A DNA stretch of 64,000 nucleotides from Isoptericola halotolerans (GTDB lineage: Bacteria; Actinomycetota; Actinomycetes; Actinomycetales; Cellulomonadaceae): positions 62,001 through 126,000 of the forward strand of contig NZ_PVTX01000006.1 of NCBI RefSeq assembly GCF_003003075.1, in the 5' to 3' direction. Every line of letters starts with the position of its first letter. Positions within the stretch are counted from its first letter, which is position 1. The translations under genes were made by a program, and so were the position numbers. Of the stretch, positions 1 to 64,000 are shown piece after piece. Below the pieces are notes generated by a model that saw nothing but the letters and a program-made list of their open reading frames with translations, did no database searches and had not been told where the DNA came from.

Positions 1-811
1 CCTCGGGCCGCGGGGCGACGGGGCCGTGACGACGGCGTCCCGCAGCGACCCGCTGGGCCGCGGCCCGGTGCGGGTCTCCACCCGCAAGACCGTCTACGTG
101 TCGGTCGACGGCTCCGTGCTGCCGTTGCGGACCACGCAGGCGACCGTCCGCGACGTGCTCGCCGAGGTCGAGATCTCCCTGGGCGACGAGGACCGGACGT
201 CGGTGCCGTTGGGTGCCGCCGCCGTCGACGGCATGGTCGTGGTGGTCAACCGCGGCGAGACGGCCTCCGACATCGTCACGGAGGTCATCCCGTTCGAGAC
301 GGAGCGCATCGAGTCCGACGAGCTGCCGAAGGGCCACGAGACGGTGCGCACGCGGGGCGTCCCGGGCGAGCGGGTGACGACGTACCAGGTGCACACGCTC
401 GACGGTGCGGAGGTGGAGCGCACGGTCGTCGACCGGTCGGTCACCGTCGAGCCCGTCGACGAGGTCGTCGTGGTGGGCACGCTGGACGTGTCGCAGGTGC
501 AGGCCGACCCGGGCTCGGCGAGGGCGCTGGGCCGGGCGCTGGCGGCCGAGCGCGGCTGGGGCGACGACCAGTTCGTCTGCCTCGACAAGCTGTGGACCAA
601 GGAGTCCAACTGGCGCTGGAACGCCGAGAACGCCTCGAGCGGGGCGTACGGCATCCCGCAGTCCCTGCCGGGGTCGAAGATGGCCACGGCCGGCTCCGAC
701 TGGCGCACCAACCCGGCGACCCAGATCACGTGGGGGCTGGGCTACATCGCGGGGCGGTACGGCACCCCGTGCAGCGCCTGGAACCACTCCATGTCGGTCG
801 GCTGGTACTGA
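1..811 (+). CDS. DUF348/G5 cell-wall protein with SLT-like C-terminus (5' end missing)
   Basis: The reading frame is open to the left edge, so the N-terminus is outside the window; an in-frame GTG at 26 is probably internal. What remains is part of a DUF348 domain, a G5 domain (ending near VDEVVVVGT) and a lysozyme-like C-terminal domain. That domain has the candidate catalytic Glu in LWTKESNW, followed by [16 protein letters not shown] and NPATQI. It is very similar to the C-terminus of the gene at 2582-3913, so the two are paralogs. The likely role is secreted or surface-tethered peptidoglycan cleavage. The family assignment is from recognised motifs; activity is inferred. Confidence 0.85.
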   Translation, partial: LGPRGDGAVTTASRSDPLGRGPVRVSTRKTVYVSVDGSVLPLRTTQATVRDVLAEVEISLGDEDRTSVPLGAAAVDGMVVVVNRGETASDIVTEVIPFETERIESDELPKGHETVRTRGVPGERVTTYQVHTLDGAEVERTVVDRSVTVEPVDEVVVVGTLDVSQVQADPGSARALGRALAAERGWGDDQFVCLDKLWTKESNWRWNAENASSGAYGIPQSLPGSKMATAGSDWRTNPATQITWGLGYIAGRYGTPCSAWNHSMSVGWY

Positions 812-819
812 GCGCACGC

Positions 820-844
820 GGGGCGCGGCGGGCGCCGTGGCCCC
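820..844 (+). terminator. GC-rich hairpin after the partial lytic gene
   Basis: GGGGC at 820 pairs with GCCCC at 840-844, and CGGCG pairs with CGCCG inside. There is a small bulge and no U-tract. It lies about 10 bases after the stop codon, so a weak terminator is possible. Confidence 0.35.
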
Positions 845-940
845 GGTCAACCGTGTGACGTCGGTCGCGAGAGGCGGGTCAATTTTCCGGCATACCGTGT
901 CGGAGCCGGGCATACATACCACAAGTGGTCTTGGTTGAAG

Positions 941-960
941 ATCACGATGCGGTTACGGTC
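941..960 (+). promoter_or_regulatory. Conserved rpf promoter element, copy 1
   Basis: The element ATCACGATGCGGTTACGGTC is nearly repeated at 2475-2494, upstream of the next paralog. It contains a direct repeat ATCACG / GTTACG with an 11-bp period. It also contains a TACGGT -10-like hexamer at 954-959. The GTTACG-type repeat resembles MtrA binding sites, and MtrA is known to control rpf genes in other actinobacteria. Binding here is inferred. Confidence 0.55.
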
Positions 961-1046
961 TTCGGAGCCACCGGATCGACGTCCGGCCCGACCGCCAGTC
1001 GGTGACCTCTCGTCGTGCCCGGACCTGCCGACGTCTGGAACACCTC

Positions 1047-2348
1047 GTGAACGCTTGGTCCGACGACTCCGTCACGCCGCCCGACGCAACCGCCCCCGAG
1101 TCGACCACCGGGGCGGCCGCTGCCGCGACGGCGCTGCGCCGTCGCCGCTGGCCCCTGATCACCATGGTGGTCGCGCTGAGCCTCGTGGTCGCCGGCGGCG
1201 TGAGCGTCGCCGTCGTCGAGCAGCTCCGCAAGGACGTCACCCTCGACGTCGACGGCGAGCTCGTCGCGGTCACCACCTACGCCGGGACCGTGGACGACGT
1301 CCTGGCCGAGGAGGGCGTCCGCGTGGGCGCCAACGACGAGGTCACGCCCGCCGCCGGTGACGAGCTCCGCGACGGGGCCGTCGTCGAGGTGCGCTACGGC
1401 CGCGAGCTGACCGTCGAGGCCGACGGCGAGGAGCAGGACGTCTGGGTCGCCGCGCTCGACGCCGACGAGGCGCTGGCGGAGCTCGCCACGCGTGACGAGC
1501 AGGTCCGCCTCCTGCCCTCCCGGTCCGCCGACCGCGCCACGCTGCCCATCCGGCTCGACGCCGAGCAGCCCGTCGCGCTCGTCGTGGGCGGCGAGGAGAC
1601 CGTGGTCGACGACGGCGCCACGACGCTCTCGGAGCTGTTCGAGGCGGAGTCGGTCGAGATCGACGCCGACGACCGCGTCCACGTGGACCGCATCGAGGCC
1701 GCCGAGGCCGGTGACCCGACGGTGCGCGTCGTCGTGCAGGTGGTCGACGTCAAGAAGGTCACCCAGACCAAGAAGATCGCCCACGACACGGTCACCAGGA
1801 CGGACCCCGACCGCTACCGCGACCAGGGCTCGACCGTCTCCCGGGAGGGCAAGGACGGCGAGCGGACCATCGTCAAGCGCGTGACGCGCGTCGACGGTGA
1901 GGTCGAGTCGCGGGAGAAGGTGTCCAACAAGGTCACCACGAAGCCGGTCGACGAGATCGTCGTCACCGGCACCAAGGAGCGGCCGGAGCCGGAGCCCGAG
2001 CCGCAGCCCGCGGACTCCGGGTCCAGCAGCTCGTCGTCCGGCAGCTCGTCGTCCGGCAGCTCGTCGTCCGGCTCCAGCGGGTCGACCAGCTCGTCCGGTG
2101 GCAGCGCCCCGGCCGGCGTCTGGGCGCAGCTCGCCCAGTGCGAGTCCGGCGGCAACCCGTCGACCAACACCGGCAACGGCTACTACGGGCTGTACCAGTT
2201 CTCGCTGCCGACCTGGCAGGCCGTGGGCGGCTCCGGGCTCCCCTCGGACGCCTCGGCCGCCGAGCAGACGAAGCGTGCGCAGATCCTCCAGCAGCGCTCC
2301 GGGTGGGGCCAGTGGCCCCACTGCGCCAGCCAGCTCGGGCTGCTCTGA
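1047..2348 (+). CDS. rpf: Resuscitation-promoting factor (DUF348 x3, G5, Rpf domain)
   Basis: A predicted membrane-anchored muralytic enzyme of about 433 residues. A basic N-terminus and one hydrophobic segment (about residues 34-56) are followed by three DUF348 repeats, a G5 domain (about 233-310), a Ser/Gly-rich linker and a C-terminal Rpf domain (about 355-433). The presumed catalytic Glu is in QCESGGNP, followed by YYGLYQFS and the WGQWP-H-C end. Rpf proteins cleave peptidoglycan and stimulate regrowth of resting cells. I prefer the GTG at 1047; an upstream in-frame GTG at 1002 gives 448 residues, and neither has a convincing ribosome site. A strong hairpin follows the stop. Confidence 0.93.
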   Translation: MNAWSDDSVTPPDATAPESTTGAAAAATALRRRRWPLITMVVALSLVVAGGVSVAVVEQLRKDVTLDVDGELVAVTTYAGTVDDVLAEEGVRVGANDEVTPAAGDELRDGAVVEVRYGRELTVEADGEEQDVWVAALDADEALAELATRDEQVRLLPSRSADRATLPIRLDAEQPVALVVGGEETVVDDGATTLSELFEAESVEIDADDRVHVDRIEAAEAGDPTVRVVVQVVDVKKVTQTKKIAHDTVTRTDPDRYRDQGSTVSREGKDGERTIVKRVTRVDGEVESREKVSNKVTTKPVDEIVVTGTKERPEPEPEPQPADSGSSSSSSGSSSSGSSSSGSSGSTSSSGGSAPAGVWAQLAQCESGGNPSTNTGNGYYGLYQFSLPTWQAVGGSGLPSDASAAEQTKRAQILQQRSGWGQWPHCASQLGLL

Positions 2349-2354
2349 CCCACG

Positions 2355-2387
2355 GAAGGCCGCCGGGGAGCGTTCCCGGCGGCCTTC
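2355..2387 (+). terminator. Rho-independent-like hairpin after rpf
   Basis: A perfect 13-bp stem (2355-2367 with 2375-2387) closes a 7-base loop six bases after the rpf stop. It has no U-tract, as is usual for actinobacterial terminators. Confidence 0.8.
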
Positions 2388-2400
2388 GGTGTGCCCCGCC

Positions 2401-2427
2401 CGTGAAGCCCTGTGAAGGGCTGTGAAG
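2401..2427 (+). promoter_or_regulatory. Three GTGAAG repeats with exact 10-bp period
   Basis: GTGAAG occurs at 2402, 2412 and 2422, one helical turn apart. This is about 50 bp upstream of the conserved rpf-type promoter element at 2475. AGCCCT and AGGGCT inside the array also form an inverted repeat. It could be a regulator-binding array or a small hairpin; no regulator can be named. Confidence 0.4.
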
Positions 2428-2474
2428 ACGTGGTGCCGGTGCCGTCAGGTGTGACCCACGCCCTCTTGCCCCCG

Positions 2475-2494
2475 ATCACGAATCCGTTACGGTC
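2475..2494 (+). promoter_or_regulatory. Conserved rpf promoter element, copy 2
   Basis: ATCACGAATCCGTTACGGTC matches the element at 941-960 in 17 of 20 positions, with the same ATCACG/GTTACG 11-bp direct repeat and the same TACGGT hexamer (2488-2493). Surrounding sequence is not conserved, so the match is unlikely to be a simple leftover of gene duplication. Confidence 0.55.
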
Positions 2495-2581
2495 GGCTGT
2501 CGTTCGCGCACCGCGAGGCGTTCCTGCCCGGCAGACGCCGCCTTCCCGAGAGCCGACCCCCCACACCACCCCAGGAGATCC

Positions 2582-3913
2582 ATGACCTCCGCACCGGAGA
2601 ACACCGAGCCTCGGCCCACCACCGCCGAGACCCGCGCCGTCCGCACGCACCGCTCCCGGCGACGTCGGGCGCTGATCGCCGGCGCCACCGCCGGCACCCT
2701 CGTCCTCGGCGTCGGCTCGGCCGTCGCCGTGTCGCAGGCCCACAAGACCGTCACCCTCGACGTCGACGGCGAGACCCGCACCGTCGGGACCTTCGCCGGT
2801 GACGTCGACGGCCTGCTGGCCGCCGAGGGCATCACCGTCGGCGACCGTGACCTCGTGGCCCCGGCGGCCGACAGCCCGCTGTCCAGCGACGCCGAGGTGG
2901 TCGTGCGGACCGGCAAGGAGGTCGACGTCGCGATCGACGGCCGGGAGAGCACCGCCTGGGTCACCGCGGCGGACGCCCACGAGGCGCTCAACCTGCTGGC
3001 CCAGCGCGGTGAGGACGTCGCGCTCGTCGCGTCCCGCTCCGAGGACCGCGCCGACCTCCCCCTGCAGGTGCACGACGGCGACCAGGTCGCCGTGGTGCAC
3101 GACGAGACCGTGGACGTCGCCGACGGCTCCGACGAGCTCGACGCCGTCCTCGCCGACGTCGAGGTCGAGGTCGACGAGGACGACACGGTCACGCTGTCCA
3201 CCGCCGCCGACGCGGGGGTCCGGGCCGACGACCTGCCCGAGGGCACGGACGTGCCGCAGGTCGCCGTCGTCGTGCAGCGCGTCGAGGTCGAGCAGGTCAC
3301 GAAGGTCAAGGAGATCGACTTCGAGACGAAGACGAAGAAGAGCTCCCAGCGCTTCGAGGACCTCGACCCGAAGGTCCGCACGAAGGGCGAGCCCGGCTCG
3401 CGCACCGTCGTCCGGGAGATCACCACGATCGACGGCAAGACGGTCTCGGACGAGAAGGTCACCTCCCTGGTGACCGCCGAGCCGGTGACCGAGGTGCTCG
3501 TGCAGGGCACCAAGGAGCGGCCCGAGCCCGAGCCCGAGCCGGAGCCGGCAACCTCGTCCGGGTCGTCGTCCGGTTCCTCGTCCGGCGTCGCCGCCTCGAC
3601 CGGCAGCTACTCGGGCTCCAACCGCGAGATCGGCCAGCAGATGGCCGCGGCCCGCGGCTGGACCGGTGGCGAGTGGACGTGCCTGGAGAGCCTGTGGACC
3701 AAGGAGTCCGGCTGGTCGCACACGGCCGCCAACCCCTCGTCCGGCGCCTACGGCATCCCGCAGTCGCTGCCCGGCAGCAAGATGGCCACCGCCGGTGCGG
3801 ACTGGCAGACCAACCCGGCCACGCAGATCGCCTGGGGGCTGGACTACATCGCCGGCCGCTACGGCTCCCCGTGCGGGGCCTGGGGCCACTCGCAGGCCAA
3901 CAACTGGTACTGA
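2582..3913 (+). CDS. DUF348/G5 cell-wall lytic protein with SLT-like C-terminus
   Basis: A 443-residue paralog of both upstream genes. The N-terminus is basic (RSRRRR), followed by a hydrophobic signal anchor (about residues 31-50), DUF348 repeats, a G5 domain, an EPEPEP plus Ser/Gly linker and a C-terminal lysozyme-like domain. The candidate catalytic Glu is in LWTKESGW, with [16 protein letters not shown] downstream. The C-terminal domain differs from the true Rpf domain of the neighbour and resembles the SLT/aggregation-promoting-factor type. AGGAG precedes the ATG by six bases. Likely a secreted peptidoglycan lytic transglycosylase; activity is inferred. Confidence 0.9.
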
Positions 3914-3941
3914 GCCGCCCCGACGGGCGATACTCAGCCCC

Positions 3942-4814
3942 ATGACTGACACCCCTGGCGCCCTGCTCGGCCCTGCGGAGATCCGCGAGCTGGCAGGGCG
4001 CCTCGGCGTCCGGCCCACCAAGACGCTCGGGCAGAACTTCGTGCACGACGGCGGCACCGTCCGCAAGATCGTCCGTGCGGCAGGGGTGCAGCCCGGCGAC
4101 CGGGTCGTGGAGATCGGTCCCGGCCTGGGGTCGCTGACCCTGGGGCTGCTCGAGGCCGGCGCGTCGGTGGTCGCCGTCGAGATCGACCCGGTCCTGGCCG
4201 GTCAGGTCGCCCAGACCGTGCAGCGTCACCTGCCCGGCGCCGACCTCGAGGTGGTGACCGCCGACGCGCTGGACGTCACCGCGCTGCCCGGTGAACCGCC
4301 GTCGGCCCTCGTGGCGAACCTGCCGTACAACGTGGCCGTCCCCGTGCTGCTGACGTTCCTCCAACGGTTCGACTCGCTGCGCTCGGTGCTCGTCATGGTG
4401 CAGGCCGAGGTGGCCGACCGCCTGGCGGCGCCCCCCGGGTCCCGGACCTACGGCGTACCGTCGGCGAAGGCCGCCTGGTACGGGTCCGCACGCCGGTCGC
4501 TGACCATCGGGCGCAACGTGTTCTGGCCCGTGCCCAACGTGGACTCGGCGCTGGTCGCGTTCGAGCGGCACGAGCCGCCGTCGACCACCGCGACGCGCGA
4601 GCAGGTGTTCCGCGTGGTCGACGCCGCGTTCGCCCAGCGCCGCAAGACCCTGCGGGCCGCGCTCTCCGGGCTGTTCGGTTCCGGACCCGCCGCCGAGGAG
4701 GCGCTGCGGGCCGCCGGCGTCGACCCGACGCTGCGCGGGGAGCGGCTGGCGATCGGCGACTTCGCCCGCATCGCCGAGCGCCTGGACGCCGGTGCTGGCA
4801 CGGTGGACGCGTGA
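3942..4814 (+). CDS. rsmA: 16S rRNA (adenine1518/1519-N6)-dimethyltransferase
   Basis: A 290-residue KsgA/RsmA enzyme that dimethylates two adjacent adenines near the 3' end of 16S rRNA late in small-subunit assembly. Diagnostic features are [11 protein letters not shown], the SAM motif [12 protein letters not shown], the acidic loop VAVEIDP and the catalytic ANLPYNV motif. The start is the ATG at 3942. There is no ribosome site, but GATACT at 3929-3934 would fit a -10 box for a leaderless mRNA. The stop overlaps the ispE start by 4 bases. The rsmA-ispE order is common in actinobacteria. Confidence 0.97.
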
Positions 4815-5743
4815 GCCACCTCGCTGCCGCCCCCGCGCCCTCCGTCCGTGTGCGTGCCCCGGGGAAGATCAACCTGACGCTGCGCGTCGGGCCGGTCGCC
4901 GACGACGGCTACCACCCGCTCGTGACCGTCTTCCAGGCGGTCGCGCTGCACGAGGAGATCACCGCCACCGAGGTCCCGGAGGGTGCGGGCATCTCGCTCA
5001 CCGTCGAGGGCCCGCAGGCCGACCGCGTCCCGCTGGACGCCAGCAACCTCGCCTGGCAGGCCGTCGAGGCGATCGCCCGGCACGTCGGGCTCGACCCCAG
5101 CGTCGCGCTGCACATCGCCAAGGGCGTGCCGGTGGCCGGCGGGATGGCGGGCGGATCCGCGGACGCGGCGGCGACGCTGCTGGCCTGCGACGCGCTGTGG
5201 GGCACCGCCCTGCCGCGCGAGGAGCTCGCCGGGCTGGCCGCGACCCTCGGCTCCGACGTGCCGTTCGCGCTGCTCGGGCACACCGCCGTCGGGACGGGCC
5301 GGGGCCACCTGCTCACGCCGGCGATGACCCGCGGGGAGTTCCACTGGGCGTTCGCCACGCGCGACGACGGCCTCTCCACCCCGGCGGTGTACCGGCGGTT
5401 CGACGAGCTCACCGGCCCCACCGCGCCCTCCGTCGACGACGCCGACGACAACGGGCTGATGCAGGCGCTGCGCGCCGGCGACCCGACGGCGCTCGGCGAG
5501 GCCTTGCAGAACGACCTCGAGGCGGCGGCGCTCGACCTGCGTCCCGAGCTCGCCCGCACCCTGCAGATCGCGCGCGACGGCGGCGCGCTCGGGGTGATGG
5601 TCTCCGGCTCCGGGCCGACGGTCGCGGCGCTCGCCCGCTCACGCCAGCACGCGCTGGCGCTGGCCGCGACGTGGACCGCCGAGGACGCCGCCGACGCGGT
5701 GTGGTGCACGACGGCGCCCGCGCCCGGCGCACGGGTCCTCTGA
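4811..5743 (+). CDS. ispE: 4-diphosphocytidyl-2-C-methyl-D-erythritol kinase
   Basis: A 310-residue GHMP kinase of the non-mevalonate isoprenoid pathway, which phosphorylates the 2-hydroxyl of CDP-methylerythritol. Visible motifs are [11 protein letters not shown] at the N-terminus, the ATP-binding glycine loop [23 protein letters not shown] and the C-terminal MVSGSGPTV. It starts with GTG inside the rsmA stop (GTGA overlap), so translation is probably coupled. Its 3' end faces the esterase gene across three 20-bp tandem repeats. Confidence 0.97.
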
Positions 5744-5747
5744 CCCC

Positions 5748-5807
5748 GCCGAGGTAGTACCGGTTCTGCCGAGGTAGTGCCGACTTGGCCGAGGTAGTGC
5801 CGGCTCA
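5748..5807. repeat. Three 20-bp tandem repeats between convergent genes
   Basis: Three contiguous units start at 5748, 5768 and 5788. Each begins GCCGAGGTAGT(A/G)CCG and then diverges over 3-5 bases. The third unit ends exactly on the stop codon of the esterase gene on the other strand. The coding sequence just beyond also begins GCCGAGGT, a partial fourth copy. There are no spacers, so this is not a CRISPR array. Confidence 0.8.
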
Positions 5808-6782
5808 GGCCTGGCCGAGGTGCTTGCGCAGGAACGCCAGGGTCGGGGCGAACCGGTAGTGCTGACCACCCTCGTGGCGGTTGTACGGGTACACGTCGAT
5901 GCTCTTGTCCGATCCGCCCCAGGCGTTGTACGACGCGTACACCGTGGACGGCGGGCAGATGTCGTCCCGGAGCGCCACCGAGTACAGTCCGGCGGCCCGG
6001 GCGCGGCGGGCGAACGACACCCCGTCCAGGTAGGACAGGGTGCGCCAGACGGCGTCCTCGTGCTCCCGGTGGACGGACAGGTACTGCGTGATCTCGGCGT
6101 ACGGATGAGCGTCGGTGATCTGTACAGCGCGCCGGAAGTCGCTGAGGAACGGCACGTTCGGCGCCGCGGCGACGACGTCGGGCAGCAGGCCGGCGACGGC
6201 GGTCGCGATCCCGCCGCCCTGGCTCGTGCCGGCGACCGCGACGCGCGCCGGGTCGATCCCGTCGAGGTGCCGGACGGCGTCGACAGCGCGCACGCCATCG
6301 GTGAAGACCCGGCGGTAGTAGTGCTCGGCGGGGTCCAGGATGCCGCGCGTCAGGTAGCCGGGCGAGGCCGGGGCGTGGCCCACGGGGTCGGGGGTGTCCC
6401 CGCCGGATCCCCAGCCGGAGCCCTGACCCCGCGTGTCCATGATCAGGTGCGCGTACCCGGCGGCGGCCAGCCCGAGCTGCTCGTGCGGCAGACCCCGGCC
6501 TCCGCCGTACCCGACGAACTCCACGACCGCCGGCAGCGGCCCGTCGGCACGGGCCGGGCGGACCAGCCACGCCTTGACCGGGTGCCCGCCGAACCCGGGG
6601 AACGTGACGTCGTCGACCGTGACCTCCGTGAGCCCGGAGTCGACCCGCTCGACGCGCACGCCGTCCCCATGCCCGCGGGCCTCGGCGACGGTGCCGGCCC
6701 AGAACTCGTCGAAGTCGGCGGGCTCGTCGAGCGTGGGCTCGTACTGCTCGAGCTCGGCCAGGGGGAGGTCGAACTGGGCCAT
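5805..6782 (-). CDS. Acetyl xylan esterase / cephalosporin-C deacetylase family hydrolase
   Basis: A 325-residue AXE1-family alpha/beta hydrolase (carbohydrate esterase family 7 type) predicted to be cytoplasmic, since no signal peptide is visible. It would remove acetyl groups from xylo-oligosaccharides or related small substrates. Family signs are DTRGQGSGW, the nucleophile Ser in AGTSQGGG, the catalytic Asp in LRDDICPPSTVYA and the catalytic His in NRHEGG. GAAGGAG precedes the ATG by seven bases, and TAACCT at 6831-6826 (minus strand) is a plausible -10 box. It is transcribed alone, convergent with ispE and divergent from the ABC-F gene. Confidence 0.93.
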   Translation of the reverse strand: MAQFDLPLAELEQYEPTLDEPADFDEFWAGTVAEARGHGDGVRVERVDSGLTEVTVDDVTFPGFGGHPVKAWLVRPARADGPLPAVVEFVGYGGGRGLPHEQLGLAAAGYAHLIMDTRGQGSGWGSGGDTPDPVGHAPASPGYLTRGILDPAEHYYRRVFTDGVRAVDAVRHLDGIDPARVAVAGTSQGGGIATAVAGLLPDVVAAAPNVPFLSDFRRAVQITDAHPYAEITQYLSVHREHEDAVWRTLSYLDGVSFARRARAAGLYSVALRDDICPPSTVYASYNAWGGSDKSIDVYPYNRHEGGQHYRFAPTLAFLRKHLGQA

Positions 6783-6870
6783 GCGGGTTCTCCTTCGGAC
6801 GGGTGCGGACGGCGGGGTCGGGACGAGGTTAGCCCGCTCACAGGGCGCCGGGCGGTCCGCGTCCGGCCAC

Positions 6871-6876
6871 TACGCT
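6871..6876 (+). promoter_or_regulatory. -10 box TACGCT for a leaderless ABC-F transcript
   Basis: TACGCT ends six bases before the GTG at 6883, so transcription would begin at or next to the start codon. No ribosome site is present. Confidence 0.5.
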
Positions 6877-6882
6877 GTTGCG

Positions 6883-8733
<1,851 letters not shown>

Positions 8734-8741
8734 CCCCGGTC

Positions 8742-8803
8742 GTTGTGGGTGCACGACACGCCGTTGAGCCGATCAATCCGGCGGCGTGTCGTGCACCCAC
8801 AGC
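8742..8803. repeat. 62-bp palindromic repeat, copy A
   Basis: Two 22-base arms (8742-8763 and 8782-8803) with core GTGGGTGCACGACACGCC flank an 18-base loop. The only imperfection is one G-U pair. It lies between the convergent ABC-F and MFS genes and can end transcription of both. The right arm is also coding: it supplies the last residues LWVHDTPPD of the MFS protein. Confidence 0.9.
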
Positions 8804-10026
8804 GAAGAGGGAGTGCGCGGCCGCGCCGACGCGACCCACAGGGTCACCGCCATGATCGCCAGCAACACCGCCACCACGAGCAGCGGCGCCGTCCAGCCAC
8901 CGGTCGCCTCGTGCACCGCGCCGAGCACGGTCGGGGCCGTCGCCGCGCACGCGTAGCCCGCGGTCTGCACGACGGCGGAGGCTCGCCGGGCGGTCGCCAC
9001 GGACGGCGAGCGCTGGGCGATCAGCGTGAAGATCACCGTGAAGTTGCCGCCCTGCGCGGCGCCCGCGAGGCACACCCAGAGCCACCAGGCGCCCGGTGCG
9101 ACCAGGAGCCCGACGGGCAGCGAGAGCCACATGACCGAGAGCCCGGTGGCCACCGTCCGCGCGGAAAGCCTCCCGACCATGCCGATCGGCACGAGGAAAG
9201 CTCCCGCCACGGCCGCGAGCTGGAAGGGAGCCGCGGCCCCGCCTGCCGCCGCGGCGTCGATCCCGAGCCGGTCGGCGAGGATCGCCGGCAGCCACGCCGT
9301 CATCGCGTAGTACCCGGACGCCTGCCCGGCGAACGCGAACGCCAGCAGCACCACGAGCCGCCGTTGTGCACCGAGCGCACCGGCCGTCGGCGCAGCGGTG
9401 GCCGACGGCGGTGCCCCGGCGTGGCGGGCGGCGAGCGCCCGACCCGTGGGAACCCACACGGCCAGTGCTGCCACGGCGAGGAGCCCCCAGCCGGCCAGCG
9501 CCCACTGCCACCCGAAGACGACCGCCAGGGGGACGGTGAGCAGGGTGGTGAAGGTCGAGCCGACGTTCATCGTGGCGGTGTAGGCGCCGGTGACGGCGGC
9601 TGCGCGCCGCTGGAAGTCGCGGGCGATGACCACCGGTACGGCGACGTTCCCGAGCGTGATGCCGAGTCCGAGCACGGCGGTTCCGGCGAGCGCGGTGGGG
9701 ACGGATCCGGTGGACCGCAGCAGCGTCCCGCCCAGCACGCCGAGCAGGGCGAGCAGGATGGTCCGTTCGGGACCGAGCCGGCCCACTAGCACCGCCGCCG
9801 TCGGGGTGAACAGGGCGAAGCAGAGCACCGGGACGGACGTCAGGAGCCCGGCGCCGGCGGAGGACAGCCCGAGCCCGGCGGCCACCTGGTCGACCACGGG
9901 TGGCAGGGACGTGATCGGGGCGCGCAGGTTGAGCGCCACGAGGAGGAGCGCGCCGAGCGCGCCCCAGCCGGCGCTGGTGGTGAGGACGTTGCCGGGGCGG
10001 GTGCCGCCGTCGGAGGCGCTACGCAT
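8773..10026 (-). CDS. MFS transporter, CynX/NimT-like
   Basis: A twelve-helix major facilitator of about 417 residues. LNLRAPITSLPPVVDQ in the first helix region is characteristic of the CynX/NimT (cyanate / 2-nitroimidazole transporter) subfamily. The substrate cannot be read from sequence. The preferred ATG at 10026 overlaps the marR stop (ATGCGTAG); an in-frame ATG at 10038 would add four residues. It is translationally coupled to marR, so it is probably the regulated efflux partner. The last nine residues are encoded by one arm of palindromic repeat A. Confidence 0.9.
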   Translation of the reverse strand: MRSASDGGTRPGNVLTTSAGWGALGALLLVALNLRAPITSLPPVVDQVAAGLGLSSAGAGLLTSVPVLCFALFTPTAAVLVGRLGPERTILLALLGVLGGTLLRSTGSVPTALAGTAVLGLGITLGNVAVPVVIARDFQRRAAAVTGAYTATMNVGSTFTTLLTVPLAVVFGWQWALAGWGLLAVAALAVWVPTGRALAARHAGAPPSATAAPTAGALGAQRRLVVLLAFAFAGQASGYYAMTAWLPAILADRLGIDAAAAGGAAAPFQLAAVAGAFLVPIGMVGRLSARTVATGLSVMWLSLPVGLLVAPGAWWLWVCLAGAAQGGNFTVIFTLIAQRSPSVATARRASAVVQTAGYACAATAPTVLGAVHEATGGWTAPLLVVAVLLAIMAVTLWVASARPRTPSSLWVHDTPPD

Positions 10027-10522
10027 CGAACTGCGCACCGAGGGTGCGCAGCAGGTCGGCGAGGCGGGGTCGCTCCGTGGCGGGCAGGGCGTCCAGCACG
10101 CGGGTCTCGACGTCGAGCAGGTCGCTCATCGCGGCGTCGACGCGGCTGCGACCGGAGGCGGTGAGCTGGACGAGCACGCCGCGGCGGTCGTCGGGCGAGC
10201 GGTGCCGCTCGACGAGCCCGCGGCGCTCGAGGCGGTCGATCCGGTTGGTCATGGTGCCGCTGGTCACGAGGGTCTGCGCGACCAGGGTGCCCGGGGAGAG
10301 GCGATAGGGGTCGCCGGCGCGACGCAGCGCGGACAGCACGTCGAACTCCCAGGTGTCGAGCTCGTGGCGGGCGAACGCGCCGCGCCGCGCACGGTCGAGG
10401 TGGCGGGCCAGCCGGCTGATCCGGGAGAAGACGCTGAGCGGCTCGACGTCCAGGTCGGGTCGCTCGCGCTGCCAGGCCGCGACGATGCGGTCGACCTCGT
10501 CCCCGGTGCGCGTGCTGTCCAT
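10019..10522 (-). CDS. MarR family transcriptional regulator
   Basis: A 167-residue winged-helix dimeric repressor. The recognition region TLVTSGTMTNRIDRLERRGLVER and the wing SPDDRRGVLVQLTASG are typical of MarR. It is first in an operon with the MFS transporter and probably represses both genes until a ligand binds. A minus-strand -10 box TAGTCT (10534-10529) ends six bases before the ATG, implying a leaderless mRNA. Palindromic TCTTGA/TCAAGA half-sites lie at the matching -35 region. Confidence 0.95.
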   Translation of the reverse strand: MDSTRTGDEVDRIVAAWQRERPDLDVEPLSVFSRISRLARHLDRARRGAFARHELDTWEFDVLSALRRAGDPYRLSPGTLVAQTLVTSGTMTNRIDRLERRGLVERHRSPDDRRGVLVQLTASGRSRVDAAMSDLLDVETRVLDALPATERPRLADLLRTLGAQFDA

Positions 10523-10543
10523 GCGACGAGACTATCGCGGGTC

Positions 10544-10564
10544 TCTCGACATCAAGACTCTTGA
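10544..10564. promoter_or_regulatory. Putative MarR operator
   Basis: Two overlapping palindromes share the half-site TCAAGA: TCTCGACATCAAGA (10544-10557) and TCAAGACTCTTGA (10552-10564). TCTTGA-type palindromes are classic MarR operators. The site covers the -35 region of the marR promoter, consistent with autorepression. Confidence 0.65.
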
Positions 10565-10580
10565 CGCGCACCCCCCGACT

Positions 10581-10642
10581 GCTGTGGGTGCACGACGCGC
10601 CGTCTCGCAGTGCTGGCCAGCGGCGTGTCGTGCACCCACAGC
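10581..10642. repeat. 62-bp palindromic repeat, copy B
   Basis: Arms at 10581-10602 and 10621-10642 (22 bases each, one G-U pair) flank an 18-base loop. The arms match those of copy A almost exactly while the loop is unrelated. It lies 18 bases past the end of the DUF559 gene and could be its terminator. Confidence 0.9.
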
Positions 10643-10659
10643 GGGGAGGGGGGCGGGGA

Positions 10660-11559
10660 TCAGCGGGCGCGGAGGGCGGCACGGACGCGCGCGACGACGG
10701 GGCGCAGGTCGCGCAGGTCGTCGCCGACGACGACGATGACGATCCAGCCGAGCTCCTCGAGACGCCGCCGGGCGCGGACGTCCTCGCGCCACTGTGCGCG
10801 GTCGGTGCGGTGCTGGTCACCGTCGTACTCGATAGCGACACGCTCGGCGGGGTAGACCAGGTCCACGCGCTTGACGTAGCGGCCGTCGAGGTCCGTGACG
10901 ACCTCGTTCACCTGCGGGCACGGCAGACCGCCGGCGACCAGGCCCAGTCGTGTCACGGTCTCCGGGCCGGAATCGGTACCCGCCCGCAGGCGCGGGATCT
11001 GCTCGCGTACCTGGGCGATGCCCTTGACCTTGCGCGTGCGCTCGGCCAGGTCGGCCAGCCTCGCGACGGTGGTGAGCGGGCGCTGGCGGCGCATCATCGC
11101 GTCGCCGAGGACGACGACGTCGTCGGGGCGGCGCAGCCCGACACCGACGTGCACGAACGTCTGCGCCGCCGTCGTGACGAGCAGGCCGTCGTGCTCGACG
11201 ACCTCCAGGAACGACTGCCGGGAGCGGTGCGCGACCACGCCGTCGTACCGCGGGCGTTCCTGCTGCCGGGCGGTGACCACGTGGAGGGTGTCGTCGTGCT
11301 CCAGCGTCCAGGGGCGTTCGACGCCGAGCAGGTCGAGCGCCGTCGTGTGCGAGAAGGCGACGTCGGGACCGAGGCGTTCGGCGAGCGCGCGGCAGGTGTC
11401 GGCCAGGCTCTCCGGCGCCACCGCGGAGCGGACCCCGCGGAACGGGGTCGCCAGCTCGGACGAGCGGAGGCGGTGGCGCGGGACGCCGCGACGGACGGCG
11501 TCGGACACCAGGAACGGCCGGTCGAGAGGGATGCGCGGGTCGAGCGGTGGGGGAGGCAT
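10660..11559 (-). CDS. DUF559 domain protein, endonuclease-like, with AbiEi-type N-terminus
   Basis: A 299-residue protein of a family abundant in actinobacteria. The N-terminal 60 residues resemble the winged-helix AbiEi antitoxin domain (FLVSDAVRRGVPRHRLRSS, TPFRGVRS). The C-terminal part matches DUF559, a Vsr/PD-(D/E)XK nuclease-like fold: VDLVYPAERVAIEYDGDQH, then REDVRARRRLEELGW. Function is unknown; DNA repair or defence roles have been suggested for the fold. I start at the ATG at 11559 because conservation begins there; the open frame continues to 11652 through repeat C. No toxin partner is adjacent. Confidence 0.8.
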   Translation of the reverse strand: MPPPPLDPRIPLDRPFLVSDAVRRGVPRHRLRSSELATPFRGVRSAVAPESLADTCRALAERLGPDVAFSHTTALDLLGVERPWTLEHDDTLHVVTARQQERPRYDGVVAHRSRQSFLEVVEHDGLLVTTAAQTFVHVGVGLRRPDDVVVLGDAMMRRQRPLTTVARLADLAERTRKVKGIAQVREQIPRLRAGTDSGPETVTRLGLVAGGLPCPQVNEVVTDLDGRYVKRVDLVYPAERVAIEYDGDQHRTDRAQWREDVRARRRLEELGWIVIVVVGDDLRDLRPVVARVRAALRAR

Positions 11560-11634
11560 GGGCACACGGTGCCCGTGCGCCCGGCGCCGCGGGAGGGCCG
11601 ATCCCGCATCTGTGGACAACCCCGTGACCCCGGC

Positions 11635-11696
11635 GTTGTGGGTGGACGACACGCCGGTTCGGGCTTCGGCCGAGCGGCGCGTCGTGCACCCACAAC
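11635..11696. repeat. 62-bp palindromic repeat, copy C
   Basis: Arms at 11635-11656 and 11675-11696 flank an 18-base loop. The left arm has GTGGGTGGACGACACGCC and the right arm keeps the GTGCACCCAC form, so there is one mismatch plus one G-U pair. It follows the tetR gene by about 20 bases. Confidence 0.88.
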
Positions 11697-11715
11697 GGCG
11701 AAAGGTGGGGGCGGG

Positions 11716-12357
11716 TCAGGGGCCGATGAGGCCGGGCTTGCGCTCCATGCCCGCCAGGCCGTTCCACGCCAGGTTCACCAGGTGGGCGGCGACGTCGGCC
11801 TTCTTCGGCCGCCGCGCGTCGAGCCAGTACTGACCGGTCAGCGCCACCATCCCGACGAGCATCTGGGCGTACAGCGGCGCGATCTTCGGGTCCAGCCCGT
11901 TGCCCTTGAACTGGTCCGCGAGGATGTGCTCGACCTGCGCGGCGACGTCACCGATGAGCGACGAGAAGGTGCCGGTCGCCTGGGCCACGGGGGAGTCGCG
12001 CACCAGGATGCGGAAGCCGTCCTCGGACGCCTCGATGTAGCCGAGCAGGGCCAGGGCGGTCCGTTCCACCATGAGCTTGGGGTGGCCGCCCTCGGCCAGC
12101 GCACCGGTGAGGGCCGACGTCAGGCCCTGCACCTCCCGGTCCACGATGACGGCGTAGATGCCCTCCTTGCCGCCGAAGTGCTCGTACACCACCGGCTTGG
12201 AGACCTCCGCCGTGGCGGCGATCTCCTCGACGCTGGTGCCGTCGAACCCCTTGGCCGCGAAGAGGCCCCGGCTCACCGCCAGGAGCTGCTCCCGGCGCTG
12301 GCTCGCGGTCATCCGGGCACGCGGGGCACGCTTGGACGCGCGGGAGTCGGCAGGCAT
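11716..12357 (-). CDS. TetR family transcriptional regulator
   Basis: A 213-residue regulator. The N-terminal helix-turn-helix spans RREQLLAVSRGLFAAKGFDGTSVEEIA and VSKPVVYEHFGGKEGIYAVI; the ligand-binding C-terminal half has no recognisable specificity. A TetR gene next to glmU also occurs in mycobacteria, so this position may be conserved. The ATG at 12357 is preceded on the minus strand by CATGAT (12369-12364), which would fit a leaderless start. Targets are unknown. Confidence 0.93.
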   Translation of the reverse strand: MPADSRASKRAPRARMTASQRREQLLAVSRGLFAAKGFDGTSVEEIAATAEVSKPVVYEHFGGKEGIYAVIVDREVQGLTSALTGALAEGGHPKLMVERTALALLGYIEASEDGFRILVRDSPVAQATGTFSSLIGDVAAQVEHILADQFKGNGLDPKIAPLYAQMLVGMVALTGQYWLDARRPKKADVAAHLVNLAWNGLAGMERKPGLIGP

Positions 12358-12552
12358 GGGTCCATCATGCCTGGTCCGTGCCGGCCACCCTGTGGCCCGC
12401 ACCACGTCGCACCGGCGTCCGGTTCGCCCGGATGTGCGCGAGCCACCCCTGGCGACCTGGCAGACTGGGGCCCGGACGCGTGACGGCGGTGCGCAGCAGG
12501 TGGGCGGTACCGCGTGCTGCGGGGAGGATCCCGGACCGTCGTGGCGCACCGA

Positions 12553-12624
12553 TCCGCCTTGGTGTAATCGGCAGCACACGGGTTTTTGGTGCCCTTGGTC
12601 CAGGTTCGAGTCCTGGGGGCGGAG
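12553..12624 (+). tRNA. tRNA-Gln (anticodon TTG)
   Basis: A 72-nt cloverleaf. The acceptor pairs TCCGCCT with GGGCGGA (one G-U), the D arm is GTG/CAC, the T arm is CCAGG TTCGAGT CCTGG, and the discriminator base is G. The anticodon TTG is at 12586-12588 in the loop TTTTGGT. The anticodon stem CGGGT/GCCCT has a C-T mismatch at its outer pair. The 3' CCA is not encoded. Confidence 0.92.
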
Positions 12625-12654
12625 CTCGCGACACCCGACAGAGACGGAGCACCG

Positions 12655-14352
12655 GTGGTTCCCACGGCCCCCCAGGGCGACCTGCACGCAGCCCACGGTT
12701 CGACGCCCGCGACGCACGGCATGCCACGACCGGCCGCCGTCGTCGTCCTCGCGGCGGGGCAGGGGACCCGCATGCGGTCCGCCACCCCCAAGGTGCTCCA
12801 CGCCCTCGGCGGCCGCTCGATGCTCGGCCACGCGATGACGGCCGCCCGCGAGCTCGACCCGGTCCACGTCGCCGTCGTGGTGCGCCACGAGCGGGAGCGC
12901 GTCGCCGCCGCGGCGCTCGAGATCGACGAGGCCGCCCTGGTCGTCGACCAGGACGAGATCCCCGGCACCGGCCGGGCCGTGCAGTGCGCGCTGGACGCGC
13001 TCGACGCGCGCGCCCACGCCGCCGTGGCCGCGGGCCTGGACACCACCGCGGTCGTGCACGACGGCGGGGAGCACCCGCTCGGCGACGGCCTCGACGGCGC
13101 GGTGGTCGTCCTCGCCGGGGACATCCCGCTGCTCGACGGCGCCGCGCTGGCCGAGCTGCTCGACGCCCACCACGCCGACGGCAACGCCGTGACCATCCTG
13201 ACCACCGAGCTCGAGGACGCCACCGGCTACGGCCGCATCGTGCGCGAGCAGGGCACCGGTGACGTCGTCGCGATCGTCGAGCACGCCGACGCCACGGCCG
13301 AGCAGCGGGAGATCCGCGAGATCAACTCGTCGGTCTACGTGTTCGACGCCGCGGTGCTGCGCCGCGGGCTCGGCGGGCTGGGCTCCGACAACGCGCAGGG
13401 CGAGGTCTACCTCACCGACGTCATCGCCTCCGCCCGGGCCGAGGGTGGGTCCGTGCGCGCGCTGCTCAGCGACGACCCGATGCTCGTCGAGGGCGTCAAC
13501 GACCGCCTCGCGCTGGCCACGCTCGGTGCCGAGCTCAACCGGCGGATCCTGGCCGACTGGATGCGCGCGGGCGTGACCGTCGTCGACCCGGGCACCACGT
13601 GGGTGGACGCGGACGTCGAGCTCGCCCAGGACGTCACCCTGCTGCCCGGTACGCAGCTGCACGGGGCCACGCGGGTCGAGTCAGGCGCCACCATCGGCCC
13701 GGACACCACGCTGACCGACGTCGAGGTCGGCCCGGACGCGACGGTCGTGCGGACGCACGGCTCGCTGGCCGTGATCGGCGAGGGCGCGAGCGTGGGGCCC
13801 TTCGCCTACCTGCGCCCCGGCACGGTCCTGGGGGCACGGGGCAAGATCGGCACGTTCGTCGAGACGAAGAACGCCGAGATCGGCGCAGGCTCGAAGGTGC
13901 CGCACCTGTCGTACATCGGGGACGCGACGATCGGCGAGCAGAGCAACGTCGGTGCGGCCTCCGTGACGGTGAACTACGACGGCGTGCACAAGCACCGCAC
14001 CGTCATCGGCTCGCACGCGCGGACGGGCGCGGACAACATGTTCGTCGCGCCGGTCGCCGTGGGCGACGGGGCCTACACCGGAGCCGGCAGCATCATCACG
14101 CGCGACGTGCCCGCGGGCGCCCTCGGCGTGAGCCGGTCCCAGCAGACGAACGTCGACGGCTGGGTCGAGCGCCGCCGCCCCGGCACGGCTGCTGCCGAGG
14201 CGGCCGCGCGGGCGAACGGCGCCGGCGAAGGGTCCGACGCCCTCGGCGCGCAGGCGCAGCGCGAGCTGGCCGAGCACAATGCCCTCACCGGGGCCGTCCC
14301 GGTGGTGCCCGACGACGACGCCGGGTCGCCGGAGTCGTCCGAGTCCGCCTGA
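12655..14352 (+). CDS. glmU: Bifunctional GlmU: GlcNAc-1-P uridylyltransferase / GlcN-1-P acetyltransferase
   Basis: About 565 residues; makes UDP-GlcNAc for peptidoglycan and surface glycans in the cytoplasm. The N-terminal nucleotidyltransferase domain has LAAGQGTRM..PKVLH, LAGDIPLLDG and NDRLALA. The C-terminal left-handed beta-helix has hexapeptide repeats and the acetyltransferase block GTFVETKNAEIGAGSKVPHLSYIGD. The GTG at 12655 has GGAG five bases upstream; the ATG at 12721, closer to the usual family start, has no ribosome site. The open frame extends into the tRNA gene, which excludes earlier starts. An acidic tail of about 60 residues follows the helix. prs lies downstream. Confidence 0.96.
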   Translation: MVPTAPQGDLHAAHGSTPATHGMPRPAAVVVLAAGQGTRMRSATPKVLHALGGRSMLGHAMTAARELDPVHVAVVVRHERERVAAAALEIDEAALVVDQDEIPGTGRAVQCALDALDARAHAAVAAGLDTTAVVHDGGEHPLGDGLDGAVVVLAGDIPLLDGAALAELLDAHHADGNAVTILTTELEDATGYGRIVREQGTGDVVAIVEHADATAEQREIREINSSVYVFDAAVLRRGLGGLGSDNAQGEVYLTDVIASARAEGGSVRALLSDDPMLVEGVNDRLALATLGAELNRRILADWMRAGVTVVDPGTTWVDADVELAQDVTLLPGTQLHGATRVESGATIGPDTTLTDVEVGPDATVVRTHGSLAVIGEGASVGPFAYLRPGTVLGARGKIGTFVETKNAEIGAGSKVPHLSYIGDATIGEQSNVGAASVTVNYDGVHKHRTVIGSHARTGADNMFVAPVAVGDGAYTGAGSIITRDVPAGALGVSRSQQTNVDGWVERRRPGTAAAEAAARANGAGEGSDALGAQAQRELAEHNALTGAVPVVPDDDAGSPESSESA

Positions 14353-14396
14353 CACCGCCCGCACCTGTGCCCTCGTACGAAGGAAGAGCCCCCCTG

Positions 14397-15380
14397 ATGA
14401 ACACCTCCATCCCCGGTACCGGAGAGCGCAACCTGGTCCTCGCCGCGGGCCGGGCGCACCCCGAGCTCGCCGACGCCGTCGCCGAGGAGCTGGGCATCGG
14501 CCTGCTGCCCCTGTCGGCGTACGACTTCGCGAACAGCGAGACGTACGTGCGCTTCGGCGAGTCGGTCCGTGGCGCGGACATCTTCCTGCTGCAGAGCCAC
14601 ACCGCACCGGTCAACCAGTGGCTGATGGAGCACCTGCTCATGGTCGACGCCGCCAAGCGTGCGTCGGCCCGCACGGTGACCGCCGTGACGCCGTTCTACG
14701 GCTACGCGCGCCAGGACAAGAAGTCGCGGGGTCGCGAGCCGATCTCCGCGCGTCTGGTCGCGGACCTGCTGCGGACCGCGGGGGCGGACCGCATCATGAG
14801 CGTCGACCTGCACACCGCGCAGATCCAGGGGTTCTTCGACGGCCCGGTCGACCACCTGTGGGCGATGCCGCTGCTCACCGAGTACGTGCGCACCCGCGTC
14901 GACACCTCGAACGTGACCGTGGTGTCCCCGGACGCCGGGCGCATCCGGGTCGCGGAGCAGTGGGCGGAGAAGCTGGGTGGCGGGCCGCTGGCGTTCGTCC
15001 ACAAGACCCGCGACGTGACGCGGCCGAACCAGGCGGTCGCCAACCGCGTCGTCGGCGACGTCGAGGGCCGCGAGTGCGTGCTCGTCGACGACCTCATCGA
15101 CACCGGCGGCACCATCGCCGAGGCGGTCAAGGTCATCATGGCCGCCGGTGCGAAGTCCGTGGTGGTCGCCGCGACGCACGGCGTGCTCTCCGACCCGGCC
15201 GGTCAGCGGCTCAGCGAGTGCGGCGCGTCGGAGGTGGTGGTCACCAACACCCTGCCCATCGCGCCCGAGAAGCGGTTCGACGGCCTGACGGTGCTCTCCA
15301 TCGCGCCGCTCATCGCCCGGGCGATCCGCGAGGTGTTCGACGACGGATCCGTCACCTCGCTGTTCGACGGCAACAGCTGA
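14397..15380 (+). CDS. prs: Ribose-phosphate pyrophosphokinase
   Basis: A 327-residue PRPP synthase. It converts ribose-5-phosphate and ATP into PRPP for nucleotide, His and Trp synthesis. Signature segments include FANSETYVRFGESVRGAD, FYGYARQDKKSRGREPIS, the divalent-cation site SVDLHTAQIQGFFD and the PRPP loop VLVDDLIDTGGT. An AAGGAAG stretch lies about ten bases before the ATG. It is 44 bases from glmU, as in many actinobacteria, so both are probably in one transcript. Confidence 0.98.
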   Translation: MNTSIPGTGERNLVLAAGRAHPELADAVAEELGIGLLPLSAYDFANSETYVRFGESVRGADIFLLQSHTAPVNQWLMEHLLMVDAAKRASARTVTAVTPFYGYARQDKKSRGREPISARLVADLLRTAGADRIMSVDLHTAQIQGFFDGPVDHLWAMPLLTEYVRTRVDTSNVTVVSPDAGRIRVAEQWAEKLGGGPLAFVHKTRDVTRPNQAVANRVVGDVEGRECVLVDDLIDTGGTIAEAVKVIMAAGAKSVVVAATHGVLSDPAGQRLSECGASEVVVTNTLPIAPEKRFDGLTVLSIAPLIARAIREVFDDGSVTSLFDGNS

Positions 15381-15395
15381 GACGAGGACGACAGC

Positions 15396-15410
15396 GCTGC
15401 GGGCGGCAGC
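15396..15410 (+). terminator. Short hairpin after prs
   Basis: GCTGC / GCAGC with a five-base loop, 15 bases past the prs stop. The stem is only five pairs, so it is weak evidence of termination. Confidence 0.3.
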
Positions 15411-15438
15411 CGACTTCCCTCTGTCCCGTCCCTCCGGG

Positions 15439-15709
15439 TACAGTAGTCAGGTTGCCTCGGCGAGGGACGTCTGACGGGCGCCGGCTTTTCGCAAGAATCG
15501 CCCGCAGAGCTGGATCCGTCGGATTTCCGTGATCGACTGGGCGGCTGCCGGTAGGGCGCGCACCGCGCCGACCGTGCGGCGCCCACGATCGCGTCCGTCA
15601 CGTGTCCCACGCCGACGCAGCCGCCCGTCCGCGCCGGTTCCCCATCGCGGACAGCCGATGGCTCCCTCTGGTCGTCGGCACGCACAGACTCATCGCAGGA
15701 GTGATCCAC
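15439..15709 (+). promoter_or_regulatory. Promoter and long structured leader of rplY
   Basis: TACAGT at 15439-15444 is a good -10 box, giving an untranslated leader of about 260 nt. Within it, GGGCG (15476) pairs with CGCCC (15499) around TTC-GCAA-GAA, a GNRA-tetraloop hairpin. A perfect 10-bp long-range helix pairs GGGCGGCTGC (15539-15548) with GCAGCCGCCC (15617-15626). It encloses a hairpin GGCGCG-cac-CGCGCC (15555-15569). The leader ends in AGGAG seven bases before the ATG. An autoregulatory ribosomal-protein leader is a reasonable guess. No coding gene is seen between 15381 and 15709. Confidence 0.55.
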
Positions 15710-16312
15710 ATGGCCGAGATCAAGCTCGCCGCCGAGGCCCGCACCGAGTTCGGCAAGGGGGCCGCCCGTCGCGCCCGCCGTGCCGGCAAGATCCCCGCCG
15801 TCCTCTACGGCCACGGCGCCGACCCGGTGCACATCAACCTGCCGGGCCACGAGACGATGCTCGCCGTCCGTCACACGAACGCGCTCATCGGTCTCGACGT
15901 CGACGGCGAGAGCTACCTCTCGGTCGTGAAGGACGTCCAGCGGCACCCGGTCCGTCCGGAGATCGAGCACATCGACCTCCTCCTGGTGAACAAGGGCGAG
16001 AAGATCGCCGTGGACATCACGGTGCACGTCGTGGGCGAGTCCGCCCCGGGCTCCATCCACCTGGTCGAGGAGCAGACGCTGTCCGTCGAGGCCGACGCCA
16101 CCAACATCCCGGAGTACGTCGAGGTCTCCATCGAGGGCCGCGAGGCGGGCGACCACATCGTCGCCGGCGACGTCCAGCTGCCCGCGGGCGTCGAGCTCCT
16201 CACGGACGCCTCCTACACCGTCGTGACGATCACCGAGCCGCGTGGCGAGGAGTCCGCCGACGAGGAGTCGGCCGCGTCCGCCGCCCCCGAGAGCGGTTCG
16301 TCCCCCGAGTGA
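15710..16312 (+). CDS. rplY: 50S ribosomal protein L25/Ctc
   Basis: A 200-residue L25 of the long CTC type. It has an N-terminal 5S rRNA-binding domain (IKLAAEARTEFGKGAARRARRAGKIPAVLYGHG), a C-terminal TL5 domain and an acidic Ser/Glu tail. It binds 5S rRNA in the large subunit and is stress-induced in some bacteria. The ATG is supported by AGGAG at 15697-15701 and by the conserved MAEIKL start. The leader is unusually long and structured, and a 17-bp terminator hairpin follows. Confidence 0.97.
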   Translation: MAEIKLAAEARTEFGKGAARRARRAGKIPAVLYGHGADPVHINLPGHETMLAVRHTNALIGLDVDGESYLSVVKDVQRHPVRPEIEHIDLLLVNKGEKIAVDITVHVVGESAPGSIHLVEEQTLSVEADATNIPEYVEVSIEGREAGDHIVAGDVQLPAGVELLTDASYTVVTITEPRGEESADEESAASAAPESGSSPE

Positions 16313-16339
16313 CCCTCGCCTGACGAGGTAGCAGCACCC

Positions 16340-16378
16340 GAACGCCCGACGGCGGCCACGCGCCGCCGTCGGGCGTTC
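16340..16378 (+). terminator. Strong terminator hairpin after rplY
   Basis: A perfect 17-bp stem (16340-16356 with 16362-16378) closes a CACGC loop, 28 bases after the stop codon. Confidence 0.9.
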
Positions 16379-16403
16379 TGCGTCGTGCCGACTAGGCTCC
16401 GAC

Positions 16404-16476
16404 GTTGTGGGCGGAAAATCTGTGTGCCCATAAGCGGATAAAAAGCATGTTTCGGGCCAGTTTTCGCGCCCACAAC
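16404..16476. repeat. AT-rich-loop palindrome upstream of pth
   Basis: The outer arms GTTGTGGGCG (16404-16413) and CGCCCACAAC (16467-16476) pair perfectly. The stem continues as GAAAA/TTTTC with one bulge, around a 42-base loop of markedly lower GC. The outer eight bases GTTGTGGG match the arms of the 62-bp repeats A and C, but the inside does not. The ribosome site of pth begins four bases after the palindrome. Confidence 0.75.
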
Positions 16477-16493
16477 ACGAAGGAGCAGGTGGG

Positions 16494-17096
16494 ATGGCCG
16501 ACAGTCCGTGGCTCGTGATCGGGCTCGGCAACCCCGGACCGAAGTACGCCGGCAACCGCCACAACGTGGGCCAGATGGTGCTGGACCTGCTCGCCGAGCG
16601 CACCGGCAGCCGGTTCGCGAAGCACCCGCGGGCGCAGGCCGTGGTCACCGAGGCCCGGCTCGGGACGCTGCCCGGCGGCGCCCCCGGACCACGCGTCGTC
16701 CTGGCCAAGCCGACCACCTACATGAACACCTCCGGCGGCCCGGTCTCGGCACTGGCGCAGTACTACGGGATCGACGCCGACCACGTGCTGGCGGTCCACG
16801 ACGAGGTGGACATCCCGTTCGACACCCTCAAGCTCAAGGCGAGCGGGGGAGAGGGCGGGCACAACGGCCTGCGCGACATCTCCAAGGCGTTGGGCACGCG
16901 CGACTACTTGCGGGTCCGCGTCGGGGTCGGGCGCCCGCCCGGCCGGATGGACACCGCGGACTACGTGCTCCGGGACTTCTCGGCCACGGAGCGCAAGGAC
17001 CTGCCGATCCTGGTCGACGACGCCGCCGACGCCGTCGAGATGGTCGTCACCGAGGGGCTGCTGGCCGCGCAGGGGAAGTACCACCCGAGGGCCTGA
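16494..17096 (+). CDS. pth: Peptidyl-tRNA hydrolase
   Basis: A 200-residue Pth that recycles peptidyl-tRNA released from stalled ribosomes. Catalytic and binding features: [17 protein letters not shown] (catalytic His), [19 protein letters not shown] (Asp) and [12 protein letters not shown] (Asn). AAGGAGCAGG precedes the ATG. In related genomes rplY-pth is usually followed closely by mfd; here the polysaccharide island begins about 100 bases downstream. Confidence 0.97.
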
Positions 17097-17116
17097 CGTG
17101 TGCCGTGGGCGCCAGT

Positions 17117-17185
17117 TTCACCCGCTCGTCCTGCCCTGATTCACCCGCCGACGGCGGCCTCGGGCGACCGACACCTGCCTACGCT
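17117..17185 (+). promoter_or_regulatory. Island promoter 1: two TTCACCC sites and -10
   Basis: TTCACCC lies at 17117 and 17140 (23 bp apart). The second begins 40 bp before the -10 box TACGCT (17180-17185). No -35 consensus is present. It drives the unit 17212-21339. Confidence 0.65.
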
Positions 17186-17211
17186 GGTTGTCGGTCCGCG
17201 AGGGAGGGCAC

Positions 17212-18357
17212 ATGACGACAGGTGTCGCGCTCGCGCACGACTACGCGACGCAGCGTGGCGGCGCCGAACGGGTCGCGCTGCTGCTCGCGGAGGCGTTCCC
17301 CGGTTCGCCCCTGTACACGACGCTGCACGACCCCGACGGGACGTTCCCGGAGTTCGACCGGCTCGACCTGCGCACCTCCCGCCTCGACCGGTCGGGCGTG
17401 CTGCGCCGGAACCACCGTCTCGCCCTGCCCCTGCTCGCCGGCGCCGTCGACGGACAGCGGGTCGACGCCGACGTCCTGGTGGCGTCGTCCACCGGATGGG
17501 CGCACGGCTACCGGGGCGCTCGTCGGACGGTCGTCTACTGCCACGCCCCGGCCCGTTGGCTGTACCAACGGGACCGCTACCTGGGCCCCCCCGGAGGGGG
17601 CCTGGCCCGCAGCGCGCGACGCGCCGTCGTCGCGGCCGGCCTCGGAGCCGTCACCCCCGGGCTGCGACGCTGGGACGCCGCGGCCGCGGGCCGGGCCGAC
17701 GCCTACCTCGTGAACTCCACCGTCACCCAGCGCGCCGTCCGCGAGGCGTACGGCATCGATGCCGAGGTCCTGCCGCCGCCGCCCGCGATGCTGCCCGTCG
17801 GTCCCGAGCAGGAGGTGCCGGCCCTCGAGCCCGGATTCCTGCTCTGCGTCGCACGGCTGCTGCCGTACAAGAACGTCGACGTCGTCATCGAGGCGGCACA
17901 GGCGGCGGGCCGCGAGCTGGTCGTGGTGGGCGCCGGACCGGACCGCGCTCGCCTCGCCACGCTCGCAGCGCGCAGCGGCGGTACCGGGCGCGTGCACCTG
18001 ATGGGTCGCGTGGACGACGCGACGTTGCGCTGGTTGTACCGCCACGCCTCCCTGCTCGTGGCGGCCTCGTACGAGGACTACGGGCTGTCTCCGCTCGAGG
18101 CCGGGGCGTTCGGCCGGCCGAGCGTCGTCCTGCACGACGGGGGATACCTGGACACGGTCGTCGCCGGGGTCAACGGGGTCTTCTTCGACGCGCCGCGCGC
18201 CGACCTCGTCGCCGCCGCGATCGAGCTCGCGGCATCGTCCCGGTGGGACGAGGGGCGCATCGCCGAGCACGTGGACCGGTTCTCGGCCGCGCGCTTCGAG
18301 GAACGGCTCCAGGCCGTCGTCGCTGAACAACGCACGACGGCCGGTGCGGGCCGATGA
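17212..18357 (+). CDS. GT4 family glycosyltransferase
   Basis: A 381-residue GT-B retaining glycosyltransferase. The N-terminal domain begins with a typical GVALAHDYATQRGGAERVALLLAEAFPG. The C-terminal nucleotide-sugar domain has LLPYKNVDVVIEAA and an EX7E motif with Glu288 and Glu296 (YEDYGLSPLEAGAFGRP). It resembles mannosyltransferases of polysaccharide loci, but donor and acceptor cannot be fixed. The ATG at 17212 follows GAGGG; a GTG at 17188 would add eight unconserved residues. First gene of the island, followed by the Wzz-like gene. Confidence 0.92.
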   Translation: MTTGVALAHDYATQRGGAERVALLLAEAFPGSPLYTTLHDPDGTFPEFDRLDLRTSRLDRSGVLRRNHRLALPLLAGAVDGQRVDADVLVASSTGWAHGYRGARRTVVYCHAPARWLYQRDRYLGPPGGGLARSARRAVVAAGLGAVTPGLRRWDAAAAGRADAYLVNSTVTQRAVREAYGIDAEVLPPPPAMLPVGPEQEVPALEPGFLLCVARLLPYKNVDVVIEAAQAAGRELVVVGAGPDRARLATLAARSGGTGRVHLMGRVDDATLRWLYRHASLLVAASYEDYGLSPLEAGAFGRPSVVLHDGGYLDTVVAGVNGVFFDAPRADLVAAAIELAASSRWDEGRIAEHVDRFSAARFEERLQAVVAEQRTTAGAGR

Positions 18358-18373
18358 TCGGGAAGGACGCCCC

Positions 18374-20104
18374 ATGACCATCAGAGAGTTCCTGCGCACG
18401 GTGTGGACGGCCAAGTACCTGGTGCTGGCCGCCGTCGTGGTGGTCGTGGCCGGCGCGCTGGTTTACCTCGACCGCCAGGAGACGATGTACAGCGCCAGCG
18501 CCGAGGTGCAGGTCCTCGGGGTGCAGACGGCTCAGGGCAGCAGCGAGGAGCTCGTCGAGGTCACGGTCGACACCTCTGCCGACGACGCCCTGGCAGCACC
18601 GGTCCTGGAAGCGGCGGCCGAGGAGGTGGGGGAGACCTCCGCACCCGATCTCTCGGCGGTCGTGACCGTCGGCGGCGACGACGAGGACGCCTCGGTCGTC
18701 ACGGTCAGCGCCGAGACGACCGATCCGGCGCGCTCGGTGGCGATCGCGAACGCCGTCGCCGCGGCGTACGTCGCGCACGTGCCGGTCCTCCAGGAGGAGC
18801 AGCTCGCCATCCTCGACGAACGCCGCGACGTTCTCTCGGAGCAGCTCGAGGGCGTCACCGAACGGATCGAACGCCGGCCTGAGGACCCGCTCGCCCTCGC
18901 CGAGCAGGACACGATCGTGACGGAGTACACGACGCTCACCGAGCGCTTCAACACCCTCGGGTCGATCACCGAGCCGGCCGAGGTGGTCGCGCCGGCCGAG
19001 GGAGCGACAGAACTCGGGCCGGCCCCCGCGGTCGTCGTCGCCGTCGCCGCGCTGGTGGGACTGCTCGCCGGCATCGGGCTGGCCTTCGCCCGACGTGGTC
19101 TCGACTTCCGCGTGCGCACGACCAGCGAGGCCGCACGGCTCGCCGACGCCCCGGTGCTCGCCGAGCTCTACTCCGTCCGCGATGCCCGACGAGACTTCGC
19201 CGCGTCGCAGATGCTGCCCGTCTCGAGCAAGGTCGCCACGCCGTTCACCGAGTCCATCCGAGAGCTGAGGACCTCCGTGCAGGTCTCGCTGGACTCGTCC
19301 GAGCCGATGGTCATCGCCGTCACCGCGGCGGACCCTCATGCCCCACGGTCCTTCATCGCTGCGAACCTCGCGGCGTCCTTCGCGCTGAGCGGCCGGCGGA
19401 CCATCGCCGTCTCCGCCGACCTGCGCCGCCCACAGCTCGACCGGATGCTGCCGTTCCCGGACGGCTGGCACGGTGGACGGAAGGGCGTGCGGGGCACGAA
19501 GGTGCCCAACCTCGGTGTCCTCACGATCACCGAGGACGCGATGGACCCCGCGGACTTCCTCGCGACCGCGCGGGCGACGGCGATGATCGACGGCCTGCGG
19601 GAACGGGCGGAGGTCGTGGTCATCGACGCACCGCCGGTGCTCGCCGCCGCGGACGCGACGATCCTCGGGCGGTACGCCGACGGCGTGGTGCTCATCGCGT
19701 CCGCGGGCCGGACGGACGCCGCCGTGCTCCGCGAGGCGGCCGAGCGACTCCGGACGACGAACGTCCGGCTCACGGGTGTCGCGCTCGAGGGGGTCAAGAG
19801 CGACCGCAGGATGCTCTACGCCTCGACGTACGGCGAGGACGACGGCGCCCCGTCGCGGGTGCGCTCGCTCGTGCGCCGCTCGGACCCCGCGCCGGTACCC
19901 GACCAGGAGAGTGCGGCGGCCGAGCCCGCGACGGCAGGGCCGGCGCCGTCGTCGAACCAGGTCCCGGCGTGGGACGCCGTCGTCACGCCGCGTGAGGGGA
20001 GCACGAGCAGCAGCGCGGCCGACCGGTCCGCCGACAGCCCGGCCGTCGTCGGGGCAGGCAGCGCTCCCGAGCCGGTGGACGGACCCCGCCCGTCCCGTCG
20101 GTGA
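18374..20104 (+). CDS. Wzz/BY-kinase-like polysaccharide co-polymerase with destroyed P-loop
   Basis: A 576-residue membrane protein. A Wzz-type chain-length domain lies between two membrane segments (about 13-31 and 216-238), followed by a cytoplasmic BY-kinase-like domain. Walker A' is intact (SADLRRPQLDRM near 347), as is Walker B (VVIDAPPVLAAAD near 414). The Walker A position reads AADPHAPRS near 318, where active kinases have a PGEGKS-type loop: both glycines are lost and Lys is Arg. The tail is Ala/Pro/Ser-rich, with no tyrosine cluster. It probably controls chain length without autophosphorylation. It overlaps the next gene by 4 bases. Confidence 0.88.
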   Translation: MTIREFLRTVWTAKYLVLAAVVVVVAGALVYLDRQETMYSASAEVQVLGVQTAQGSSEELVEVTVDTSADDALAAPVLEAAAEEVGETSAPDLSAVVTVGGDDEDASVVTVSAETTDPARSVAIANAVAAAYVAHVPVLQEEQLAILDERRDVLSEQLEGVTERIERRPEDPLALAEQDTIVTEYTTLTERFNTLGSITEPAEVVAPAEGATELGPAPAVVVAVAALVGLLAGIGLAFARRGLDFRVRTTSEAARLADAPVLAELYSVRDARRDFAASQMLPVSSKVATPFTESIRELRTSVQVSLDSSEPMVIAVTAADPHAPRSFIAANLAASFALSGRRTIAVSADLRRPQLDRMLPFPDGWHGGRKGVRGTKVPNLGVLTITEDAMDPADFLATARATAMIDGLRERAEVVVIDAPPVLAAADATILGRYADGVVLIASAGRTDAAVLREAAERLRTTNVRLTGVALEGVKSDRRMLYASTYGEDDGAPSRVRSLVRRSDPAPVPDQESAAAEPATAGPAPSSNQVPAWDAVVTPREGSTSSSAADRSADSPAVVGAGSAPEPVDGPRPSRR

Positions 20105-21339
20105 GCACGGCCCCCGGTCACGGCCCGCCGCCCGCCCCCGTGCGGGTGCTGGTGCTGGACCACACGGCGGCACCCGGCGGTGCGGAGCTCGCGCTGGTGC
20201 GGCTCTGCGCGACGCTCGGCCCGGACGTCAGCGTCCGCGCCGTGCTGTTCGCCGACGGACCCCTGCGCCCCGCTCTGCAGGCCGTCGGTGTGCCGGTCGA
20301 CGTGCTCGAGCTGGATCCCGAGGTGGCGACGGTCGGCCGTCGTGACGTCCTGCGCGGCGGGCTCGGGGGGCTCCGACGCGTCCGGGGCACGGTGTCGTTC
20401 CTGGTCCGGCTGGTCCGCCTCCTGCGGCGCCTGCGCCCTGACGTGGTCCACACGACGTCGCTGAAGGCCGACCTGCTCGGGACGCTCGCTGCGACCCTGG
20501 CCGGACGACCGGTCGTCTGGTACGTCCACGACCGGATCGCCCCCGACTACCTGCCGCGCCCGCTGGTCTCCCTCGTCCGTGTCGCCGCGTACCTCCCTCG
20601 CGCCCTCATCGCGAACTCCCGGGCCACCGCGCGGACGCTGCCGCGGCACGCGACCATCGCCTACCCGGGCTTCTCTGCCGACCAGATGTCACCGGACGCA
20701 CCACACGACGGGCCGCACGACACGCCACACGACGGGCCACACGACACGCCGCACGACACGCCACGGGACGCGCCCGTGGTGGGGATCGTCGGTCGGGTCA
20801 GCCCGACGAAGGGGCAGCTCGAGCTCGTCCGCGCGTTGCCCGCCGTCCTGGCCAGGTATCCGCGGGCGACCGTGAGGGTCGTGGGCGGGGCGCTGTTCGG
20901 CGCCGGGGACCACGCCCGCGAGGTCCGGACCGAGGCCGAACGGCTCGGTGTCGACGCCCACGTCGAGTGGGCAGGGCACGTCGAGAGTCCGGCCGAGGAG
21001 CTCGACCGGTTCGACGTCTGCGTCCACGCGTCCCCGGTTCCCGAGCCCTTCGGGCAGGTGGTCGTCGAGGCGATGGTGCGCGGGGTACCGGTCGTCGCGA
21101 CCCGGGCCGGCGGCGTGCCGGAGATCCTGTCCCACCCGGACGGCGATCTCGGGGTGCTGGTCGAGCCCGGCGACGTCGACGCGCTCGCGGCCGGGGTCCT
21201 GGCGGTCCTGGACGATCCCGTCGCGGCGCGTGAGCGGGCGCGGCGGGCGCGTGAGGTGGCCGTGGAGCGGTTCGCCGTGGGACGGACCGCGGCGGTGGTC
21301 ACCGCTGTGTGGCGCCGCGCCGCCGCAGGGCGTCGATGA
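20101..21339 (+). CDS. GT4 family glycosyltransferase with PHD[GT] repeat linker
   Basis: A 412-residue GT-B glycosyltransferase. The donor domain has VGIVGRVSPTKGQLELV and an EX7E motif with Glu315 and Glu323 (PEPFGQVVVEAM). The hinge between the two Rossmann domains (about residues 200-224) is six tetrapeptides of the form PHDG/PHDT, encoded by a 12-bp tandem repeat. It starts with GTG inside the stop of the Wzz-like gene (GTGA). Its 3' end overlaps the convergent gene at 21299 by 41 bases. Confidence 0.9.
   Translation: MSTAPGHGPPPAPVRVLVLDHTAAPGGAELALVRLCATLGPDVSVRAVLFADGPLRPALQAVGVPVDVLELDPEVATVGRRDVLRGGLGGLRRVRGTVSFLVRLVRLLRRLRPDVVHTTSLKADLLGTLAATLAGRPVVWYVHDRIAPDYLPRPLVSLVRVAAYLPRALIANSRATARTLPRHATIAYPGFSADQMSPDAPHDGPHDTPHDGPHDTPHDTPRDAPVVGIVGRVSPTKGQLELVRALPAVLARYPRATVRVVGGALFGAGDHAREVRTEAERLGVDAHVEWAGHVESPAEELDRFDVCVHASPVPEPFGQVVVEAMVRGVPVVATRAGGVPEILSHPDGDLGVLVEPGDVDALAAGVLAVLDDPVAARERARRAREVAVERFAVGRTAAVVTAVWRRAAAGRR
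20701..20772 (+). repeat. Six 12-bp tandem repeats inside a glycosyltransferase gene
   Basis: Six in-frame 12-bp units of the form CC(A/G)CACGACG(G/C)G-like sequence begin at 20701, 20713, 20725, 20737, 20749 and 20761. They encode PHDG, PHDT, PHDG, PHDT, PHDT and PRDA. The unit length is a multiple of three, so copy-number change would keep the frame. Confidence 0.9.
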
Positions 21340-23533
21340 CCCCGGCCATCCGAGCCGCCTGGTCGCGCCAGGTCGGGATGTCGTCCGCCCCTCCGCCGTC
21401 CGCGGGCCGGGGGCCCTGCAGCACCCCTCGCACCGCGGCGGGGAAACCGGCGGCGTCGCTGCTGGTGACCAGCGGGTCGGTGGCGTCCCGGAAACCGGCG
21501 ACCGGCGTGGCGACGACGGGTCGGCGCACCGCCCGGTACTCGTAGAGCTTGATCGGGTCGAGACTCCCGGTGAAGTCGTTGACGAGGTGCGGGACCAGCA
21601 GCACGTCGGCGTGCTGGAGGTAGGCGGGCACGGCGGTCCAGGGCCGGGGGCCGAGCAGGACGACCCCGGCGTCCCGCAACGTCGCCCGTACGGCGGGTGC
21701 GACGTCGACGACGGGTCCGACGACGACGACCGTCGCCTCCCCGGCGACGGCCCGGGCGGTCCGGACCAGGAGCGGGACGTCGAACCGGTCGGGGTGGACG
21801 GTGCCGAGGTACACGGCGACGGGTCCGTCGGGCAGGTCGGACGGCCGGGCGACCGGTGTCCGGTACCGTGCGACGTCGACCCCGTTGGTGACGAGGAGCG
21901 CGTCGTCGCCACCGAGCTCTCGGCGTCGTCCGCCCTTGGTGCGGAGCAGGTCCGGCGAGCACACGGTCACCGCGACGCACCGGCTCAGCAGCAGGTCCTC
22001 GTCGGCGTCGAGCCGTGCGCGTTCGGCAGGCGTGCGCTCGGCGGCGGCCCAGTCGTCCGTGACGTCGTAGAGCGCCGGCCAGCCGCTGGACCGCACCAGG
22101 GTGGCCGCGGCCGGGTCGTTCACCCAGAGCACCGGCGCGTCGAACCCGAGGGTGCGGGCGGCCCGCCGGACGCCGCGTGCGAGGCGCTCGTCGGCGCGCG
22201 GGTCGATGCGCCGGGGCAGCAGCTTGGTCGGCTGGTACAGCCGCAGTCGATCAGCACCCGGGTCCCCGGCGGGCGGTCGGTGCAGTCCGCGGCCCGCGCG
22301 CGGCCGCGACCGCCGGCTGAGCTGGTGCAGGGGGTCGGCGGGCGGTTCGACGAACAGGACCCGCAGGTCGGGGTCCGTCCGCAGCAGCTCGGTGACCAGG
22401 TGCTGGTTGCGTCGTCGGACGAGGTCCCAGTCCTCCAACGAGACGACCACGACGTCGTGCCCGGTGCCCGGCTGCGGTCGTGCCCCCGCACGCCGGGCGG
22501 ACCCCAGCACCTGGCGGTACACCGCCTCTGTGGCGGACGCCTGCGCCGCGGGCGAGAAGTGCCGGTGCTGACGCTGCCTCGCGGCCCGGCCGTAGGCGTC
22601 ACGACGCTCCGGGGAGGCGGCCAGCTCCGCCAGGTGCTTGCCCGCCAGGGTGGGGTCCTGCGGCGGGTAGCAGGCCAGCGGGTCGAGGCCCTCGAGCAGC
22701 TCGACGTGCCCCCCCGCGCCGGCGGCGACGACGGGCAGCCCGTCCGCCATCGCCTCGAGGACGCTCAGCCCCAGCCCTTCGACGGGACAGGGCGCGAGGA
22801 ACAGCGCCGCCTGCGACATCAGCGCGTCGACGTCGGCGCGCTCCCCGAGGAACGTCACCGACCCGCTGAGCCCGAGCCGGTGCGCCTGCTCCTCGAGAGC
22901 GGGTCGTCGTGAGCCGTCGCCCGCCACCAGGAGCTGCCACCCGCCGGCCGCGAGCCCGGAGCTCGCGAACGCCTCGAGCCCGACGTCGGCACGCTTCTCC
23001 GGCTCGAGCCGCTGGGCCATCAGCACCACCGGGAGCCGCTGCGCGGCCACGGGGCCGTCGGGGCGCCCGGGGATCCCGGGGGGAACCACGGTGCTGGCGC
23101 CGTCGACGTGGGCAGCGACGTACTCGCTGATCGACAGCTGTGCCCGGACCGTCCTGCGCGCCAGCGCGGCGGCCAGGCCCCCCAGCGGTCCCGACCCTCG
23201 CGGGCGGGCGAAGTGGCGGGTGGCCACCACCGGGGGGAACCGGCCCGGCAGCGTCGTCCAGGCGGCGAGCGCCGCCGCGACCTCGGCGGCCGTCATGTGC
23301 GTGTGGACCACGTCGGCGTCGGTGGCGGCCCGCAACGCCCGGACCACGTCCGCCGTGGTCGCGGCCGGGACCAGGCGGACGGACGGGTCGGCGACCGCCG
23401 CGGCCATCCGTTCGGTGGCGCCCCCGACGACGCGCACGTCGTGCCCTGCTGCGGCCTGGGCGGCGGCGAGGCGGGACACGTGCCGCTCGACCCCGGCGAA
23501 GCCGTCGGACCGGACGGCGTGCACGATCCGCAT
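21299..23533 (-). CDS. Two-domain glycosyltransferase (GT4 fused to TuaH-like GT)
   Basis: A 744-residue fusion of two GT-B enzymes. The first half (about 1-370) is GT4, with an EX7E motif in CPVEGLGLSVLEAM. The second half begins near VVVVSLEDWDLVRRRNQHLV and continues with VLFVEPPAD; this is characteristic of TuaH-like glycosyltransferases of teichuronic-acid-type loci. It also has DVLLVPHLVNDFTGSLDPIKLYEY. It may add two successive sugars. The ATG at 23533 shares one base with the upstream stop (TGATG); last gene of the minus-strand operon from 28012. Confidence 0.88.
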   Translation of the reverse strand: MRIVHAVRSDGFAGVERHVSRLAAAQAAAGHDVRVVGGATERMAAAVADPSVRLVPAATTADVVRALRAATDADVVHTHMTAAEVAAALAAWTTLPGRFPPVVATRHFARPRGSGPLGGLAAALARRTVRAQLSISEYVAAHVDGASTVVPPGIPGRPDGPVAAQRLPVVLMAQRLEPEKRADVGLEAFASSGLAAGGWQLLVAGDGSRRPALEEQAHRLGLSGSVTFLGERADVDALMSQAALFLAPCPVEGLGLSVLEAMADGLPVVAAGAGGHVELLEGLDPLACYPPQDPTLAGKHLAELAASPERRDAYGRAARQRQHRHFSPAAQASATEAVYRQVLGSARRAGARPQPGTGHDVVVVSLEDWDLVRRRNQHLVTELLRTDPDLRVLFVEPPADPLHQLSRRSRPRAGRGLHRPPAGDPGADRLRLYQPTKLLPRRIDPRADERLARGVRRAARTLGFDAPVLWVNDPAAATLVRSSGWPALYDVTDDWAAAERTPAERARLDADEDLLLSRCVAVTVCSPDLLRTKGGRRRELGGDDALLVTNGVDVARYRTPVARPSDLPDGPVAVYLGTVHPDRFDVPLLVRTARAVAGEATVVVVGPVVDVAPAVRATLRDAGVVLLGPRPWTAVPAYLQHADVLLVPHLVNDFTGSLDPIKLYEYRAVRRPVVATPVAGFRDATDPLVTSSDAAGFPAAVRGVLQGPRPADGGGADDIPTWRDQAARMAGVIDALRRRGATQR

Positions 23534-24669
23534 CAGCGGGCCGCCGTCCGGTCGGTGCCGCGGGCGAGCGAGCGGAACAGGTCCAGGTACTGCCCGGCCA
23601 CGCGGCCCCACGTGTGCGCCTCGGCCTCCCGGCGCGCGGCTCGCCCGAGCGCCGCCCGTTCGCCGGGGGTCGCTGCGCCGATCGCCGCGACGCCCCGTCG
23701 CACGTCCTCGACGGTGCGATCGACGAGATATCCGTCGACGCCGTCGCGGACCACCTGGGGTGCGTAGCCGACCGGGGTCGCCACGACCGGGACACCGCAC
23801 GCGAGGGCCTCGAGCACGACCAGGGCGTTCGCCTCGTACGCGCTGGGCAGGGCGAGGAGGTCGGCGCCGTGCAGGAACGGTCGGGAGTCCACGACCTGGC
23901 CGGCGAGGTGCACGCGGTCGGCGATCCCGAGCCGGCTGACGTCGCGGCGCAGGGCGTCGAGCATCGTGCTGGTGCCTCCCACGACCGTGACGTGGACGCC
24001 GGGCAGGTCGACGACGGCCTCGAGGACCAGCGGGAGCCCCTTGCGGGCGAACTCGTGCCCGACGAACACGACGTTCGTCGCGCCGTCGGGAAGGCCGGCC
24101 CGTGCGCGCCGGCGTTCCGCGGCCGTGGGTGGTCGGAACCTCTCGACGTCGACGCCGTTGCCGATGACCTGGGTCCGCGCCCGCACCCGGGAGTAGGTGC
24201 TGACCAGCGCGTCGCGCTCGGCCGGCGTGAGGTTCACGACGACGCGGTGGGTCCCGCTCCGGTAGCGCCAGGTGTCGCGCACGGACGTGAACAGGTGCAG
24301 CGGGTTGCGCAGCATGCGCCACGCGTAGCCTCCGCGCGCGGCCATGGCCACGCGGAGGATCCCGTGGTTGACGTAGACGTCGCCGGCGAGGGCGTCGTTG
24401 TGGCACACCCCGACCGTGCCCGGTTCACCGGCGAGCCTGCGCCGCGCGAGCACCGACCCGACCGTGGAGAACCACACCACCCGGCCGAGCAGGACCAGCC
24501 GGCCGCGCAGGCCGGGGCCGGGCTCGGGGAGCCAGCCACCGCCCGCGTCGTCCAGGGTGAAGCGGTCCACGTCCACGCCGGCCGCACGCCACTCCTGCTC
24601 GAGGTGATGGGCCACCGCACCGACACCCGTCCCGGGGCCGATGGTCGGGGCGATCTGGAGGATCTTCAT
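23533..24669 (-). CDS. GT4 family glycosyltransferase
   Basis: A 378-residue GT-B enzyme starting MKILQIAPTIGPGTGVGAVAHHLEQ. The nucleotide-sugar domain has VVFVGHEFARKGLPLVLEA and an EX7E-like segment in SAYEANALVVLEALACGVPVVAT. The ATG lies in the stop of the upstream ligase/polymerase gene (ATGA), indicating translational coupling. Acceptor and donor unknown. Confidence 0.9.
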   Translation of the reverse strand: MKILQIAPTIGPGTGVGAVAHHLEQEWRAAGVDVDRFTLDDAGGGWLPEPGPGLRGRLVLLGRVVWFSTVGSVLARRRLAGEPGTVGVCHNDALAGDVYVNHGILRVAMAARGGYAWRMLRNPLHLFTSVRDTWRYRSGTHRVVVNLTPAERDALVSTYSRVRARTQVIGNGVDVERFRPPTAAERRRARAGLPDGATNVVFVGHEFARKGLPLVLEAVVDLPGVHVTVVGGTSTMLDALRRDVSRLGIADRVHLAGQVVDSRPFLHGADLLALPSAYEANALVVLEALACGVPVVATPVGYAPQVVRDGVDGYLVDRTVEDVRRGVAAIGAATPGERAALGRAARREAEAHTWGRVAGQYLDLFRSLARGTDRTAAR

Positions 24670-25997
24670 CGGGCCGCCATCTCCTGCACCGACCGCAGCT
24701 CGTCCACGGGCAGTGCCTGACCGGTCTGCTCCCGCGCCTCGCGGCGCGCACGGGCGTAGTCCTCGGCGCCGAGGCAGACGCCGATGACGGCGAACGGCAC
24801 GGACACCACGACCGCGGTCCAGAACAGGTCGAACTGCCCCTGGATCAGCCGCATCAGCAGGATCGAGAACGCGAGCGTGCCGAACCGCGGATCGATCCGC
24901 CAGAGCACGATCAGCCCGCCGAGGAACAGCACGAGGAACCCGGCGAGCCCCGCGATCCCGGCGGAGGACAACATCTCCAGCTCGGCGTTGGGGGGCTGGA
25001 ACACGAACTCCGTGCGGTCGGCCGTCCACCAGCGCAGGCCCACGCCGAACCACGGGCTGCTCTGCCAGACCTCGATGGCGTCCTGGTACCAGGTCAGCCG
25101 CTGGTTGGCGGAGTTGAACTCGTTGTCCTGCGAGAGCTGCTCCTGCACCGCGCCCCACACGAAGTAGATCGCGGGGATCGCGGCGAGCAGGATGAGCTTG
25201 GAGCGCTTGCGGTCCGGGTCGGCCCGCAGGGTGATGAGGATGACGCCCACGGCCAGGCCGACGAGCGCCTGCCGGGCCTGGGACGCGAGCACCGCCAGGG
25301 AGCAGAGCCAGAAGGCCGACTGCGCGAACCACCGTGGCCAGCCGACCCACCACGGCCGGGCGTACGCCACGAGGGCGGCGAAGGCCACCACGGACCCGAT
25401 GAGGTTCTTGTGCATCGGGTAGGGCCAGTCGAGGTAGACCGGTCCGGTCGCTCCGGCGGCGAGCTGCTGCACCGCGACGAGGCAGGTCAGGGCGGAGATG
25501 GCGAGGCACACCCCGAGGAACAGCGAGAGGGCGAGCCGCGCCCGCCCGGCACGCCCCACGGCCCAGCCCACGACGAGCGCCCCACCCACGGACAGCCAGG
25601 CGTGGAACCACTCGACGGTGTTGGACTGGTAGGGGTTGACGATGACCGTGAACAGCGTGCCGACCTGGTAGACGGCCGAGAGCCACAGCATCGAGCGCAT
25701 CGGTCGGGAGTAGGGGCGCGGGGCGAGGAACAGCGCGAACCAGAAGGCGGCGAAGAGCGCGAAGTCGGACATCGACAGGTCGAGAGCGCCGCTGCCGACG
25801 CGTTCGACGACGACGAGCGCCGGCATCGCCAGGACCGGCAGCGCGACCGGTTCGTAGAGCGTCAGGCCGACGACGAGCACCAGCGCCGCCGCGGCGACGG
25901 CGAACGGTGCGTAGTCCGGGACGAGGGCGCCGACGCCGACGAGCACCACCGTCACCGCGGCGACCCCCGCGAGCCAGGCCATCGAACGCCGGATCAC
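24666..25997 (-). CDS. O-antigen ligase / Wzy-like polymerase membrane protein
   Basis: A 443-residue protein with about ten to twelve hydrophobic segments and a large loop between late helices. The region YPMHKNLIGSVVAFAALVAYAR, then LASQARQALVGLAVG and PWFGVGLRWW, fits the O-antigen ligase (Wzy_C) superfamily. Such proteins polymerise or transfer lipid-linked glycans on the outer face of the membrane. The GTG start at 25997 overlaps the upstream stop (GTGA). It is in the middle of a four-gene minus-strand operon. Ligase and polymerase cannot be told apart by sequence alone. Confidence 0.85.
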   Translation of the reverse strand: MIRRSMAWLAGVAAVTVVLVGVGALVPDYAPFAVAAAALVLVVGLTLYEPVALPVLAMPALVVVERVGSGALDLSMSDFALFAAFWFALFLAPRPYSRPMRSMLWLSAVYQVGTLFTVIVNPYQSNTVEWFHAWLSVGGALVVGWAVGRAGRARLALSLFLGVCLAISALTCLVAVQQLAAGATGPVYLDWPYPMHKNLIGSVVAFAALVAYARPWWVGWPRWFAQSAFWLCSLAVLASQARQALVGLAVGVILITLRADPDRKRSKLILLAAIPAIYFVWGAVQEQLSQDNEFNSANQRLTWYQDAIEVWQSSPWFGVGLRWWTADRTEFVFQPPNAELEMLSSAGIAGLAGFLVLFLGGLIVLWRIDPRFGTLAFSILLMRLIQGQFDLFWTAVVVSVPFAVIGVCLGAEDYARARREAREQTGQALPVDELRSVQEMAAR

Positions 25998-28012
25998 GAG
26001 GCCCCGACCGCTCGGGCGGACGTCCGGCGCAGCAGCGCTTCCGTGCGGGCCGGGCCCCGGACGTAGGACCGCAGCCGACGGCGGGCGGCCGCGCCGCGTT
26101 CCCCGTCCAGCAGCACCGCGCGGGACACCGCGCCCACGACGGCCCCTGCGCGCGCCACCTGCCAGCCGAGGGCGCCGTGGTGCTTGCGCAGGAAGTGCTC
26201 CTGCGAGGCGTGGAAGTGGACGTCGCGCCGGCCCGGGTCGTCGCTGGTCGCTCCGCCGAGGTGCAGCGCCTGGACCTCGGGGACGACGGCGTGCCGCCAC
26301 CCGGCCTGGTTGGCCCGGTAGGCCCAGTCGGTCTCCTCGGCGTAGAGGAAGAACCGTTCGTCGAAGCCGCCCACCTCGTCCAACGCCTCTGACCTCAGCA
26401 GCAGCACCGACCCGATGACGAAGGACCGCGCGGCGGGAGTGCGGCGCAACGCACCGAACCCGAGCGCCTCCACCCACGTCGCCGTCGGCGAGGGGTAGGG
26501 CCACACCACCCGCGCCGGCGAGCCGTCGGCACCGACCTGCGCCGGGCCGACGCTCGCCGTCCGCGGCCGGGCGTGCAGGGCTGCCTGGAGGGCGACGACG
26601 TCGTCGGGGCCGACCACGGCGTCCGGGTTGAGCAGGAGGACGTCGGCGCCCGATTCCTGCCGGTGCGCGAGGGCGTGGTTGACGCCGGCGGCGAAGCCCC
26701 CGTTGCGACCGGGGTCGAGGTAGCGACCGCCGAGGCCCTCGGTGATCTCCTGGATCTGCGGCATCGAGGAGTTGTCGACGACGGTCAGCGTGAGCTTGCC
26801 GGCCAGCGGCTCGAGCGCCGTGCGCACGAGGTGCGGCGCACCGTAGGCGACGACGACGACCTCCGGCGGGGCCGGTGCGGCGGTCACGACGTCGCTCGGG
26901 GTCCGGGCGGAGGTCACCTCGCTGTAGAGGTCGTGGTAGCGCCGGGCGACCTCCTGCCACGAGCACGACGCCGCGCGGTCGGCCCCCGCGGCCCGCAGCC
27001 GGCCGGCGAGCCCCGGCTCGTGCCGCACACGCAGCAGCGCGGACCGCAGGGCCGGCGGGTCGTCGGGCGGCACGAGCAGTCCGGCGCCGCCGACGACGTC
27101 GGGCAGCGCCCCGGTCTCCGTGGCCACCACGGGGACTCCGCACGCCATGGCCTCCACCGCGACCCGGCCGAACTGCTCCGTCCAGCCCGGCGTCTCGCGG
27201 GACGGCACCACGAGGACGTCGAGCGTGCGGTAGAACGCCACGAGCGCGTCGCCGTCGAGCGCCCCGTGGAAGCGCACGTCCAGTCCCGCCGTCCGGGCCT
27301 GGTCCTCCAGCCTCCGGCGGACCGGTCCGTCCCCGGCCAGCTCGAGCCGGAGGTCAGGTTCTCCCGCGACGGCCCGCAGCAGGACGTCGACACCCTTGTG
27401 GTCGGCGAGGCGCCCGGCGTAGCCCACCCGCCACGGGCGTCCGCCGTCCTGCGACGGGACCGGCGCGGCGGGGGAGAAGTGCGCCGGGTCCACGCCCAGG
27501 GGGATCGTCTCGACCCGACCGGTGGCGCCCTTGTCGGTGCAGATGCGCCCCGCCTGCTCGTTGCAGACCGACACGCCCGCGGCGGTCCGCAGCGCGTGGG
27601 CCTCGAGCCAGCGGAAGGGCCACGGGTAGCGCTTGCGCAGGTTCTGCGCCGAGTACAGGACGACGGGCGGTGCCGGGCGCCGACCCAGCAGCGCCCGGAG
27701 CCGGCGCAGGGCCAGGACCTCCGCCGTCGCCAGCGCGAACGGTTCCTCGTGGACGTCGACGAGGTCCCAGTCGTGGCCCAGCGCGCGCCACAGGGCGAAC
27801 GGGTCGTAGACGAAGAGCGCGGGGTGCCGACCGGCGGTCCGCACCCCGCGGACGGGTTCGCCCGGCCGGGCGACCAGCCGGACTCGCGAGCCCCCCTCGT
27901 CCCACGAGCGCGCCGCCAGCAAGCGGACGTCGACGCCGCGGCGGCGCAGCGCGCGCTCGCGTTCGCGCCACGCGTCGACGACAGCGCTGTGCGACACGCG
28001 GAGGACCTTCAT
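25994..28012 (-). CDS. Bifunctional GT4-GT2 glycosyltransferase
   Basis: A 672-residue fusion. The N-terminal GT-B half (to about 390) has VGYAGRLADHKGVDVLL and EX7E in TEQFGRVAVEAM. The C-terminal GT-A half (about 405-672) is a GT2 rhamnosyltransferase-like domain: VVAYGAPHLVRTALEPL, VVDNSS, LLNPDAVVGPDDV and FLYAEETDWAYRA. Two adjacent linkages may be built by one polypeptide. The ATG at 28012 is six or seven bases after a minus-strand GACGAT (-10), so the mRNA is probably leaderless. First gene of the operon 28012-21299. Confidence 0.88.
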   Translation of the reverse strand: MKVLRVSHSAVVDAWRERERALRRRGVDVRLLAARSWDEGGSRVRLVARPGEPVRGVRTAGRHPALFVYDPFALWRALGHDWDLVDVHEEPFALATAEVLALRRLRALLGRRPAPPVVLYSAQNLRKRYPWPFRWLEAHALRTAAGVSVCNEQAGRICTDKGATGRVETIPLGVDPAHFSPAAPVPSQDGGRPWRVGYAGRLADHKGVDVLLRAVAGEPDLRLELAGDGPVRRRLEDQARTAGLDVRFHGALDGDALVAFYRTLDVLVVPSRETPGWTEQFGRVAVEAMACGVPVVATETGALPDVVGGAGLLVPPDDPPALRSALLRVRHEPGLAGRLRAAGADRAASCSWQEVARRYHDLYSEVTSARTPSDVVTAAPAPPEVVVVAYGAPHLVRTALEPLAGKLTLTVVDNSSMPQIQEITEGLGGRYLDPGRNGGFAAGVNHALAHRQESGADVLLLNPDAVVGPDDVVALQAALHARPRTASVGPAQVGADGSPARVVWPYPSPTATWVEALGFGALRRTPAARSFVIGSVLLLRSEALDEVGGFDERFFLYAEETDWAYRANQAGWRHAVVPEVQALHLGGATSDDPGRRDVHFHASQEHFLRKHHGALGWQVARAGAVVGAVSRAVLLDGERGAAARRRLRSYVRGPARTEALLRRTSARAVGAS

Positions 28013-28019
28013 GACGACG

Positions 28020-28177
28020 ATCGTCCCCTGCGCGCCCGGACCGTGGAACGGAGGTGCCGGTGAATCACCCGGTGCGCGCCCGAACTTCACCCGTGCCACC
28101 GTGCCGCGGTTCACCCGGCCGGGGCGCTTTTCCACCCGCTCCACGCCTGTCCTGCCCTCGAGGCTTCTGGTTACTGT
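28020..28177. promoter_or_regulatory. Island promoter 2: divergent, four TTCACCC-type sites
   Basis: ATCACCC at 28064, TTCACCC at 28086 and 28110, and TCCACCC at 28131 are spaced 22, 24 and 21 bp. The last starts 41 bp before the + strand -10 TACTGT (28172-28177). In the opposite direction, GGGTGAT starting at 28070 is 45 bp from the minus-strand -10 GACGAT (28025-28020). One array can therefore serve both promoters. The site at 28059-28069 is also a palindrome, GGTGAATCACC. Confidence 0.65.
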
Positions 28178-28213
28178 CGACGCGATGCCGTTCCGTGACC
28201 GGAGGAGACTGCC

Positions 28214-29242
28214 ATGAGGGTTCTTGTCGACGGCGACCGAGGTTATGTCGGTGCCGTCCTGGTACCGCTCCTGCGGGCCCACGGGCACGAGGTCGTCGGC
28301 CTCGACGTCGGGTGGTACGACGGCTGCGACTTCGGGACGCCCGCCGCGGACTACGAGCAGCGCACCGGCGACGTCCGGGACGCGCGGCCGGAGGACCTCG
28401 AGGGCTTCGACGCGGTGGTCCACCTGGCGGCGATCAGCAACGACCCGATCGGGCACCTCGCGCCGGACGCGACGTTCTCGGTGAACGCGGGCGGAGCGGT
28501 CCACATGGCCGAGGCGGCGAAGGCCGCGGGCGTGCCGCGCTTCCTGTTCTCGTCGTCGTGCTCCCTGTACGGCGCGGCGGGGGACGCGCCGGTGGACGAG
28601 CAGAGCCCGTTCCACCCGGTCACGCCGTACGGCGAGTCGAAGGTACGCGCGGAGCAGGGGATCTCCCCGCTCGCGGACGACTCGTTCAGCCCCACCTACC
28701 TGCGCAACGCGACGGCGTACGGGTCATCGCGGCGCCTGCGGGCCGACATCGTCGTCAACAACCTCACGGGCACGGCGTTCACGCGGGGCGAGGTGCGGCT
28801 GCAGTCCGACGGCTCGCCGTGGCGGCCGCTGGTGCACGTCCAGGACATCGCGCGGGCCTTCCTGGCCGCGCTCGAGGCGCCGCGTGAGGTGGTGCACGAC
28901 CAGGCGTTCAACGTGGGCCGCGACGAGGACGTCGTGCAGATCCGCACCGTGGCCGAGCAGGTCGCCGACGTCACCGGGGCGCCCGTGACCTTCGCGCCGG
29001 GGGCGGGGGCCGACGCCCGCAACTACCGCGTCGACTTCGGCAAGATCCGCAGCCTGCTGCCGGCGGCCGACCCCCGCTGGACCGTGCGGGACGGCATCGA
29101 GGAGCTGTGGCGGGACATGCGCCAGCGGGGCCTGACCACCGAGGACTTCGAGCAGACGTTCGTCCGGCTGCACCGCATCCAGGAGCTGGCGGCCGCCGGT
29201 CGCCTGGACCTCGCCTCGCTGCGCATGGTGGTGGCGGCATGA
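28214..29242 (+). CDS. NAD-dependent epimerase/dehydratase (extended SDR)
   Basis: A 342-residue SDR acting on nucleotide sugars. The N-terminal dinucleotide site is GDRGYVG (GxxGxxG), followed by [11 protein letters not shown], and the catalytic Tyr-Lys pair is in [11 protein letters not shown]. The exact reaction is not readable. Coupling to a sugar C-methyltransferase suggests it helps make a branched or deoxy sugar. A GGAGGAG site precedes the ATG. It overlaps the next gene by 4 bases (ATGA). Confidence 0.92.
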
Positions 29243-30543
29243 CGGCGACGGCGTCCGCGGCGGCCGCTGCCAGGACTGCGGCCTCGGCGTCGGTGCCGGC
29301 GTGCCGCCTGTGCGGCGCGGAGCTGACGCGCACGTTCGTCGACCTCGGCATGTCCCCGCCGTGCGAGGCGATCCTGCGGGCGGACCAGATCGACCAGGGG
29401 GAGACCTTCTACCCGCTCAACGTGCGGATCTGCATGCAGTGCCTGCTGGTGCAGCTCCCCGCCTACGTCGCCGAGACGGAGATCTTCGACGACTACGCCT
29501 ACTTCTCCTCGTTCTCCACGAGCTGGGTCGAGCACGCCCGCCAGTACGTCGAGAAGGCGACCGACCGGCTCGGCCTCGACGCCGGGTCGTCGTTCGTCGT
29601 CGAGGTGGCGAGCAACGACGGCTACCTGCTGCAGCACGTGCAGGCGCAGGGCATCCGCTGCCTGGGCATCGAGCCGTCCCGCACGGTCGCCGAGGCGGCC
29701 GTGGCGAAGGGGATCCCGACGCTCGTGGAGTTCCTCGGGGAGCAGAGCGGCCGCACGGTCCGCGCCGAGCACGGACCGGCCGACCTCGTCGTGGCGAACA
29801 ACGTGTTCGCCCACGTGCCCGACATCGTCGACTTCGCGAAGGGGCTGCGGGCCCTCGTGGCCGACGACGGCCGGGTCACGATCGAGATCCCGCACCTGCT
29901 GCGCCTCATCGAGGGCAACGAGTACGACACGATCTACCACGAGCACTTCTCCTACCTGTCGCTGCTGACCACGCAGCGGGTGCTCGCGGCGGCCGGGCTC
30001 ACGGTGGTCGACGTCGAGGAGCTCGCCAGCCACGGCGGGTCGCTGCGCACCTGGTCGGCACCGACGGAGACTGTGGAGTCCGGGCGCGTCGTCCCGACGG
30101 CGGCGGTCGCCGAGGTGCTCGCCGCCGAGGCCGACTTCGGCCTGCACAGCGTCGAGGGGCACGACGGGTTCGCCGAGCAGGTGGCGCAGGTGCGCGACGA
30201 CTTCGTGTCGTTCCTGCTGGACGCACGCCGCGCCGGCAAGCGGGTCGTGGCCTACGGGGCGCCGGGCAAGGGCAACACGCTGCTCAACCACTGCGGCGTG
30301 CGGGCCGACCTCCTGGAGTTCGCGGTCGACCGGAACCCGTACAAGCACGGCCGGTTCCTGCCCGGCACGCACATCCCCGTGCACGCGCCCGAGGCGCTCG
30401 ACGCAGCACGACCCGACTACGTCGTCATCATGCCGTGGAACCTCCGGAAGGAGATCTCGGCACAGCTCGCCCCCGTCGCCGACTGGGGAGGGAAGCTGGT
30501 CGTCGCGCTCCCGCACCTCGAGGTGTTCGAGCCGGGGACGTGA
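29239..30543 (+). CDS. SAM-dependent sugar C-methyltransferase
   Basis: A 434-residue protein of the NovU/TylCIII type. The N-terminal zinc-binding domain has CxxC pairs at Cys22/25 and Cys65/68. The central Rossmann SAM domain has [12 protein letters not shown] near residue 120. The conserved segment [15 protein letters not shown] carries the presumed catalytic Tyr/His residues, and the C-terminal Methyltransf_14 domain has [14 protein letters not shown]. These enzymes methylate a carbon (usually C-3) of a keto-deoxy nucleotide sugar. It is sandwiched between an SDR and a degenerate paralog in one operon. Confidence 0.92.
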
Positions 30544-31751
30544 TGGGCGCCCGGCCGGTCACGTCCTGGCGGTGCCGGTGGTGCGGAGCGGACGACGGCT
30601 CCGTCGTGCTCGACCTGGGCGAGCAGCCCGCGGCCGACGCGTTCCCTCCCGCCGGGGCCACGGGAGCGGACGACGTGTACCCGCTGCGGATGGTCCTGTG
30701 CGCCGGGTGCGGCCTGGCCCAGCTCGAGGAGGACCCGACCGACGCCGACGAGCCGCGAGGGATCGAACCGGCAGCCCTCGTCGCGCAGGCCCGTGAGGCG
30801 GTCGACGACCTCGCCGCCGCCGGCCTGGCGGCCTCGGGTGCCCGCGTGGCCGAGCAGCCCAGCCCCCACGGCGGATCCTGGCTGGGCCAGCTCGCCGAGC
30901 GCGGCCTGACGGTCGTCCCGGACGAGCCGGGTGCCGACGACGAGGAGCGGGTCGACCTCCTCGTCGACTCGCTCGGCATGATGCACGACGCCGACCAGCG
31001 GGCCGCCCTCGCGGACCGCGCCGACCAGCTCGCCCCCGAGGGGGTGCTCGCCCTGCACGTCCACCCGCTCGGCACGATCCTGCGCACGAGCGCCTGGAAC
31101 GCGCTGCGGCACGGGCACTACGCCTACTACTCCGTGACCTGGCTCGTGCGCGCCGCCCGGGAAGTCGGCGTCGTGCCGGTGGGGCTGTGGCGGTACGCGC
31201 TGTACGGCGGCACGGTGGTGCTGGCTCTGGTGCCGGCCGGGTCGCGGCGTGCCGCCGAGCACGCCGGGTCCGCGGCGCTCGCGGACCTCGACCAGGTCCT
31301 GGACGACGAGCGGGTCGCCGGGGTGACCGACCCGGACGCCGTGGGACGGTTGCAGGCCGAGGTCACCACGACGGCGACGGCGCTGCGGGCGTGGGTGGAC
31401 GACCACCGCGCGGAGGGGATCGTCGGCTACGGAGCGGCCTCCCGGGCGGTGGCGCTGCTGGCCGCGGCAGGGGTGACGGGTCGCGACGTGCGCGCGGTGG
31501 TCGACGCGTCGGCCGCGAAGAGCGGCCTGTCGATGCCGGGGACCGCAGGGGCCGACGGCGCACCGCGGATCCCGATCGTCGAGCCGGCCGCGCTGGGCGG
31601 GCTCCGGCCCCGATGGGTGGTGCTGTTCGTCCCCGACCTCCTGGACGAGGTGCGCCGGGCCTACCCGGAGGTGGAGGCGTCCGGCGGGAGCTGGGTCGTG
31701 GCCGAGCCCGCTCCGGTCGTCGTCGCCCCCGACGGGATCACGACGCGCTGA
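30543..31751 (+). CDS. Degenerate C-methyltransferase paralog
   Basis: A 402-residue paralog of the preceding gene. Zinc ligand pairs are kept (CRWCG, CAGCG) and the C-terminal Methyltransf_14-like part remains (VGYGAASRAVALLAAAGV). The SAM-binding motif is reduced to RVAEQPSPHGGSW near residue 101, and the YHEHFSY region is replaced by HGHYAYYSVTW. It may be catalytically dead and act as a partner subunit, or use another substrate. The ATG shares one base with the upstream stop. The 3' end overlaps the epimerase gene on the other strand by 14 bases. Confidence 0.8.
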   Translation: MGARPVTSWRCRWCGADDGSVVLDLGEQPAADAFPPAGATGADDVYPLRMVLCAGCGLAQLEEDPTDADEPRGIEPAALVAQAREAVDDLAAAGLAASGARVAEQPSPHGGSWLGQLAERGLTVVPDEPGADDEERVDLLVDSLGMMHDADQRAALADRADQLAPEGVLALHVHPLGTILRTSAWNALRHGHYAYYSVTWLVRAAREVGVVPVGLWRYALYGGTVVLALVPAGSRRAAEHAGSAALADLDQVLDDERVAGVTDPDAVGRLQAEVTTTATALRAWVDDHRAEGIVGYGAASRAVALLAAAGVTGRDVRAVVDASAAKSGLSMPGTAGADGAPRIPIVEPAALGGLRPRWVVLFVPDLLDEVRRAYPEVEASGGSWVVAEPAPVVVAPDGITTR

Positions 31752-32289
31752 GGCGACCGGTGAGCTGCGCCCACGACCCGGCGGCGCGGTCGCGCGCGCT
31801 GACCGTCGTGATCTCCGCCGGCCAGGCGATGGCCAGGTCGGGGTCCAGATGGTGCACGGCGACGTCCTCCGTGGGGTCGTGCTCGGCGTCGATGCGGTAG
31901 CAGACGTCCGCCGTCGGCGTCAGGGTCTGGTGGCCGTGGAGGAAGCCCCGCGGGATGTACAGCGACACGAAGGTGTCGTCGTCGAGCACGACCGACTCCG
32001 CCTGGCCGAACGTCGGTGACCCGGGTCGCGCGTCCACCACGACGTCGAGCACGGCGCCGTGGGCCGCCCGGACCAGCTTGGCCTCGCCCGACCCCACGCG
32101 TCCGTGCATGCCGCGCACGACGCCCTGGTGCGAGCGGGACTGCGAGTCCTGGACGAACGCCGCGGGGTCGATGCCCGCCTCGCGCGCCGTGGCGTCGTCG
32201 AACGTGCGCGTGAAGAAGCCGCGCTCGTCGCGATGCGGGGTGGGCACCAGGCGCAGGAGCCCGGCGAGGCGGGTGGTCTCGACACGCAT
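31738..32289 (-). CDS. RmlC-like dTDP-4-keto-6-deoxyhexose 3,5-epimerase
   Basis: A 183-residue cupin of the RmlC family. RDERGFFTRTFD, QDSQSRSHQGVVRGMHGR (catalytic His), VLDVVVDARPGSPTFGQ, IPRGFLHG and the Tyr in ADVCYRID are present. It epimerises C-3 and/or C-5 of a keto-deoxy nucleotide sugar. It pairs functionally with the SDR and the C-methyltransferase. The -10 TAGCCT (minus strand, 32301-32296) ends six bases before the ATG, so the transcript is leaderless. Transcribed alone. Confidence 0.92.
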   Translation of the reverse strand: MRVETTRLAGLLRLVPTPHRDERGFFTRTFDDATAREAGIDPAAFVQDSQSRSHQGVVRGMHGRVGSGEAKLVRAAHGAVLDVVVDARPGSPTFGQAESVVLDDDTFVSLYIPRGFLHGHQTLTPTADVCYRIDAEHDPTEDVAVHHLDPDLAIAWPAEITTVSARDRAAGSWAQLTGRLSAS

Positions 32290-32295
32290 GGCTCG

Positions 32296-32405
32296 AGGCT
32301 AGGCGGTCGGCCTGCGAGCAGCCAGCGGGCACCCGCCCGGACTGCTCCTCACCCGGGTGAATTGGCGTCAGGCCGTTGAGGCTGCTCGGTTCGTGCACGA
32401 ACAAT
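32296..32405. promoter_or_regulatory. Island promoter 3: divergent, palindromic TCACCCGGGTGA
   Basis: A perfect 12-bp palindrome TCACCCGGGTGA (32349-32360) lies between divergent genes. GGGTGAA at 32355 is 45 bp before AACAAT (32400-32405), a candidate -10 with TTGAGG (32376-32381) at -35. Toward the epimerase, the motif begins 60 bp before TAGCCT. A second perfect palindrome, GTTCGTGCACGAAC (32389-32402), overlaps the right-hand -10. Confidence 0.55.
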
Positions 32406-32438
32406 GGTCTGGGAGAACGGGCGGACTGGAGGCCAACG

Positions 32439-33869
32439 ATGGGTGCGACCCGCACGGCAAGTCCCCAGGAGATCTCCGGGCGTCTCACGCCGGCTCCGCG
32501 GCACACCACCTGGACAGGTTCTGCCGCCGCGCAGGAGCGGCTGCACCGCCTCGTCCCCGGTGGCGCGCACACCTACGCGCGCGGCTCCGACCAGTACCCC
32601 GAGGGGGTCGCCCCGGTCCTGGTGCGCGGTGTCGGCGCGCGGGTGCAGGACGTCGACGGGAACTGGTACGTCGAGTACGGCATGGGCTTGCGCAGCGTCA
32701 CGCTCGGCCACGGTTACCGGCCGGTGGTCGACGCCGTGACCCGCGCCGCCGCCGACGGCGTGAGCTTCTCTCGTCCCTCTGTCCGGGAGCTGGAGGCCGC
32801 GGAACGGTTCCTCGAGACGGTTCCCGGGGCGGACATGGTGAAGTTCGCGAAGAACGGTTCCGACGCGACGACGGCGGCTCTCAGGCTCGCCCGTGCTGCG
32901 ACCGGCCGTGCGATGGTCGCGATCTGCAGCAGCCAGCCGTTCTTCTCCGTCGACGACTGGTTCATCTCCACCACCGGGATGGACGCCGGCATCCCCGGCG
33001 CCGGGCGCGACCTCACCGTCGGGTTCGCCTACAACGACCTCGACTCGCTGCGCCGGGTCCTCGAGGAGCACCGCGGGCAGGTGGCCGCCGTGTTCCTCGA
33101 AGCGGCGACCGGGGGCGCCGAGCCCGCCCCGGGCTTCCTCGAGGGCGTGCGCGGTCTCGCCACCGAGCACGGCGCCGTCATGGTCCTCGACGAGATGATC
33201 ACCGGGATGCGCTGGCACGCCGGTGGCGCCCAGCAGGTGTACGGCGTCATCCCCGACCTGTCGACGTGGGGCAAGGCGCTCGGCAACGGGTTCGCCGTCT
33301 CCGCCCTCGCCGGCAAGCGCGACCTGATGGAGCTCGGGGGCCTCGACACCGCGCGCCCCCGCGTGTTCCTGCTGTCGACGACGCACGGCGCGGAGACGAC
33401 CGGGCTCGCCGCCTACCTCGCCGTCTCGGACGCCTACGCCGAGCACGACGTCGTCGGCATCATGGAACGTCAGGGCGAGCGGCTGCGCCGCGGGGTCGAG
33501 GAGGTCGCGGCCGCCGCCGGCGTCGCCGACCACGTGACCGTCGGCGGCCGGGCGTCCTGCCTCGTCTTCGGCACCCGGGACCCGCAGGGCGAACCCAGCC
33601 AGGCCTTCCGGGCGTTGTTCCTGCAGGAGCTGCTCCGCCACGGCGTGCTGGGGCAGTCGTTCGTCGTCTCCGCCGCGCACACCGACGACGACGTCGACCT
33701 CACGGTCGAGGCCGTGGCACGGGCCTGCGTCGTCTACGCCAAGGCTCTCGACAACGGCACCACCGACGGGTTCCTCCGGGGCCGACCGGTGGCGCCCGCA
33801 CTACGCACGCACGCCGCACCACGTCGCCTGCCTGACCTGGGGGCGCCGACCCAGGAGGTCAAGCCATGA
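32439..33869 (+). CDS. Class III PLP-dependent aminotransferase (GSA-aminomutase-like)
   Basis: A 476-residue PLP enzyme resembling glutamate-1-semialdehyde 2,1-aminomutase. VPGGAHTYARGSDQYPEG, VQDVDGNWYVEYGMGLRSVTLGH, KNGSDATTAALRLARA and VLDEMITGMR are present, with the presumed PLP Lys279 in STWGKALGNGF. The island context makes heme synthesis unlikely; sugar or side-chain amination in a surface glycan is a better guess. The ATG at 32439 follows GGAGG by six bases. The 3' end overlaps the nucleotidyltransferase gene by 4 bases. Confidence 0.88.
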   Translation: MGATRTASPQEISGRLTPAPRHTTWTGSAAAQERLHRLVPGGAHTYARGSDQYPEGVAPVLVRGVGARVQDVDGNWYVEYGMGLRSVTLGHGYRPVVDAVTRAAADGVSFSRPSVRELEAAERFLETVPGADMVKFAKNGSDATTAALRLARAATGRAMVAICSSQPFFSVDDWFISTTGMDAGIPGAGRDLTVGFAYNDLDSLRRVLEEHRGQVAAVFLEAATGGAEPAPGFLEGVRGLATEHGAVMVLDEMITGMRWHAGGAQQVYGVIPDLSTWGKALGNGFAVSALAGKRDLMELGGLDTARPRVFLLSTTHGAETTGLAAYLAVSDAYAEHDVVGIMERQGERLRRGVEEVAAAAGVADHVTVGGRASCLVFGTRDPQGEPSQAFRALFLQELLRHGVLGQSFVVSAAHTDDDVDLTVEAVARACVVYAKALDNGTTDGFLRGRPVAPALRTHAAPRRLPDLGAPTQEVKP

Positions 33870-34717
33870 AGGTCGTCCTGTTCTGCGGGGGGCTGGGGAT
33901 GCGCATGCGGTCCGGCCACGACTCGCTCCCCAAGCCGATGATGCCGATCGGTTCGCGCCCGGTGCTGTGGCACATCATGAAGTACTACGCGCACTTCGGG
34001 CACACGGAGTTCGTCCTGGCCCTCGGCTACGGCGCGAACGCCGTGAAGGACTACTTCCTCGACTACCAGGAGACGCACTCCAACGACTTCGTCCTGACCA
34101 AGGGCGGCGAGCAGATCGAGCTGCTCGGCAGCGACATCAGCGAGTGGCGCATCACGTTCGTCGACACCGGCATGGACACGGCGATCGGTGAACGACTGCG
34201 TCGTGTGCGGCGCTACCTCGACGACGACGAGGTGTTCCTGGCCAACTACGGGGACGTGCTCACCGACGCGCCGATGGACACGATCGTCGACGACTTCTTG
34301 CAGACCGACGCCGTCGGCTCGTTGATGGCCGTCGCGCCCCAGGACTCGTTCCACGTGGTGCGCTTCGAGCCCGACGGCACCATGCAGGACCTCGAGCCGG
34401 TGGCCGGTATGAGCATGTGCATCAACGGTGGCTACTTCGTGCTGCGTCAGGGCATCTTCGACTACCTGAACGAGGGCGAGGACCTCGTGATGGACGCGTG
34501 CGTCCGGGCCGCTCGCGACGGACGCTTCCGCGTCCACCCGCACGAGGGCTTCTGGGCCCCGATGGACACGCTCAAGGAGCGGTCCGCGCTGGACGAGATG
34601 AACCGTGTCGGCAACCGGCCGTGGGCCGTCTGGGACGCAGGGACGCAGCACCAGGTGCGCAGGGTGCCCGAGGTCGACGTCCCCGACGTCGTGGGGCCCG
34701 TCCGTGCGAGCGCCTGA
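33866..34717 (+). CDS. Sugar-1-phosphate nucleotidyltransferase (RfbF-like)
   Basis: A 283-residue nucleotidyltransferase. FCGGLGMRMR at the N-terminus is followed by PKPMMPIGSRPVLWHIMKYY, the pattern of glucose-1-phosphate cytidylyltransferases (RfbF/DdhA). NYGDVLTDAP carries a metal-binding Asp, and GYFVLRQGIFDYL matches too. It would activate a sugar phosphate as CDP- (or other NDP-) sugar. It is translationally coupled on both sides. Confidence 0.88.
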   Translation: MKVVLFCGGLGMRMRSGHDSLPKPMMPIGSRPVLWHIMKYYAHFGHTEFVLALGYGANAVKDYFLDYQETHSNDFVLTKGGEQIELLGSDISEWRITFVDTGMDTAIGERLRRVRRYLDDDEVFLANYGDVLTDAPMDTIVDDFLQTDAVGSLMAVAPQDSFHVVRFEPDGTMQDLEPVAGMSMCINGGYFVLRQGIFDYLNEGEDLVMDACVRAARDGRFRVHPHEGFWAPMDTLKERSALDEMNRVGNRPWAVWDAGTQHQVRRVPEVDVPDVVGPVRASA

Positions 34718-35924
34718 GGGGACGACGGCGGGACGCGGCACACCGAGTGCCGACCGACGGCGTCGGGTCGGGCTGCTCGGGCAGTTCGGTATCGGCAACC
34801 TCGGGAACGAGGCGTCCCTCGACGCGATGCTCACGGTGCTGGCCGGGTCGGCCGATCTGACGATCCTCACCGAGGAGCCCGACGCCGTCCACGCGGCCCG
34901 CGGCCTCCCCGCGGTGTCCCTCACCGATCCGGGGGCGCCCCGCGGGGGCTGGCGCGGCGTCGTCGGCAAGGGGCGAGACCTCCGGTGGACCTGGCACCAG
35001 GTCGGTGAGGTCGACGCGGTGGTGGTTCCCGGCACCGGGCTCCTGGAAGGGTCGGCGGTGCGGGCCACCGCCGTTCCCCTGACCGTGTTCTGGTACGCCC
35101 TGTGCGCCCGGCTGCGTCGGCGCCCGTTCCACGTGCTCTCCGTCGGTGTCGACACCGACGGGTCGTGGCTGACCCGGCAGCTCTTCGCCGCGGTGGTGCG
35201 CAGCGCCACCATCGTCACGGTGCGGGACGGGGGATCCGCCGCGTGCGTGCAGGAGCTGACCAGGCGGCGTCCGCCGGTCGTCCCCGACCTGGTGCTGGCC
35301 GACGACCCCGCGGCAGCGCCGTCCGCCGGGTCGGGCCCCCCGTGCGTGGCGATCGGAGTGATCGACACGCACGGCACGGGGACCGTCGAGGCCTCCTGGG
35401 ACCGCGACGCCTACCTCCGGCGCATGGGGGAGCTGATCGGGCGGGTGCTGGCGGCGGGCGCCGAGGTGCGGGTCGTCGGAGGTGCGGGCCTCGACGACGC
35501 GATGGCCGCCGAGGTGGTCGCGCAGGCCGCCGACCCCCGTGCGGTGCTGGCCCCGGCGAGGTCGATGCAGGCGCTGGACGGCGTGCTCAGCGCCTGCGAC
35601 GTCGTGGTGGCGTCCCGGTACCACAACCTCGTCGCGGGGCTCCGGCTCGGTGTGCCGCTGGTCTCGATCGGCTATGCGGAGAAGCAGAGGTGGCTCCTGA
35701 CCGACCTGGGCGCCGCGGACCGCGCCCACGACGTCGCCGACTTCGATCCTGAGACCGTGGCCGACCAGGTCGTCGACCTCCTGGAACGGAGCACCGCCGG
35801 GCGCGGGACCGCAGGTGCCGCCTGGCTCGGACGTGCCCGCGCCGTCCTTGGGCGGCAGGCAGTCGGCCTCCGCGCCGACCTCGGGCTGGAACCCGTCGCC
35901 CACCCGGAGGAAGCCCGCCGATGA
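34704..35924 (+). CDS. Polysaccharide pyruvyl transferase family protein, copy 1
   Basis: A 406-residue GT-B-like protein of the WcaK/AmsJ/CsaB family, which transfers pyruvate from PEP onto glycans as ketals. The family start is LLGQFGIGNLGNEASLDAML; VVVPGTGLLEG, SVGVDTDG and the C-terminal SRYHNLVAGLRLGVPLVSIGY are also typical. A GTG at 34704 inside the end of the preceding gene is the best start (14-base overlap). Closely related to the protein at 39675-40913. Confidence 0.88.
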   Translation: MRAPEGTTAGRGTPSADRRRRVGLLGQFGIGNLGNEASLDAMLTVLAGSADLTILTEEPDAVHAARGLPAVSLTDPGAPRGGWRGVVGKGRDLRWTWHQVGEVDAVVVPGTGLLEGSAVRATAVPLTVFWYALCARLRRRPFHVLSVGVDTDGSWLTRQLFAAVVRSATIVTVRDGGSAACVQELTRRRPPVVPDLVLADDPAAAPSAGSGPPCVAIGVIDTHGTGTVEASWDRDAYLRRMGELIGRVLAAGAEVRVVGGAGLDDAMAAEVVAQAADPRAVLAPARSMQALDGVLSACDVVVASRYHNLVAGLRLGVPLVSIGYAEKQRWLLTDLGAADRAHDVADFDPETVADQVVDLLERSTAGRGTAGAAWLGRARAVLGRQAVGLRADLGLEPVAHPEEARR

Positions 35925-36556
35925 TCGAGCTGCACACCGGGTCCGGACCGCTGCACGTGGTCGGCCTCGCCGCGCACCCGGACGACCTGGAGATCGCCTG
36001 CGGGGGAACGCTGATCCGGCTGTCCGGCAGGCCGGGGGCGACGGCGTCCTTCCTGACGATGACCGGCACGCCGGACCGCGAGGCCGAGGCCCGGCGCGCG
36101 GCGTCCGAGGTCTGGCCGGGCGCCGACGCACGGTTCGCCCGGCTGCCCGACGGTCGGCTCCCTCAGCTCTGGGGCGCGGTCAAGGATGCGCTGCACGCCT
36201 TCGCGGACGCGCGTCCGGCGCCGGACCTGGTGCTGGCCCCCCGGAGCGACGACGCCCACCAGGACCACCGCCTGATCGGCGAGCTGGTCACCACCGTCTG
36301 GCGGGACGCCGTGGTGCTGCACTACGAGATCCCGAAGTGGGACGGCGATCTCGGCAGGACGTCGGCGTACGTCCCGCTGGACGAGGAGACGGTGCAGCGC
36401 AAGCTCGAGATCTTGGACGCCTGCTACCCGTCCCAGGTCCACCACGACTGGTGGGACCACGCGACGTTCGAGGGTCTGATGCGGATGCGGGGCGTGGAGT
36501 GCCGCTCCCGGTTCGCGGAGGCCTTCGCTCTGCACAAGGCGGTGCTCGGGCTGTGA
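35921..36556 (+). CDS. PIG-L family deacetylase
   Basis: A 211-residue zinc-dependent N-deacetylase. The zinc site is AHPDDLE (His19, Asp22) with HQDH (His113, His116). The family removes acetyl groups from GlcNAc-containing or other acylated sugars. In this operon it could deacetylate the amino sugar made by the upstream PLP enzyme, or a lipid-linked precursor. ATGA overlap upstream and GTGA overlap downstream. Confidence 0.92.
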   Translation: MIELHTGSGPLHVVGLAAHPDDLEIACGGTLIRLSGRPGATASFLTMTGTPDREAEARRAASEVWPGADARFARLPDGRLPQLWGAVKDALHAFADARPAPDLVLAPRSDDAHQDHRLIGELVTTVWRDAVVLHYEIPKWDGDLGRTSAYVPLDEETVQRKLEILDACYPSQVHHDWWDHATFEGLMRMRGVECRSRFAEAFALHKAVLGL

Positions 36557-37464
36557 CGCGGACGCCGGCGGTGACCGTCGGGGTGCCCGTCTGGAACGGC
36601 GCGCGTTACCTGGAAGAGGCGTTGACGGCGCTGCGGGATCAAGACCTGGACGAGATCGAGGTCGTGATCGCCGACAACGGGTCCACCGACGCGACCCTCG
36701 AGATCGCGCAGGAGCTCGCGGCCGCCGACGAGCGCTTCACGGTGGTGACCAGCCCGGTCAATCGTGGGGTCACCTGGAACTTCAACCGGCTGGTCGACCT
36801 GGCACGGGCACCGTTGTTCATGTGGAACGCGGCGGACGACGTCGTCCAGCCGGGCCACCTCCGCGCCTGCATGGAGGCGCTCGAGGCGCACCCCGAGGCC
36901 ACCATCGCCTTCTCGAGGGTCGTCCTCATCGGCGCCGACGGGGAGCGGCTCGGCGAGCGCGACGACGAGAACCTCGACTTCCTCTCGCTCGCTCCCGCGG
37001 ATCGCGTGCGGCTCTTCTTCCGACGCGAGGTCTACCAGGCGATCGGCTACGGCGGGGTCTTCCGGACCGAGGCGTTGCGGGCGATGGGCAAGCATCCGGA
37101 CTTCTACGGTGGCGACATGGCGCTCGCCGTGCGCATGGCGTTGCGCGCTCCGTGGGTGCAGGTGCCGGAGCAGCTCTTCTGGGCCCGCAACCACGACGAG
37201 CAGACCAACAAGCTGCAGGCGTCAGACCCGGTCCGTCAGGTCCAGGCGTATCGCACGCACCGGCGCCCCGTCGCGTTCCCGCAGTGGTACCTCAACCATC
37301 GGTTGCTGGCCGAGGCCGTCCGGGCTCCGCTCGACGTCCGCCAACGGTCGCGGGCCGCCGGTGTGGTGCTCCGCGACTGGACGATCAAGAACTGGCGGTT
37401 CTTCCCCTACGACGTCAAGCGGAACGTGCAGCGGCTGGCTCGCGGCCGCGGTGGAGCCGCCTGA
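36553..37464 (+). CDS. GT2 family glycosyltransferase
   Basis: A 303-residue GT-A inverting glycosyltransferase. VTVGVPVWNGARYLEEALTAL, VIADNGSTDATLEIA and the DxD-type metal site in WNAADDVVQPGHL are visible, then GGVFRTEALRAMG and GGDMALAVRMAL. It starts with GTG in the stop of the deacetylase gene and is last in the + operon from 32439. The final 50 bases overlap the convergent gene ending at 37415. Confidence 0.92.
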   Translation: MTRTPAVTVGVPVWNGARYLEEALTALRDQDLDEIEVVIADNGSTDATLEIAQELAAADERFTVVTSPVNRGVTWNFNRLVDLARAPLFMWNAADDVVQPGHLRACMEALEAHPEATIAFSRVVLIGADGERLGERDDENLDFLSLAPADRVRLFFRREVYQAIGYGGVFRTEALRAMGKHPDFYGGDMALAVRMALRAPWVQVPEQLFWARNHDEQTNKLQASDPVRQVQAYRTHRRPVAFPQWYLNHRLLAEAVRAPLDVRQRSRAAGVVLRDWTIKNWRFFPYDVKRNVQRLARGRGGAA

Positions 37465-38350
37465 CCAGCCACTGGCCGGGTGCGCCGGGCGCGAACCGCA
37501 GCGCCCAGACGAGCTCCCGGACGGCGGTGCCGGGCCTGCCCTCCGCTGCCGCCGCCCGCGCCGCCCGCGCCGCCGACCATGCCGCGTACCGGTCGTTCGC
37601 TCTCTGCGACTCGTCGAGGGCGTCCACCAGCTCGTCCTGACCGTGGCGGAGCGCCACCGTGCGCCGGTCGCCCACGACGTCGCGGATCGCCGCGGCGAGC
37701 GCACGGTGACGGCCGGTCGCGTTGTCGCCGTGACGGCGGTAGGAGACCAGCGATCCGTCGCCGACCCGGGCGACCGGGCCGCGGGCGGCGAGACGGAGCA
37801 CCAGGTCCAGGTCTTCGGCCAGGCGCCGGGACTCGTCGAACCCGTCGACGGCGCGGAAGGCGTCGGCCCGGACCACCGAGTTCGGCAGCATCACGCCCGT
37901 CCGGCGCCGGAAGACGTCGGCGGTCGTCGTGACCGCCGCCTGGTCGGGCGGGGCGATCTCGCGCCCGTCGGCGTCGATGCTCCGCATGCGGCAGTACGTC
38001 AGGACGAGCCCCGGGTCGGCTCGCATCGCCTCCGCGTGCGCGGCGAGCCGCTCGGGTTCCCACACGTCGTCGTCGTCGAGGAATGCCAGGAGCGTGCCTC
38101 GCGCCTCCCGTGCGCCGGCGTTGCGTGCCGCGGACGGCCCCGTCCCGGGCGTGCGGAGCAGCCGGGTGCCGGCAGGCGCCCGGGGCAGCAGGCCGGCGTC
38201 CAGAGGTCGGGGGCTGCCGTCGTCGACGACGACGAGCTCGACCTCCCGCAGGGTCTGGTGCGCCACCGACCGGAGCGCCGCCTCGAGGAACGGGTTGTCC
38301 GGTCCGCGGTTGGTGGCCAGGACGACCGCGACGACGGGCGCGGAGATCAC
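37415..38350 (-). CDS. GT2 family glycosyltransferase
   Basis: A 311-residue GT-A enzyme. VAVVLATNRGPDNPFLEAALRS, VVVDDGSPRPL, ARNAGAREARGTLLAFLDDDDVWEPERL (metal site DDDD) and RRLAEDLDLVLRLA are present. It starts with GTG overlapping the upstream stop (GTGA). The C-terminal residues are encoded in sequence shared with the opposite-strand gene. Confidence 0.92.
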   Translation of the reverse strand: MISAPVVAVVLATNRGPDNPFLEAALRSVAHQTLREVELVVVDDGSPRPLDAGLLPRAPAGTRLLRTPGTGPSAARNAGAREARGTLLAFLDDDDVWEPERLAAHAEAMRADPGLVLTYCRMRSIDADGREIAPPDQAAVTTTADVFRRRTGVMLPNSVVRADAFRAVDGFDESRRLAEDLDLVLRLAARGPVARVGDGSLVSYRRHGDNATGRHRALAAAIRDVVGDRRTVALRHGQDELVDALDESQRANDRYAAWSAARAARAAAAEGRPGTAVRELVWALRFAPGAPGQWLVRRLHRGREPAAARSA

Positions 38351-39501
38351 GCGGTCACCTGCCCGTCCAGACGGGCAGCGAGGAGGGCGTCGAGCTCGGC
38401 GGACACGACCGACCAGGGCCGTTCGGCCGCCCGACGGCGCGCACGGTCCTGCTCCGCGGCGAGGCGGTCGGGGCTGTCGGCCAGCACCTGCAGCGCGTCG
38501 GCGAGCGCGCGGGGGTCCCCGGGCGGGACCAGCGTGCCGCCGTCGGCGACGGCCTCCGGGATCCCGCCGATGCGGGAGGCGACGACGGCGGCTCCGGCGG
38601 CCATGCCCTCGAGCACGGTGAGGGCGAACGGCTCGGGCCACACGGACGGCACGACGACCACGTCCGTGGTGGCGAGCTGGTCCGCGACAGCTTCCCGGGG
38701 GAGGAACGGACGGATGGTGACGCGGTCGCGCAGACCCTCGGCCGCGGCGCGCACGCGTCGTTCGTAGGGCGTCAGGGGATCCGTCGCGGAGAACCCGGAG
38801 CTGCCGACGATCGTCACGTGGACGTCGTCGCGATCCATCAGCGCGACGGCCTCGAGCAGGACGTCCGGCCCCTTGGCCGCGATGGTCCGCCCGACGAACG
38901 TGACCTCGAGGGGCGCGGAGGCATCGCGGCGTCCGGGCCGGAACACGGTGCCGTCCACCCCGTTGCGGACGACCGCGACGCGGTCGCGCAGGGCGGGGGG
39001 CAGGCGGCGCCGCGTGCGCTCTGCCAGGAAGTCGCTCACGCACACGACGGCGGTCACACCGCCCAGCGTCAGTGCCGCCTCGCGTGGCGAGTATGTCCGC
39101 AGCAGCTCGTTGTGGGCGTAGAGGACGACCGCGTGACGGGTGGTGTCGACGAGCGGCACGGCCTGTGGCGCGTTGTGCAGGACGACGACGGAAGGGGGCC
39201 ACTCGTCCTGGTCGTGGAGCGCAGCCGCCCAGGGCCGGGACGAGGCACGCCGCACCCCGAGCGCTCCGCGCAGCGGGTCGAGCCGCCGATCCCAGCGGCC
39301 GGGCTCCGTGCCCGGGAGGTACTCGACGACGTCCGCGCTGGTGTAGCGGTCGGGGTAGGTGCCGCGAGCCACGAGCACCGTGGGCTCCGTGCCGGCGGGT
39401 GCGTGTGCGCTCAGCCCGTGCACGACCGTCGGGACGGCGCTGCCCGTCCGAGGCGAGTAGTGGTCGCCCGGGGTGATCACATGGATCAGGCGACGTTCCA
39501 T
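38347..39501 (-). CDS. GT4 family glycosyltransferase
   Basis: A 384-residue GT-B enzyme starting MERRLIHVITPGDHYSPRTGSA. The donor domain has VTFVGRTIAAKGPDVLLEAV, and the EX7E motif is in SVWPEPFALTVLEGMAAG. The minus-strand -10 TACGAT (39536-39531) leaves a short leader of about 20 nt before the ATG. First of two genes in its operon. Confidence 0.92.
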   Translation of the reverse strand: MERRLIHVITPGDHYSPRTGSAVPTVVHGLSAHAPAGTEPTVLVARGTYPDRYTSADVVEYLPGTEPGRWDRRLDPLRGALGVRRASSRPWAAALHDQDEWPPSVVVLHNAPQAVPLVDTTRHAVVLYAHNELLRTYSPREAALTLGGVTAVVCVSDFLAERTRRRLPPALRDRVAVVRNGVDGTVFRPGRRDASAPLEVTFVGRTIAAKGPDVLLEAVALMDRDDVHVTIVGSSGFSATDPLTPYERRVRAAAEGLRDRVTIRPFLPREAVADQLATTDVVVVPSVWPEPFALTVLEGMAAGAAVVASRIGGIPEAVADGGTLVPPGDPRALADALQVLADSPDRLAAEQDRARRRAAERPWSVVSAELDALLAARLDGQVTA

Positions 39502-39530
39502 GTCAGGTCCCGTCAGGAGGGTTCTTGGCG

Positions 39531-39646
39531 ATCGTACCGACGCGCTCCCCGGCCGGACCGCGGGGCGCGGGGTGAAGTTCCGCCGTGCGGGACGGGTGAA
39601 CTCCCCTCGAACGGCTTCACCCCGTGGCCGGGGCGGCGCAGACTGT
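39531..39646. promoter_or_regulatory. Island promoter 4: divergent, three sites
   Basis: GGGTGAA at 39570 and 39594 (24 bp apart), and TTCACCC at 39616. Toward the left gene, the first site begins 40 bp before the -10 TACGAT (39536-39531, minus) and the second 64 bp. Toward the right gene, GGGTGAA at 39594 is 47 bp from GACTGT (39641-39646). Confidence 0.65.
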
Positions 39647-39674
39647 GAGCGGACGGACGACGGAGGAGGTCGGG

Positions 39675-40913
39675 GTGGGGCATCGGAGGACCTCCGGTAC
39701 GCCGGACGCCGAGGCACGGCGAACGACGACGCGAACCCAGGTGCGGCGGGTGGCGCTCTTCGGCGAGACCGGGATCGGCAACTTCGGCAACGAGGCGTCC
39801 CTCGTGGCCGGGATCCACCTGCTCGAGGGCACCGGGGCCCGGCCGGTCGCCGTGGCGCAGCGGTGCGCGGACGTCGTCGCCGAGCACGGCATCGAGGCGG
39901 TGGACATCCGGCGTCCCGGACCGTTGCGGCACGGGTTCACCAGCCTGACGGGTCGCTTCGCCGACGTCCTGCACCTGGGCGCCGTCGTGCGGTCGGTCGA
40001 CGCCGTGATCGTGCCCGGGACGGGGATCTTCGAGGGACGCGGGGTGCGGCCACGAGGCATCCCCTTCTCCCTGTTCTGGTTGGCGGCGTGGTCGCGCTGG
40101 TGGCGTCGTCCGCTGCTCCTGCTCAGCGTCGGGGTCGACGACGCGGGGACCCGGGGCGTCAACTGGTTCTTCGCGCGGGTGCTCGCCTGGTCCGACCTGG
40201 TGACGGTGCGCGACGAGGAGTCGGCGCGCGCGGTGGCGGCTCTCGGCGTGCGACGCGAGGTGCTGGTCGTGCCGGACCTCGTGCTCGGGCGGGAGCCGGT
40301 GAACGCCCCCACGCCTCCGAACGGCGCCCGGACGGATCCGCTCGTGGCGGTCGGGGTCATGGACTGGGGCGGCACCGAACGGGACGCGGACCGTGAGGTG
40401 TACACCGGTCGGAGCGTCGCCCTGGTCCGCGCCCTGCTGGACGCAGGGATCCGGGTCCGGGTCGTGATCGGCGAGGACCTGGACGACCGGGTGGCCGCCG
40501 AGGTGGTCCGCCGCGTCCGCGCCGCGGACCCGGGCGCCGCCGTCGAGCAGGGTGCGGGACGCACGGTGGAGGAGGTCGCACGCTCCCTCGCGGGCTGCCA
40601 CGCCGTCGTCGCGGCCCGCTACCACAACCTGGTCGCCGCGGTGAGCGAGGGTGTTCCCGTCGTCGCCACCGGCTACAGCCACAAGCAGTCCTCCCTCGTG
40701 GCGTCCTACGGCCCGGCCGACCGGGCGCACGACCGGGACACCTACGACGCGGCGGAGATCGTGGCCCAGGTCCGCGAGATCCTCCGGGACCACCCGGCCG
40801 AGTCGGCGCGGGTGCGGGACGTGGCGGCCCGGGACCGGCTCGCCGTCCGGGACCAGGACGCCCGGGTCCGGACCTGGCTGGGGCTCCGGGCACCTGACCA
40901 GGTCGTCGCATGA
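39675..40913 (+). CDS. Polysaccharide pyruvyl transferase family protein, copy 2
   Basis: A 412-residue paralog of the protein at 34704-35924. ALFGETGIGNFGNEASLVAGIHLL, VIVPGTGIFEG, LLSVGVDDAGTRG and ARYHNLVAAVSEGVPVVATGYSHK are shared landmarks. The GTG at 39675 follows GGAGGAGG by five bases; the frame is open to 39624 but without a better start. Two copies in one island suggest two pyruvylated (or otherwise modified) residues, or paralogous divergence. It overlaps the next gene by 4 bases. Confidence 0.87.
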   Translation: MGHRRTSGTPDAEARRTTTRTQVRRVALFGETGIGNFGNEASLVAGIHLLEGTGARPVAVAQRCADVVAEHGIEAVDIRRPGPLRHGFTSLTGRFADVLHLGAVVRSVDAVIVPGTGIFEGRGVRPRGIPFSLFWLAAWSRWWRRPLLLLSVGVDDAGTRGVNWFFARVLAWSDLVTVRDEESARAVAALGVRREVLVVPDLVLGREPVNAPTPPNGARTDPLVAVGVMDWGGTERDADREVYTGRSVALVRALLDAGIRVRVVIGEDLDDRVAAEVVRRVRAADPGAAVEQGAGRTVEEVARSLAGCHAVVAARYHNLVAAVSEGVPVVATGYSHKQSSLVASYGPADRAHDRDTYDAAEIVAQVREILRDHPAESARVRDVAARDRLAVRDQDARVRTWLGLRAPDQVVA

Positions 40914-42343
40914 GCCGGCCGGTCAGGGTCCTGGTCGTGGCGCTCGCCGTGGTCCTGGCCGTCGCCGCGGGAGCCGTGGTGTACAGCGCCCTGCGGCCGT
41001 CCACTCCCACGCAGGACGGATGGAACGAGCAGCCGCCGGCGGCCGGTGCACCCGTGCGGCCGGTAGCGCCGTCGACGGCAGGCGCCGCCGCGGACGGCAC
41101 GCCGCGACTGGTCACGGGTGTCGCGGACGGCGGTCGCTACTTCGTCGACCAGGACGGCCGGCCGATCCTCGTCCGCGGTGACGCACCGTGGTCGATGCTC
41201 GTGGACCTCCTGCCGGCGGAGGCGGAGACGTACCTGTCCACCCGGTCGGAGCAGGGTTTCAACGCCCTCGTCGTCTCGCTCCTGGGCAACCCCGCGAACG
41301 GCGGGGTGACGGGTGACGGCGCGACCGTGGACGGCATCCTGCCGTTCGTCGACGGCGACGTCACGCGCTGGAACGCGCCCTACTGGGACCGGGCGCACGC
41401 GACCGTGGCACGCGCCGCCGAGCTGGGCCTGACGGTGCTGCTCTACCCGGTGGACAGCTGGACCATCGACGAGCCGTTCGGCTCGCCGTCGGCCGACACG
41501 TGCCACCGGTACGGCGAGATGGTCGGTACGTGGGCCGCGGACCTGCCGAACGTGCTGTGGATGGCGGGGGGCGACTACACCCCCGTCCCGGAGACGGACC
41601 AGTGCTTCGAGGCGGTCCAGGAGGGCATCCGTTCCACCGGTGACAGCCGTCCCTTCTCGGCCCAGCTGATCTCGGTGCGTTTCGCCGGCCAGGACCCCCA
41701 CTGGGACCCGCTCGTGGACTGGGACTTCGTGTACACCTATCAGCCCGTCCACGGGGCGGTGCGCGAGGCCTACGACTCGCCACCGGTCCGTCCCGCCCTG
41801 CTCGCGGAGTCGAACTACGAGGGGGAGAACAACACCGGTGGCGAGCCCACGACGACGGAGACGCTCCGGCGCCAGGTGCTGTGGGCCATCACGTCGGGGT
41901 CGCCGGGGGACGTCTACGGCAGCGACGACTGGGAGTTCCTGCCCGGCTGGCAGGACCGGCTGCGCTCCGAAGGCGCCGACCAGATCGCCAGGATCCGCGA
42001 CGTCGTGGCCTCGCTGCCGTGGTGGACGCTCGTCCCCGACTCGGGTGAGCTGCTGACCGGTGGCGCCGGTGGGGGCGACGAGGCCTCGGACCAGCTCGAG
42101 AGCGACCTCGCGACGGCCGCCGTCAGCCCGGACGGTGATCTCGCGCTCGTCTACGTGCCGACCGCCCGGACCGTCACGCTCGACGTCGGCCGCCTGGTGG
42201 ACGGCGCGCGGGCCTGGTGGGTGGACCCGACGACCGGCGAGGAGACGTCCGTCGAGCTGGAGGAGTCGATGGCGACCCCGGGCGCGAACGCCGCCGGGGA
42301 GCAGGACTGGTTGCTCGTGCTGGGCTCCCACGCCGTCGGCTGA
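40910..42343 (+). CDS. DUF4038 (apiosidase-like) family protein, membrane-anchored
   Basis: A 477-residue protein with an N-terminal hydrophobic anchor (about residues 6-26) and a Pro/Ala-rich spacer. The following domain has FVDQDGRPILVRGDAPWSML, GFNALVVSLLGNPA, LTVLLYPVDSW, LPNVLWMAGGDY and RPALLAESNYEGE. This is the DUF4038 (beta/alpha)8 barrel found in apiosidase-like glycoside hydrolases, followed by a beta-sandwich tail (AWWVDPTTGEETSVEL). It probably trims or remodels the exported glycan outside the cell. Start ATG overlaps the preceding stop. Confidence 0.85.
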   Translation: MSRPVRVLVVALAVVLAVAAGAVVYSALRPSTPTQDGWNEQPPAAGAPVRPVAPSTAGAAADGTPRLVTGVADGGRYFVDQDGRPILVRGDAPWSMLVDLLPAEAETYLSTRSEQGFNALVVSLLGNPANGGVTGDGATVDGILPFVDGDVTRWNAPYWDRAHATVARAAELGLTVLLYPVDSWTIDEPFGSPSADTCHRYGEMVGTWAADLPNVLWMAGGDYTPVPETDQCFEAVQEGIRSTGDSRPFSAQLISVRFAGQDPHWDPLVDWDFVYTYQPVHGAVREAYDSPPVRPALLAESNYEGENNTGGEPTTTETLRRQVLWAITSGSPGDVYGSDDWEFLPGWQDRLRSEGADQIARIRDVVASLPWWTLVPDSGELLTGGAGGGDEASDQLESDLATAAVSPDGDLALVYVPTARTVTLDVGRLVDGARAWWVDPTTGEETSVELEESMATPGANAAGEQDWLLVLGSHAVG

Positions 42344-42359
42344 CCGCCGGCGAGAGGTG

Positions 42360-43283
42360 TCAGGAGGCGGCAGGGCGACGCAGCCGGTTGCCGACGCGTC
42401 GTGTGACCTCGCGGACGGCGACCGGCGCGTCGAGCCGCACCGCGCGCGTGAACATGCGCCCCGCCCCGACGACCTGTCCCCGGCGTAGCCGGTCGAGGCC
42501 GACCCCCACCGAGTCCGCGGAGTCCCGGGCGTCCAGCGCATCGAGGTTGGCCCGCACGTCCTCGAGCACGCCGGGGTCCGGGTGGTGCTCGGCGCCCCAG
42601 AGCTGCATGCCGATCATCCGCCGTGACGCGTCGTGGAGCTCGGTCGGGAGCACCCGGGTGACGTTCTGCTCGTGACGCCGGTACAGGGTCAGCACCTCGG
42701 GGACAGCGACCATCCGCGAGTACTGGAGCATCCGGAAGGTGAGGTCCGTGTCCTCCGCGTAGTGCAGTGCCGGGTTGAACCCGCCGACACGCAGAAACTG
42801 CGTCCGCCGGTACATGACCGAGACGACGTTGGGGAACGGGTACCGGCCGGCCAGCAGGTCGCGGCGGGTCTCGTCGGCGGCGACGAACAGCGGCTCGCCC
42901 CGCTGCCCGCGGGAGTCGATGAAGTCGACCGAGGAGTACGCGGCGCCGGCGTCCGGTGCCGCGTCGAGCGCGGTCACGAACCGCTCGAGCCGGTCCGGGA
43001 GCCAGACGTCGTCGTCGTCCAGGAACGTGAGGAACTCGCCGCGTGCCAGCGCGGCGCCGTGGTTGAGCGGGATCGAGACGCCGTGACCGGCCTCCGGCAC
43101 GACCTCGGCCCCGGGCACGGCGGACACGGCGTCCCGCACCCCGTCCGGATCGGGCGAGCCGTTGTCCATGACGATCAGCTCCCAGTCCGGGAAGGACTGG
43201 TCCTTCAGGCTCTGCAGAGCCTCGGGCAGGTACGGGGACACGCGGTTGGTCGACATGACCACGGTGACCCGGCGGGCGACCAT
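42360..43283 (-). CDS. GT2 family glycosyltransferase
   Basis: A 307-residue GT-A enzyme: VTVVMSTNRVSPYLPEALQSL, VMDNGSPDPDG, FLTFLDDDDVWLPDRL, YRRTQFLRVGGFNPALHYAEDTDLTFRM. It is last in an operon with the ABC exporter genes, so it may act just before export. It shares one base with the permease stop (TGATG) and converges with the DUF4038 gene, 16 bases apart. Confidence 0.92.
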   Translation of the reverse strand: MVARRVTVVMSTNRVSPYLPEALQSLKDQSFPDWELIVMDNGSPDPDGVRDAVSAVPGAEVVPEAGHGVSIPLNHGAALARGEFLTFLDDDDVWLPDRLERFVTALDAAPDAGAAYSSVDFIDSRGQRGEPLFVAADETRRDLLAGRYPFPNVVSVMYRRTQFLRVGGFNPALHYAEDTDLTFRMLQYSRMVAVPEVLTLYRRHEQNVTRVLPTELHDASRRMIGMQLWGAEHHPDPGVLEDVRANLDALDARDSADSVGVGLDRLRRGQVVGAGRMFTRAVRLDAPVAVREVTRRVGNRLRRPAAS

Positions 43284-44107
43284 CAGATCACGTCCGCGAA
43301 CTCGCGTTCCCGCTGCTGGAACACCAGCAGGCCTCCGGCGAGCGCCAGCGCGGACACCGCGATCAGTCCGGCGATCTGCCACAGGGGCGGTGCCGGCGTC
43401 CCGAGCATGGACCACCGGAAGCACTCCATGAGCCAGGTCAGCGGGTTCGCCGCGAACAGCCAGGAGAGGTTCGCCGGCACGGCGTCGAGCGAGTACGCCA
43501 CCGGCGTGGCGTACATCAGGACCTGGACCAGCCACGGCAGCACGTAGGTGACGTCGCGGTACTTCACCATCACGGCGGACGCGGCCAGGCCCAGCCCGGA
43601 CCCGAACGTGACGGCGCACACCGTCCACAGCGGGAGACCGAGGAGCGCCCACCCCGGGTTCACGCCGTAGACGACCAGCAGTACGCCGAGCATCACGAGG
43701 GACACGCAGAAGTCGAGCATCACCGACAAGGACGTCGACAGCGGGACGACCACCCGGGGGAAGAACACCTTGGACACCAGCGCCTGGTTCGCCACCAGCG
43801 AGGGGGCGGCGCGCGTCAGGACGCCGGAGAACACGGTCCACGCCGTGGTGCCGGCGAAGGCGAAGAGCAGGTACGGCACACCGCCGGTCGGGAGGCCTGC
43901 GACCCGCCCGAAGACGATCGCGAAGATGCCCGCCGTGACGAGCGGCTGCAGCACCACCCAGGCGATGCCGATCGCCGTCTGCCGGTAGCGGAGCACCACG
44001 TCGCGGATGCCGAACCGGTAGAAGATCTCGCGGGCCTCCCACACCTCGCGCCAGCGCGGGATGTTGAGCCGCCCGGGCGGGGTGATGACGATCCTCGGTG
44101 CACTCAT
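43283..44107 (-). CDS. ABC-2 type polysaccharide export permease (Wzm/TagG-like)
   Basis: A 274-residue permease with six membrane segments and the N-terminal amphipathic region typical of Wzm: YRFGIRDVVLRYRQTAIGIAWVVLQPL. SKVFFPRVVVPLSTSL and the NPLTWLMECFRWSMLG loop are conserved. It forms the membrane channel with the ATPase encoded just upstream, moving lipid-linked glycan across the membrane. Confidence 0.95.
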   Translation of the reverse strand: MSAPRIVITPPGRLNIPRWREVWEAREIFYRFGIRDVVLRYRQTAIGIAWVVLQPLVTAGIFAIVFGRVAGLPTGGVPYLLFAFAGTTAWTVFSGVLTRAAPSLVANQALVSKVFFPRVVVPLSTSLSVMLDFCVSLVMLGVLLVVYGVNPGWALLGLPLWTVCAVTFGSGLGLAASAVMVKYRDVTYVLPWLVQVLMYATPVAYSLDAVPANLSWLFAANPLTWLMECFRWSMLGTPAPPLWQIAGLIAVSALALAGGLLVFQQREREFADVI

Positions 44108-44114
44108 GCCGGTC

Positions 44115-45329
44115 TCACCAGGCCTCGTAGTCGAAGTCGGCGAAGACTGCGCCCAGCTCGACGCCCTCGTCCATCACCAGGTCGGGGTACGGCAGGTGCG
44201 GGAGCACCTCGAACGCTGCTGCCCCGCGCCACCCGTCGAACACTCCGTTCTGGCACACGAACGCGTCGATCGTGTAGGTGCCCGGCTTGAGCCAGAGGTT
44301 TTTGATCCGCAGCTCACCGCTGCGGGGCTCGGAGGGGTCGAACCACTGGCTCACCAGTCGGGAGTCGCACTGCGCCACCACGGCGCCCTGGTGGTCGACG
44401 ATGTGGCAGGAGACGAAGTACTTGCCCACGATCTCGGGGTTCGCGCCGACGGCGAAGGTCACGACCGTGTCGTCGACCGGGTCGCGCACCTCGGTGGTGT
44501 CGACTCGCTCCAGCCGGATCTCGCCCGTGCCGGGTCGGTGCTTCGCCTCGACCTGCCGTGCCCGCCAGTCGTCGAAGCTGTCGCGGTACGCCGTCATGAC
44601 GTCGTCCACCGAACCGGTCTGGACGAGGCGCCCGCGGTCGATGAACATCGCGGAGGTGCACAGCGCGGTGACCGTCTGCATCTGGTGGCTGACGTAGAGC
44701 ACGGCGCGGCCGTCCTTGGCGACGTCGCGCATCTTGTCCAGGGACTTGCGCTGGAACTCGGCGTCGCCGACGGCGAGCACCTCGTCGATGGCGAGGATCT
44801 CCGTCTCGAGGTGTGCCGCCACCGCGAAGGCCAGACGCACGTACATCCCCGACGAGAACCGCTTGACCGGCGTCTCGAGGAACTTCTCGATGCCGGAGAA
44901 CCGGACGATGTCGTCGAAGCGGCGCCGGATCTCGCTGCGCCCCATGCCCAGCAGGGAGCCGTTGAGGAAGATGTTCTCGCGACCGGTGAGCTCGGGGTGG
45001 AACCCGGTGCCCACCTCGAGCAGGCTGCCCACGCGACCGCCGAGCTCGACCCGTCCGGTCGTCGGTGCGGTGATGCGGGTGAGGATCTTCAGCAGCGTGC
45101 TCTTGCCGGCGCCGTTCCGTCCGACGATCCCCACCGCCTCGCCCCAGGGGATGTCGAACGACATGTCGTGCAGGGCCTCGAACGTCTCGAACTCGCGCCG
45201 GTGGAACGGATCCTTGGCGCGCGCCACCAACGCCTCGGTGAGGCGGTCGTGGGAGCGCCCCGAGGTGGCGATGCGGTAGGACTTGCCCAGACCGCGCGCC
45301 ACGATCGCCGATCCGGCCAGTGGTTGCAC
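44115..45329 (-). CDS. ABC polysaccharide export ATPase with Wzt-type C-terminal domain
   Basis: A 404-residue protein. The ATPase half has Walker A GRNGAGKST, ELTGRENIFLNG, the signature FSSGMYVRLAFAVA, Walker B ILAIDEVLAVGD and the switch VSHQ. From about residue 250 a beta-rich domain follows, as in Wzt proteins that recognise the modified end of their polysaccharide. Start is the GTG at 45329, six bases after a minus-strand TACGGT (45341-45336), so the mRNA is leaderless. Confidence 0.95.
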   Translation of the reverse strand: MQPLAGSAIVARGLGKSYRIATSGRSHDRLTEALVARAKDPFHRREFETFEALHDMSFDIPWGEAVGIVGRNGAGKSTLLKILTRITAPTTGRVELGGRVGSLLEVGTGFHPELTGRENIFLNGSLLGMGRSEIRRRFDDIVRFSGIEKFLETPVKRFSSGMYVRLAFAVAAHLETEILAIDEVLAVGDAEFQRKSLDKMRDVAKDGRAVLYVSHQMQTVTALCTSAMFIDRGRLVQTGSVDDVMTAYRDSFDDWRARQVEAKHRPGTGEIRLERVDTTEVRDPVDDTVVTFAVGANPEIVGKYFVSCHIVDHQGAVVAQCDSRLVSQWFDPSEPRSGELRIKNLWLKPGTYTIDAFVCQNGVFDGWRGAAAFEVLPHLPYPDLVMDEGVELGAVFADFDYEAW

Positions 45330-45335
45330 AGGTGA

Positions 45336-45413
45336 ACCGTAGACAGGAGTGGGGAAGGTCTGGAACGGCGGGAACGGGTGAATCTGTCGCTGCGGCGCCC
45401 GGGTGGGGGTGAA
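45336..45413 (-). promoter_or_regulatory. Island promoter 5: two sites upstream of the exporter operon
   Basis: Reading the minus strand, TTCACCC begins at 45413 and 45382 (31 bp apart). The proximal copy is 41 bp from the -10 TACGGT (45341-45336), which is followed six bases later by the GTG start. Confidence 0.68.
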
Positions 45414-45444
45414 ACCTCGACCGGCCGACCGGACGGTCGCGGGT

Positions 45445-46392
45445 CTAGCCCCGGGACCAGCGCCGTGCCCGCCGCTCCAGGCGCGACGGTGCGCGGCCGT
45501 ACCGGCGGCGCACCTGCGCCAGGGCGACCGCTACGAGGATCCGTCCGGTGCGCAGGCCCGCCCGCGGTCCCCGCTCCCGGGCGTCCCGGACCGGTGAGGG
45601 CAGGACCCGCGTCCGGAGCAGCCGCCGGCGTTGACGGCCCGGCAGCCAGGTCCTGGCGAACAGGAGGAGGTTGCGCAGGTAGTAGTAGGTGCCCAGGTAT
45701 GCGTAGGCGCCGGTGAAGGACCGCGAGACGCCGTGGCGGACACGGGAGCGCGGGACCACTCGCAGGGCGACGCCGCGGCGCCGGGCCCGCATGCTCCAGT
45801 CCGAGTCCTCGAAGTTGAGGAAGTACCGGTCGTCGAACAGCCCGACGTCCCGCCACGTGGTGGCGGACGCCGTGACGCAGCAGCCGGCCAGGAGGTCGAC
45901 GGCATACGGGTCGCCGTCCACCTCGCGACCCGCCGCGACGGCCTCCGCCGTCGTCATGTGCCGGGGCAGCCCGTCGTCGGGATCCAGGAGGCCGCCCTCG
46001 AACCAGGCGCGGTCCGGGTCGTCCTGGTACAGGACACGGGGGCTCACCGCGGTGGCGCCGCCGGCGGCGACGGCCACCAGCTCGTCGAGCGCGCCGGCCT
46101 CGACCAGGGTGTCGTTGTTCAGCACCGTGACGACGTCGTACCCGGAGCTCAGCCCGCGGGCGAGCCCGGCGTTCATCCCGCCCGAGTAGCCCAGGTTCGT
46201 CCCCGTCTGCATCGTCATGACGTCCGGCCACTCGCCCCGCACCTTGTCGAGGACCCCGTCGAACGACCCGTTGTCGATGACCAGCAGGTCGTGACCCGGG
46301 CATCCCTGGACCACGGAGTCGACGCACGCCAGGGTGTCGTCCGCCCCGTGGAACGACAGGACCACGACGAGGCTGCGGACGGTCCGCGGCAT
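45445..46392 (-). CDS. GT2 family glycosyltransferase (rhamnosyltransferase-like)
   Basis: A 315-residue GT-A enzyme: SLVVVLSFHGADDTLACVDSV, LVIDNGSFDGV, NLGYSGGMNAGLARG, VTVLNNDTLVEAGAL, and FLNFEDSDWSMRARRRG. The NLGYSGGMN segment is typical of rhamnosyl- and galactofuranosyl-type GT2 enzymes. The basic C-terminus (RRRYGRAPSRLERRARRW) may contact the membrane. One base separates it from the upstream stop. Confidence 0.92.
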   Translation of the reverse strand: MPRTVRSLVVVLSFHGADDTLACVDSVVQGCPGHDLLVIDNGSFDGVLDKVRGEWPDVMTMQTGTNLGYSGGMNAGLARGLSSGYDVVTVLNNDTLVEAGALDELVAVAAGGATAVSPRVLYQDDPDRAWFEGGLLDPDDGLPRHMTTAEAVAAGREVDGDPYAVDLLAGCCVTASATTWRDVGLFDDRYFLNFEDSDWSMRARRRGVALRVVPRSRVRHGVSRSFTGAYAYLGTYYYLRNLLLFARTWLPGRQRRRLLRTRVLPSPVRDARERGPRAGLRTGRILVAVALAQVRRRYGRAPSRLERRARRWSRG

Positions 46393-46393
46393 G

Positions 46394-47233
46394 TCAGTCG
46401 GCCACCCGTCTCAGGCGTGGCCACAGCTCGCTCACGAGCGGGTGGAAGTTCCGCAGGAGCCGCCAGGTCGCCGGGGTGGGCAGCCACACCGCGACGTAGT
46501 AGCGGTAGCGGCGGATGTCGTTCGCGTGGCCCCAGGAGCGGACCTTCGCCAGGATCTCGCGCGGGGACCGCCCCCAGGAGTTGTGCACGATGCTCTCGAA
46601 CTGGGCCGGCAGCTCCTCGCGGATCTCGCCGGGCTCCGGCGCTCGGGCCGACTGCAGCGAGGTGTCACCGGGAACCATCAGACGCAGGAACTCGCCGCCG
46701 GTCCGGCGGGTGGAGGTCAGGGGTACCGACGGGCGCACCAGGACCGGGCCGGGATACTCGAGGTGCGGCGCGCCGTCGGGACGCACCACCTCGAAGCGGG
46801 CCCGCCGGGTGCGCCGGAAGACCACCCGCATCGGGAGCTCGACGGCGTCGACGTCGCGGGCGTCGGCGCGGTCCATCGCGTGGACGAGCGGGCCCGGTGA
46901 GGGGAGCAGCTCGTCACCGTCGAGCTGGACCACCCAGTCCACGTCGGGCATGGCGTCGACGGCCGCCTGGCGCTGGCGTGTCTCGGCGCCGAGGGGGTCC
47001 TGGGGGTCGATCCAGCTCCCGCGGACGAAGCGTGCGATCCCGCGCGTGTCGACGGTGCGGACGATGTCCACGCACTCGTCGACGGGCAGCGGACGTCCGG
47101 TCCAGCCGCGGCCGTCCTGCGGTACGGGGACGACGAGGTCGTCGAGCAGCGGGTAGTAGACCGAGAGCGTGCGTTCGAGCCAGGTGGGGTCCCCGGGCAG
47201 GACGTACGCGCCCACACGACGCGAGCTGCTCAT
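46394..47233 (-). CDS. Putative GT-A type glycosyltransferase, unassigned
   Basis: A 279-residue protein. An acidic metal-binding-like motif VVQLDGDELLPSPGPL follows a Rossmann-like first half (VGAYVLPGDPTWLERTLSVYYPLLDDLVV). The second half has HLEYPGPVLVRPS and FESIVHNSWGRSPREILAKVRSWGHAND. This pattern fits GT2/GT92-like enzymes, but I cannot place it in a named family. AGGAGG precedes the ATG. It is co-transcribed with the GT2 gene downstream. Confidence 0.7.
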   Translation of the reverse strand: MSSSRRVGAYVLPGDPTWLERTLSVYYPLLDDLVVPVPQDGRGWTGRPLPVDECVDIVRTVDTRGIARFVRGSWIDPQDPLGAETRQRQAAVDAMPDVDWVVQLDGDELLPSPGPLVHAMDRADARDVDAVELPMRVVFRRTRRARFEVVRPDGAPHLEYPGPVLVRPSVPLTSTRRTGGEFLRLMVPGDTSLQSARAPEPGEIREELPAQFESIVHNSWGRSPREILAKVRSWGHANDIRRYRYYVAVWLPTPATWRLLRNFHPLVSELWPRLRRVAD

Positions 47234-47335
47234 CCCCGACCTCCTCTCGTCCGACGTCTGCGCAGGTGGCCGTCACCCTGGTTCATCATGGCCGCTCGCC
47301 CCCGTGCGGGAACACAGGAGGTCCCCGTTCCGCCC

Positions 47336-47386
47336 GGGTGAACTCTCGGGAAGTCCTCGCCGGGGCGCGCTCCTCGCGCCTAGCGT
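47336..47386 (+). promoter_or_regulatory. Island promoter 6: one GGGTGAA site
   Basis: GGGTGAA at 47336 begins 45 bp before TAGCGT (47381-47386), the likely -10 for the large glycosidase gene. For the divergent gene starting at 47233 I could not find a clear -10 at the usual distance. Confidence 0.5.
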
Positions 47387-47415
47387 GGCCGGTGTCGGAG
47401 ATGGCGGGAGGCGCC

Positions 47416-50400
47416 GTGAGACGACACGTCGTGGTGGCCCTGGTCCTCCTGGTGGTGTGCGCGGTGGTCGTGACGACCGTCGTCCTGCGTACCCAGGAGG
47501 CGGGACCGCGCCCGGTCGGTCCTGCGGCCGCCGGACCGGCCGTCGAGGTGCCCGCCATCGAGGTGGTCACGGGCGAGACGCCCGTGTGCGGCATCCCGGA
47601 CCTCGCGCAGGTCGTGGACGACGGCGTCGACGCCACGACGCTGCCGGGGTGGCGGACCGTCGTCGACGACGTGCTCCCGGCCGCCGGGGAGCTCGTCACC
47701 CTCCGGGTGCACCGCGGCACGGCCTTCGTGCTGTCCCGGGACGAGGCCACGTACACCGTCGCCCGCTACGACGTCGACGACGGGAGCCCGCAGGGCGAGA
47801 CCGTCGTCGAGCTGCGGTGGGACCCGGCCCACGAGCTCTTCGGCGTCAGCTCGTTCGAGGTGGACGACGACGGCGCGGTGTACCTCGTGGACCCCCTCAT
47901 GGGCCGCCGCGACCTGCTCAAGATCGCTCCGGACGGCAGCGAACGGTGGCGGGTCCCGCTGCCCGCCGGGGACCAGAGCACCGGTGCCGTGACCGACCTG
48001 GCCGGTTCCACGGTGGCCTGGGACGACCCGGACGACGGGCGGGTCGTCGGGGTGGGGGACGCCGGCGCCGTCCTGCACCGCGTGACGGCAGCCGGCGAAC
48101 GGTTGGACCCCGTGGACGTCGACGGGTCGGTGCTGGGTGCGCTGGACGGCGGCGCGGTGGCCTACCGTGCCGACGGCCCGCAGGGCCGCAGCCTCACCGT
48201 CGCGTCCCCGGACGGGGAGGTCGAGGCGCGCGTCGGCGCACCCGCACCGGTGGACCGTCCGGTCGGCGTGCCGAGCCTGCCGTGGACGGACCCGACCGGC
48301 GTCGCGACCGCGCCGGACGGCGGTCTGCTGCTGGCCGAGCCGGGCACCGGGCTGCACCGGTTCGGCACCGACGGCGTGCGGCACGGATTCTGGCCGGCCA
48401 CCGGCACCGACGTCGACCGCCCGTTCGCGCCGTGGGACCGCACCCCCGTGCTGCACCACGGCGGCGACTACTACCTGCTCACGCACGGGCGAGGCGGAAG
48501 CGTCTCGCTCACCGCGATCAGTGACGACCGGATGGCCTACGGGCTGCGCGACCCCGTCGAGATCAACGCCGGCACCGAGTCCCGGGTGGCCACGCTCGGT
48601 CTCGGCGCCGGCCTGCTCGTCGACCGCCCCTTCGCGGTCTTCGGCGCGGGGGAGACGCCTCGCGTGGTCGCCGCCTTCGATCCCGCGTGGGGCGCGCACG
48701 CCGACCGGTACCGGCTGCGCTACCAGGTGCGCGGCGACCCCCGGGTGCCCGACCCCGTCGTCGGGGACGTCCGGGTCACGGACCTGCCGGCCGGCGGTGG
48801 TGAGCTGGAGCTGGAGCTGCCGCCCGCGCGTCCCGGCGTGTACGAGGTCGACGCCGCGCTGCTGGACACGGACGACGTGCCCGTGTCGGGGACCTGCCTG
48901 CGCTACACGGTGACGCCACCGGGCAGCAGGCTCGACCCGTCGGCGCTCGCCGACGGCGCGGACTGGGGCGGGGCGGCACCCCTGCGCGGGGTGCAGATCG
49001 CGGACCAGCTCGGCGTCGGCTCCCACCGGGTGCAGCTGGACCTCGGCGCGCTCGTGCCGGACCCGACGGCGACCCCCGACCCGGCGGCGATCGTCTGGGA
49101 CGCCCTGCCCGGTGCCGGGCTGCACGCCCAGGACGGCGAGATCGTCGATCCGTTCGCCGAGCTCGCGGCCGCCGCTCGTCTGGCCGAGCGCACGGGGGTC
49201 CGGCTCGTCGTCCAGGTGGGGCAGGGCAGCGAGGCGGATCGTGCCGCCGTCGACGCCGGGACGTGGCGCGGCTGGGTGGAGGCCGTCGTCGACGGCGTGC
49301 GCGAGGGCGCCCCCGGGATCACCGCCTGGCAGCCGTGGAACGAGCCGAACAACACCGGCTACGAGGATCCCGCCCGCTACGAGCGGGAAGTCGGCGCCCC
49401 GTTCGCCGAGGCCGTGCGCGCCGCCGACCCGGAGGCCGTCGTCGTCGGGGGCAACACGCTCGGTCTCGCGCCGGACTGGTGGCGCGGGCTGGTGGACGCG
49501 GGCGGGTGCTCGTCGATGGACGCCGTGGGGATCCATCCCTACACCGGGTTCAACCGGTCCTGGGAGGAAGAAGGGTTCTCGCGTCCCGGTGCCGAGCTGG
49601 ACGAGCTGCGCGAGATCCTCGCCGTCTGCGACGAGCTGCCCTGGTGGGACACGGAGTCCGGCTGGTGGTCGGACGGCGTCGTCAACTTCTGGGCGTCCGG
49701 GTGGGACGTGGCTCGCAAGCTGTGGTGGTACGAGATCGAGGACGTCGCCGAGTGGACCTACTTCTTCAGCGAGGGCGGGTTCGGGGAGAACGGCGTCTCG
49801 TGGTCCCTGGTGCAGCACGACGCCTACGTCAAGCCCGCCGGGGCGGCGATGGCGGCCACCGCGCCCCTGGTGGAGCGCTACGACGCCGCGACGGCGGTGG
49901 AGACCGGCGTGCCCGGCGTGCACGCCGTGCGGGCGGTCGCCGACGACGGCGCCTCGGTGCTGGCGCTGTGGTCGGAGGACCTGAGCACGTCCGTCGTCAT
50001 CGCCCCCGCTGACGGTTCCGCCGGCGGCGTCGAGGTGGTGCGCCGCGACGTCTACGGGGCCGAGGCGCCGCTGGACGTCCCCGCGGACGGCACGGAGGTA
50101 CCCGTGAACGGCAGCCCCGTGGCGCTGCTCGTGCCCGCGGGGGAGTCGCTCGCGGTGCGGCCCGCCGAGCCGTTCGGCGACGACGTCCTCGCGGGGGCCG
50201 CCGTGACGGCGTCCTCCACCCACCCGGACGCCGGGGACCCGACGACGGTCACCTCGGGCACCTTCGCCGTCCGCGACCCGTGGCGGTCCGGCCGGCTCGA
50301 CGACGGTTCGGTGGACCCCGCGCCCTCGGTGACCGTCGAGACGGACGCTCCCGTCGAGGTGAACCGCATCGCCGTCGCCACGGCCGGCATCCGGTGCTGC

Positions 50401-50694
50401 ACCGCGGGCCTGCGGCACTACACCGTGGAGGTCCGGACGCCGGACGGCGACTGGCGGGAGATCCCCGCGCCGACGGACCAGCTGTGGGACCGCGTGGCCC
50501 TTCTGCGCACCGATCCGGTGGAGATCACCGCCGTGCGGGTGAGCGTCCCGTGGACACGGATCCGCGGCCACCGCGTGCTGGACGTCAACTACACCGGTGT
50601 GCTCGGCGGCCCTCCGCAGCCGTTCATGGGCGTGGCCACGGAGAGCGACTGGCTCGTCGCGGTGAGCGCCGTCCAGGCGTGGGCGCCGCCCTGA
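47416..50694 (+). CDS. Large membrane-anchored glycosidase (clan GH-A barrel plus discoidin-like domain)
   Basis: A 1092-residue protein anchored by an N-terminal hydrophobic segment (about 4-24). Residues about 60-430 look like a beta-propeller (repeated short strands such as FEVDDDGAVYLVDP and GVATAPDGGLLLAEPG). A (beta/alpha)8 barrel follows, with acid/base Glu643 in QPWNEPNN and nucleophile Glu747 in WWDTESGWW, the classic clan GH-A arrangement (GH39-like). The end (about 940-1092) resembles an F5/8-type discoidin carbohydrate-binding domain. The GTG at 47416 follows GGGAGG; GTG 47392 or ATG 47401 are alternatives. It probably cuts or remodels the surface glycan. Confidence 0.8.
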   Translation: MRRHVVVALVLLVVCAVVVTTVVLRTQEAGPRPVGPAAAGPAVEVPAIEVVTGETPVCGIPDLAQVVDDGVDATTLPGWRTVVDDVLPAAGELVTLRVHRGTAFVLSRDEATYTVARYDVDDGSPQGETVVELRWDPAHELFGVSSFEVDDDGAVYLVDPLMGRRDLLKIAPDGSERWRVPLPAGDQSTGAVTDLAGSTVAWDDPDDGRVVGVGDAGAVLHRVTAAGERLDPVDVDGSVLGALDGGAVAYRADGPQGRSLTVASPDGEVEARVGAPAPVDRPVGVPSLPWTDPTGVATAPDGGLLLAEPGTGLHRFGTDGVRHGFWPATGTDVDRPFAPWDRTPVLHHGGDYYLLTHGRGGSVSLTAISDDRMAYGLRDPVEINAGTESRVATLGLGAGLLVDRPFAVFGAGETPRVVAAFDPAWGAHADRYRLRYQVRGDPRVPDPVVGDVRVTDLPAGGGELELELPPARPGVYEVDAALLDTDDVPVSGTCLRYTVTPPGSRLDPSALADGADWGGAAPLRGVQIADQLGVGSHRVQLDLGALVPDPTATPDPAAIVWDALPGAGLHAQDGEIVDPFAELAAAARLAERTGVRLVVQVGQGSEADRAAVDAGTWRGWVEAVVDGVREGAPGITAWQPWNEPNNTGYEDPARYEREVGAPFAEAVRAADPEAVVVGGNTLGLAPDWWRGLVDAGGCSSMDAVGIHPYTGFNRSWEEEGFSRPGAELDELREILAVCDELPWWDTESGWWSDGVVNFWASGWDVARKLWWYEIEDVAEWTYFFSEGGFGENGVSWSLVQHDAYVKPAGAAMAATAPLVERYDAATAVETGVPGVHAVRAVADDGASVLALWSEDLSTSVVIAPADGSAGGVEVVRRDVYGAEAPLDVPADGTEVPVNGSPVALLVPAGESLAVRPAEPFGDDVLAGAAVTASSTHPDAGDPTTVTSGTFAVRDPWRSGRLDDGSVDPAPSVTVETDAPVEVNRIAVATAGIRCCTAGLRHYTVEVRTPDGDWREIPAPTDQLWDRVALLRTDPVEITAVRVSVPWTRIRGHRVLDVNYTGVLGGPPQPFMGVATESDWLVAVSAVQAWAPP

Positions 50695-50718
50695 CCCGAC
50701 CGTCCGGCGGGGTGCCTC

Positions 50719-50800
50719 GGGTGAAGTTCCCTCTCCGGGCCGCCGACCGGGGTGAAAAGCCTCGTGAAGCGTTGAGCGGCCGTGATCGGCGGTCGAGACT
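50719..50800 (+). promoter_or_regulatory. Island promoter 7: two GGGTGAA sites, TTGAGC and GAGACT
   Basis: GGGTGAA lies at 50719 and 50750 (31 bp apart). The second is 45 bp before GAGACT (50795-50800), with TTGAGC (50772-50777) at a 17-bp spacing. The preceding gene is on the same strand, so this promoter acts only rightward. Confidence 0.62.
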
Positions 50801-50832
50801 GGGGGAGGCCAGGCTGGGGGGAGGAGCAAGTC

Positions 50833-51903
50833 ATGACGGCGACGCGCGCGGTGGCGTTCTACCTGCCGCAGTTCCACCCCGTCCCCGAGAACGACGCATG
50901 GTGGGGGCGGGGCTTCACCGAGTGGACCAACGTGGCGCGGGCGCGTCGCCTCTACCCGGGGCACGTGCAGCCGGTGGTGCCGGCCGACCTGGGGTTCTAC
51001 GACCTGCGGGTGCCGGAGGCGCGCGCCGCGCAGTCCGAGCTCGCCCGCTCCTACGGCGTCGAGGCGTTCGCCTACTGGCACTACTGGTTCGGGAACGGCC
51101 GGCGCATCCTGGAACGGCCCTTCGCCGAGGTGCTCGGCTCCGGCAGCCCCGACCTGTCGTTCTGCCTCGCCTGGGCCAACCAGACGTGGAGCGGCATCTG
51201 GCACGGCGACGCCGACCGTGTCCTGGTGCGTCAGGAGTACCCGGGGGACGAGGACCACGCCGCCCACTTCGAGACCGTCCTGCCGGCCTTCCGCGACCCG
51301 CGCTACCTGCGCGTCGGGGGACGGCCCGTCTTCTACGTGTTCCGTCCCGAGGAGCTGCCGGACGCCGCGCGCTTCGTGGACCTGTGGCAGTCGATGGCTC
51401 GCCGCGCGGGCCTGGAGGGCCTCTACCTGGTGGCCGAGATGAGCGACCTCTTCGGTACCGGCGTGCGCTACGACCGGGTCAAGGAGGACGGCTTCGACGC
51501 CGGCGTGTACATGCGGATGCCGGCCGGCACCTCACGGTGGGACATGCTGCGCATGCGGGCCTTCCGGAAGGTTGCCGGAGGCCCGCAGATCCACCCGTAC
51601 TCCACGGCGTGGGCCGAGCAGAACCGGACCGGCGACCTGATCCAGCCGTGCATCTACCCCAACTGGGACAACACGCCGCGCTCGGGACGCCGCGGCGTCG
51701 TGCTCCACGGCGCGACGCCGGAGGGGTTCCGGGCGAACGTGCGCCAGGCTGCCGCGTCGGTGGCGCACCGTCCGGCGGACGAACAGCTGCTCTGGGTCAA
51801 GTCGTGGAACGAGTGGGCCGAGGGCAACCACCTCGAACCGGACCTGCGGCACGGGCACGGCTGGCTGGAGGCCCTGCGCGACGGCCTGCGGGACGCGGCG
51901 TGA
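50833..51903 (+). CDS. WbsX-like glycan enzyme (GH99-like fold)
   Basis: A 356-residue protein of the WbsX family (annotated as glycosyltransferase WbsX, related to GH99-type endo-glycosidases). RAVAFYLPQFHPVPENDAWWGRGFTEWTNV, FAYWHYWFGNGRRILERPF, FCLAWANQTWSG, PNWDNTPRSG and WVKSWNEWAEGNHLEP are hallmark segments. There is no signal peptide, so a cytoplasmic role is likely. GGAGGAG precedes the ATG. Translation is coupled to the following GT4 gene. Confidence 0.9.
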   Translation: MTATRAVAFYLPQFHPVPENDAWWGRGFTEWTNVARARRLYPGHVQPVVPADLGFYDLRVPEARAAQSELARSYGVEAFAYWHYWFGNGRRILERPFAEVLGSGSPDLSFCLAWANQTWSGIWHGDADRVLVRQEYPGDEDHAAHFETVLPAFRDPRYLRVGGRPVFYVFRPEELPDAARFVDLWQSMARRAGLEGLYLVAEMSDLFGTGVRYDRVKEDGFDAGVYMRMPAGTSRWDMLRMRAFRKVAGGPQIHPYSTAWAEQNRTGDLIQPCIYPNWDNTPRSGRRGVVLHGATPEGFRANVRQAAASVAHRPADEQLLWVKSWNEWAEGNHLEPDLRHGHGWLEALRDGLRDAA

Positions 51904-52979
51904 CCGTGCCGGCGGGCCGGGTGGCGAGCGAGGAGCACGCGCCGGACCGCCCGCTCCGGATCGCGATGATCTCCTACTACCTGCCCAGCGGCAGCAAGCA
52001 GGGCATCGGCTACCAGGTGCACGAGCTCGCCACCGAGCTCGTGCGACGCGGCCATCACGTCGACGTGATCAGCGAGTGCCCTCCGGTGCCGGGCGCCGTC
52101 TACGGGCACCGGCACGTCGAGCTGAGCGGGTCCCTGCGGACGTTCAGGTTCGCGACGGCGGTGCGGCGCCTCGACCTGTCGGGCTACGACGTCGTGCACG
52201 CCCACGGTGACGACTACTGGATGTGGCGCCGCAGGACCGGGCGGCACGTGCGCACGCTGCACGGCTCCTGCTTCGAGGAGGCGCGGCGCATCCGCGGCGC
52301 CAAGGAGCGCACCCGCATGGTGCTGCTCGGCCTGTCGGAGGTGCTGGCGAGCGTCGTCGCCGACCGGACCGTCGTCGTCTCGCCCGGCACGCGCCGTTGG
52401 TACCCGTGGGTGCGCGACGTCGTGCCGAACGGGGTGGACCTGCGGCGTTTCCGCCCGCAGCCGGAGGTCCGGGCGGCGCACCCCGTGGTGCTGTTCGTCG
52501 GCGCGTGGCACGGACGCAAGAACGGTGACGAGCTCGCGCGTCAGTTCGTCGCGCACGTCCGCAGCCGGCACCCCGACGCCGAGCTGTGGATGGTCTCGCG
52601 CGACGTCCCCGAGGACGCCGGTCCGGGTGTCCGGTCGCTGGGTGCGCTCGACGACGCGGCGCTCGCCGACGCCTACCGACGTGCCTGGGTGTTCTGCCTG
52701 CCGTCGGACTACGAGGGCTTCGGCATCCCGTACGTCGAGGCCATGGCCAGCGGGCTGCCCGTGGTCGCCACCGCGAACGTCGGTGCCCGCTACGTCAGCG
52801 CCGAGGGACGTGCCGCTCTGCTCACGCCCCTCGACGGCGTCGGCGTCGCGCTCGCCGACCTCCTGGCGGACGACGTCCGCCGGGAGGCGCTCGCCGAGGC
52901 CGGCGCGGCGCGTGCCCAGGAGTACTCTCTCCGCCGCGTCGTCGACCGCTACGAAGAGCTCTACCGCGGGGCCGTCTGA
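51900..52979 (+). CDS. GT4 family glycosyltransferase
   Basis: A 359-residue GT-B enzyme: IAMISYYLPSGSKQGIGYQVHELATELV, VVLFVGAWHGRKNGDELA, and EX7E in SDYEGFGIPYVEAMASGLPVVAT. The GTG at 51900 overlaps the WbsX-like stop (GTGA); a GTG at 51906 is possible. The 3' end is only two bases from the convergent repeat-protein gene. Confidence 0.92.
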   Translation: MTVPAGRVASEEHAPDRPLRIAMISYYLPSGSKQGIGYQVHELATELVRRGHHVDVISECPPVPGAVYGHRHVELSGSLRTFRFATAVRRLDLSGYDVVHAHGDDYWMWRRRTGRHVRTLHGSCFEEARRIRGAKERTRMVLLGLSEVLASVVADRTVVVSPGTRRWYPWVRDVVPNGVDLRRFRPQPEVRAAHPVVLFVGAWHGRKNGDELARQFVAHVRSRHPDAELWMVSRDVPEDAGPGVRSLGALDDAALADAYRRAWVFCLPSDYEGFGIPYVEAMASGLPVVATANVGARYVSAEGRAALLTPLDGVGVALADLLADDVRREALAEAGAARAQEYSLRRVVDRYEELYRGAV

Positions 52980-52981
52980 GC

Positions 52982-55114
52982 TCAGGGGAGCGGTTGCGGC
53001 GTGCAGTTCGACAGCGCCACCTGGAACGTGGTCGGCGTGTCGGGCGTCTCGATCAGCACCCCGTCCTCCGGCGCGACCAGGTCGATCGTGTAGGTGTCGC
53101 CCGGGCCGAGATAGGTCGATCGCCACACGTCGGTCCCGCGCTCCCACTCGACGACCAGCACGTCACCGTCCAGGACCAGGATCTCGCAGCCGTCCGCCCA
53201 GGACCCCATGTACGGGTAGATCACCTCGCCGTCCAGAGACTTCACGATGCGCTCGTTCGATCCCTCCCGGGCGTTGTCGGGGTAGGCCGCCCAGTCGGGC
53301 CACGCCACGGCTCCGCCCACCCAGGGCGACCAGCCGTCGTCCTCGCAGCCCGGATAGTCCGTGCAGTGCCACAGCGCCAGCGTCGACTCCATGACGACCG
53401 CGCCGGCAGGGACGGACGGCGTGGGCTCGGGCTCGGGGGACGGTTCCGGGCCCGGGGTGGGAGCGTCGCCGGGTACGACGGCGAAGGTGAACGACGCACC
53501 GTCGTTCTGGAGGGAGACGACCTCGCCGGCTCGCAGCCCGGAGATCGAGTGCTGCTCGCCCGCCGCCAGATCCGCGATCTTGCGGTGGGTCCCGGTGGGC
53601 GTGCCGGCGTAGAGCGCGGCCGAACCGCTGGCGACGGTGACGGTGTCGCCGTTGGCCGACTCGGCCGGCAGGTAGATCGCGGCGGAGGTCGTGTACCCGT
53701 GCCGCGTCGACTGCGCACCCGTGGACTCGGGCCAGGTCGCGGCGTTGCCGGCGAGCTGCTGCCCCCACGGGCACGGGCTGCCCGTGCACGTCCACGTCAC
53801 CGGCTGGGAGGGCGTGGCCGCCGGGTCCGTCGGGGTGGGATCCGGGGTGGGTGTCGGCGTGGGTGTCGGCGTGGGTGTCGGCGTCGGGGTGGGATCCGGG
53901 GTGGGTTCTTCGCTGGGCTCGGGTGACGGTGAGGGCGTCGGCGTCGGGGTGGGTTCGCCACCGTCGGTGAGGGTGTAGGCGAAGGTGTTGTTGTCGTTCT
54001 GGACGGAGACGACGTGGCTGTCGGGCAGGTTGGTGATGGTGTAGCTGTCGCCGGTGGAGAGCTGGGCGAGGCGGCTGTGCGAGGTGTCGGTGGGGCCGGC
54101 GTAGACGGCTGCGTTGCCGTCGGTGATGGTGATGGTGGTGCCGTGGGCGGCGATGGCGGGCAGGTAGATGCCGGCGGACGTGGTGTAGCCGTAGCGGCTG
54201 GTGATGCCGTCGGGCCAGACGGCGGCGTTGCCGGTCAGCTGGGCGCCCCAGGGGCACGGGTCACCGGTGCAGGACCACGTGACCGGCGACGACGTGCCGG
54301 CCGCCGCGGACGGTTCGGGGCTGGGTTCGGGTATCGGCGGCGGTGTGGGATCCGGGCTGGGCTCGTCGCTGGGCTCGTCGCTGGGCTCGTCGCTGGGCTC
54401 CGGTGACGGCGACGGCGTCGGCGACGGGGTGGGCGTGGGCTCGTCGCTCGGCGTCGGTGAGGGCGTCGCGGTGGGCTCCGGCTCCGTCGGTGTGGAAGAC
54501 GGTGTCGGTGAGGGGGGCGGGGTGGGCTCGTCGCTCGGCGTCGGTGAGGGCGTCGGGGTGGGTTCCTGCTCCGTCGGGGTGGGTTCCGGGCTGGGTTCTT
54601 CGCTGGGTTCGGGTGACGGGGTGGGCGTCGGCGTCGGCGTCGGGCTGGGCTCCGGCGCCGTCGGCGTCGGGGTGGGTTCGCCACCGTCGGTGAGGGTGTA
54701 GGCGAAGGTGTTGTTGTCGTTCTGGACGGAGACGACGTGGCTGTCGGGCAGGTTGGTGATGGTGTAGCTGTCGCCGGTGGAGAGCTGGGCGAGGCGGCTG
54801 TGCGAGGTGTCGGTGGGGCCGGCGTAGACGGCTGCGTTGCCGATGGTGATGGTGATGGTGGTGCCGTGGGCGGCGATGGCGGGCAGGTAGATGCCGGCGG
54901 AGGTGGTGTAGCCGTAGCGGCTGGTGATGCCGTCGGGCCAGACGGCGGCGTTGCCGGTCAGCTGGGCGCCCCAGGGGCACGGGTCGCCGGTGCAGGACCA
55001 CGTGACCGGCGACGACGTGCCGGCCGTCTCTTCTGCGGCGGCAGGTGAGCTGAGCGCTGCCACGCCGACTGCCACGATCAGCGCATGCACGAGCCGAGAA
55101 CGCCATTTCGCCAT
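52982..55114 (-). CDS. Secreted repeat protein with W-C-PCPWG domains and Pro/Thr/Glu linkers
   Basis: A 710-residue protein with a signal peptide (about 1-27). It has three copies of a domain of roughly 115 residues marked by VTWSCTGDPCPWGAQLTGN, RYGYTTSAGIYLPA and HVVSVQNDN. They lie near residues 30-150, 271-392 and 440-555. A more distant C-terminal unit (ALWHCTDYPGC onward, about 580-710) follows. Long PTPTPSPEPS linkers separate them. Copies 1 and 2 are almost identical in DNA. I do not recognise the domain; two Cys per copy suggest a disulfide, and adhesion or glycan binding is only a guess. A minus-strand TACGGT (55126-55121) lies six bases before the ATG, giving a leaderless mRNA. 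Confidence 0.85.
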   Translation of the reverse strand: MAKWRSRLVHALIVAVGVAALSSPAAAEETAGTSSPVTWSCTGDPCPWGAQLTGNAAVWPDGITSRYGYTTSAGIYLPAIAAHGTTITITIGNAAVYAGPTDTSHSRLAQLSTGDSYTITNLPDSHVVSVQNDNNTFAYTLTDGGEPTPTPTAPEPSPTPTPTPTPSPEPSEEPSPEPTPTEQEPTPTPSPTPSDEPTPPPSPTPSSTPTEPEPTATPSPTPSDEPTPTPSPTPSPSPEPSDEPSDEPSDEPSPDPTPPPIPEPSPEPSAAAGTSSPVTWSCTGDPCPWGAQLTGNAAVWPDGITSRYGYTTSAGIYLPAIAAHGTTITITDGNAAVYAGPTDTSHSRLAQLSTGDSYTITNLPDSHVVSVQNDNNTFAYTLTDGGEPTPTPTPSPSPEPSEEPTPDPTPTPTPTPTPTPTPTPDPTPTDPAATPSQPVTWTCTGSPCPWGQQLAGNAATWPESTGAQSTRHGYTTSAAIYLPAESANGDTVTVASGSAALYAGTPTGTHRKIADLAAGEQHSISGLRAGEVVSLQNDGASFTFAVVPGDAPTPGPEPSPEPEPTPSVPAGAVVMESTLALWHCTDYPGCEDDGWSPWVGGAVAWPDWAAYPDNAREGSNERIVKSLDGEVIYPYMGSWADGCEILVLDGDVLVVEWERGTDVWRSTYLGPGDTYTIDLVAPEDGVLIETPDTPTTFQVALSNCTPQPLP
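53937..54303 (-). repeat. 367-bp direct repeat, unit encoding domain copy 2
   Basis: Aligned by eye with 54660-55026 at a constant offset of 723 bp. I count four substitutions in 367 bases. The offset is a multiple of three. Confidence 0.9.
54660..55026 (-). repeat. 367-bp direct repeat, unit encoding domain copy 1
   Basis: Partner of 53937-54303. The only amino-acid change I see is Ile to Asp in TITITIGNAAVYA versus TITITDGNAAVYA. Confidence 0.9.
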
Positions 55115-55120
55115 AGGGCG

Positions 55121-55188
55121 ACCGTATGTGCGCGCTGCACGCCGTGGCGGCCGCTACCGGGGTGAAGTGCCGTCCTCCGCGGGGTGAA
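55121..55188 (-). promoter_or_regulatory. Island promoter 8: two sites overlapping the PAP2 gene end
   Basis: On the minus strand TTCACCC begins at 55188 and 55166 (22 bp apart). The proximal copy is 40 bp from TACGGT (55126-55121). Both sites lie within the last codons of the PAP2 gene and encode its C-terminal FHPAEDGTSPR. Confidence 0.65.
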
Positions 55189-55819
55189 ATCCTGCGGTTC
55201 TCGGCTGCACGAGGGACGGTGCGGCCGCGCCGACCAGCGACGCGAGACACGCGACCAGCAGCAGTGACCCCACGACGTCGGCCGGGCGGTGGGCGAACGT
55301 CGCGACGTTGACGAGGCATGCCAGGGCGACCGTCGCCAGGGTGACGGCACGCATCCTGGTCCACCCGAGACGGGTCCGCGCGGGCCACAGCACGATGGTC
55401 GCCAGACCGAGGGCGGCCGCCACGGTGGCGTGGGTGCTGGGGAACGTGTTGTAGGCGTAGCCGCTCAGGTGGTCGTAGTCGGGACGTTCCAGGATCGTGT
55501 CCCGCAGTGCGACGCTGAGGACGATCGACCCCGCCGTCAGCACCCCGAGCGTCACCGGTTGAGGCCAGGTCCGCCGACGGAGGGCCATGAGGCTCAGGAC
55601 GAGCACGACCGCTCCCATCAGCAGCGGGAGCGCCTCACGCAGGAGCCCCGCGACCGGCCGGACGAGCTCCCCGTTACGGACGACGACCCCGAACAGGGCG
55701 TCGTCCGCCCACTGGCCCCACGGGCTGAGCACCGCGACGCCGAAGAGAGCGGCGAAGGCTCCGGCAAGGATCCCCGCGCGGACGGAGTGGGCGCGGCGCC
55801 CACGTGCATGTCCCCTCAC
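55154..55819 (-). CDS. PAP2-type phosphatase-like membrane protein
   Basis: A 221-residue protein with five or six hydrophobic segments. The PAP2 motif 2 appears as FPSTHAT (usual PSGH) and motif 3 as FAHRPADVVGS, with His and Asp kept but the preceding Arg not obvious. Motif 1 is weak (RDTILERPDYDHL). The family dephosphorylates lipid phosphates such as undecaprenyl pyrophosphate, a sensible role beside a polysaccharide locus. The GTG at 55819 fits a leaderless start after AATCAT (55832-55827, minus). Confidence 0.82.
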   Translation of the reverse strand: MRGHARGRRAHSVRAGILAGAFAALFGVAVLSPWGQWADDALFGVVVRNGELVRPVAGLLREALPLLMGAVVLVLSLMALRRRTWPQPVTLGVLTAGSIVLSVALRDTILERPDYDHLSGYAYNTFPSTHATVAAALGLATIVLWPARTRLGWTRMRAVTLATVALACLVNVATFAHRPADVVGSLLLVACLASLVGAAAPSLVQPRTAGFHPAEDGTSPR

Positions 55820-55826
55820 CCTGTCG

Positions 55827-55872
55827 ATGATTCACCGCGTGCCGCACGGGGTCGATCCGACCAGTGGATGAA
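55827..55872 (-). promoter_or_regulatory. Island promoter 9: degenerate site upstream of PAP2
   Basis: TTCATCC (one mismatch to TTCACCC) begins at 55872 on the minus strand, 40 bp from AATCAT (55832-55827), a weak -10 located seven bases before the GTG start. Confidence 0.35.
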
Positions 55873-55936
55873 ATGCGGCGCGGTGCCCCGGCAACGGGAC
55901 GCGTGGGCTCCGGGGACCGATGTCGCCGGCCCGGCG

Positions 55937-55942
55937 TAGCCT
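55937..55942 (+). promoter_or_regulatory. -10 box TAGCCT upstream of mfd
   Basis: TAGCCT would place the mfd transcription start near 55949, giving a leader of about 80 nt. There is no TTCACCC-type site in front of it. Confidence 0.4.
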
Positions 55943-56029
55943 GGGACCGGTAGCCCGCACGCCCCGTCCGGGGGCGAGGTGGGCCCGTCGTCGTGCGCCG
56001 TGCCGCAAGGCCTGGACCCAAGGACCTGA

Positions 56030-59000
56030 ATGAACCTCACCGGCATCGTCCCCGCCCTGCTCGCCGAACCCGGTGCGGCTGCCGCCCTGGAGGCAGTGCC
56101 GCTCGGCGGCGAGGTCGACGTCGTCGGCCCGAAGGGCGTGCGTGCACCGTTCGTGGCCGCGGCCGCCCGGCACCGGCCGCTCGTCGTGGTCACGGCCACC
56201 GGCCGCGACGCCGACGAGCTCGCGGCCGCCGTGCGCGCGTACCTGCCCGACGACCGCGCGGACGACGTCGCCGTCCTGCCCGCCTGGGAGACGCTGCCGC
56301 ACGAGCGGCTCAGCCCGCGCGCCGACACGGTGGCCAAGCGCCTGGCGGTGTTCCGGCGGCTCGCCCACCCCGACGCCGACCCGGGCAACGCGCAGGCCGG
56401 CCCGGTGCAGGTGCTCGTCATGCCCGTGCGCGCGCTGCTCCAGCCGGTGGTCGACGGGCTCGGCGAGCTGGAACCGGTCGAGCTGCACACGGGGCAGACG
56501 GCGGACCTCACCGACATCGGCGACCGGCTCGTCGCGGCGGCCTACACCCGCGTCGACATGGTGGAGCGACGCGGGGAGTTCGCGGTGCGCGGCGGCATCC
56601 TCGACGTCTTCCCGCCGACGGAGGACCACCCGCTGCGCCTCGAGTTCTGGGGCGACGAGGTCTCGGAGATCCGGTGGTTCTCCGTGGCCGACCAGCGGTC
56701 GCTGGAGATCGCCGACCGCGGTCTCTGGGCGCCGCCGTGCCGCGAGATCCTGCTCACCGAGGACGTGCGGGCGCGGGCGGCGGAGCTGACGGAGCAGCTC
56801 CCCGGCGCGATCGACATGCTCGACAAGCTCGCCGCCGGCATCGCGGTGGAGGGCATGGAGTCCCTCGCGCCCGCGCTGGTGGAGCGGATGGTGCCCGTCC
56901 TGGACCTGGTGCGCCCCGATTCCCTCCTCGTCCTCGACGAGCCGGAGCGGGTGCGCCGTCGCGCCCACGACCTGGTGGCGACCACCGAGGAGTTCCTGGC
57001 GGCGGCCTGGACGGGCGCCGTCGCGGGCGGGGACGCGCCGCTGGACCTGTCGGCCGCGTCGTTCGCGACGTTCGCCGACACCCGCGAGGTCGCCGCGCGC
57101 CGCGGGCTCGGCTGGTGGACGCTCTCGGCCTTCTCGCTGGCGTCCGGGGCCGACCCGGCCGGCGCCGACGCGTCCGACGACGGCGCTGCGGCTGCGGAGC
57201 CGGTGGTGACCGACGACGGCACCTCCTTCACGATCGCGGCGCGGGACGTGGAGTCCTACCGTGGCGACGTCGCCCGTGCGCTCGACGACGTGCAGGGGCT
57301 GCAGAAGGCCGGCTGGCGCCTGGTGCTGACGACGGAGGGCCACGGCCCGGCGCAGCGGATGACCGAACAGCTCCGCGCTGCGGACACGGCCGCCCGGCTC
57401 GTCACCGAGCTCACGGACGTACCCGAGGGCGGTGTCGTCCACGTCGCGCCCGCCCTGGTGGGCAAGGGCTTCGTGGTGCCGGAGCTGCAGCTCGCCGTGT
57501 TCAGCGAGTCCGACCTCACCGGCCGCCAGGGATCGACGACCCGGGACATGCGCCGGATGCCCTCGCGCCGGCGCAACGTCGTCGACCCCCTGCAGCTCAC
57601 GGCGGGCGACTTCGTGGTGCACGAGCAGCACGGCGTGGGCCGGTTCATCGAGATGGTGCAGCGCACGCTCGGCGCCGGGGCGAACGCCGCCACGCGCGAG
57701 TACCTGGTCATCGAGTACGCGTCCTCCAAGCGCGGCCAGCCGGGTGACCGCCTGTTCGTGCCCACGGACCAGCTCGACCAGGTCACGAAGTACACGGGCG
57801 GCGAGTCGCCGAGCCTGTCCAAGATGGGCGGCGCCGACTGGAAGAACACCAAGGCGCGCGCCCGCAAGCACGTCAAGGAGATCGCGAGCGAGCTGATCCG
57901 GCTCTACTCCGCGCGGATGGCGACGCAGGGGCACGCGTTCGGCCCGGACACCCCGTGGCAGCGCGAGCTGGAGGACGCCTTCGCCTACGTCGAGACCCCG
58001 GACCAGCTCGTCACCATCGACGAGGTCAAGGCGGACATGGAGAAGTCCGTGCCGATGGACCGGCTGGTGTGCGGCGACGTCGGCTACGGCAAGACCGAGA
58101 TCGCGCTGCGGGCGGCGTTCAAGGCCGTGCAGGACGGCAAGCAGGTCGCCATCCTGGTGCCGACCACGCTCCTGGTCCAGCAGCACTTCGACACGTTCTC
58201 CGAGCGGTACGCCGGGTTCCCGGTGAACGTGCGGGCGCTGTCGCGGTTCGAGAGCGCCAAGGAGTCCGCCGAGACGCTCGAAGGCCTCAAGGACGGGTCC
58301 GTCGACGTCGTGATCGGCACCCACCGGATCATCACGGGGTCGGTGCACTTCAAGGACCTGGGCCTGGTCATCATCGACGAGGAGCAGCGGTTCGGCGTCG
58401 AGCACAAGGAGACGCTCAAGCAGCTGCGCACCAACGTGGACGTCCTGGCGATGTCCGCGACGCCGATCCCGCGCACGCTGGAGATGGCCGTGACCGGCAT
58501 CCGCGAGATGTCCACGCTGGCCACGCCGCCCGAGGAGCGCCACCCCGTCCTGACCTATGTGGGCGGGTACGAGGAGAAGCAGATCTCCGCGGCGATCCGG
58601 CGCGAGCTCCTGCGCGAGGGCCAGGTCTTCTACGTGCACAACAAGGTCGAGTCGATCCAGCGGGCCGCGACCCGGCTGGCCGAGCTCGTGCCCGAGGCCC
58701 GGATCGGCGTCGCGCACGGCAAGATGAGCGAGCAGCAGCTCGACCAGGTCATCCGCGCCTTCTGGGAGAAGGAGCTCGACGTCCTGGTGTGCACGACGAT
58801 CATCGAGACCGGCATGGACATCTCGAACGCGAACACTCTCATCCTGGAGCGCTCCGACACCCTCGGGCTGTCCCAGCTGCACCAGCTGCGCGGGCGCGTG
58901 GGCCGCGGCCGCGAGCGGGCGTACGCCTACTTCCTGTACCCGCCCGAGCGGCCGCTCACCGAGACGGCGCACGACCGGCTGGCCACGATGGCGGCCCACA

Positions 59001-59668
59001 CCGACCTCGGTGCGGGCATGCAGATCGCCATGAAGGACCTGGAGATCCGCGGTGCCGGCAACCTGCTCGGCGGGGAGCAGTCCGGGCACATCGCCGGCGT
59101 CGGGTTCGACCTCTACGTGCGGATGGTGGGGGAGGCCGTGGCGGCGTTCCGCGGCGACCGGGAGGAGGAGCAGCCCGAGGTGACGATCGAGCTGCCGGTG
59201 GACGCCCACCTGCCCGAGTCGTACATCGCGACCGAGCGGCTGCGGCTCGAGGCGTACAAGAAGATCGCCGCCGCGCAGGACGCCGCCGCGCTCGGGGAGG
59301 TGCGGGCGGAGCTCGTGGACCGGTACGGGGCCCTTCCCGAGCCCACGGAGGCGCTGTTCGAGGTCGCGGAGTTCCGCAACCACGCCCGCCGGGCCGGGCT
59401 CACCGACGTGACCGCCCAGGGCAAGCACATCCGGTTCGCGCCGGTCGACCTGCCCGAGTCCGCCCAGATGCGGCTCAAGCGCCTCTACCCGGGCACGATC
59501 CTCAAGCCCGGCATCCGCGCGGTCCTCGTGCCCTTCCCGACGACGGCGCGGATCGGTGGCAAGCCGTTGCGCGGCGCCGCTCTGCTCACCTGGGCACGCC
59601 AGCTCATCGACGCCGTGATCCTCGGGGAGGTGGCGGCCGCGGCGTCGGCCGGGGCCGCGGCGCGGTAG
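56030..59668 (+). CDS. mfd: Transcription-repair coupling factor
   Basis: A 1212-residue Mfd, which removes RNA polymerase stalled at lesions and recruits UvrA. The UvrB-like N-terminus has ATGRDADELAAAVRAYLP and LPAWETLPHERLSP. The CarD-like RNAP-interaction domain (about 520-610) has AGDFVVHEQHGVGRF and LFVPTDQLDQV. The translocase has Walker A CGDVGYGKTEIA near 683, DEEQRFG near 783, SATPIPRTLEMAVTGIR and TRG-type helicase motifs. A C-terminal TRCF domain ends the protein. AAGGA lies seven bases before the ATG. It marks the right border of the polysaccharide island. Confidence 0.98.
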   Translation: MNLTGIVPALLAEPGAAAALEAVPLGGEVDVVGPKGVRAPFVAAAARHRPLVVVTATGRDADELAAAVRAYLPDDRADDVAVLPAWETLPHERLSPRADTVAKRLAVFRRLAHPDADPGNAQAGPVQVLVMPVRALLQPVVDGLGELEPVELHTGQTADLTDIGDRLVAAAYTRVDMVERRGEFAVRGGILDVFPPTEDHPLRLEFWGDEVSEIRWFSVADQRSLEIADRGLWAPPCREILLTEDVRARAAELTEQLPGAIDMLDKLAAGIAVEGMESLAPALVERMVPVLDLVRPDSLLVLDEPERVRRRAHDLVATTEEFLAAAWTGAVAGGDAPLDLSAASFATFADTREVAARRGLGWWTLSAFSLASGADPAGADASDDGAAAAEPVVTDDGTSFTIAARDVESYRGDVARALDDVQGLQKAGWRLVLTTEGHGPAQRMTEQLRAADTAARLVTELTDVPEGGVVHVAPALVGKGFVVPELQLAVFSESDLTGRQGSTTRDMRRMPSRRRNVVDPLQLTAGDFVVHEQHGVGRFIEMVQRTLGAGANAATREYLVIEYASSKRGQPGDRLFVPTDQLDQVTKYTGGESPSLSKMGGADWKNTKARARKHVKEIASELIRLYSARMATQGHAFGPDTPWQRELEDAFAYVETPDQLVTIDEVKADMEKSVPMDRLVCGDVGYGKTEIALRAAFKAVQDGKQVAILVPTTLLVQQHFDTFSERYAGFPVNVRALSRFESAKESAETLEGLKDGSVDVVIGTHRIITGSVHFKDLGLVIIDEEQRFGVEHKETLKQLRTNVDVLAMSATPIPRTLEMAVTGIREMSTLATPPEERHPVLTYVGGYEEKQISAAIRRELLREGQVFYVHNKVESIQRAATRLAELVPEARIGVAHGKMSEQQLDQVIRAFWEKELDVLVCTTIIETGMDISNANTLILERSDTLGLSQLHQLRGRVGRGRERAYAYFLYPPERPLTETAHDRLATMAAHTDLGAGMQIAMKDLEIRGAGNLLGGEQSGHIAGVGFDLYVRMVGEAVAAFRGDREEEQPEVTIELPVDAHLPESYIATERLRLEAYKKIAAAQDAAALGEVRAELVDRYGALPEPTEALFEVAEFRNHARRAGLTDVTAQGKHIRFAPVDLPESAQMRLKRLYPGTILKPGIRAVLVPFPTTARIGGKPLRGAALLTWARQLIDAVILGEVAAAASAGAAAR

Positions 59669-59708
59669 CCGCAGCTCAGCCGAACGACGCCGTCGGTCGC
59701 CGGCACGC

Positions 59709-59766
59709 TTTCACTCGGGTGAAATCGGCTTTCGCGGTGTTGAGCGTGCCGAGCGCGCGTCATGCT
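59709..59766 (+). promoter_or_regulatory. TTTCACTCGGGTGAAA site and promoter before the RiPP locus
   Basis: A 16-bp imperfect palindrome TTTCACTCGGGTGAAA (59709-59724) contains GGGTGAA at 59717. It is followed by TTGAGC (59740-59745) and CATGCT (59761-59766), which starts 44 bp after GGGTGAA. This is the same layout as the island promoters. Confidence 0.5.
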
Positions 59767-59772
59767 CGGCTG

Positions 59773-60942
59773 GTGGTACTTGTGAGACGACGGGCGTCGG
59801 CCGGTGCCGGTCGCCCGCTGCGGCCGCTGGCCCAGCTGCTCCTCGATGCTGCCTTCGACCGGTGCGCCACCTGGGACGACGGCCTCGCGGCGGTCGCCGG
59901 CGACGACGTGGTGGATGCGGGCTTCCTCCACAGGATCTCGCCGGCGATCGCCCGAGCGACGCGAGGGTGGACCGAGGTCTCGGACGGGTGGCGCGCGCCG
60001 TTGCGGGCGGTCCAGCACCGGCAGATGCTCAGGCACCTGCGAGCGCTCGAGGATCTCAAGGTCGTCGGTGCTGCCCTCGACCGAGCCGGCATCGCCTGGG
60101 TCGTGGTCAAGGGCGCGACGCTCGCCTCCGTCGTCTGGCCGCACGCGGACATGCGGGAGTACTACGACCTCGACCTGCTCGTCGAACCGGCGTCGTTCCG
60201 GGACGCGGTGGCGATCGTCGAGTCCACGGGCGGCCGTCTGCTCGACCGCAACTGGCCCGCGTTGAGCGCGTCGGGTCGCGGCGAGCTGGCCATGGTCGGG
60301 CGGCACGGCACACCCCTCGACCTGCACTGGCACCTGGCCGTGGCTCCGTCGGTGCGGCGTGCCTTTCCTCTCGACGTCGACGCGATGCTCGCACGGCGCC
60401 GCCACCACCATTTGTCGGTGGCGCCGATGCCGGTGCTCGACCCCGAAGACCAGGCGCTCCATGTGGCCGTGCACGCGGCCCAGGCGGGCGCCAACCGGTT
60501 GGTGTGGCTCGCCGACGTCTACTACGCGACGCGGGGCGTCGACTGGGAGGAGCTGGCACGACGATGCCGACGGGCGGACGCCACGGTGCCCGTGGCGCTC
60601 GTCGTCGACCGGGCCTACCGCGTCGCTGGTCGGGGCAGCGTCCCGTCCCGGGACCTGGCGCAGGCCGCCGACGGCGTCTGGGGCCGGCTCGCGCGATCCC
60701 GTGACGATCTGCTCCCGTTCCCTGGTCTGCCGGGGGACCGGAGGCTCGGGGGGAACATCTACGGGGCCGCCCGGCCCACGGTGCCGGCGAGCATGTGGAG
60801 GCTCGGGAAGGACCATGTCGCGGCCCGCTACCAGGGCTGGCGCCACCGCCACGGCCGGAACACGGTCCGCCCGTGGCAGCAGGACGTCCCTGACCCACAG
60901 GCTCGCGAGGCCTACTTCGCCACGGCCATGAGCGGAGGGTGA
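59773..60942 (+). CDS. Nucleotidyltransferase family protein (PF14907-like), RiPP-associated
   Basis: A protein of about 389 residues of the uncharacterised nucleotidyltransferase family often found in lasso-peptide loci. Signs are GIAWVVVKGATLASVVWPHADMREYYDLDLLVEP (acidic DLD), PLDLHWHLA and VHAAQAGANRLVWLADVYY. In paeninodin-type loci such proteins modify the phosphorylated peptide C-terminus. Two GTG codons (59773, 59782) are possible starts and neither has a ribosome site. It is followed at once by the exporter gene. Confidence 0.82.
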   Translation: MVLVRRRASAGAGRPLRPLAQLLLDAAFDRCATWDDGLAAVAGDDVVDAGFLHRISPAIARATRGWTEVSDGWRAPLRAVQHRQMLRHLRALEDLKVVGAALDRAGIAWVVVKGATLASVVWPHADMREYYDLDLLVEPASFRDAVAIVESTGGRLLDRNWPALSASGRGELAMVGRHGTPLDLHWHLAVAPSVRRAFPLDVDAMLARRRHHHLSVAPMPVLDPEDQALHVAVHAAQAGANRLVWLADVYYATRGVDWEELARRCRRADATVPVALVVDRAYRVAGRGSVPSRDLAQAADGVWGRLARSRDDLLPFPGLPGDRRLGGNIYGAARPTVPASMWRLGKDHVAARYQGWRHRHGRNTVRPWQQDVPDPQAREAYFATAMSGG

Positions 60943-62825
60943 TGAGCGGCGTCCGGTCCGCTACCTCCGGTCGTGACGGTCACGGCGGGCGGTCGTCGAC
61001 GTCCAGGGGCCGCCGGGTCGTCGAGCTGGTCCGCCGTTCGACCCGGCTCGTGTGGTCGTGCAGCCCGCGGCTCTTCGTGGCCCTGGTGGCGCTCCAGATC
61101 GTGGCGGCGGCCTCGCTCGGCGCGCAGGTGCTCGTGGTCGCCCAGGTCCTCGAGCGCATCCTCGACCTGACGGAAGCCGGGGTGACTCCGGGGCTCGTCT
61201 GGTCGGTCGCGGCCCTGGCCGGCCTGATGGCGCTGGGCGCACTGATCGCCGTGGCGCAGGGCAGCGTGCGGCGGCTCCTCGGCGAGCTCGTCGCCCGTTC
61301 GATGAACGAGAAGGTGCAGGACGTCGCCACCACGGTGCCGCTGCGCAACTTCGAGGACCCCGAGTTCTTCGAGAACCTCCAGCGCGTCCGCCAGAGCGCG
61401 ATGACCCGGCCGTTCCAGGTCACCCAGGGGTTGTTCACCGTCATCGGGACCGTGGCGTCGAGCGTCGCGGTCGGGGCCGCGCTCGTCGCGCTCTACCCGT
61501 GGCTGCTGCCGTTGCTGGCCGTCGGTGCCGTCCCGGTGCTGCTGACCAGCCGCCGCGAGAGTGCGTTGGAGTTCCGGTTCACGGTGGCGCAGACCACCAA
61601 CCAGCGCGAACGCACCTACGTCAACTACGTGCAGACCAACCGCGACGAGGCGAAGGAGATCCGCGCCTTCCAGGTCTCTCCGTGGCTACGGGACCGGTAC
61701 CGGGCGTTGTACGACAGCTACCTCGAGGCACTGCGCAAGCACCTCGGGCGCCGGTTGCGGCTGGCGACCCTCGGGCAGGTGCTCTCCGGCGTCGTCCTCG
61801 TGGGGACGCTGCTCCTGCTCGTGGTGCTCATCGCGAACGGGGAGGTGGGTGTCGCGGACGCCGGTGCCGCGATCGTCGGGATCCGGGCGCTGCAGGGACA
61901 GATCCAGGGCCTCGTCGGCGGGGTGCAGCAGATCCACGAGTCGGGGCTCTACCTCGACGACCTCGAGGCGTTCTTCCGGCACCACGCGGACGAGGCGACC
62001 GGTCCCGCAGGCGCCGACGACCTTCCCCCGTTCGACGGCGCGCGGATCGAGAAGGTGTCCTTCCGGTACCCGGGGTCCGGCACCGAGGCGTTGCAGGACG
62101 TGACCATCGAGGTCGGTCGCGGGGAGGTCGTGGCCGTCGTCGGTGAGAACGGGTCCGGCAAGACCACCGCGGCGAAGGTGCTGGCAGGGCTGTACGAGCC
62201 GGACGCCGGCGACGTCCTCTGGGGCGAGACGCCCTACGCCAAGCTCTCGCAGGACGATCTGCGCAGCCGGGTGGCGGTCATCTTCCAGGACTTCGTCCGG
62301 TACGCCTTCTCGGCCACGGAGAACATCGCCCTGGACCGGGCCGGTATCGACGCGCGCCAGGACCCGGCCGGCCGGGAGGACGTCCGAGCGGCCGCGCGGG
62401 CCGCGGACATCGACGGCGCCCTCTCGCGCCTGCCCCACGGGTATGCGACGCGGCTGTCGAGGATGTTCGACGACAGTGCGGACCTCTCGGGGGGGCAGTG
62501 GCAGCGGCTCGCGATCGCGCGAGCGTTCTACCGGGACGCGGACCTCGTCATCCTCGACGAACCGTCGGCGGCGCTCGACCCACGGGCCGAGCACGACCTG
62601 TTCAGCTCGTTGCGCACGACGCTGCGCGGCCGGTCCGCCCTGTTCATCTCCCACCGCTTCGCCACGGTGCGGGGCGCCGACCGCATCTACGTCATGGACT
62701 CGGGCCGGGTGGTCGAGTCGGGGACGCACACCGAGCTGATGGCCCGCCGCGGCCTGTATGCCGAGCTGTTCGAGCTTCAGGCCGGGGCGTACTTCCCCGA
62801 CGGCTGGTCCAGCTCGGCACCCTGA
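60942..62825 (+). CDS. ABC exporter (fused membrane and ATPase domains)
   Basis: A 627-residue half-transporter. Membrane segments span about residues 40-300, and the ATPase domain follows. Walker A is VGENGSGKTT near 400, the Q-loop is VIFQDFVRYAFSA, the signature is LSGGQWQRLAIARA, Walker B is VILDEPSAALD and the H-loop is FISHRFA. No peptidase domain is present. Position beside lasso-type maturation genes suggests export of the mature peptide. The ATG shares one base with the upstream stop and follows GGAGGG; a GTG at 60939 is an alternative. The last 49 bases overlap the convergent kinase gene. Confidence 0.92.
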   Translation: MSGVRSATSGRDGHGGRSSTSRGRRVVELVRRSTRLVWSCSPRLFVALVALQIVAAASLGAQVLVVAQVLERILDLTEAGVTPGLVWSVAALAGLMALGALIAVAQGSVRRLLGELVARSMNEKVQDVATTVPLRNFEDPEFFENLQRVRQSAMTRPFQVTQGLFTVIGTVASSVAVGAALVALYPWLLPLLAVGAVPVLLTSRRESALEFRFTVAQTTNQRERTYVNYVQTNRDEAKEIRAFQVSPWLRDRYRALYDSYLEALRKHLGRRLRLATLGQVLSGVVLVGTLLLLVVLIANGEVGVADAGAAIVGIRALQGQIQGLVGGVQQIHESGLYLDDLEAFFRHHADEATGPAGADDLPPFDGARIEKVSFRYPGSGTEALQDVTIEVGRGEVVAVVGENGSGKTTAAKVLAGLYEPDAGDVLWGETPYAKLSQDDLRSRVAVIFQDFVRYAFSATENIALDRAGIDARQDPAGREDVRAAARAADIDGALSRLPHGYATRLSRMFDDSADLSGGQWQRLAIARAFYRDADLVILDEPSAALDPRAEHDLFSSLRTTLRGRSALFISHRFATVRGADRIYVMDSGRVVESGTHTELMARRGLYAELFELQAGAYFPDGWSSSAP

Positions 62826-63754
62826 GCCCGCAGCGCCTCGACGAGCTCAGTCCCGAGGCGCTCGCGGAAGGGCGGTCCCCAGGGCACCCGCGCCGTGAAG
62901 ACGGGGACGCTCGCGGCGAGAGCAGAGACCCGGGCGAACTGCTGGGCGGTCACCCGCGGGTCCCGCCACCCGAGCAGCCGGGGGAACTGCATGAGGGCGA
63001 ACGCCGCCGCCCCGCCGCGGACCCGGTCGACACGCAGCTCCTCGCACGTGCGGTCGGGGAGCGGGACGACCAGCGCACCGACCGGACGAGCGTCCGTCGG
63101 CTCACGCCCCGGTGCCAGCAGGTCGCGGCCGTCAGCGCTGCGCCCCCGGCGCGGTGAGTCCGCACCGAACCGCTCGGTGAGGGTGTCCGCGCCCTTGCGC
63201 AGCCGCAGCTCCGTCGCCCCGAGCCGAGCGAGGTGGTCGTCGCCCGCCGGGTCGACGCGGAGCACGTCGTCGGTGACGAGCGCGCCGCCCTCGGCGCAGA
63301 GCAGCGCCGCCATCGTCGACTTGCCCATGCCGGACCGCCCGACGAACCCGACGACGTCGTCCTCGAGCTGCACGGCGCTCGCATGCAGGACCGTGTGCCC
63401 GCGCAGGTAGAGCTGGAACGCCATCTGCGCCCCGGACGCGAGCACGCGCGCCACACCGGAGTCCGCGCCCTCCACCGCGTGCAGCGTGACGTGCTCGAGG
63501 TCGGGTGTGAGCACGAAGTCGCAGGTCCCGTGGAACCGGAGCCGGTAGCCGTCGTCCGACCGGGTCGCCGTGTACCAGGGGCGTTCTGGGCTCGCGTACC
63601 GCAGGATGATCTCACCGGCCGGGTCTTCGTCGGTGTGGCTGCGGTCTGCGCCGCGGCGGAGGCGAACCGTGCCGTCGACCGTCACGGACTCCGGCCGCGA
63701 GGGCATCGGCACGTCGGAGTCGACGGACAGCCCGTACAGCGTGGTCGACGTCAT
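62777..63754 (-). CDS. HPr kinase-like protein, lasso-peptide kinase type
   Basis: A 325-residue protein. The C-terminal half resembles the HprK P-loop domain: VLHASAVQLEDDVVGFVGRSGMGKSTMAALL, then LVTDDVLRVDP. No CBS-like HprK N-terminus is present; instead there is a short beta-rich region. Such stand-alone HprK-like enzymes phosphorylate the C-terminal Ser of lasso precursors in paeninodin-type loci. The ATG at 63754 overlaps the upstream B2 stop (ATGA), so the two are co-translated. Confidence 0.85.
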   Translation of the reverse strand: MTSTTLYGLSVDSDVPMPSRPESVTVDGTVRLRRGADRSHTDEDPAGEIILRYASPERPWYTATRSDDGYRLRFHGTCDFVLTPDLEHVTLHAVEGADSGVARVLASGAQMAFQLYLRGHTVLHASAVQLEDDVVGFVGRSGMGKSTMAALLCAEGGALVTDDVLRVDPAGDDHLARLGATELRLRKGADTLTERFGADSPRRGRSADGRDLLAPGREPTDARPVGALVVPLPDRTCEELRVDRVRGGAAAFALMQFPRLLGWRDPRVTAQQFARVSALAASVPVFTARVPWGPPFRERLGTELVEALRAQGAELDQPSGKYAPA

Positions 63755-64000
63755 GCGGATCCCCCGGTGGTCTGGGCCTGCTCGAACTCGCGGTACAGCC
63801 AGGCGGCGCCCTCGGGGTCGAGGTCCGTGCCGTCGATCCGCAGCCAGGCGTGGGCCCTGATGTGGCCGCCGTCGTCGCGGCGGACGCCGAGCACGATCTG
63901 GGGGTCGCGAGAACGCAGGCTGTGGCCGAGCACGAGGGCGGTGCGCAGGCATGTCCCGTTCACCCACCGCAGACGCAGCACGCGGCGGTCGATGCGCAGC
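63751..64000 (-). CDS. Lasso-peptide B2 transglutaminase-like protease (5' end missing)
   Basis: The C-terminal 83 residues or so of a Transglut_core3 protein; the frame is open through the right edge. The catalytic triad is visible: Cys in NGTCLRTALVLGHSL, His in IRAHAWLRIDG and Asp in TDLDPEG. Such B2 proteins remove the leader peptide of lasso precursors after a PqqD-like B1 protein delivers it. B1, the asparagine-synthetase-like C protein and the precursor should lie at higher coordinates. Confidence 0.88.
   Translation of the reverse strand, partial: LRIDRRVLRLRWVNGTCLRTALVLGHSLRSRDPQIVLGVRRDDGGHIRAHAWLRIDGTDLDPEGAAWLYREFEQAQTTGGSA

What the first reader, a model, noticed from the sequence alone, without database searches (positions are those of the whole stretch)
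59773..64000. Edge of a paeninodin-type lasso-peptide locus in an actinobacterium
A PF14907-like nucleotidyltransferase, an ABC exporter, an HprK-like kinase and a B2 transglutaminase-like protease occur together. In known paeninodin-type loci the kinase phosphorylates the peptide C-terminus and the nucleotidyltransferase modifies it further; these are best known from Bacillales and Proteobacteria. The order here (N and exporter on one strand, kinase and B2 on the other, 3' ends overlapping) is unusual.
Basis: partly seen in the sequence, partly recalled or inferred. Interest (0 to 1): 0.75.

Follow-up and report, generated by a model that had tools for sequence, protein, structure and literature searches.

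The report
Actinobacterial phospho-lasso-peptide cluster with stripped-down cyclase
The genes at the window's end belong to a complete cluster that should make a knotted (lasso) peptide with a phosphate-capped tail, one of a large actinobacterial group whose ring-closing enzyme lacks a domain that other lasso cyclases keep.

Summary
Beyond base 64000 of the same contig lie the expected genes: an asparagine-synthetase-type cyclase (C), a 42-aa precursor (A) ending in Ser, and a divergent PqqD-like B1. With N, ABC exporter, K and B2 this is a complete lasso-peptide cluster. The predicted core EAQFDIDYDGDLFRGDRHGGGGVS has Asp9 placed for the ring, and its last residue is its only Ser/Thr. K keeps the lasso-kinase motif. 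'Paeninodin-type' fits function, not membership: the leader is YxxP (paeninodins are near-invariantly WxxP and Bacillota-restricted, PMC13381572), the host is Isoptericola-like, and C is only 383 aa, without the usual N-terminal glutaminase-like region. Short cyclases form one clade (100/100); 77 of the 79 best loci are Actinomycetota. In 95 surveyed lasso loci, strong-K loci have Ser-ending precursors and K-less loci almost never do. So: a new variant of a known kind, an actinobacterial phospho-lasso lineage with a minimal cyclase and, in this branch, a predicted Glu1 ring residue. Nothing is shown biochemically. I did not find this group described, but my searches cover only open papers.

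The parts
59773..60942 (+). N: PF14907 nucleotidyltransferase-fold protein (start codon uncertain; GTG 59773 or an in-frame start upstream)
   Evidence: PF14907 E 1.3e-30; invariant K113-G114, R128, D132-x-D134, D183-x-H185 in 37 aligned N proteins; model pLDDT 93.6, best VIA match an NTase (MenT1) Z 13.2, ANT(2'')-Ia Z 11.4
60939..62825 (+). D: ABC exporter (MsbA-like, fused membrane and ATPase domains), start overlapping the stop of N
   Evidence: PF00005 E 3.5e-29, PF00664 sub-threshold; MsbA_lipidA model 255 bits, below its cut-off of 602
62777..63754 (-). K: HprK-like peptide kinase; 3' end overlaps the exporter gene by 49 bp
   Evidence: HprK-type hits below cut-off; H124, G139, S141, G142, G144, K145, S146, D162, D163 invariant in 14 of 14 aligned
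63751..64000 (-). B2: lasso leader peptidase, cut by the window edge (whole gene L002 8751-9200 = extended window numbering 63751-64200). The rest of the cluster lies beyond the window: C, 383-aa cyclase, L002 9197-10348 (-); A, precursor MYEAPSIREVGTVADLTL | EAQFDIDYDGDLFRGDRHGGGGVS, L002 10420-10548 (-); B1, PqqD-like, L002 10748-11008 (+); extended numbering = L002 + 55000
   Evidence: B2: NF033537 46.7 bits over cut-off 33; TCL (Cys) and AHAW (His) shared by the 15 rows of the alignment (catalytic roles recalled). C: PF00733 E 3.2e-17 from residue 49, SGGRDSS at residue 56, tree. A: NF033521 24.5 bits over cut-off 19, orthologs, the only ORF with the leader motif in 75 kb, 0.05 expected in simulated sequence. 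B1: PF05402 E 3.5e-14

Best explanation
This is a complete lasso-peptide cluster of an actinobacterial lineage. Proposed sequence of events: B1 binds the YEAPSI motif of the precursor leader; K phosphorylates the C-terminal Ser of the precursor; N, a nucleotidyltransferase-fold enzyme, adds a further group to that phosphate (a hexose by analogy with PsmN, or a nucleotide or sugar-phosphate); B2 cuts after Thr(-2)-Leu(-1); C adenylates Asp9 and lets the alpha-amine of Glu1 attack it, closing a nine-residue ring round the tail; the ABC protein exports the product. C does this with the synthetase domain alone, because an internal peptide amine replaces ammonia and no glutaminase domain is needed. 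Shown here: the genes, their families, conserved active sites, the precursor, the single short-cyclase clade and the link between K and a terminal Ser. Inferred: every chemical step, their order, ring size and the nature of the N modification.
For: All seven genes are present, with coupled starts and stops (C/B2 and B2/K overlap by 4 bp; N/ABC overlap). Precursor and B2 exceed lasso-specific NCBIfam cut-offs. Core residue 9 is Asp in six of six closest precursors (own, L022-L026; two of them identical); over the wider group an acid is at position 9 in 61 of 79 and at 7-9 in 68 of 79 precursor-like ORFs of strong-K loci. The C-terminal Ser is the only Ser/Thr of the core. In the survey, 14 of 17 strong-K loci with a precursor have only Ser-ending candidates (the other 3 carry extra spurious ORFs or a TTG start; their real ones end in Ser) against 1 of 35 K-less loci. 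Kinase motif invariant, matching the motif tested by mutation in BsfK (PMC10368454, passages). The model of the 79%-identical C of L039 (pLDDT 94.6) overlays residues ~156-490 of beta-lactam synthetase and 173-506 of AsnB, i.e. the synthetase domain.
Against: No peptide, mass or enzyme activity is known. Nothing proves the phosphorylation site: BsfK phosphorylates Ser3 of a core with a C-terminal Asp (PMC10368454). Of 79 strong-K precursor-like ORFs 8 end in Ser-Arg and 10 in something else, and of 22 in loci with weak or no K 12 still end in Ser, as does the one K-less short-C survey locus with a precursor (L255). Observed N-terminal ring residues are given as Gly, Cys, Ser, Ala and, lately, Asn (PMC12670498, passages); Glu1 is untested, and Asp7 is a rival acceptor in this peptide. 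The domain-only cyclase scores just 12.5 bits (E 0.037) against the lasso-cyclase model NF033535. Survey rows are related (many Jiangella-like), so the p-value of 5e-9 is too small.
Confidence: 0.82

Rival explanations
1. A true member of the Bacillota paeninodin/pseudomycoidin subfamily, carried into actinobacteria by horizontal transfer.
For: Same gene set A, B1, B2, C, K, N, D and a C-terminal Ser; the review passages describe the same K and N functions (PMC9266682, PMC8498205).
Against: YxxP leader instead of near-invariant WxxP; a clade of short cyclases spread over many actinobacterial families; gene order with divergent B1 and convergent K/D. No Bacillota sequence was in my trees, so a deep common origin of K or N is untested.
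Confidence: 0.1
2. The short C makes an isopeptide ring but no threaded knot, or another amide, so the product is a branched-cyclic phosphopeptide and not a lasso.
For: C lacks a region that other lasso cyclases keep; 11 of 79 precursor-like ORFs of strong-K loci have no acid at 7-9, some with the first acid at 10 or 13.
Against: Leader, B1, B2, Thr(-2) and acid at 7-9 in 68 of 79 are classical lasso features.
Confidence: 0.12
3. K phosphorylates a residue other than the C-terminal Ser, or K acts on a carrier or regulator, and the terminal Ser is kept for another reason.
For: BsfK phosphorylates core Ser3 (PMC10368454); 12 of 22 precursor-like ORFs in short-C loci with weak or no K still end in Ser.
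Against: The window's core has no other Ser or Thr; strong association of K with terminal Ser.
Confidence: 0.1

Closest known systems
Pseudomycoidin cluster (psm, Bacillus pseudomycoides), phosphoglycosylated lasso peptide
   Same: K and N beside the lasso genes; C-terminal Ser; expected (poly)phosphate and group added by N (passages in PMC9266682 and PMC8498205)
   Different: Actinobacterial host, domain-only cyclase, divergent B1 and convergent K/D, predicted Glu1 (that the Bacillus cyclase is full-length is recalled, not tested)
Paeninodin and related Bacillota phospho-lassos
   Same: HprK-like kinase with His-Lys-Asp-Asp motif and a C-terminal Ser substrate (PMC9266682, passages)
   Different: WxxP leader and paeninodin RRE clade, stated to be restricted to Bacillota (PMC13381572, passages)
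Bsf lasso cluster (Bradymonas sediminis)
   Same: K plus N in a lasso cluster outside Firmicutes
   Different: Kinase acts on core Ser3, leader has Ile(-2), core ends in Asp (PMC10368454, passages)
Canonical actinobacterial lasso clusters (39 long-C loci without K or N)
   Same: B2, and YxxP leader with Thr in those where a precursor was recognised (26 of 39)
   Different: At least 225 residues lie before the SGGxDS motif of C; no K or N; precursors end in varied residues
Linear polyphosphorylated peptides (LPP), Bacillota
   Same: RRE, HprK-like kinase, NTP transferase, MsbA-like exporter (PMC13381572, section 6)
   Different: LPP has a signal-peptidase-like leader peptidase and no cyclase; this locus has B2 and C
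Beta-lactam and carbapenam synthetases
   Same: Asparagine-synthetase fold that closes a ring with an internal amine (function recalled; fold)
   Different: Those keep an N-terminal glutaminase-like domain (recalled; the match starts at their residue ~156); this C does not have it

Membership tests
Lasso peptide biosynthetic cluster | Precursor with YxxPx[LIV] leader, Thr(-2) and Asp/Glu at core 7-9 | tested here: met
   NF033521 over cut-off; T-L|E..., Asp7 and Asp9
Lasso peptide biosynthetic cluster | B1 (PqqD-like RRE) and B2 (transglutaminase-like peptidase) | tested here: met
   PF05402 and NF033537 over cut-offs
Lasso peptide biosynthetic cluster | Asparagine-synthetase-like cyclase | tested here: met
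   PF00733 63.7 bits, cut-off 21; but NF033535 only 12.5 bits
Lasso peptide biosynthetic cluster | Threaded lariat product | not testable with these tools
   needs purified product
Paeninodin subfamily (as drawn in PMC13381572) | WxxP leader motif, nearly invariant | tested here: not met
   leader is YEAP; definition from passages
Paeninodin subfamily (as drawn in PMC13381572) | Found in Bacillota | tested here: not met
   same genus as loci titled Isoptericola; Actinomycetota
Paeninodin subfamily (as drawn in PMC13381572) | RRE falls in the paeninodin clade | not tested
   no Bacillota RRE sequences in my trees
[quoted passage not shown]
   invariant in 14 of 14
Phosphorylated lasso peptides (C-terminal Ser type) | Precursor ends in Ser | tested here: met
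Phosphorylated lasso peptides (C-terminal Ser type) | Phosphate on that Ser in the product | not testable with these tools
   needs mass spectrometry
Lasso cyclases with N-terminal glutaminase-like region | About 200 residues before the synthetase domain | tested here: not met
   SGGRDSS at residue 56; 70 of 92 short-type rows have at most 150 residues between the upstream stop and the motif; 45 of 45 long ones have 225 or more

The most novel reading that the evidence does not exclude
Actinomycetota hold their own, widespread lineage of phosphorylated (and probably further capped) lasso peptides, separate from the paeninodins, whose cyclases have lost the glutaminase-like region altogether. 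It would show that this region is not needed for lasso closure. The Isoptericola branch would give lasso peptides with Glu as ring residue 1, perhaps the first, and sister branches (first acid at 10 or 13, or ending in Ser-Arg) may hold rings or tails of a new kind.
Probability: 0.5. Interest if true: 0.65.

Novelty: new variant of a known kind. Interest (0 to 1): 0.55.

Why it matters
In the open papers whose passages I read, kinase-bearing lasso clusters are described for Firmicutes, Proteobacteria and Bradymonadales; this puts a large group in actinobacteria. A 383-aa cyclase is a simpler enzyme for studying lasso folding (no lasso cyclase showed among the solved structures in my fold search), and it asks directly whether the glutaminase-like region of other lasso cyclases does anything. 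The set also gives natural variants in ring residue 1, ring acceptor and tail end for testing K and N.

Tried and rejected
A second cyclase that could lend a glutaminase domain: PF00733 finds two places in the genome, this C and a 41-position match of 21 bits elsewhere; no NF033535 match in the own genome. An N-terminal domain upstream of C: rejected, since the precursor gene ends 71 bp before C and the nearest relative has only 98 residues from stop to motif. The 16 loci kept from the NF033535 search were looked at as canonical controls; their short flanks (about 1.5 kb) hold no B1, B2 or K, so I took them for asparagine-synthase-like genes and used B2 loci instead. Plasmid searches with A, C and N: no match for A and C, one distant archaeal match for N. 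phmmer of C and K in PDB: nothing useful; no lasso cyclase shows in the fold search, which does not exclude one. Horizontal origin from Bacillota could not be tested, as I had no Bacillota comparators. The A-B1 intergenic region was aligned in six loci and not pursued. Pfam found a glutaminase signature in only 2 of 8 long cyclases, both below cut-off, so 'glutaminase-like' for that region rests on length and recalled knowledge; the absence of it in 53 of 53 short ones is biased, because those sequences had been trimmed to the synthetase profile.

Selections: the tree used 32 short rows picked by hand, all 45 long rows and 16 asparagine-synthase rows out of 171 gathered (two false rows, L170_c0 and L196_c0, dropped). 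Survey: 97 B2 places, 95 fetched (left out: the window's own and one in G479 at a contig end). C was not seen in 32 of the 95 (L170's false motif counted among them). The four weak-K loci with a precursor (three end in Ser, one in Gly) are in neither side of the Fisher test. The genome scan used one pattern (VxFSGGRDSS) and kept the best 80 of 130 relatives, so the spread beyond those is unseen. Cores: 113 rows, 103 distinct; some 'other' rows are spurious ORFs and were left in the counts.

Papers: search listings; passages of PMC9266682, PMC10368454, PMC8498205, PMC13352647, PMC10425560 and PMC7533575; passages, abstract and section 6 of PMC13381572; passages and section 7 of PMC12670498. The primary paeninodin and pseudomycoidin papers are not held and were not read. 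That I did not find this group described rests only on those searches (chiefly); subscription papers and data supplements were not searched.
Full report
What was checked. The window is bases 62001-126000 of contig 6 of its genome, so the sequence past 64000 could be read (L002; extended window coordinate = L002 + 55000). The nearest loci are titled Isoptericola (uncultured Isoptericola 79% and strain AK164 73-74% identical in C), so the host is taken to be an Isoptericola or close kin.

Anatomy (extended window numbering). On +: N (59773-60942) and an ABC exporter (60939-62825). On -, read leftwards: A (65420-65548), C (64197-65348), B2 (63751-64200), K (62777-63754). On + again, divergent from A: B1 (65748-66008). 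C/B2 and B2/K overlap by 4 bp. K and the exporter overlap by 49 bp at their 3' ends, as they do in the two closest relatives. Families: PF14907 for N, PF00005 for the exporter, PF13471 and NF033537 for B2, PF00733 for C, PF05402 for B1, NF033521 for the precursor leader. K has only sub-threshold HprK hits, but across 14 kinases of the group the residues H124, G139, S141, G142, G144, K145, S146, D162 and D163 never vary. This is the motif reported for lasso kinases, with most of its residues tested by mutation in BsfK (PMC10368454 passages; PMC9266682 passages).

Gene order. In the family, 14 of 14 loci with both genes have K and the exporter on opposite strands, 13 convergent and 10 overlapping. 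In the wider group the order varies: at least seven loci have both on one strand, and B1 often runs with C.

The precursor. MYEAPSIREVGTVADLTL | EAQFDIDYDGDLFRGDRHGGGGVS. The cut is placed by the Thr(-2) rule. The core is 24 residues; its only Ser or Thr is the last residue. In the six closest precursors (own, L022-L026; L025 and L026 are identical) Asp9 is kept in six, Asp7 in five and Glu1 in six. The leader motif with Thr occurs once in the 75 kb around, against 0.05 expected in simulated sequence. PMC12670498 (passages) gives Gly, Cys, Ser and Ala as examples of observed first residues and adds Asn; Glu1 lies outside that list, if the cut is right.

The group. A search with C in 200 genomes of the family found 18 with a relative, own included. 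A pattern scan of the species-genome collection gave 130 relatives of the C alignment, of which the best 80 (79 distinct loci) were kept: 77 are Actinomycetota by title, two are metagenome bins labelled Gemmatimonadetes and Acidobacteriota. Of 68 distinct loci with at least 7 kb on both sides of C (17 more left out for short flanks, two for an incomplete C), 58 have a strong K, 52 N, 62 B1, 56 B2, 50 the exporter and 39 all five (thresholds mine).

The short cyclase. C begins 55 residues before its SGGRDSS motif. Of 92 short-type rows, 70 have at most 150 residues from the upstream stop to the motif, which leaves no room for a glutaminase-like domain of some 200 residues. Twelve, the window's own included, have more than 200; I take this to be GC-rich frames that happen to stay open, and in the window the precursor gene lies in that stretch and the nearest relative has 98. 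The 45 long cyclases of the survey all have 225 or more. In a tree of 93 synthetase domains the 32 short ones form one group with 100/100 support, in all 200 bootstrap trees. The predicted model of the 79%-identical relative (pLDDT 94.6) covers the synthetase half of beta-lactam synthetase, carbapenam synthetase and AsnB. In this genome PF00733 finds no other full-length match.

K and the terminal Ser. A B2 family search in 296 genomes of the class gave 97 places in 75 genomes; I fetched 95. By: 18 loci with short C (16 strong K, 1 weak K, 1 none), 45 with long C (39 without K or N, 5 weak K with N, 1 strong K with N), 32 where no C was recognised. Among loci with a recognised precursor, 14 of 17 with strong K have only Ser-ending candidates. 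The other 3 (L240, L243, L249) have extra spurious ORFs or a TTG start, and their real precursors end in Ser. Only 1 of 35 K-less loci has this, and that one (L255) carries a short C. Four weak-K loci (three Ser, one Gly) stand outside the test. Fisher p 5e-9, too small because rows are related. Over the 79 precursor-like ORFs of strong-K loci, 61 end in Ser, 8 in Ser-Arg, 10 otherwise; with weak or no K, 12 of 22 end in Ser, which shows that the link is not clean within the short-C group, where several loci have weak kinase-like hits.

N. Thirty-seven N proteins share K113-G114, R128, D132-x-D134 and D183-x-H185. The model (pLDDT 93.6) matches nucleotidyltransferases: MenT1 Z 13.2 (rmsd 2.9, 175 aligned), ANT(2'')-Ia Z 11.4; FKRP, a sugar-alcohol-phosphate transferase (function recalled), Z 6.9. 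Pseudomycoidin's PsmN puts one or two hexoses on the phosphate in E. coli, with direct or indirect action open (PMC9266682). So N most likely acts on the phosphate, but what it transfers is open.

How it compares. A review places kinase-bearing lasso clusters in Firmicutes and Proteobacteria and N in Firmicutes (PMC8498205 passages); another paper calls such extra genes characteristic of Firmicutes (PMC7533575 passages); a third says that paeninodins are restricted to Bacillota, with near-invariant WxxP leaders (PMC13381572 passages). [quoted passage not shown] I therefore file this as a lasso cluster (testable features met), of the C-terminal-Ser phospho kind in its way of working, not as a member of the paeninodin subfamily. 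Whether K and N of this group share a late ancestor with the Bacillota ones was not tested.

Verdict. The finding is real and its key prediction is met. Its wider interest is the actinobacterial group with a cyclase reduced to the synthetase domain, the Glu1 core and the K-Ser link. All chemistry is inferred.

Noticed in passing
L033, L036, L074, L099, L101, L108, L112: Eight precursor-like ORFs in strong-K loci end in Ser-Arg, so Ser is last but one, and all eight have an acid at core position 10. Either a terminal Arg is trimmed, or K takes an inner Ser, or the ring or the cut is unusual.
   Followed up: partly
L029 10959-11138, L032 9827-10012, L034 9793-9972, L037 760-939: A subgroup has 41-43 residue cores with a CKxGxGxDN pattern and no Asp/Glu at 7-9 (first acid after position 4 at 13), yet ends in Ser beside a short cyclase.
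   Followed up: partly
L029 (same place as L092, Cellulosimicrobium arenosum): One cluster with two short cyclases and two precursors, but single K, N, B1 and B2; each cyclase follows its own precursor.
   Followed up: no
   Followed up: no
L080 5410-6059 (- strand): Six tiny clustered precursor-like ORFs (29-41 aa) with YxxP leaders, five ending in Asn, about 3 kb from a short cyclase.
   Followed up: no
L104 and L113: Short cyclases in bins labelled Gemmatimonadetes and Acidobacteriota; transfer or wrong binning.
   Followed up: no
window 52982-55114 (-): 710-aa ORF with two near-copies and one looser copy of a ~100-residue segment joined by long Pro/Thr/Glu-rich linkers, likely a surface or secreted protein.
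   Followed up: no
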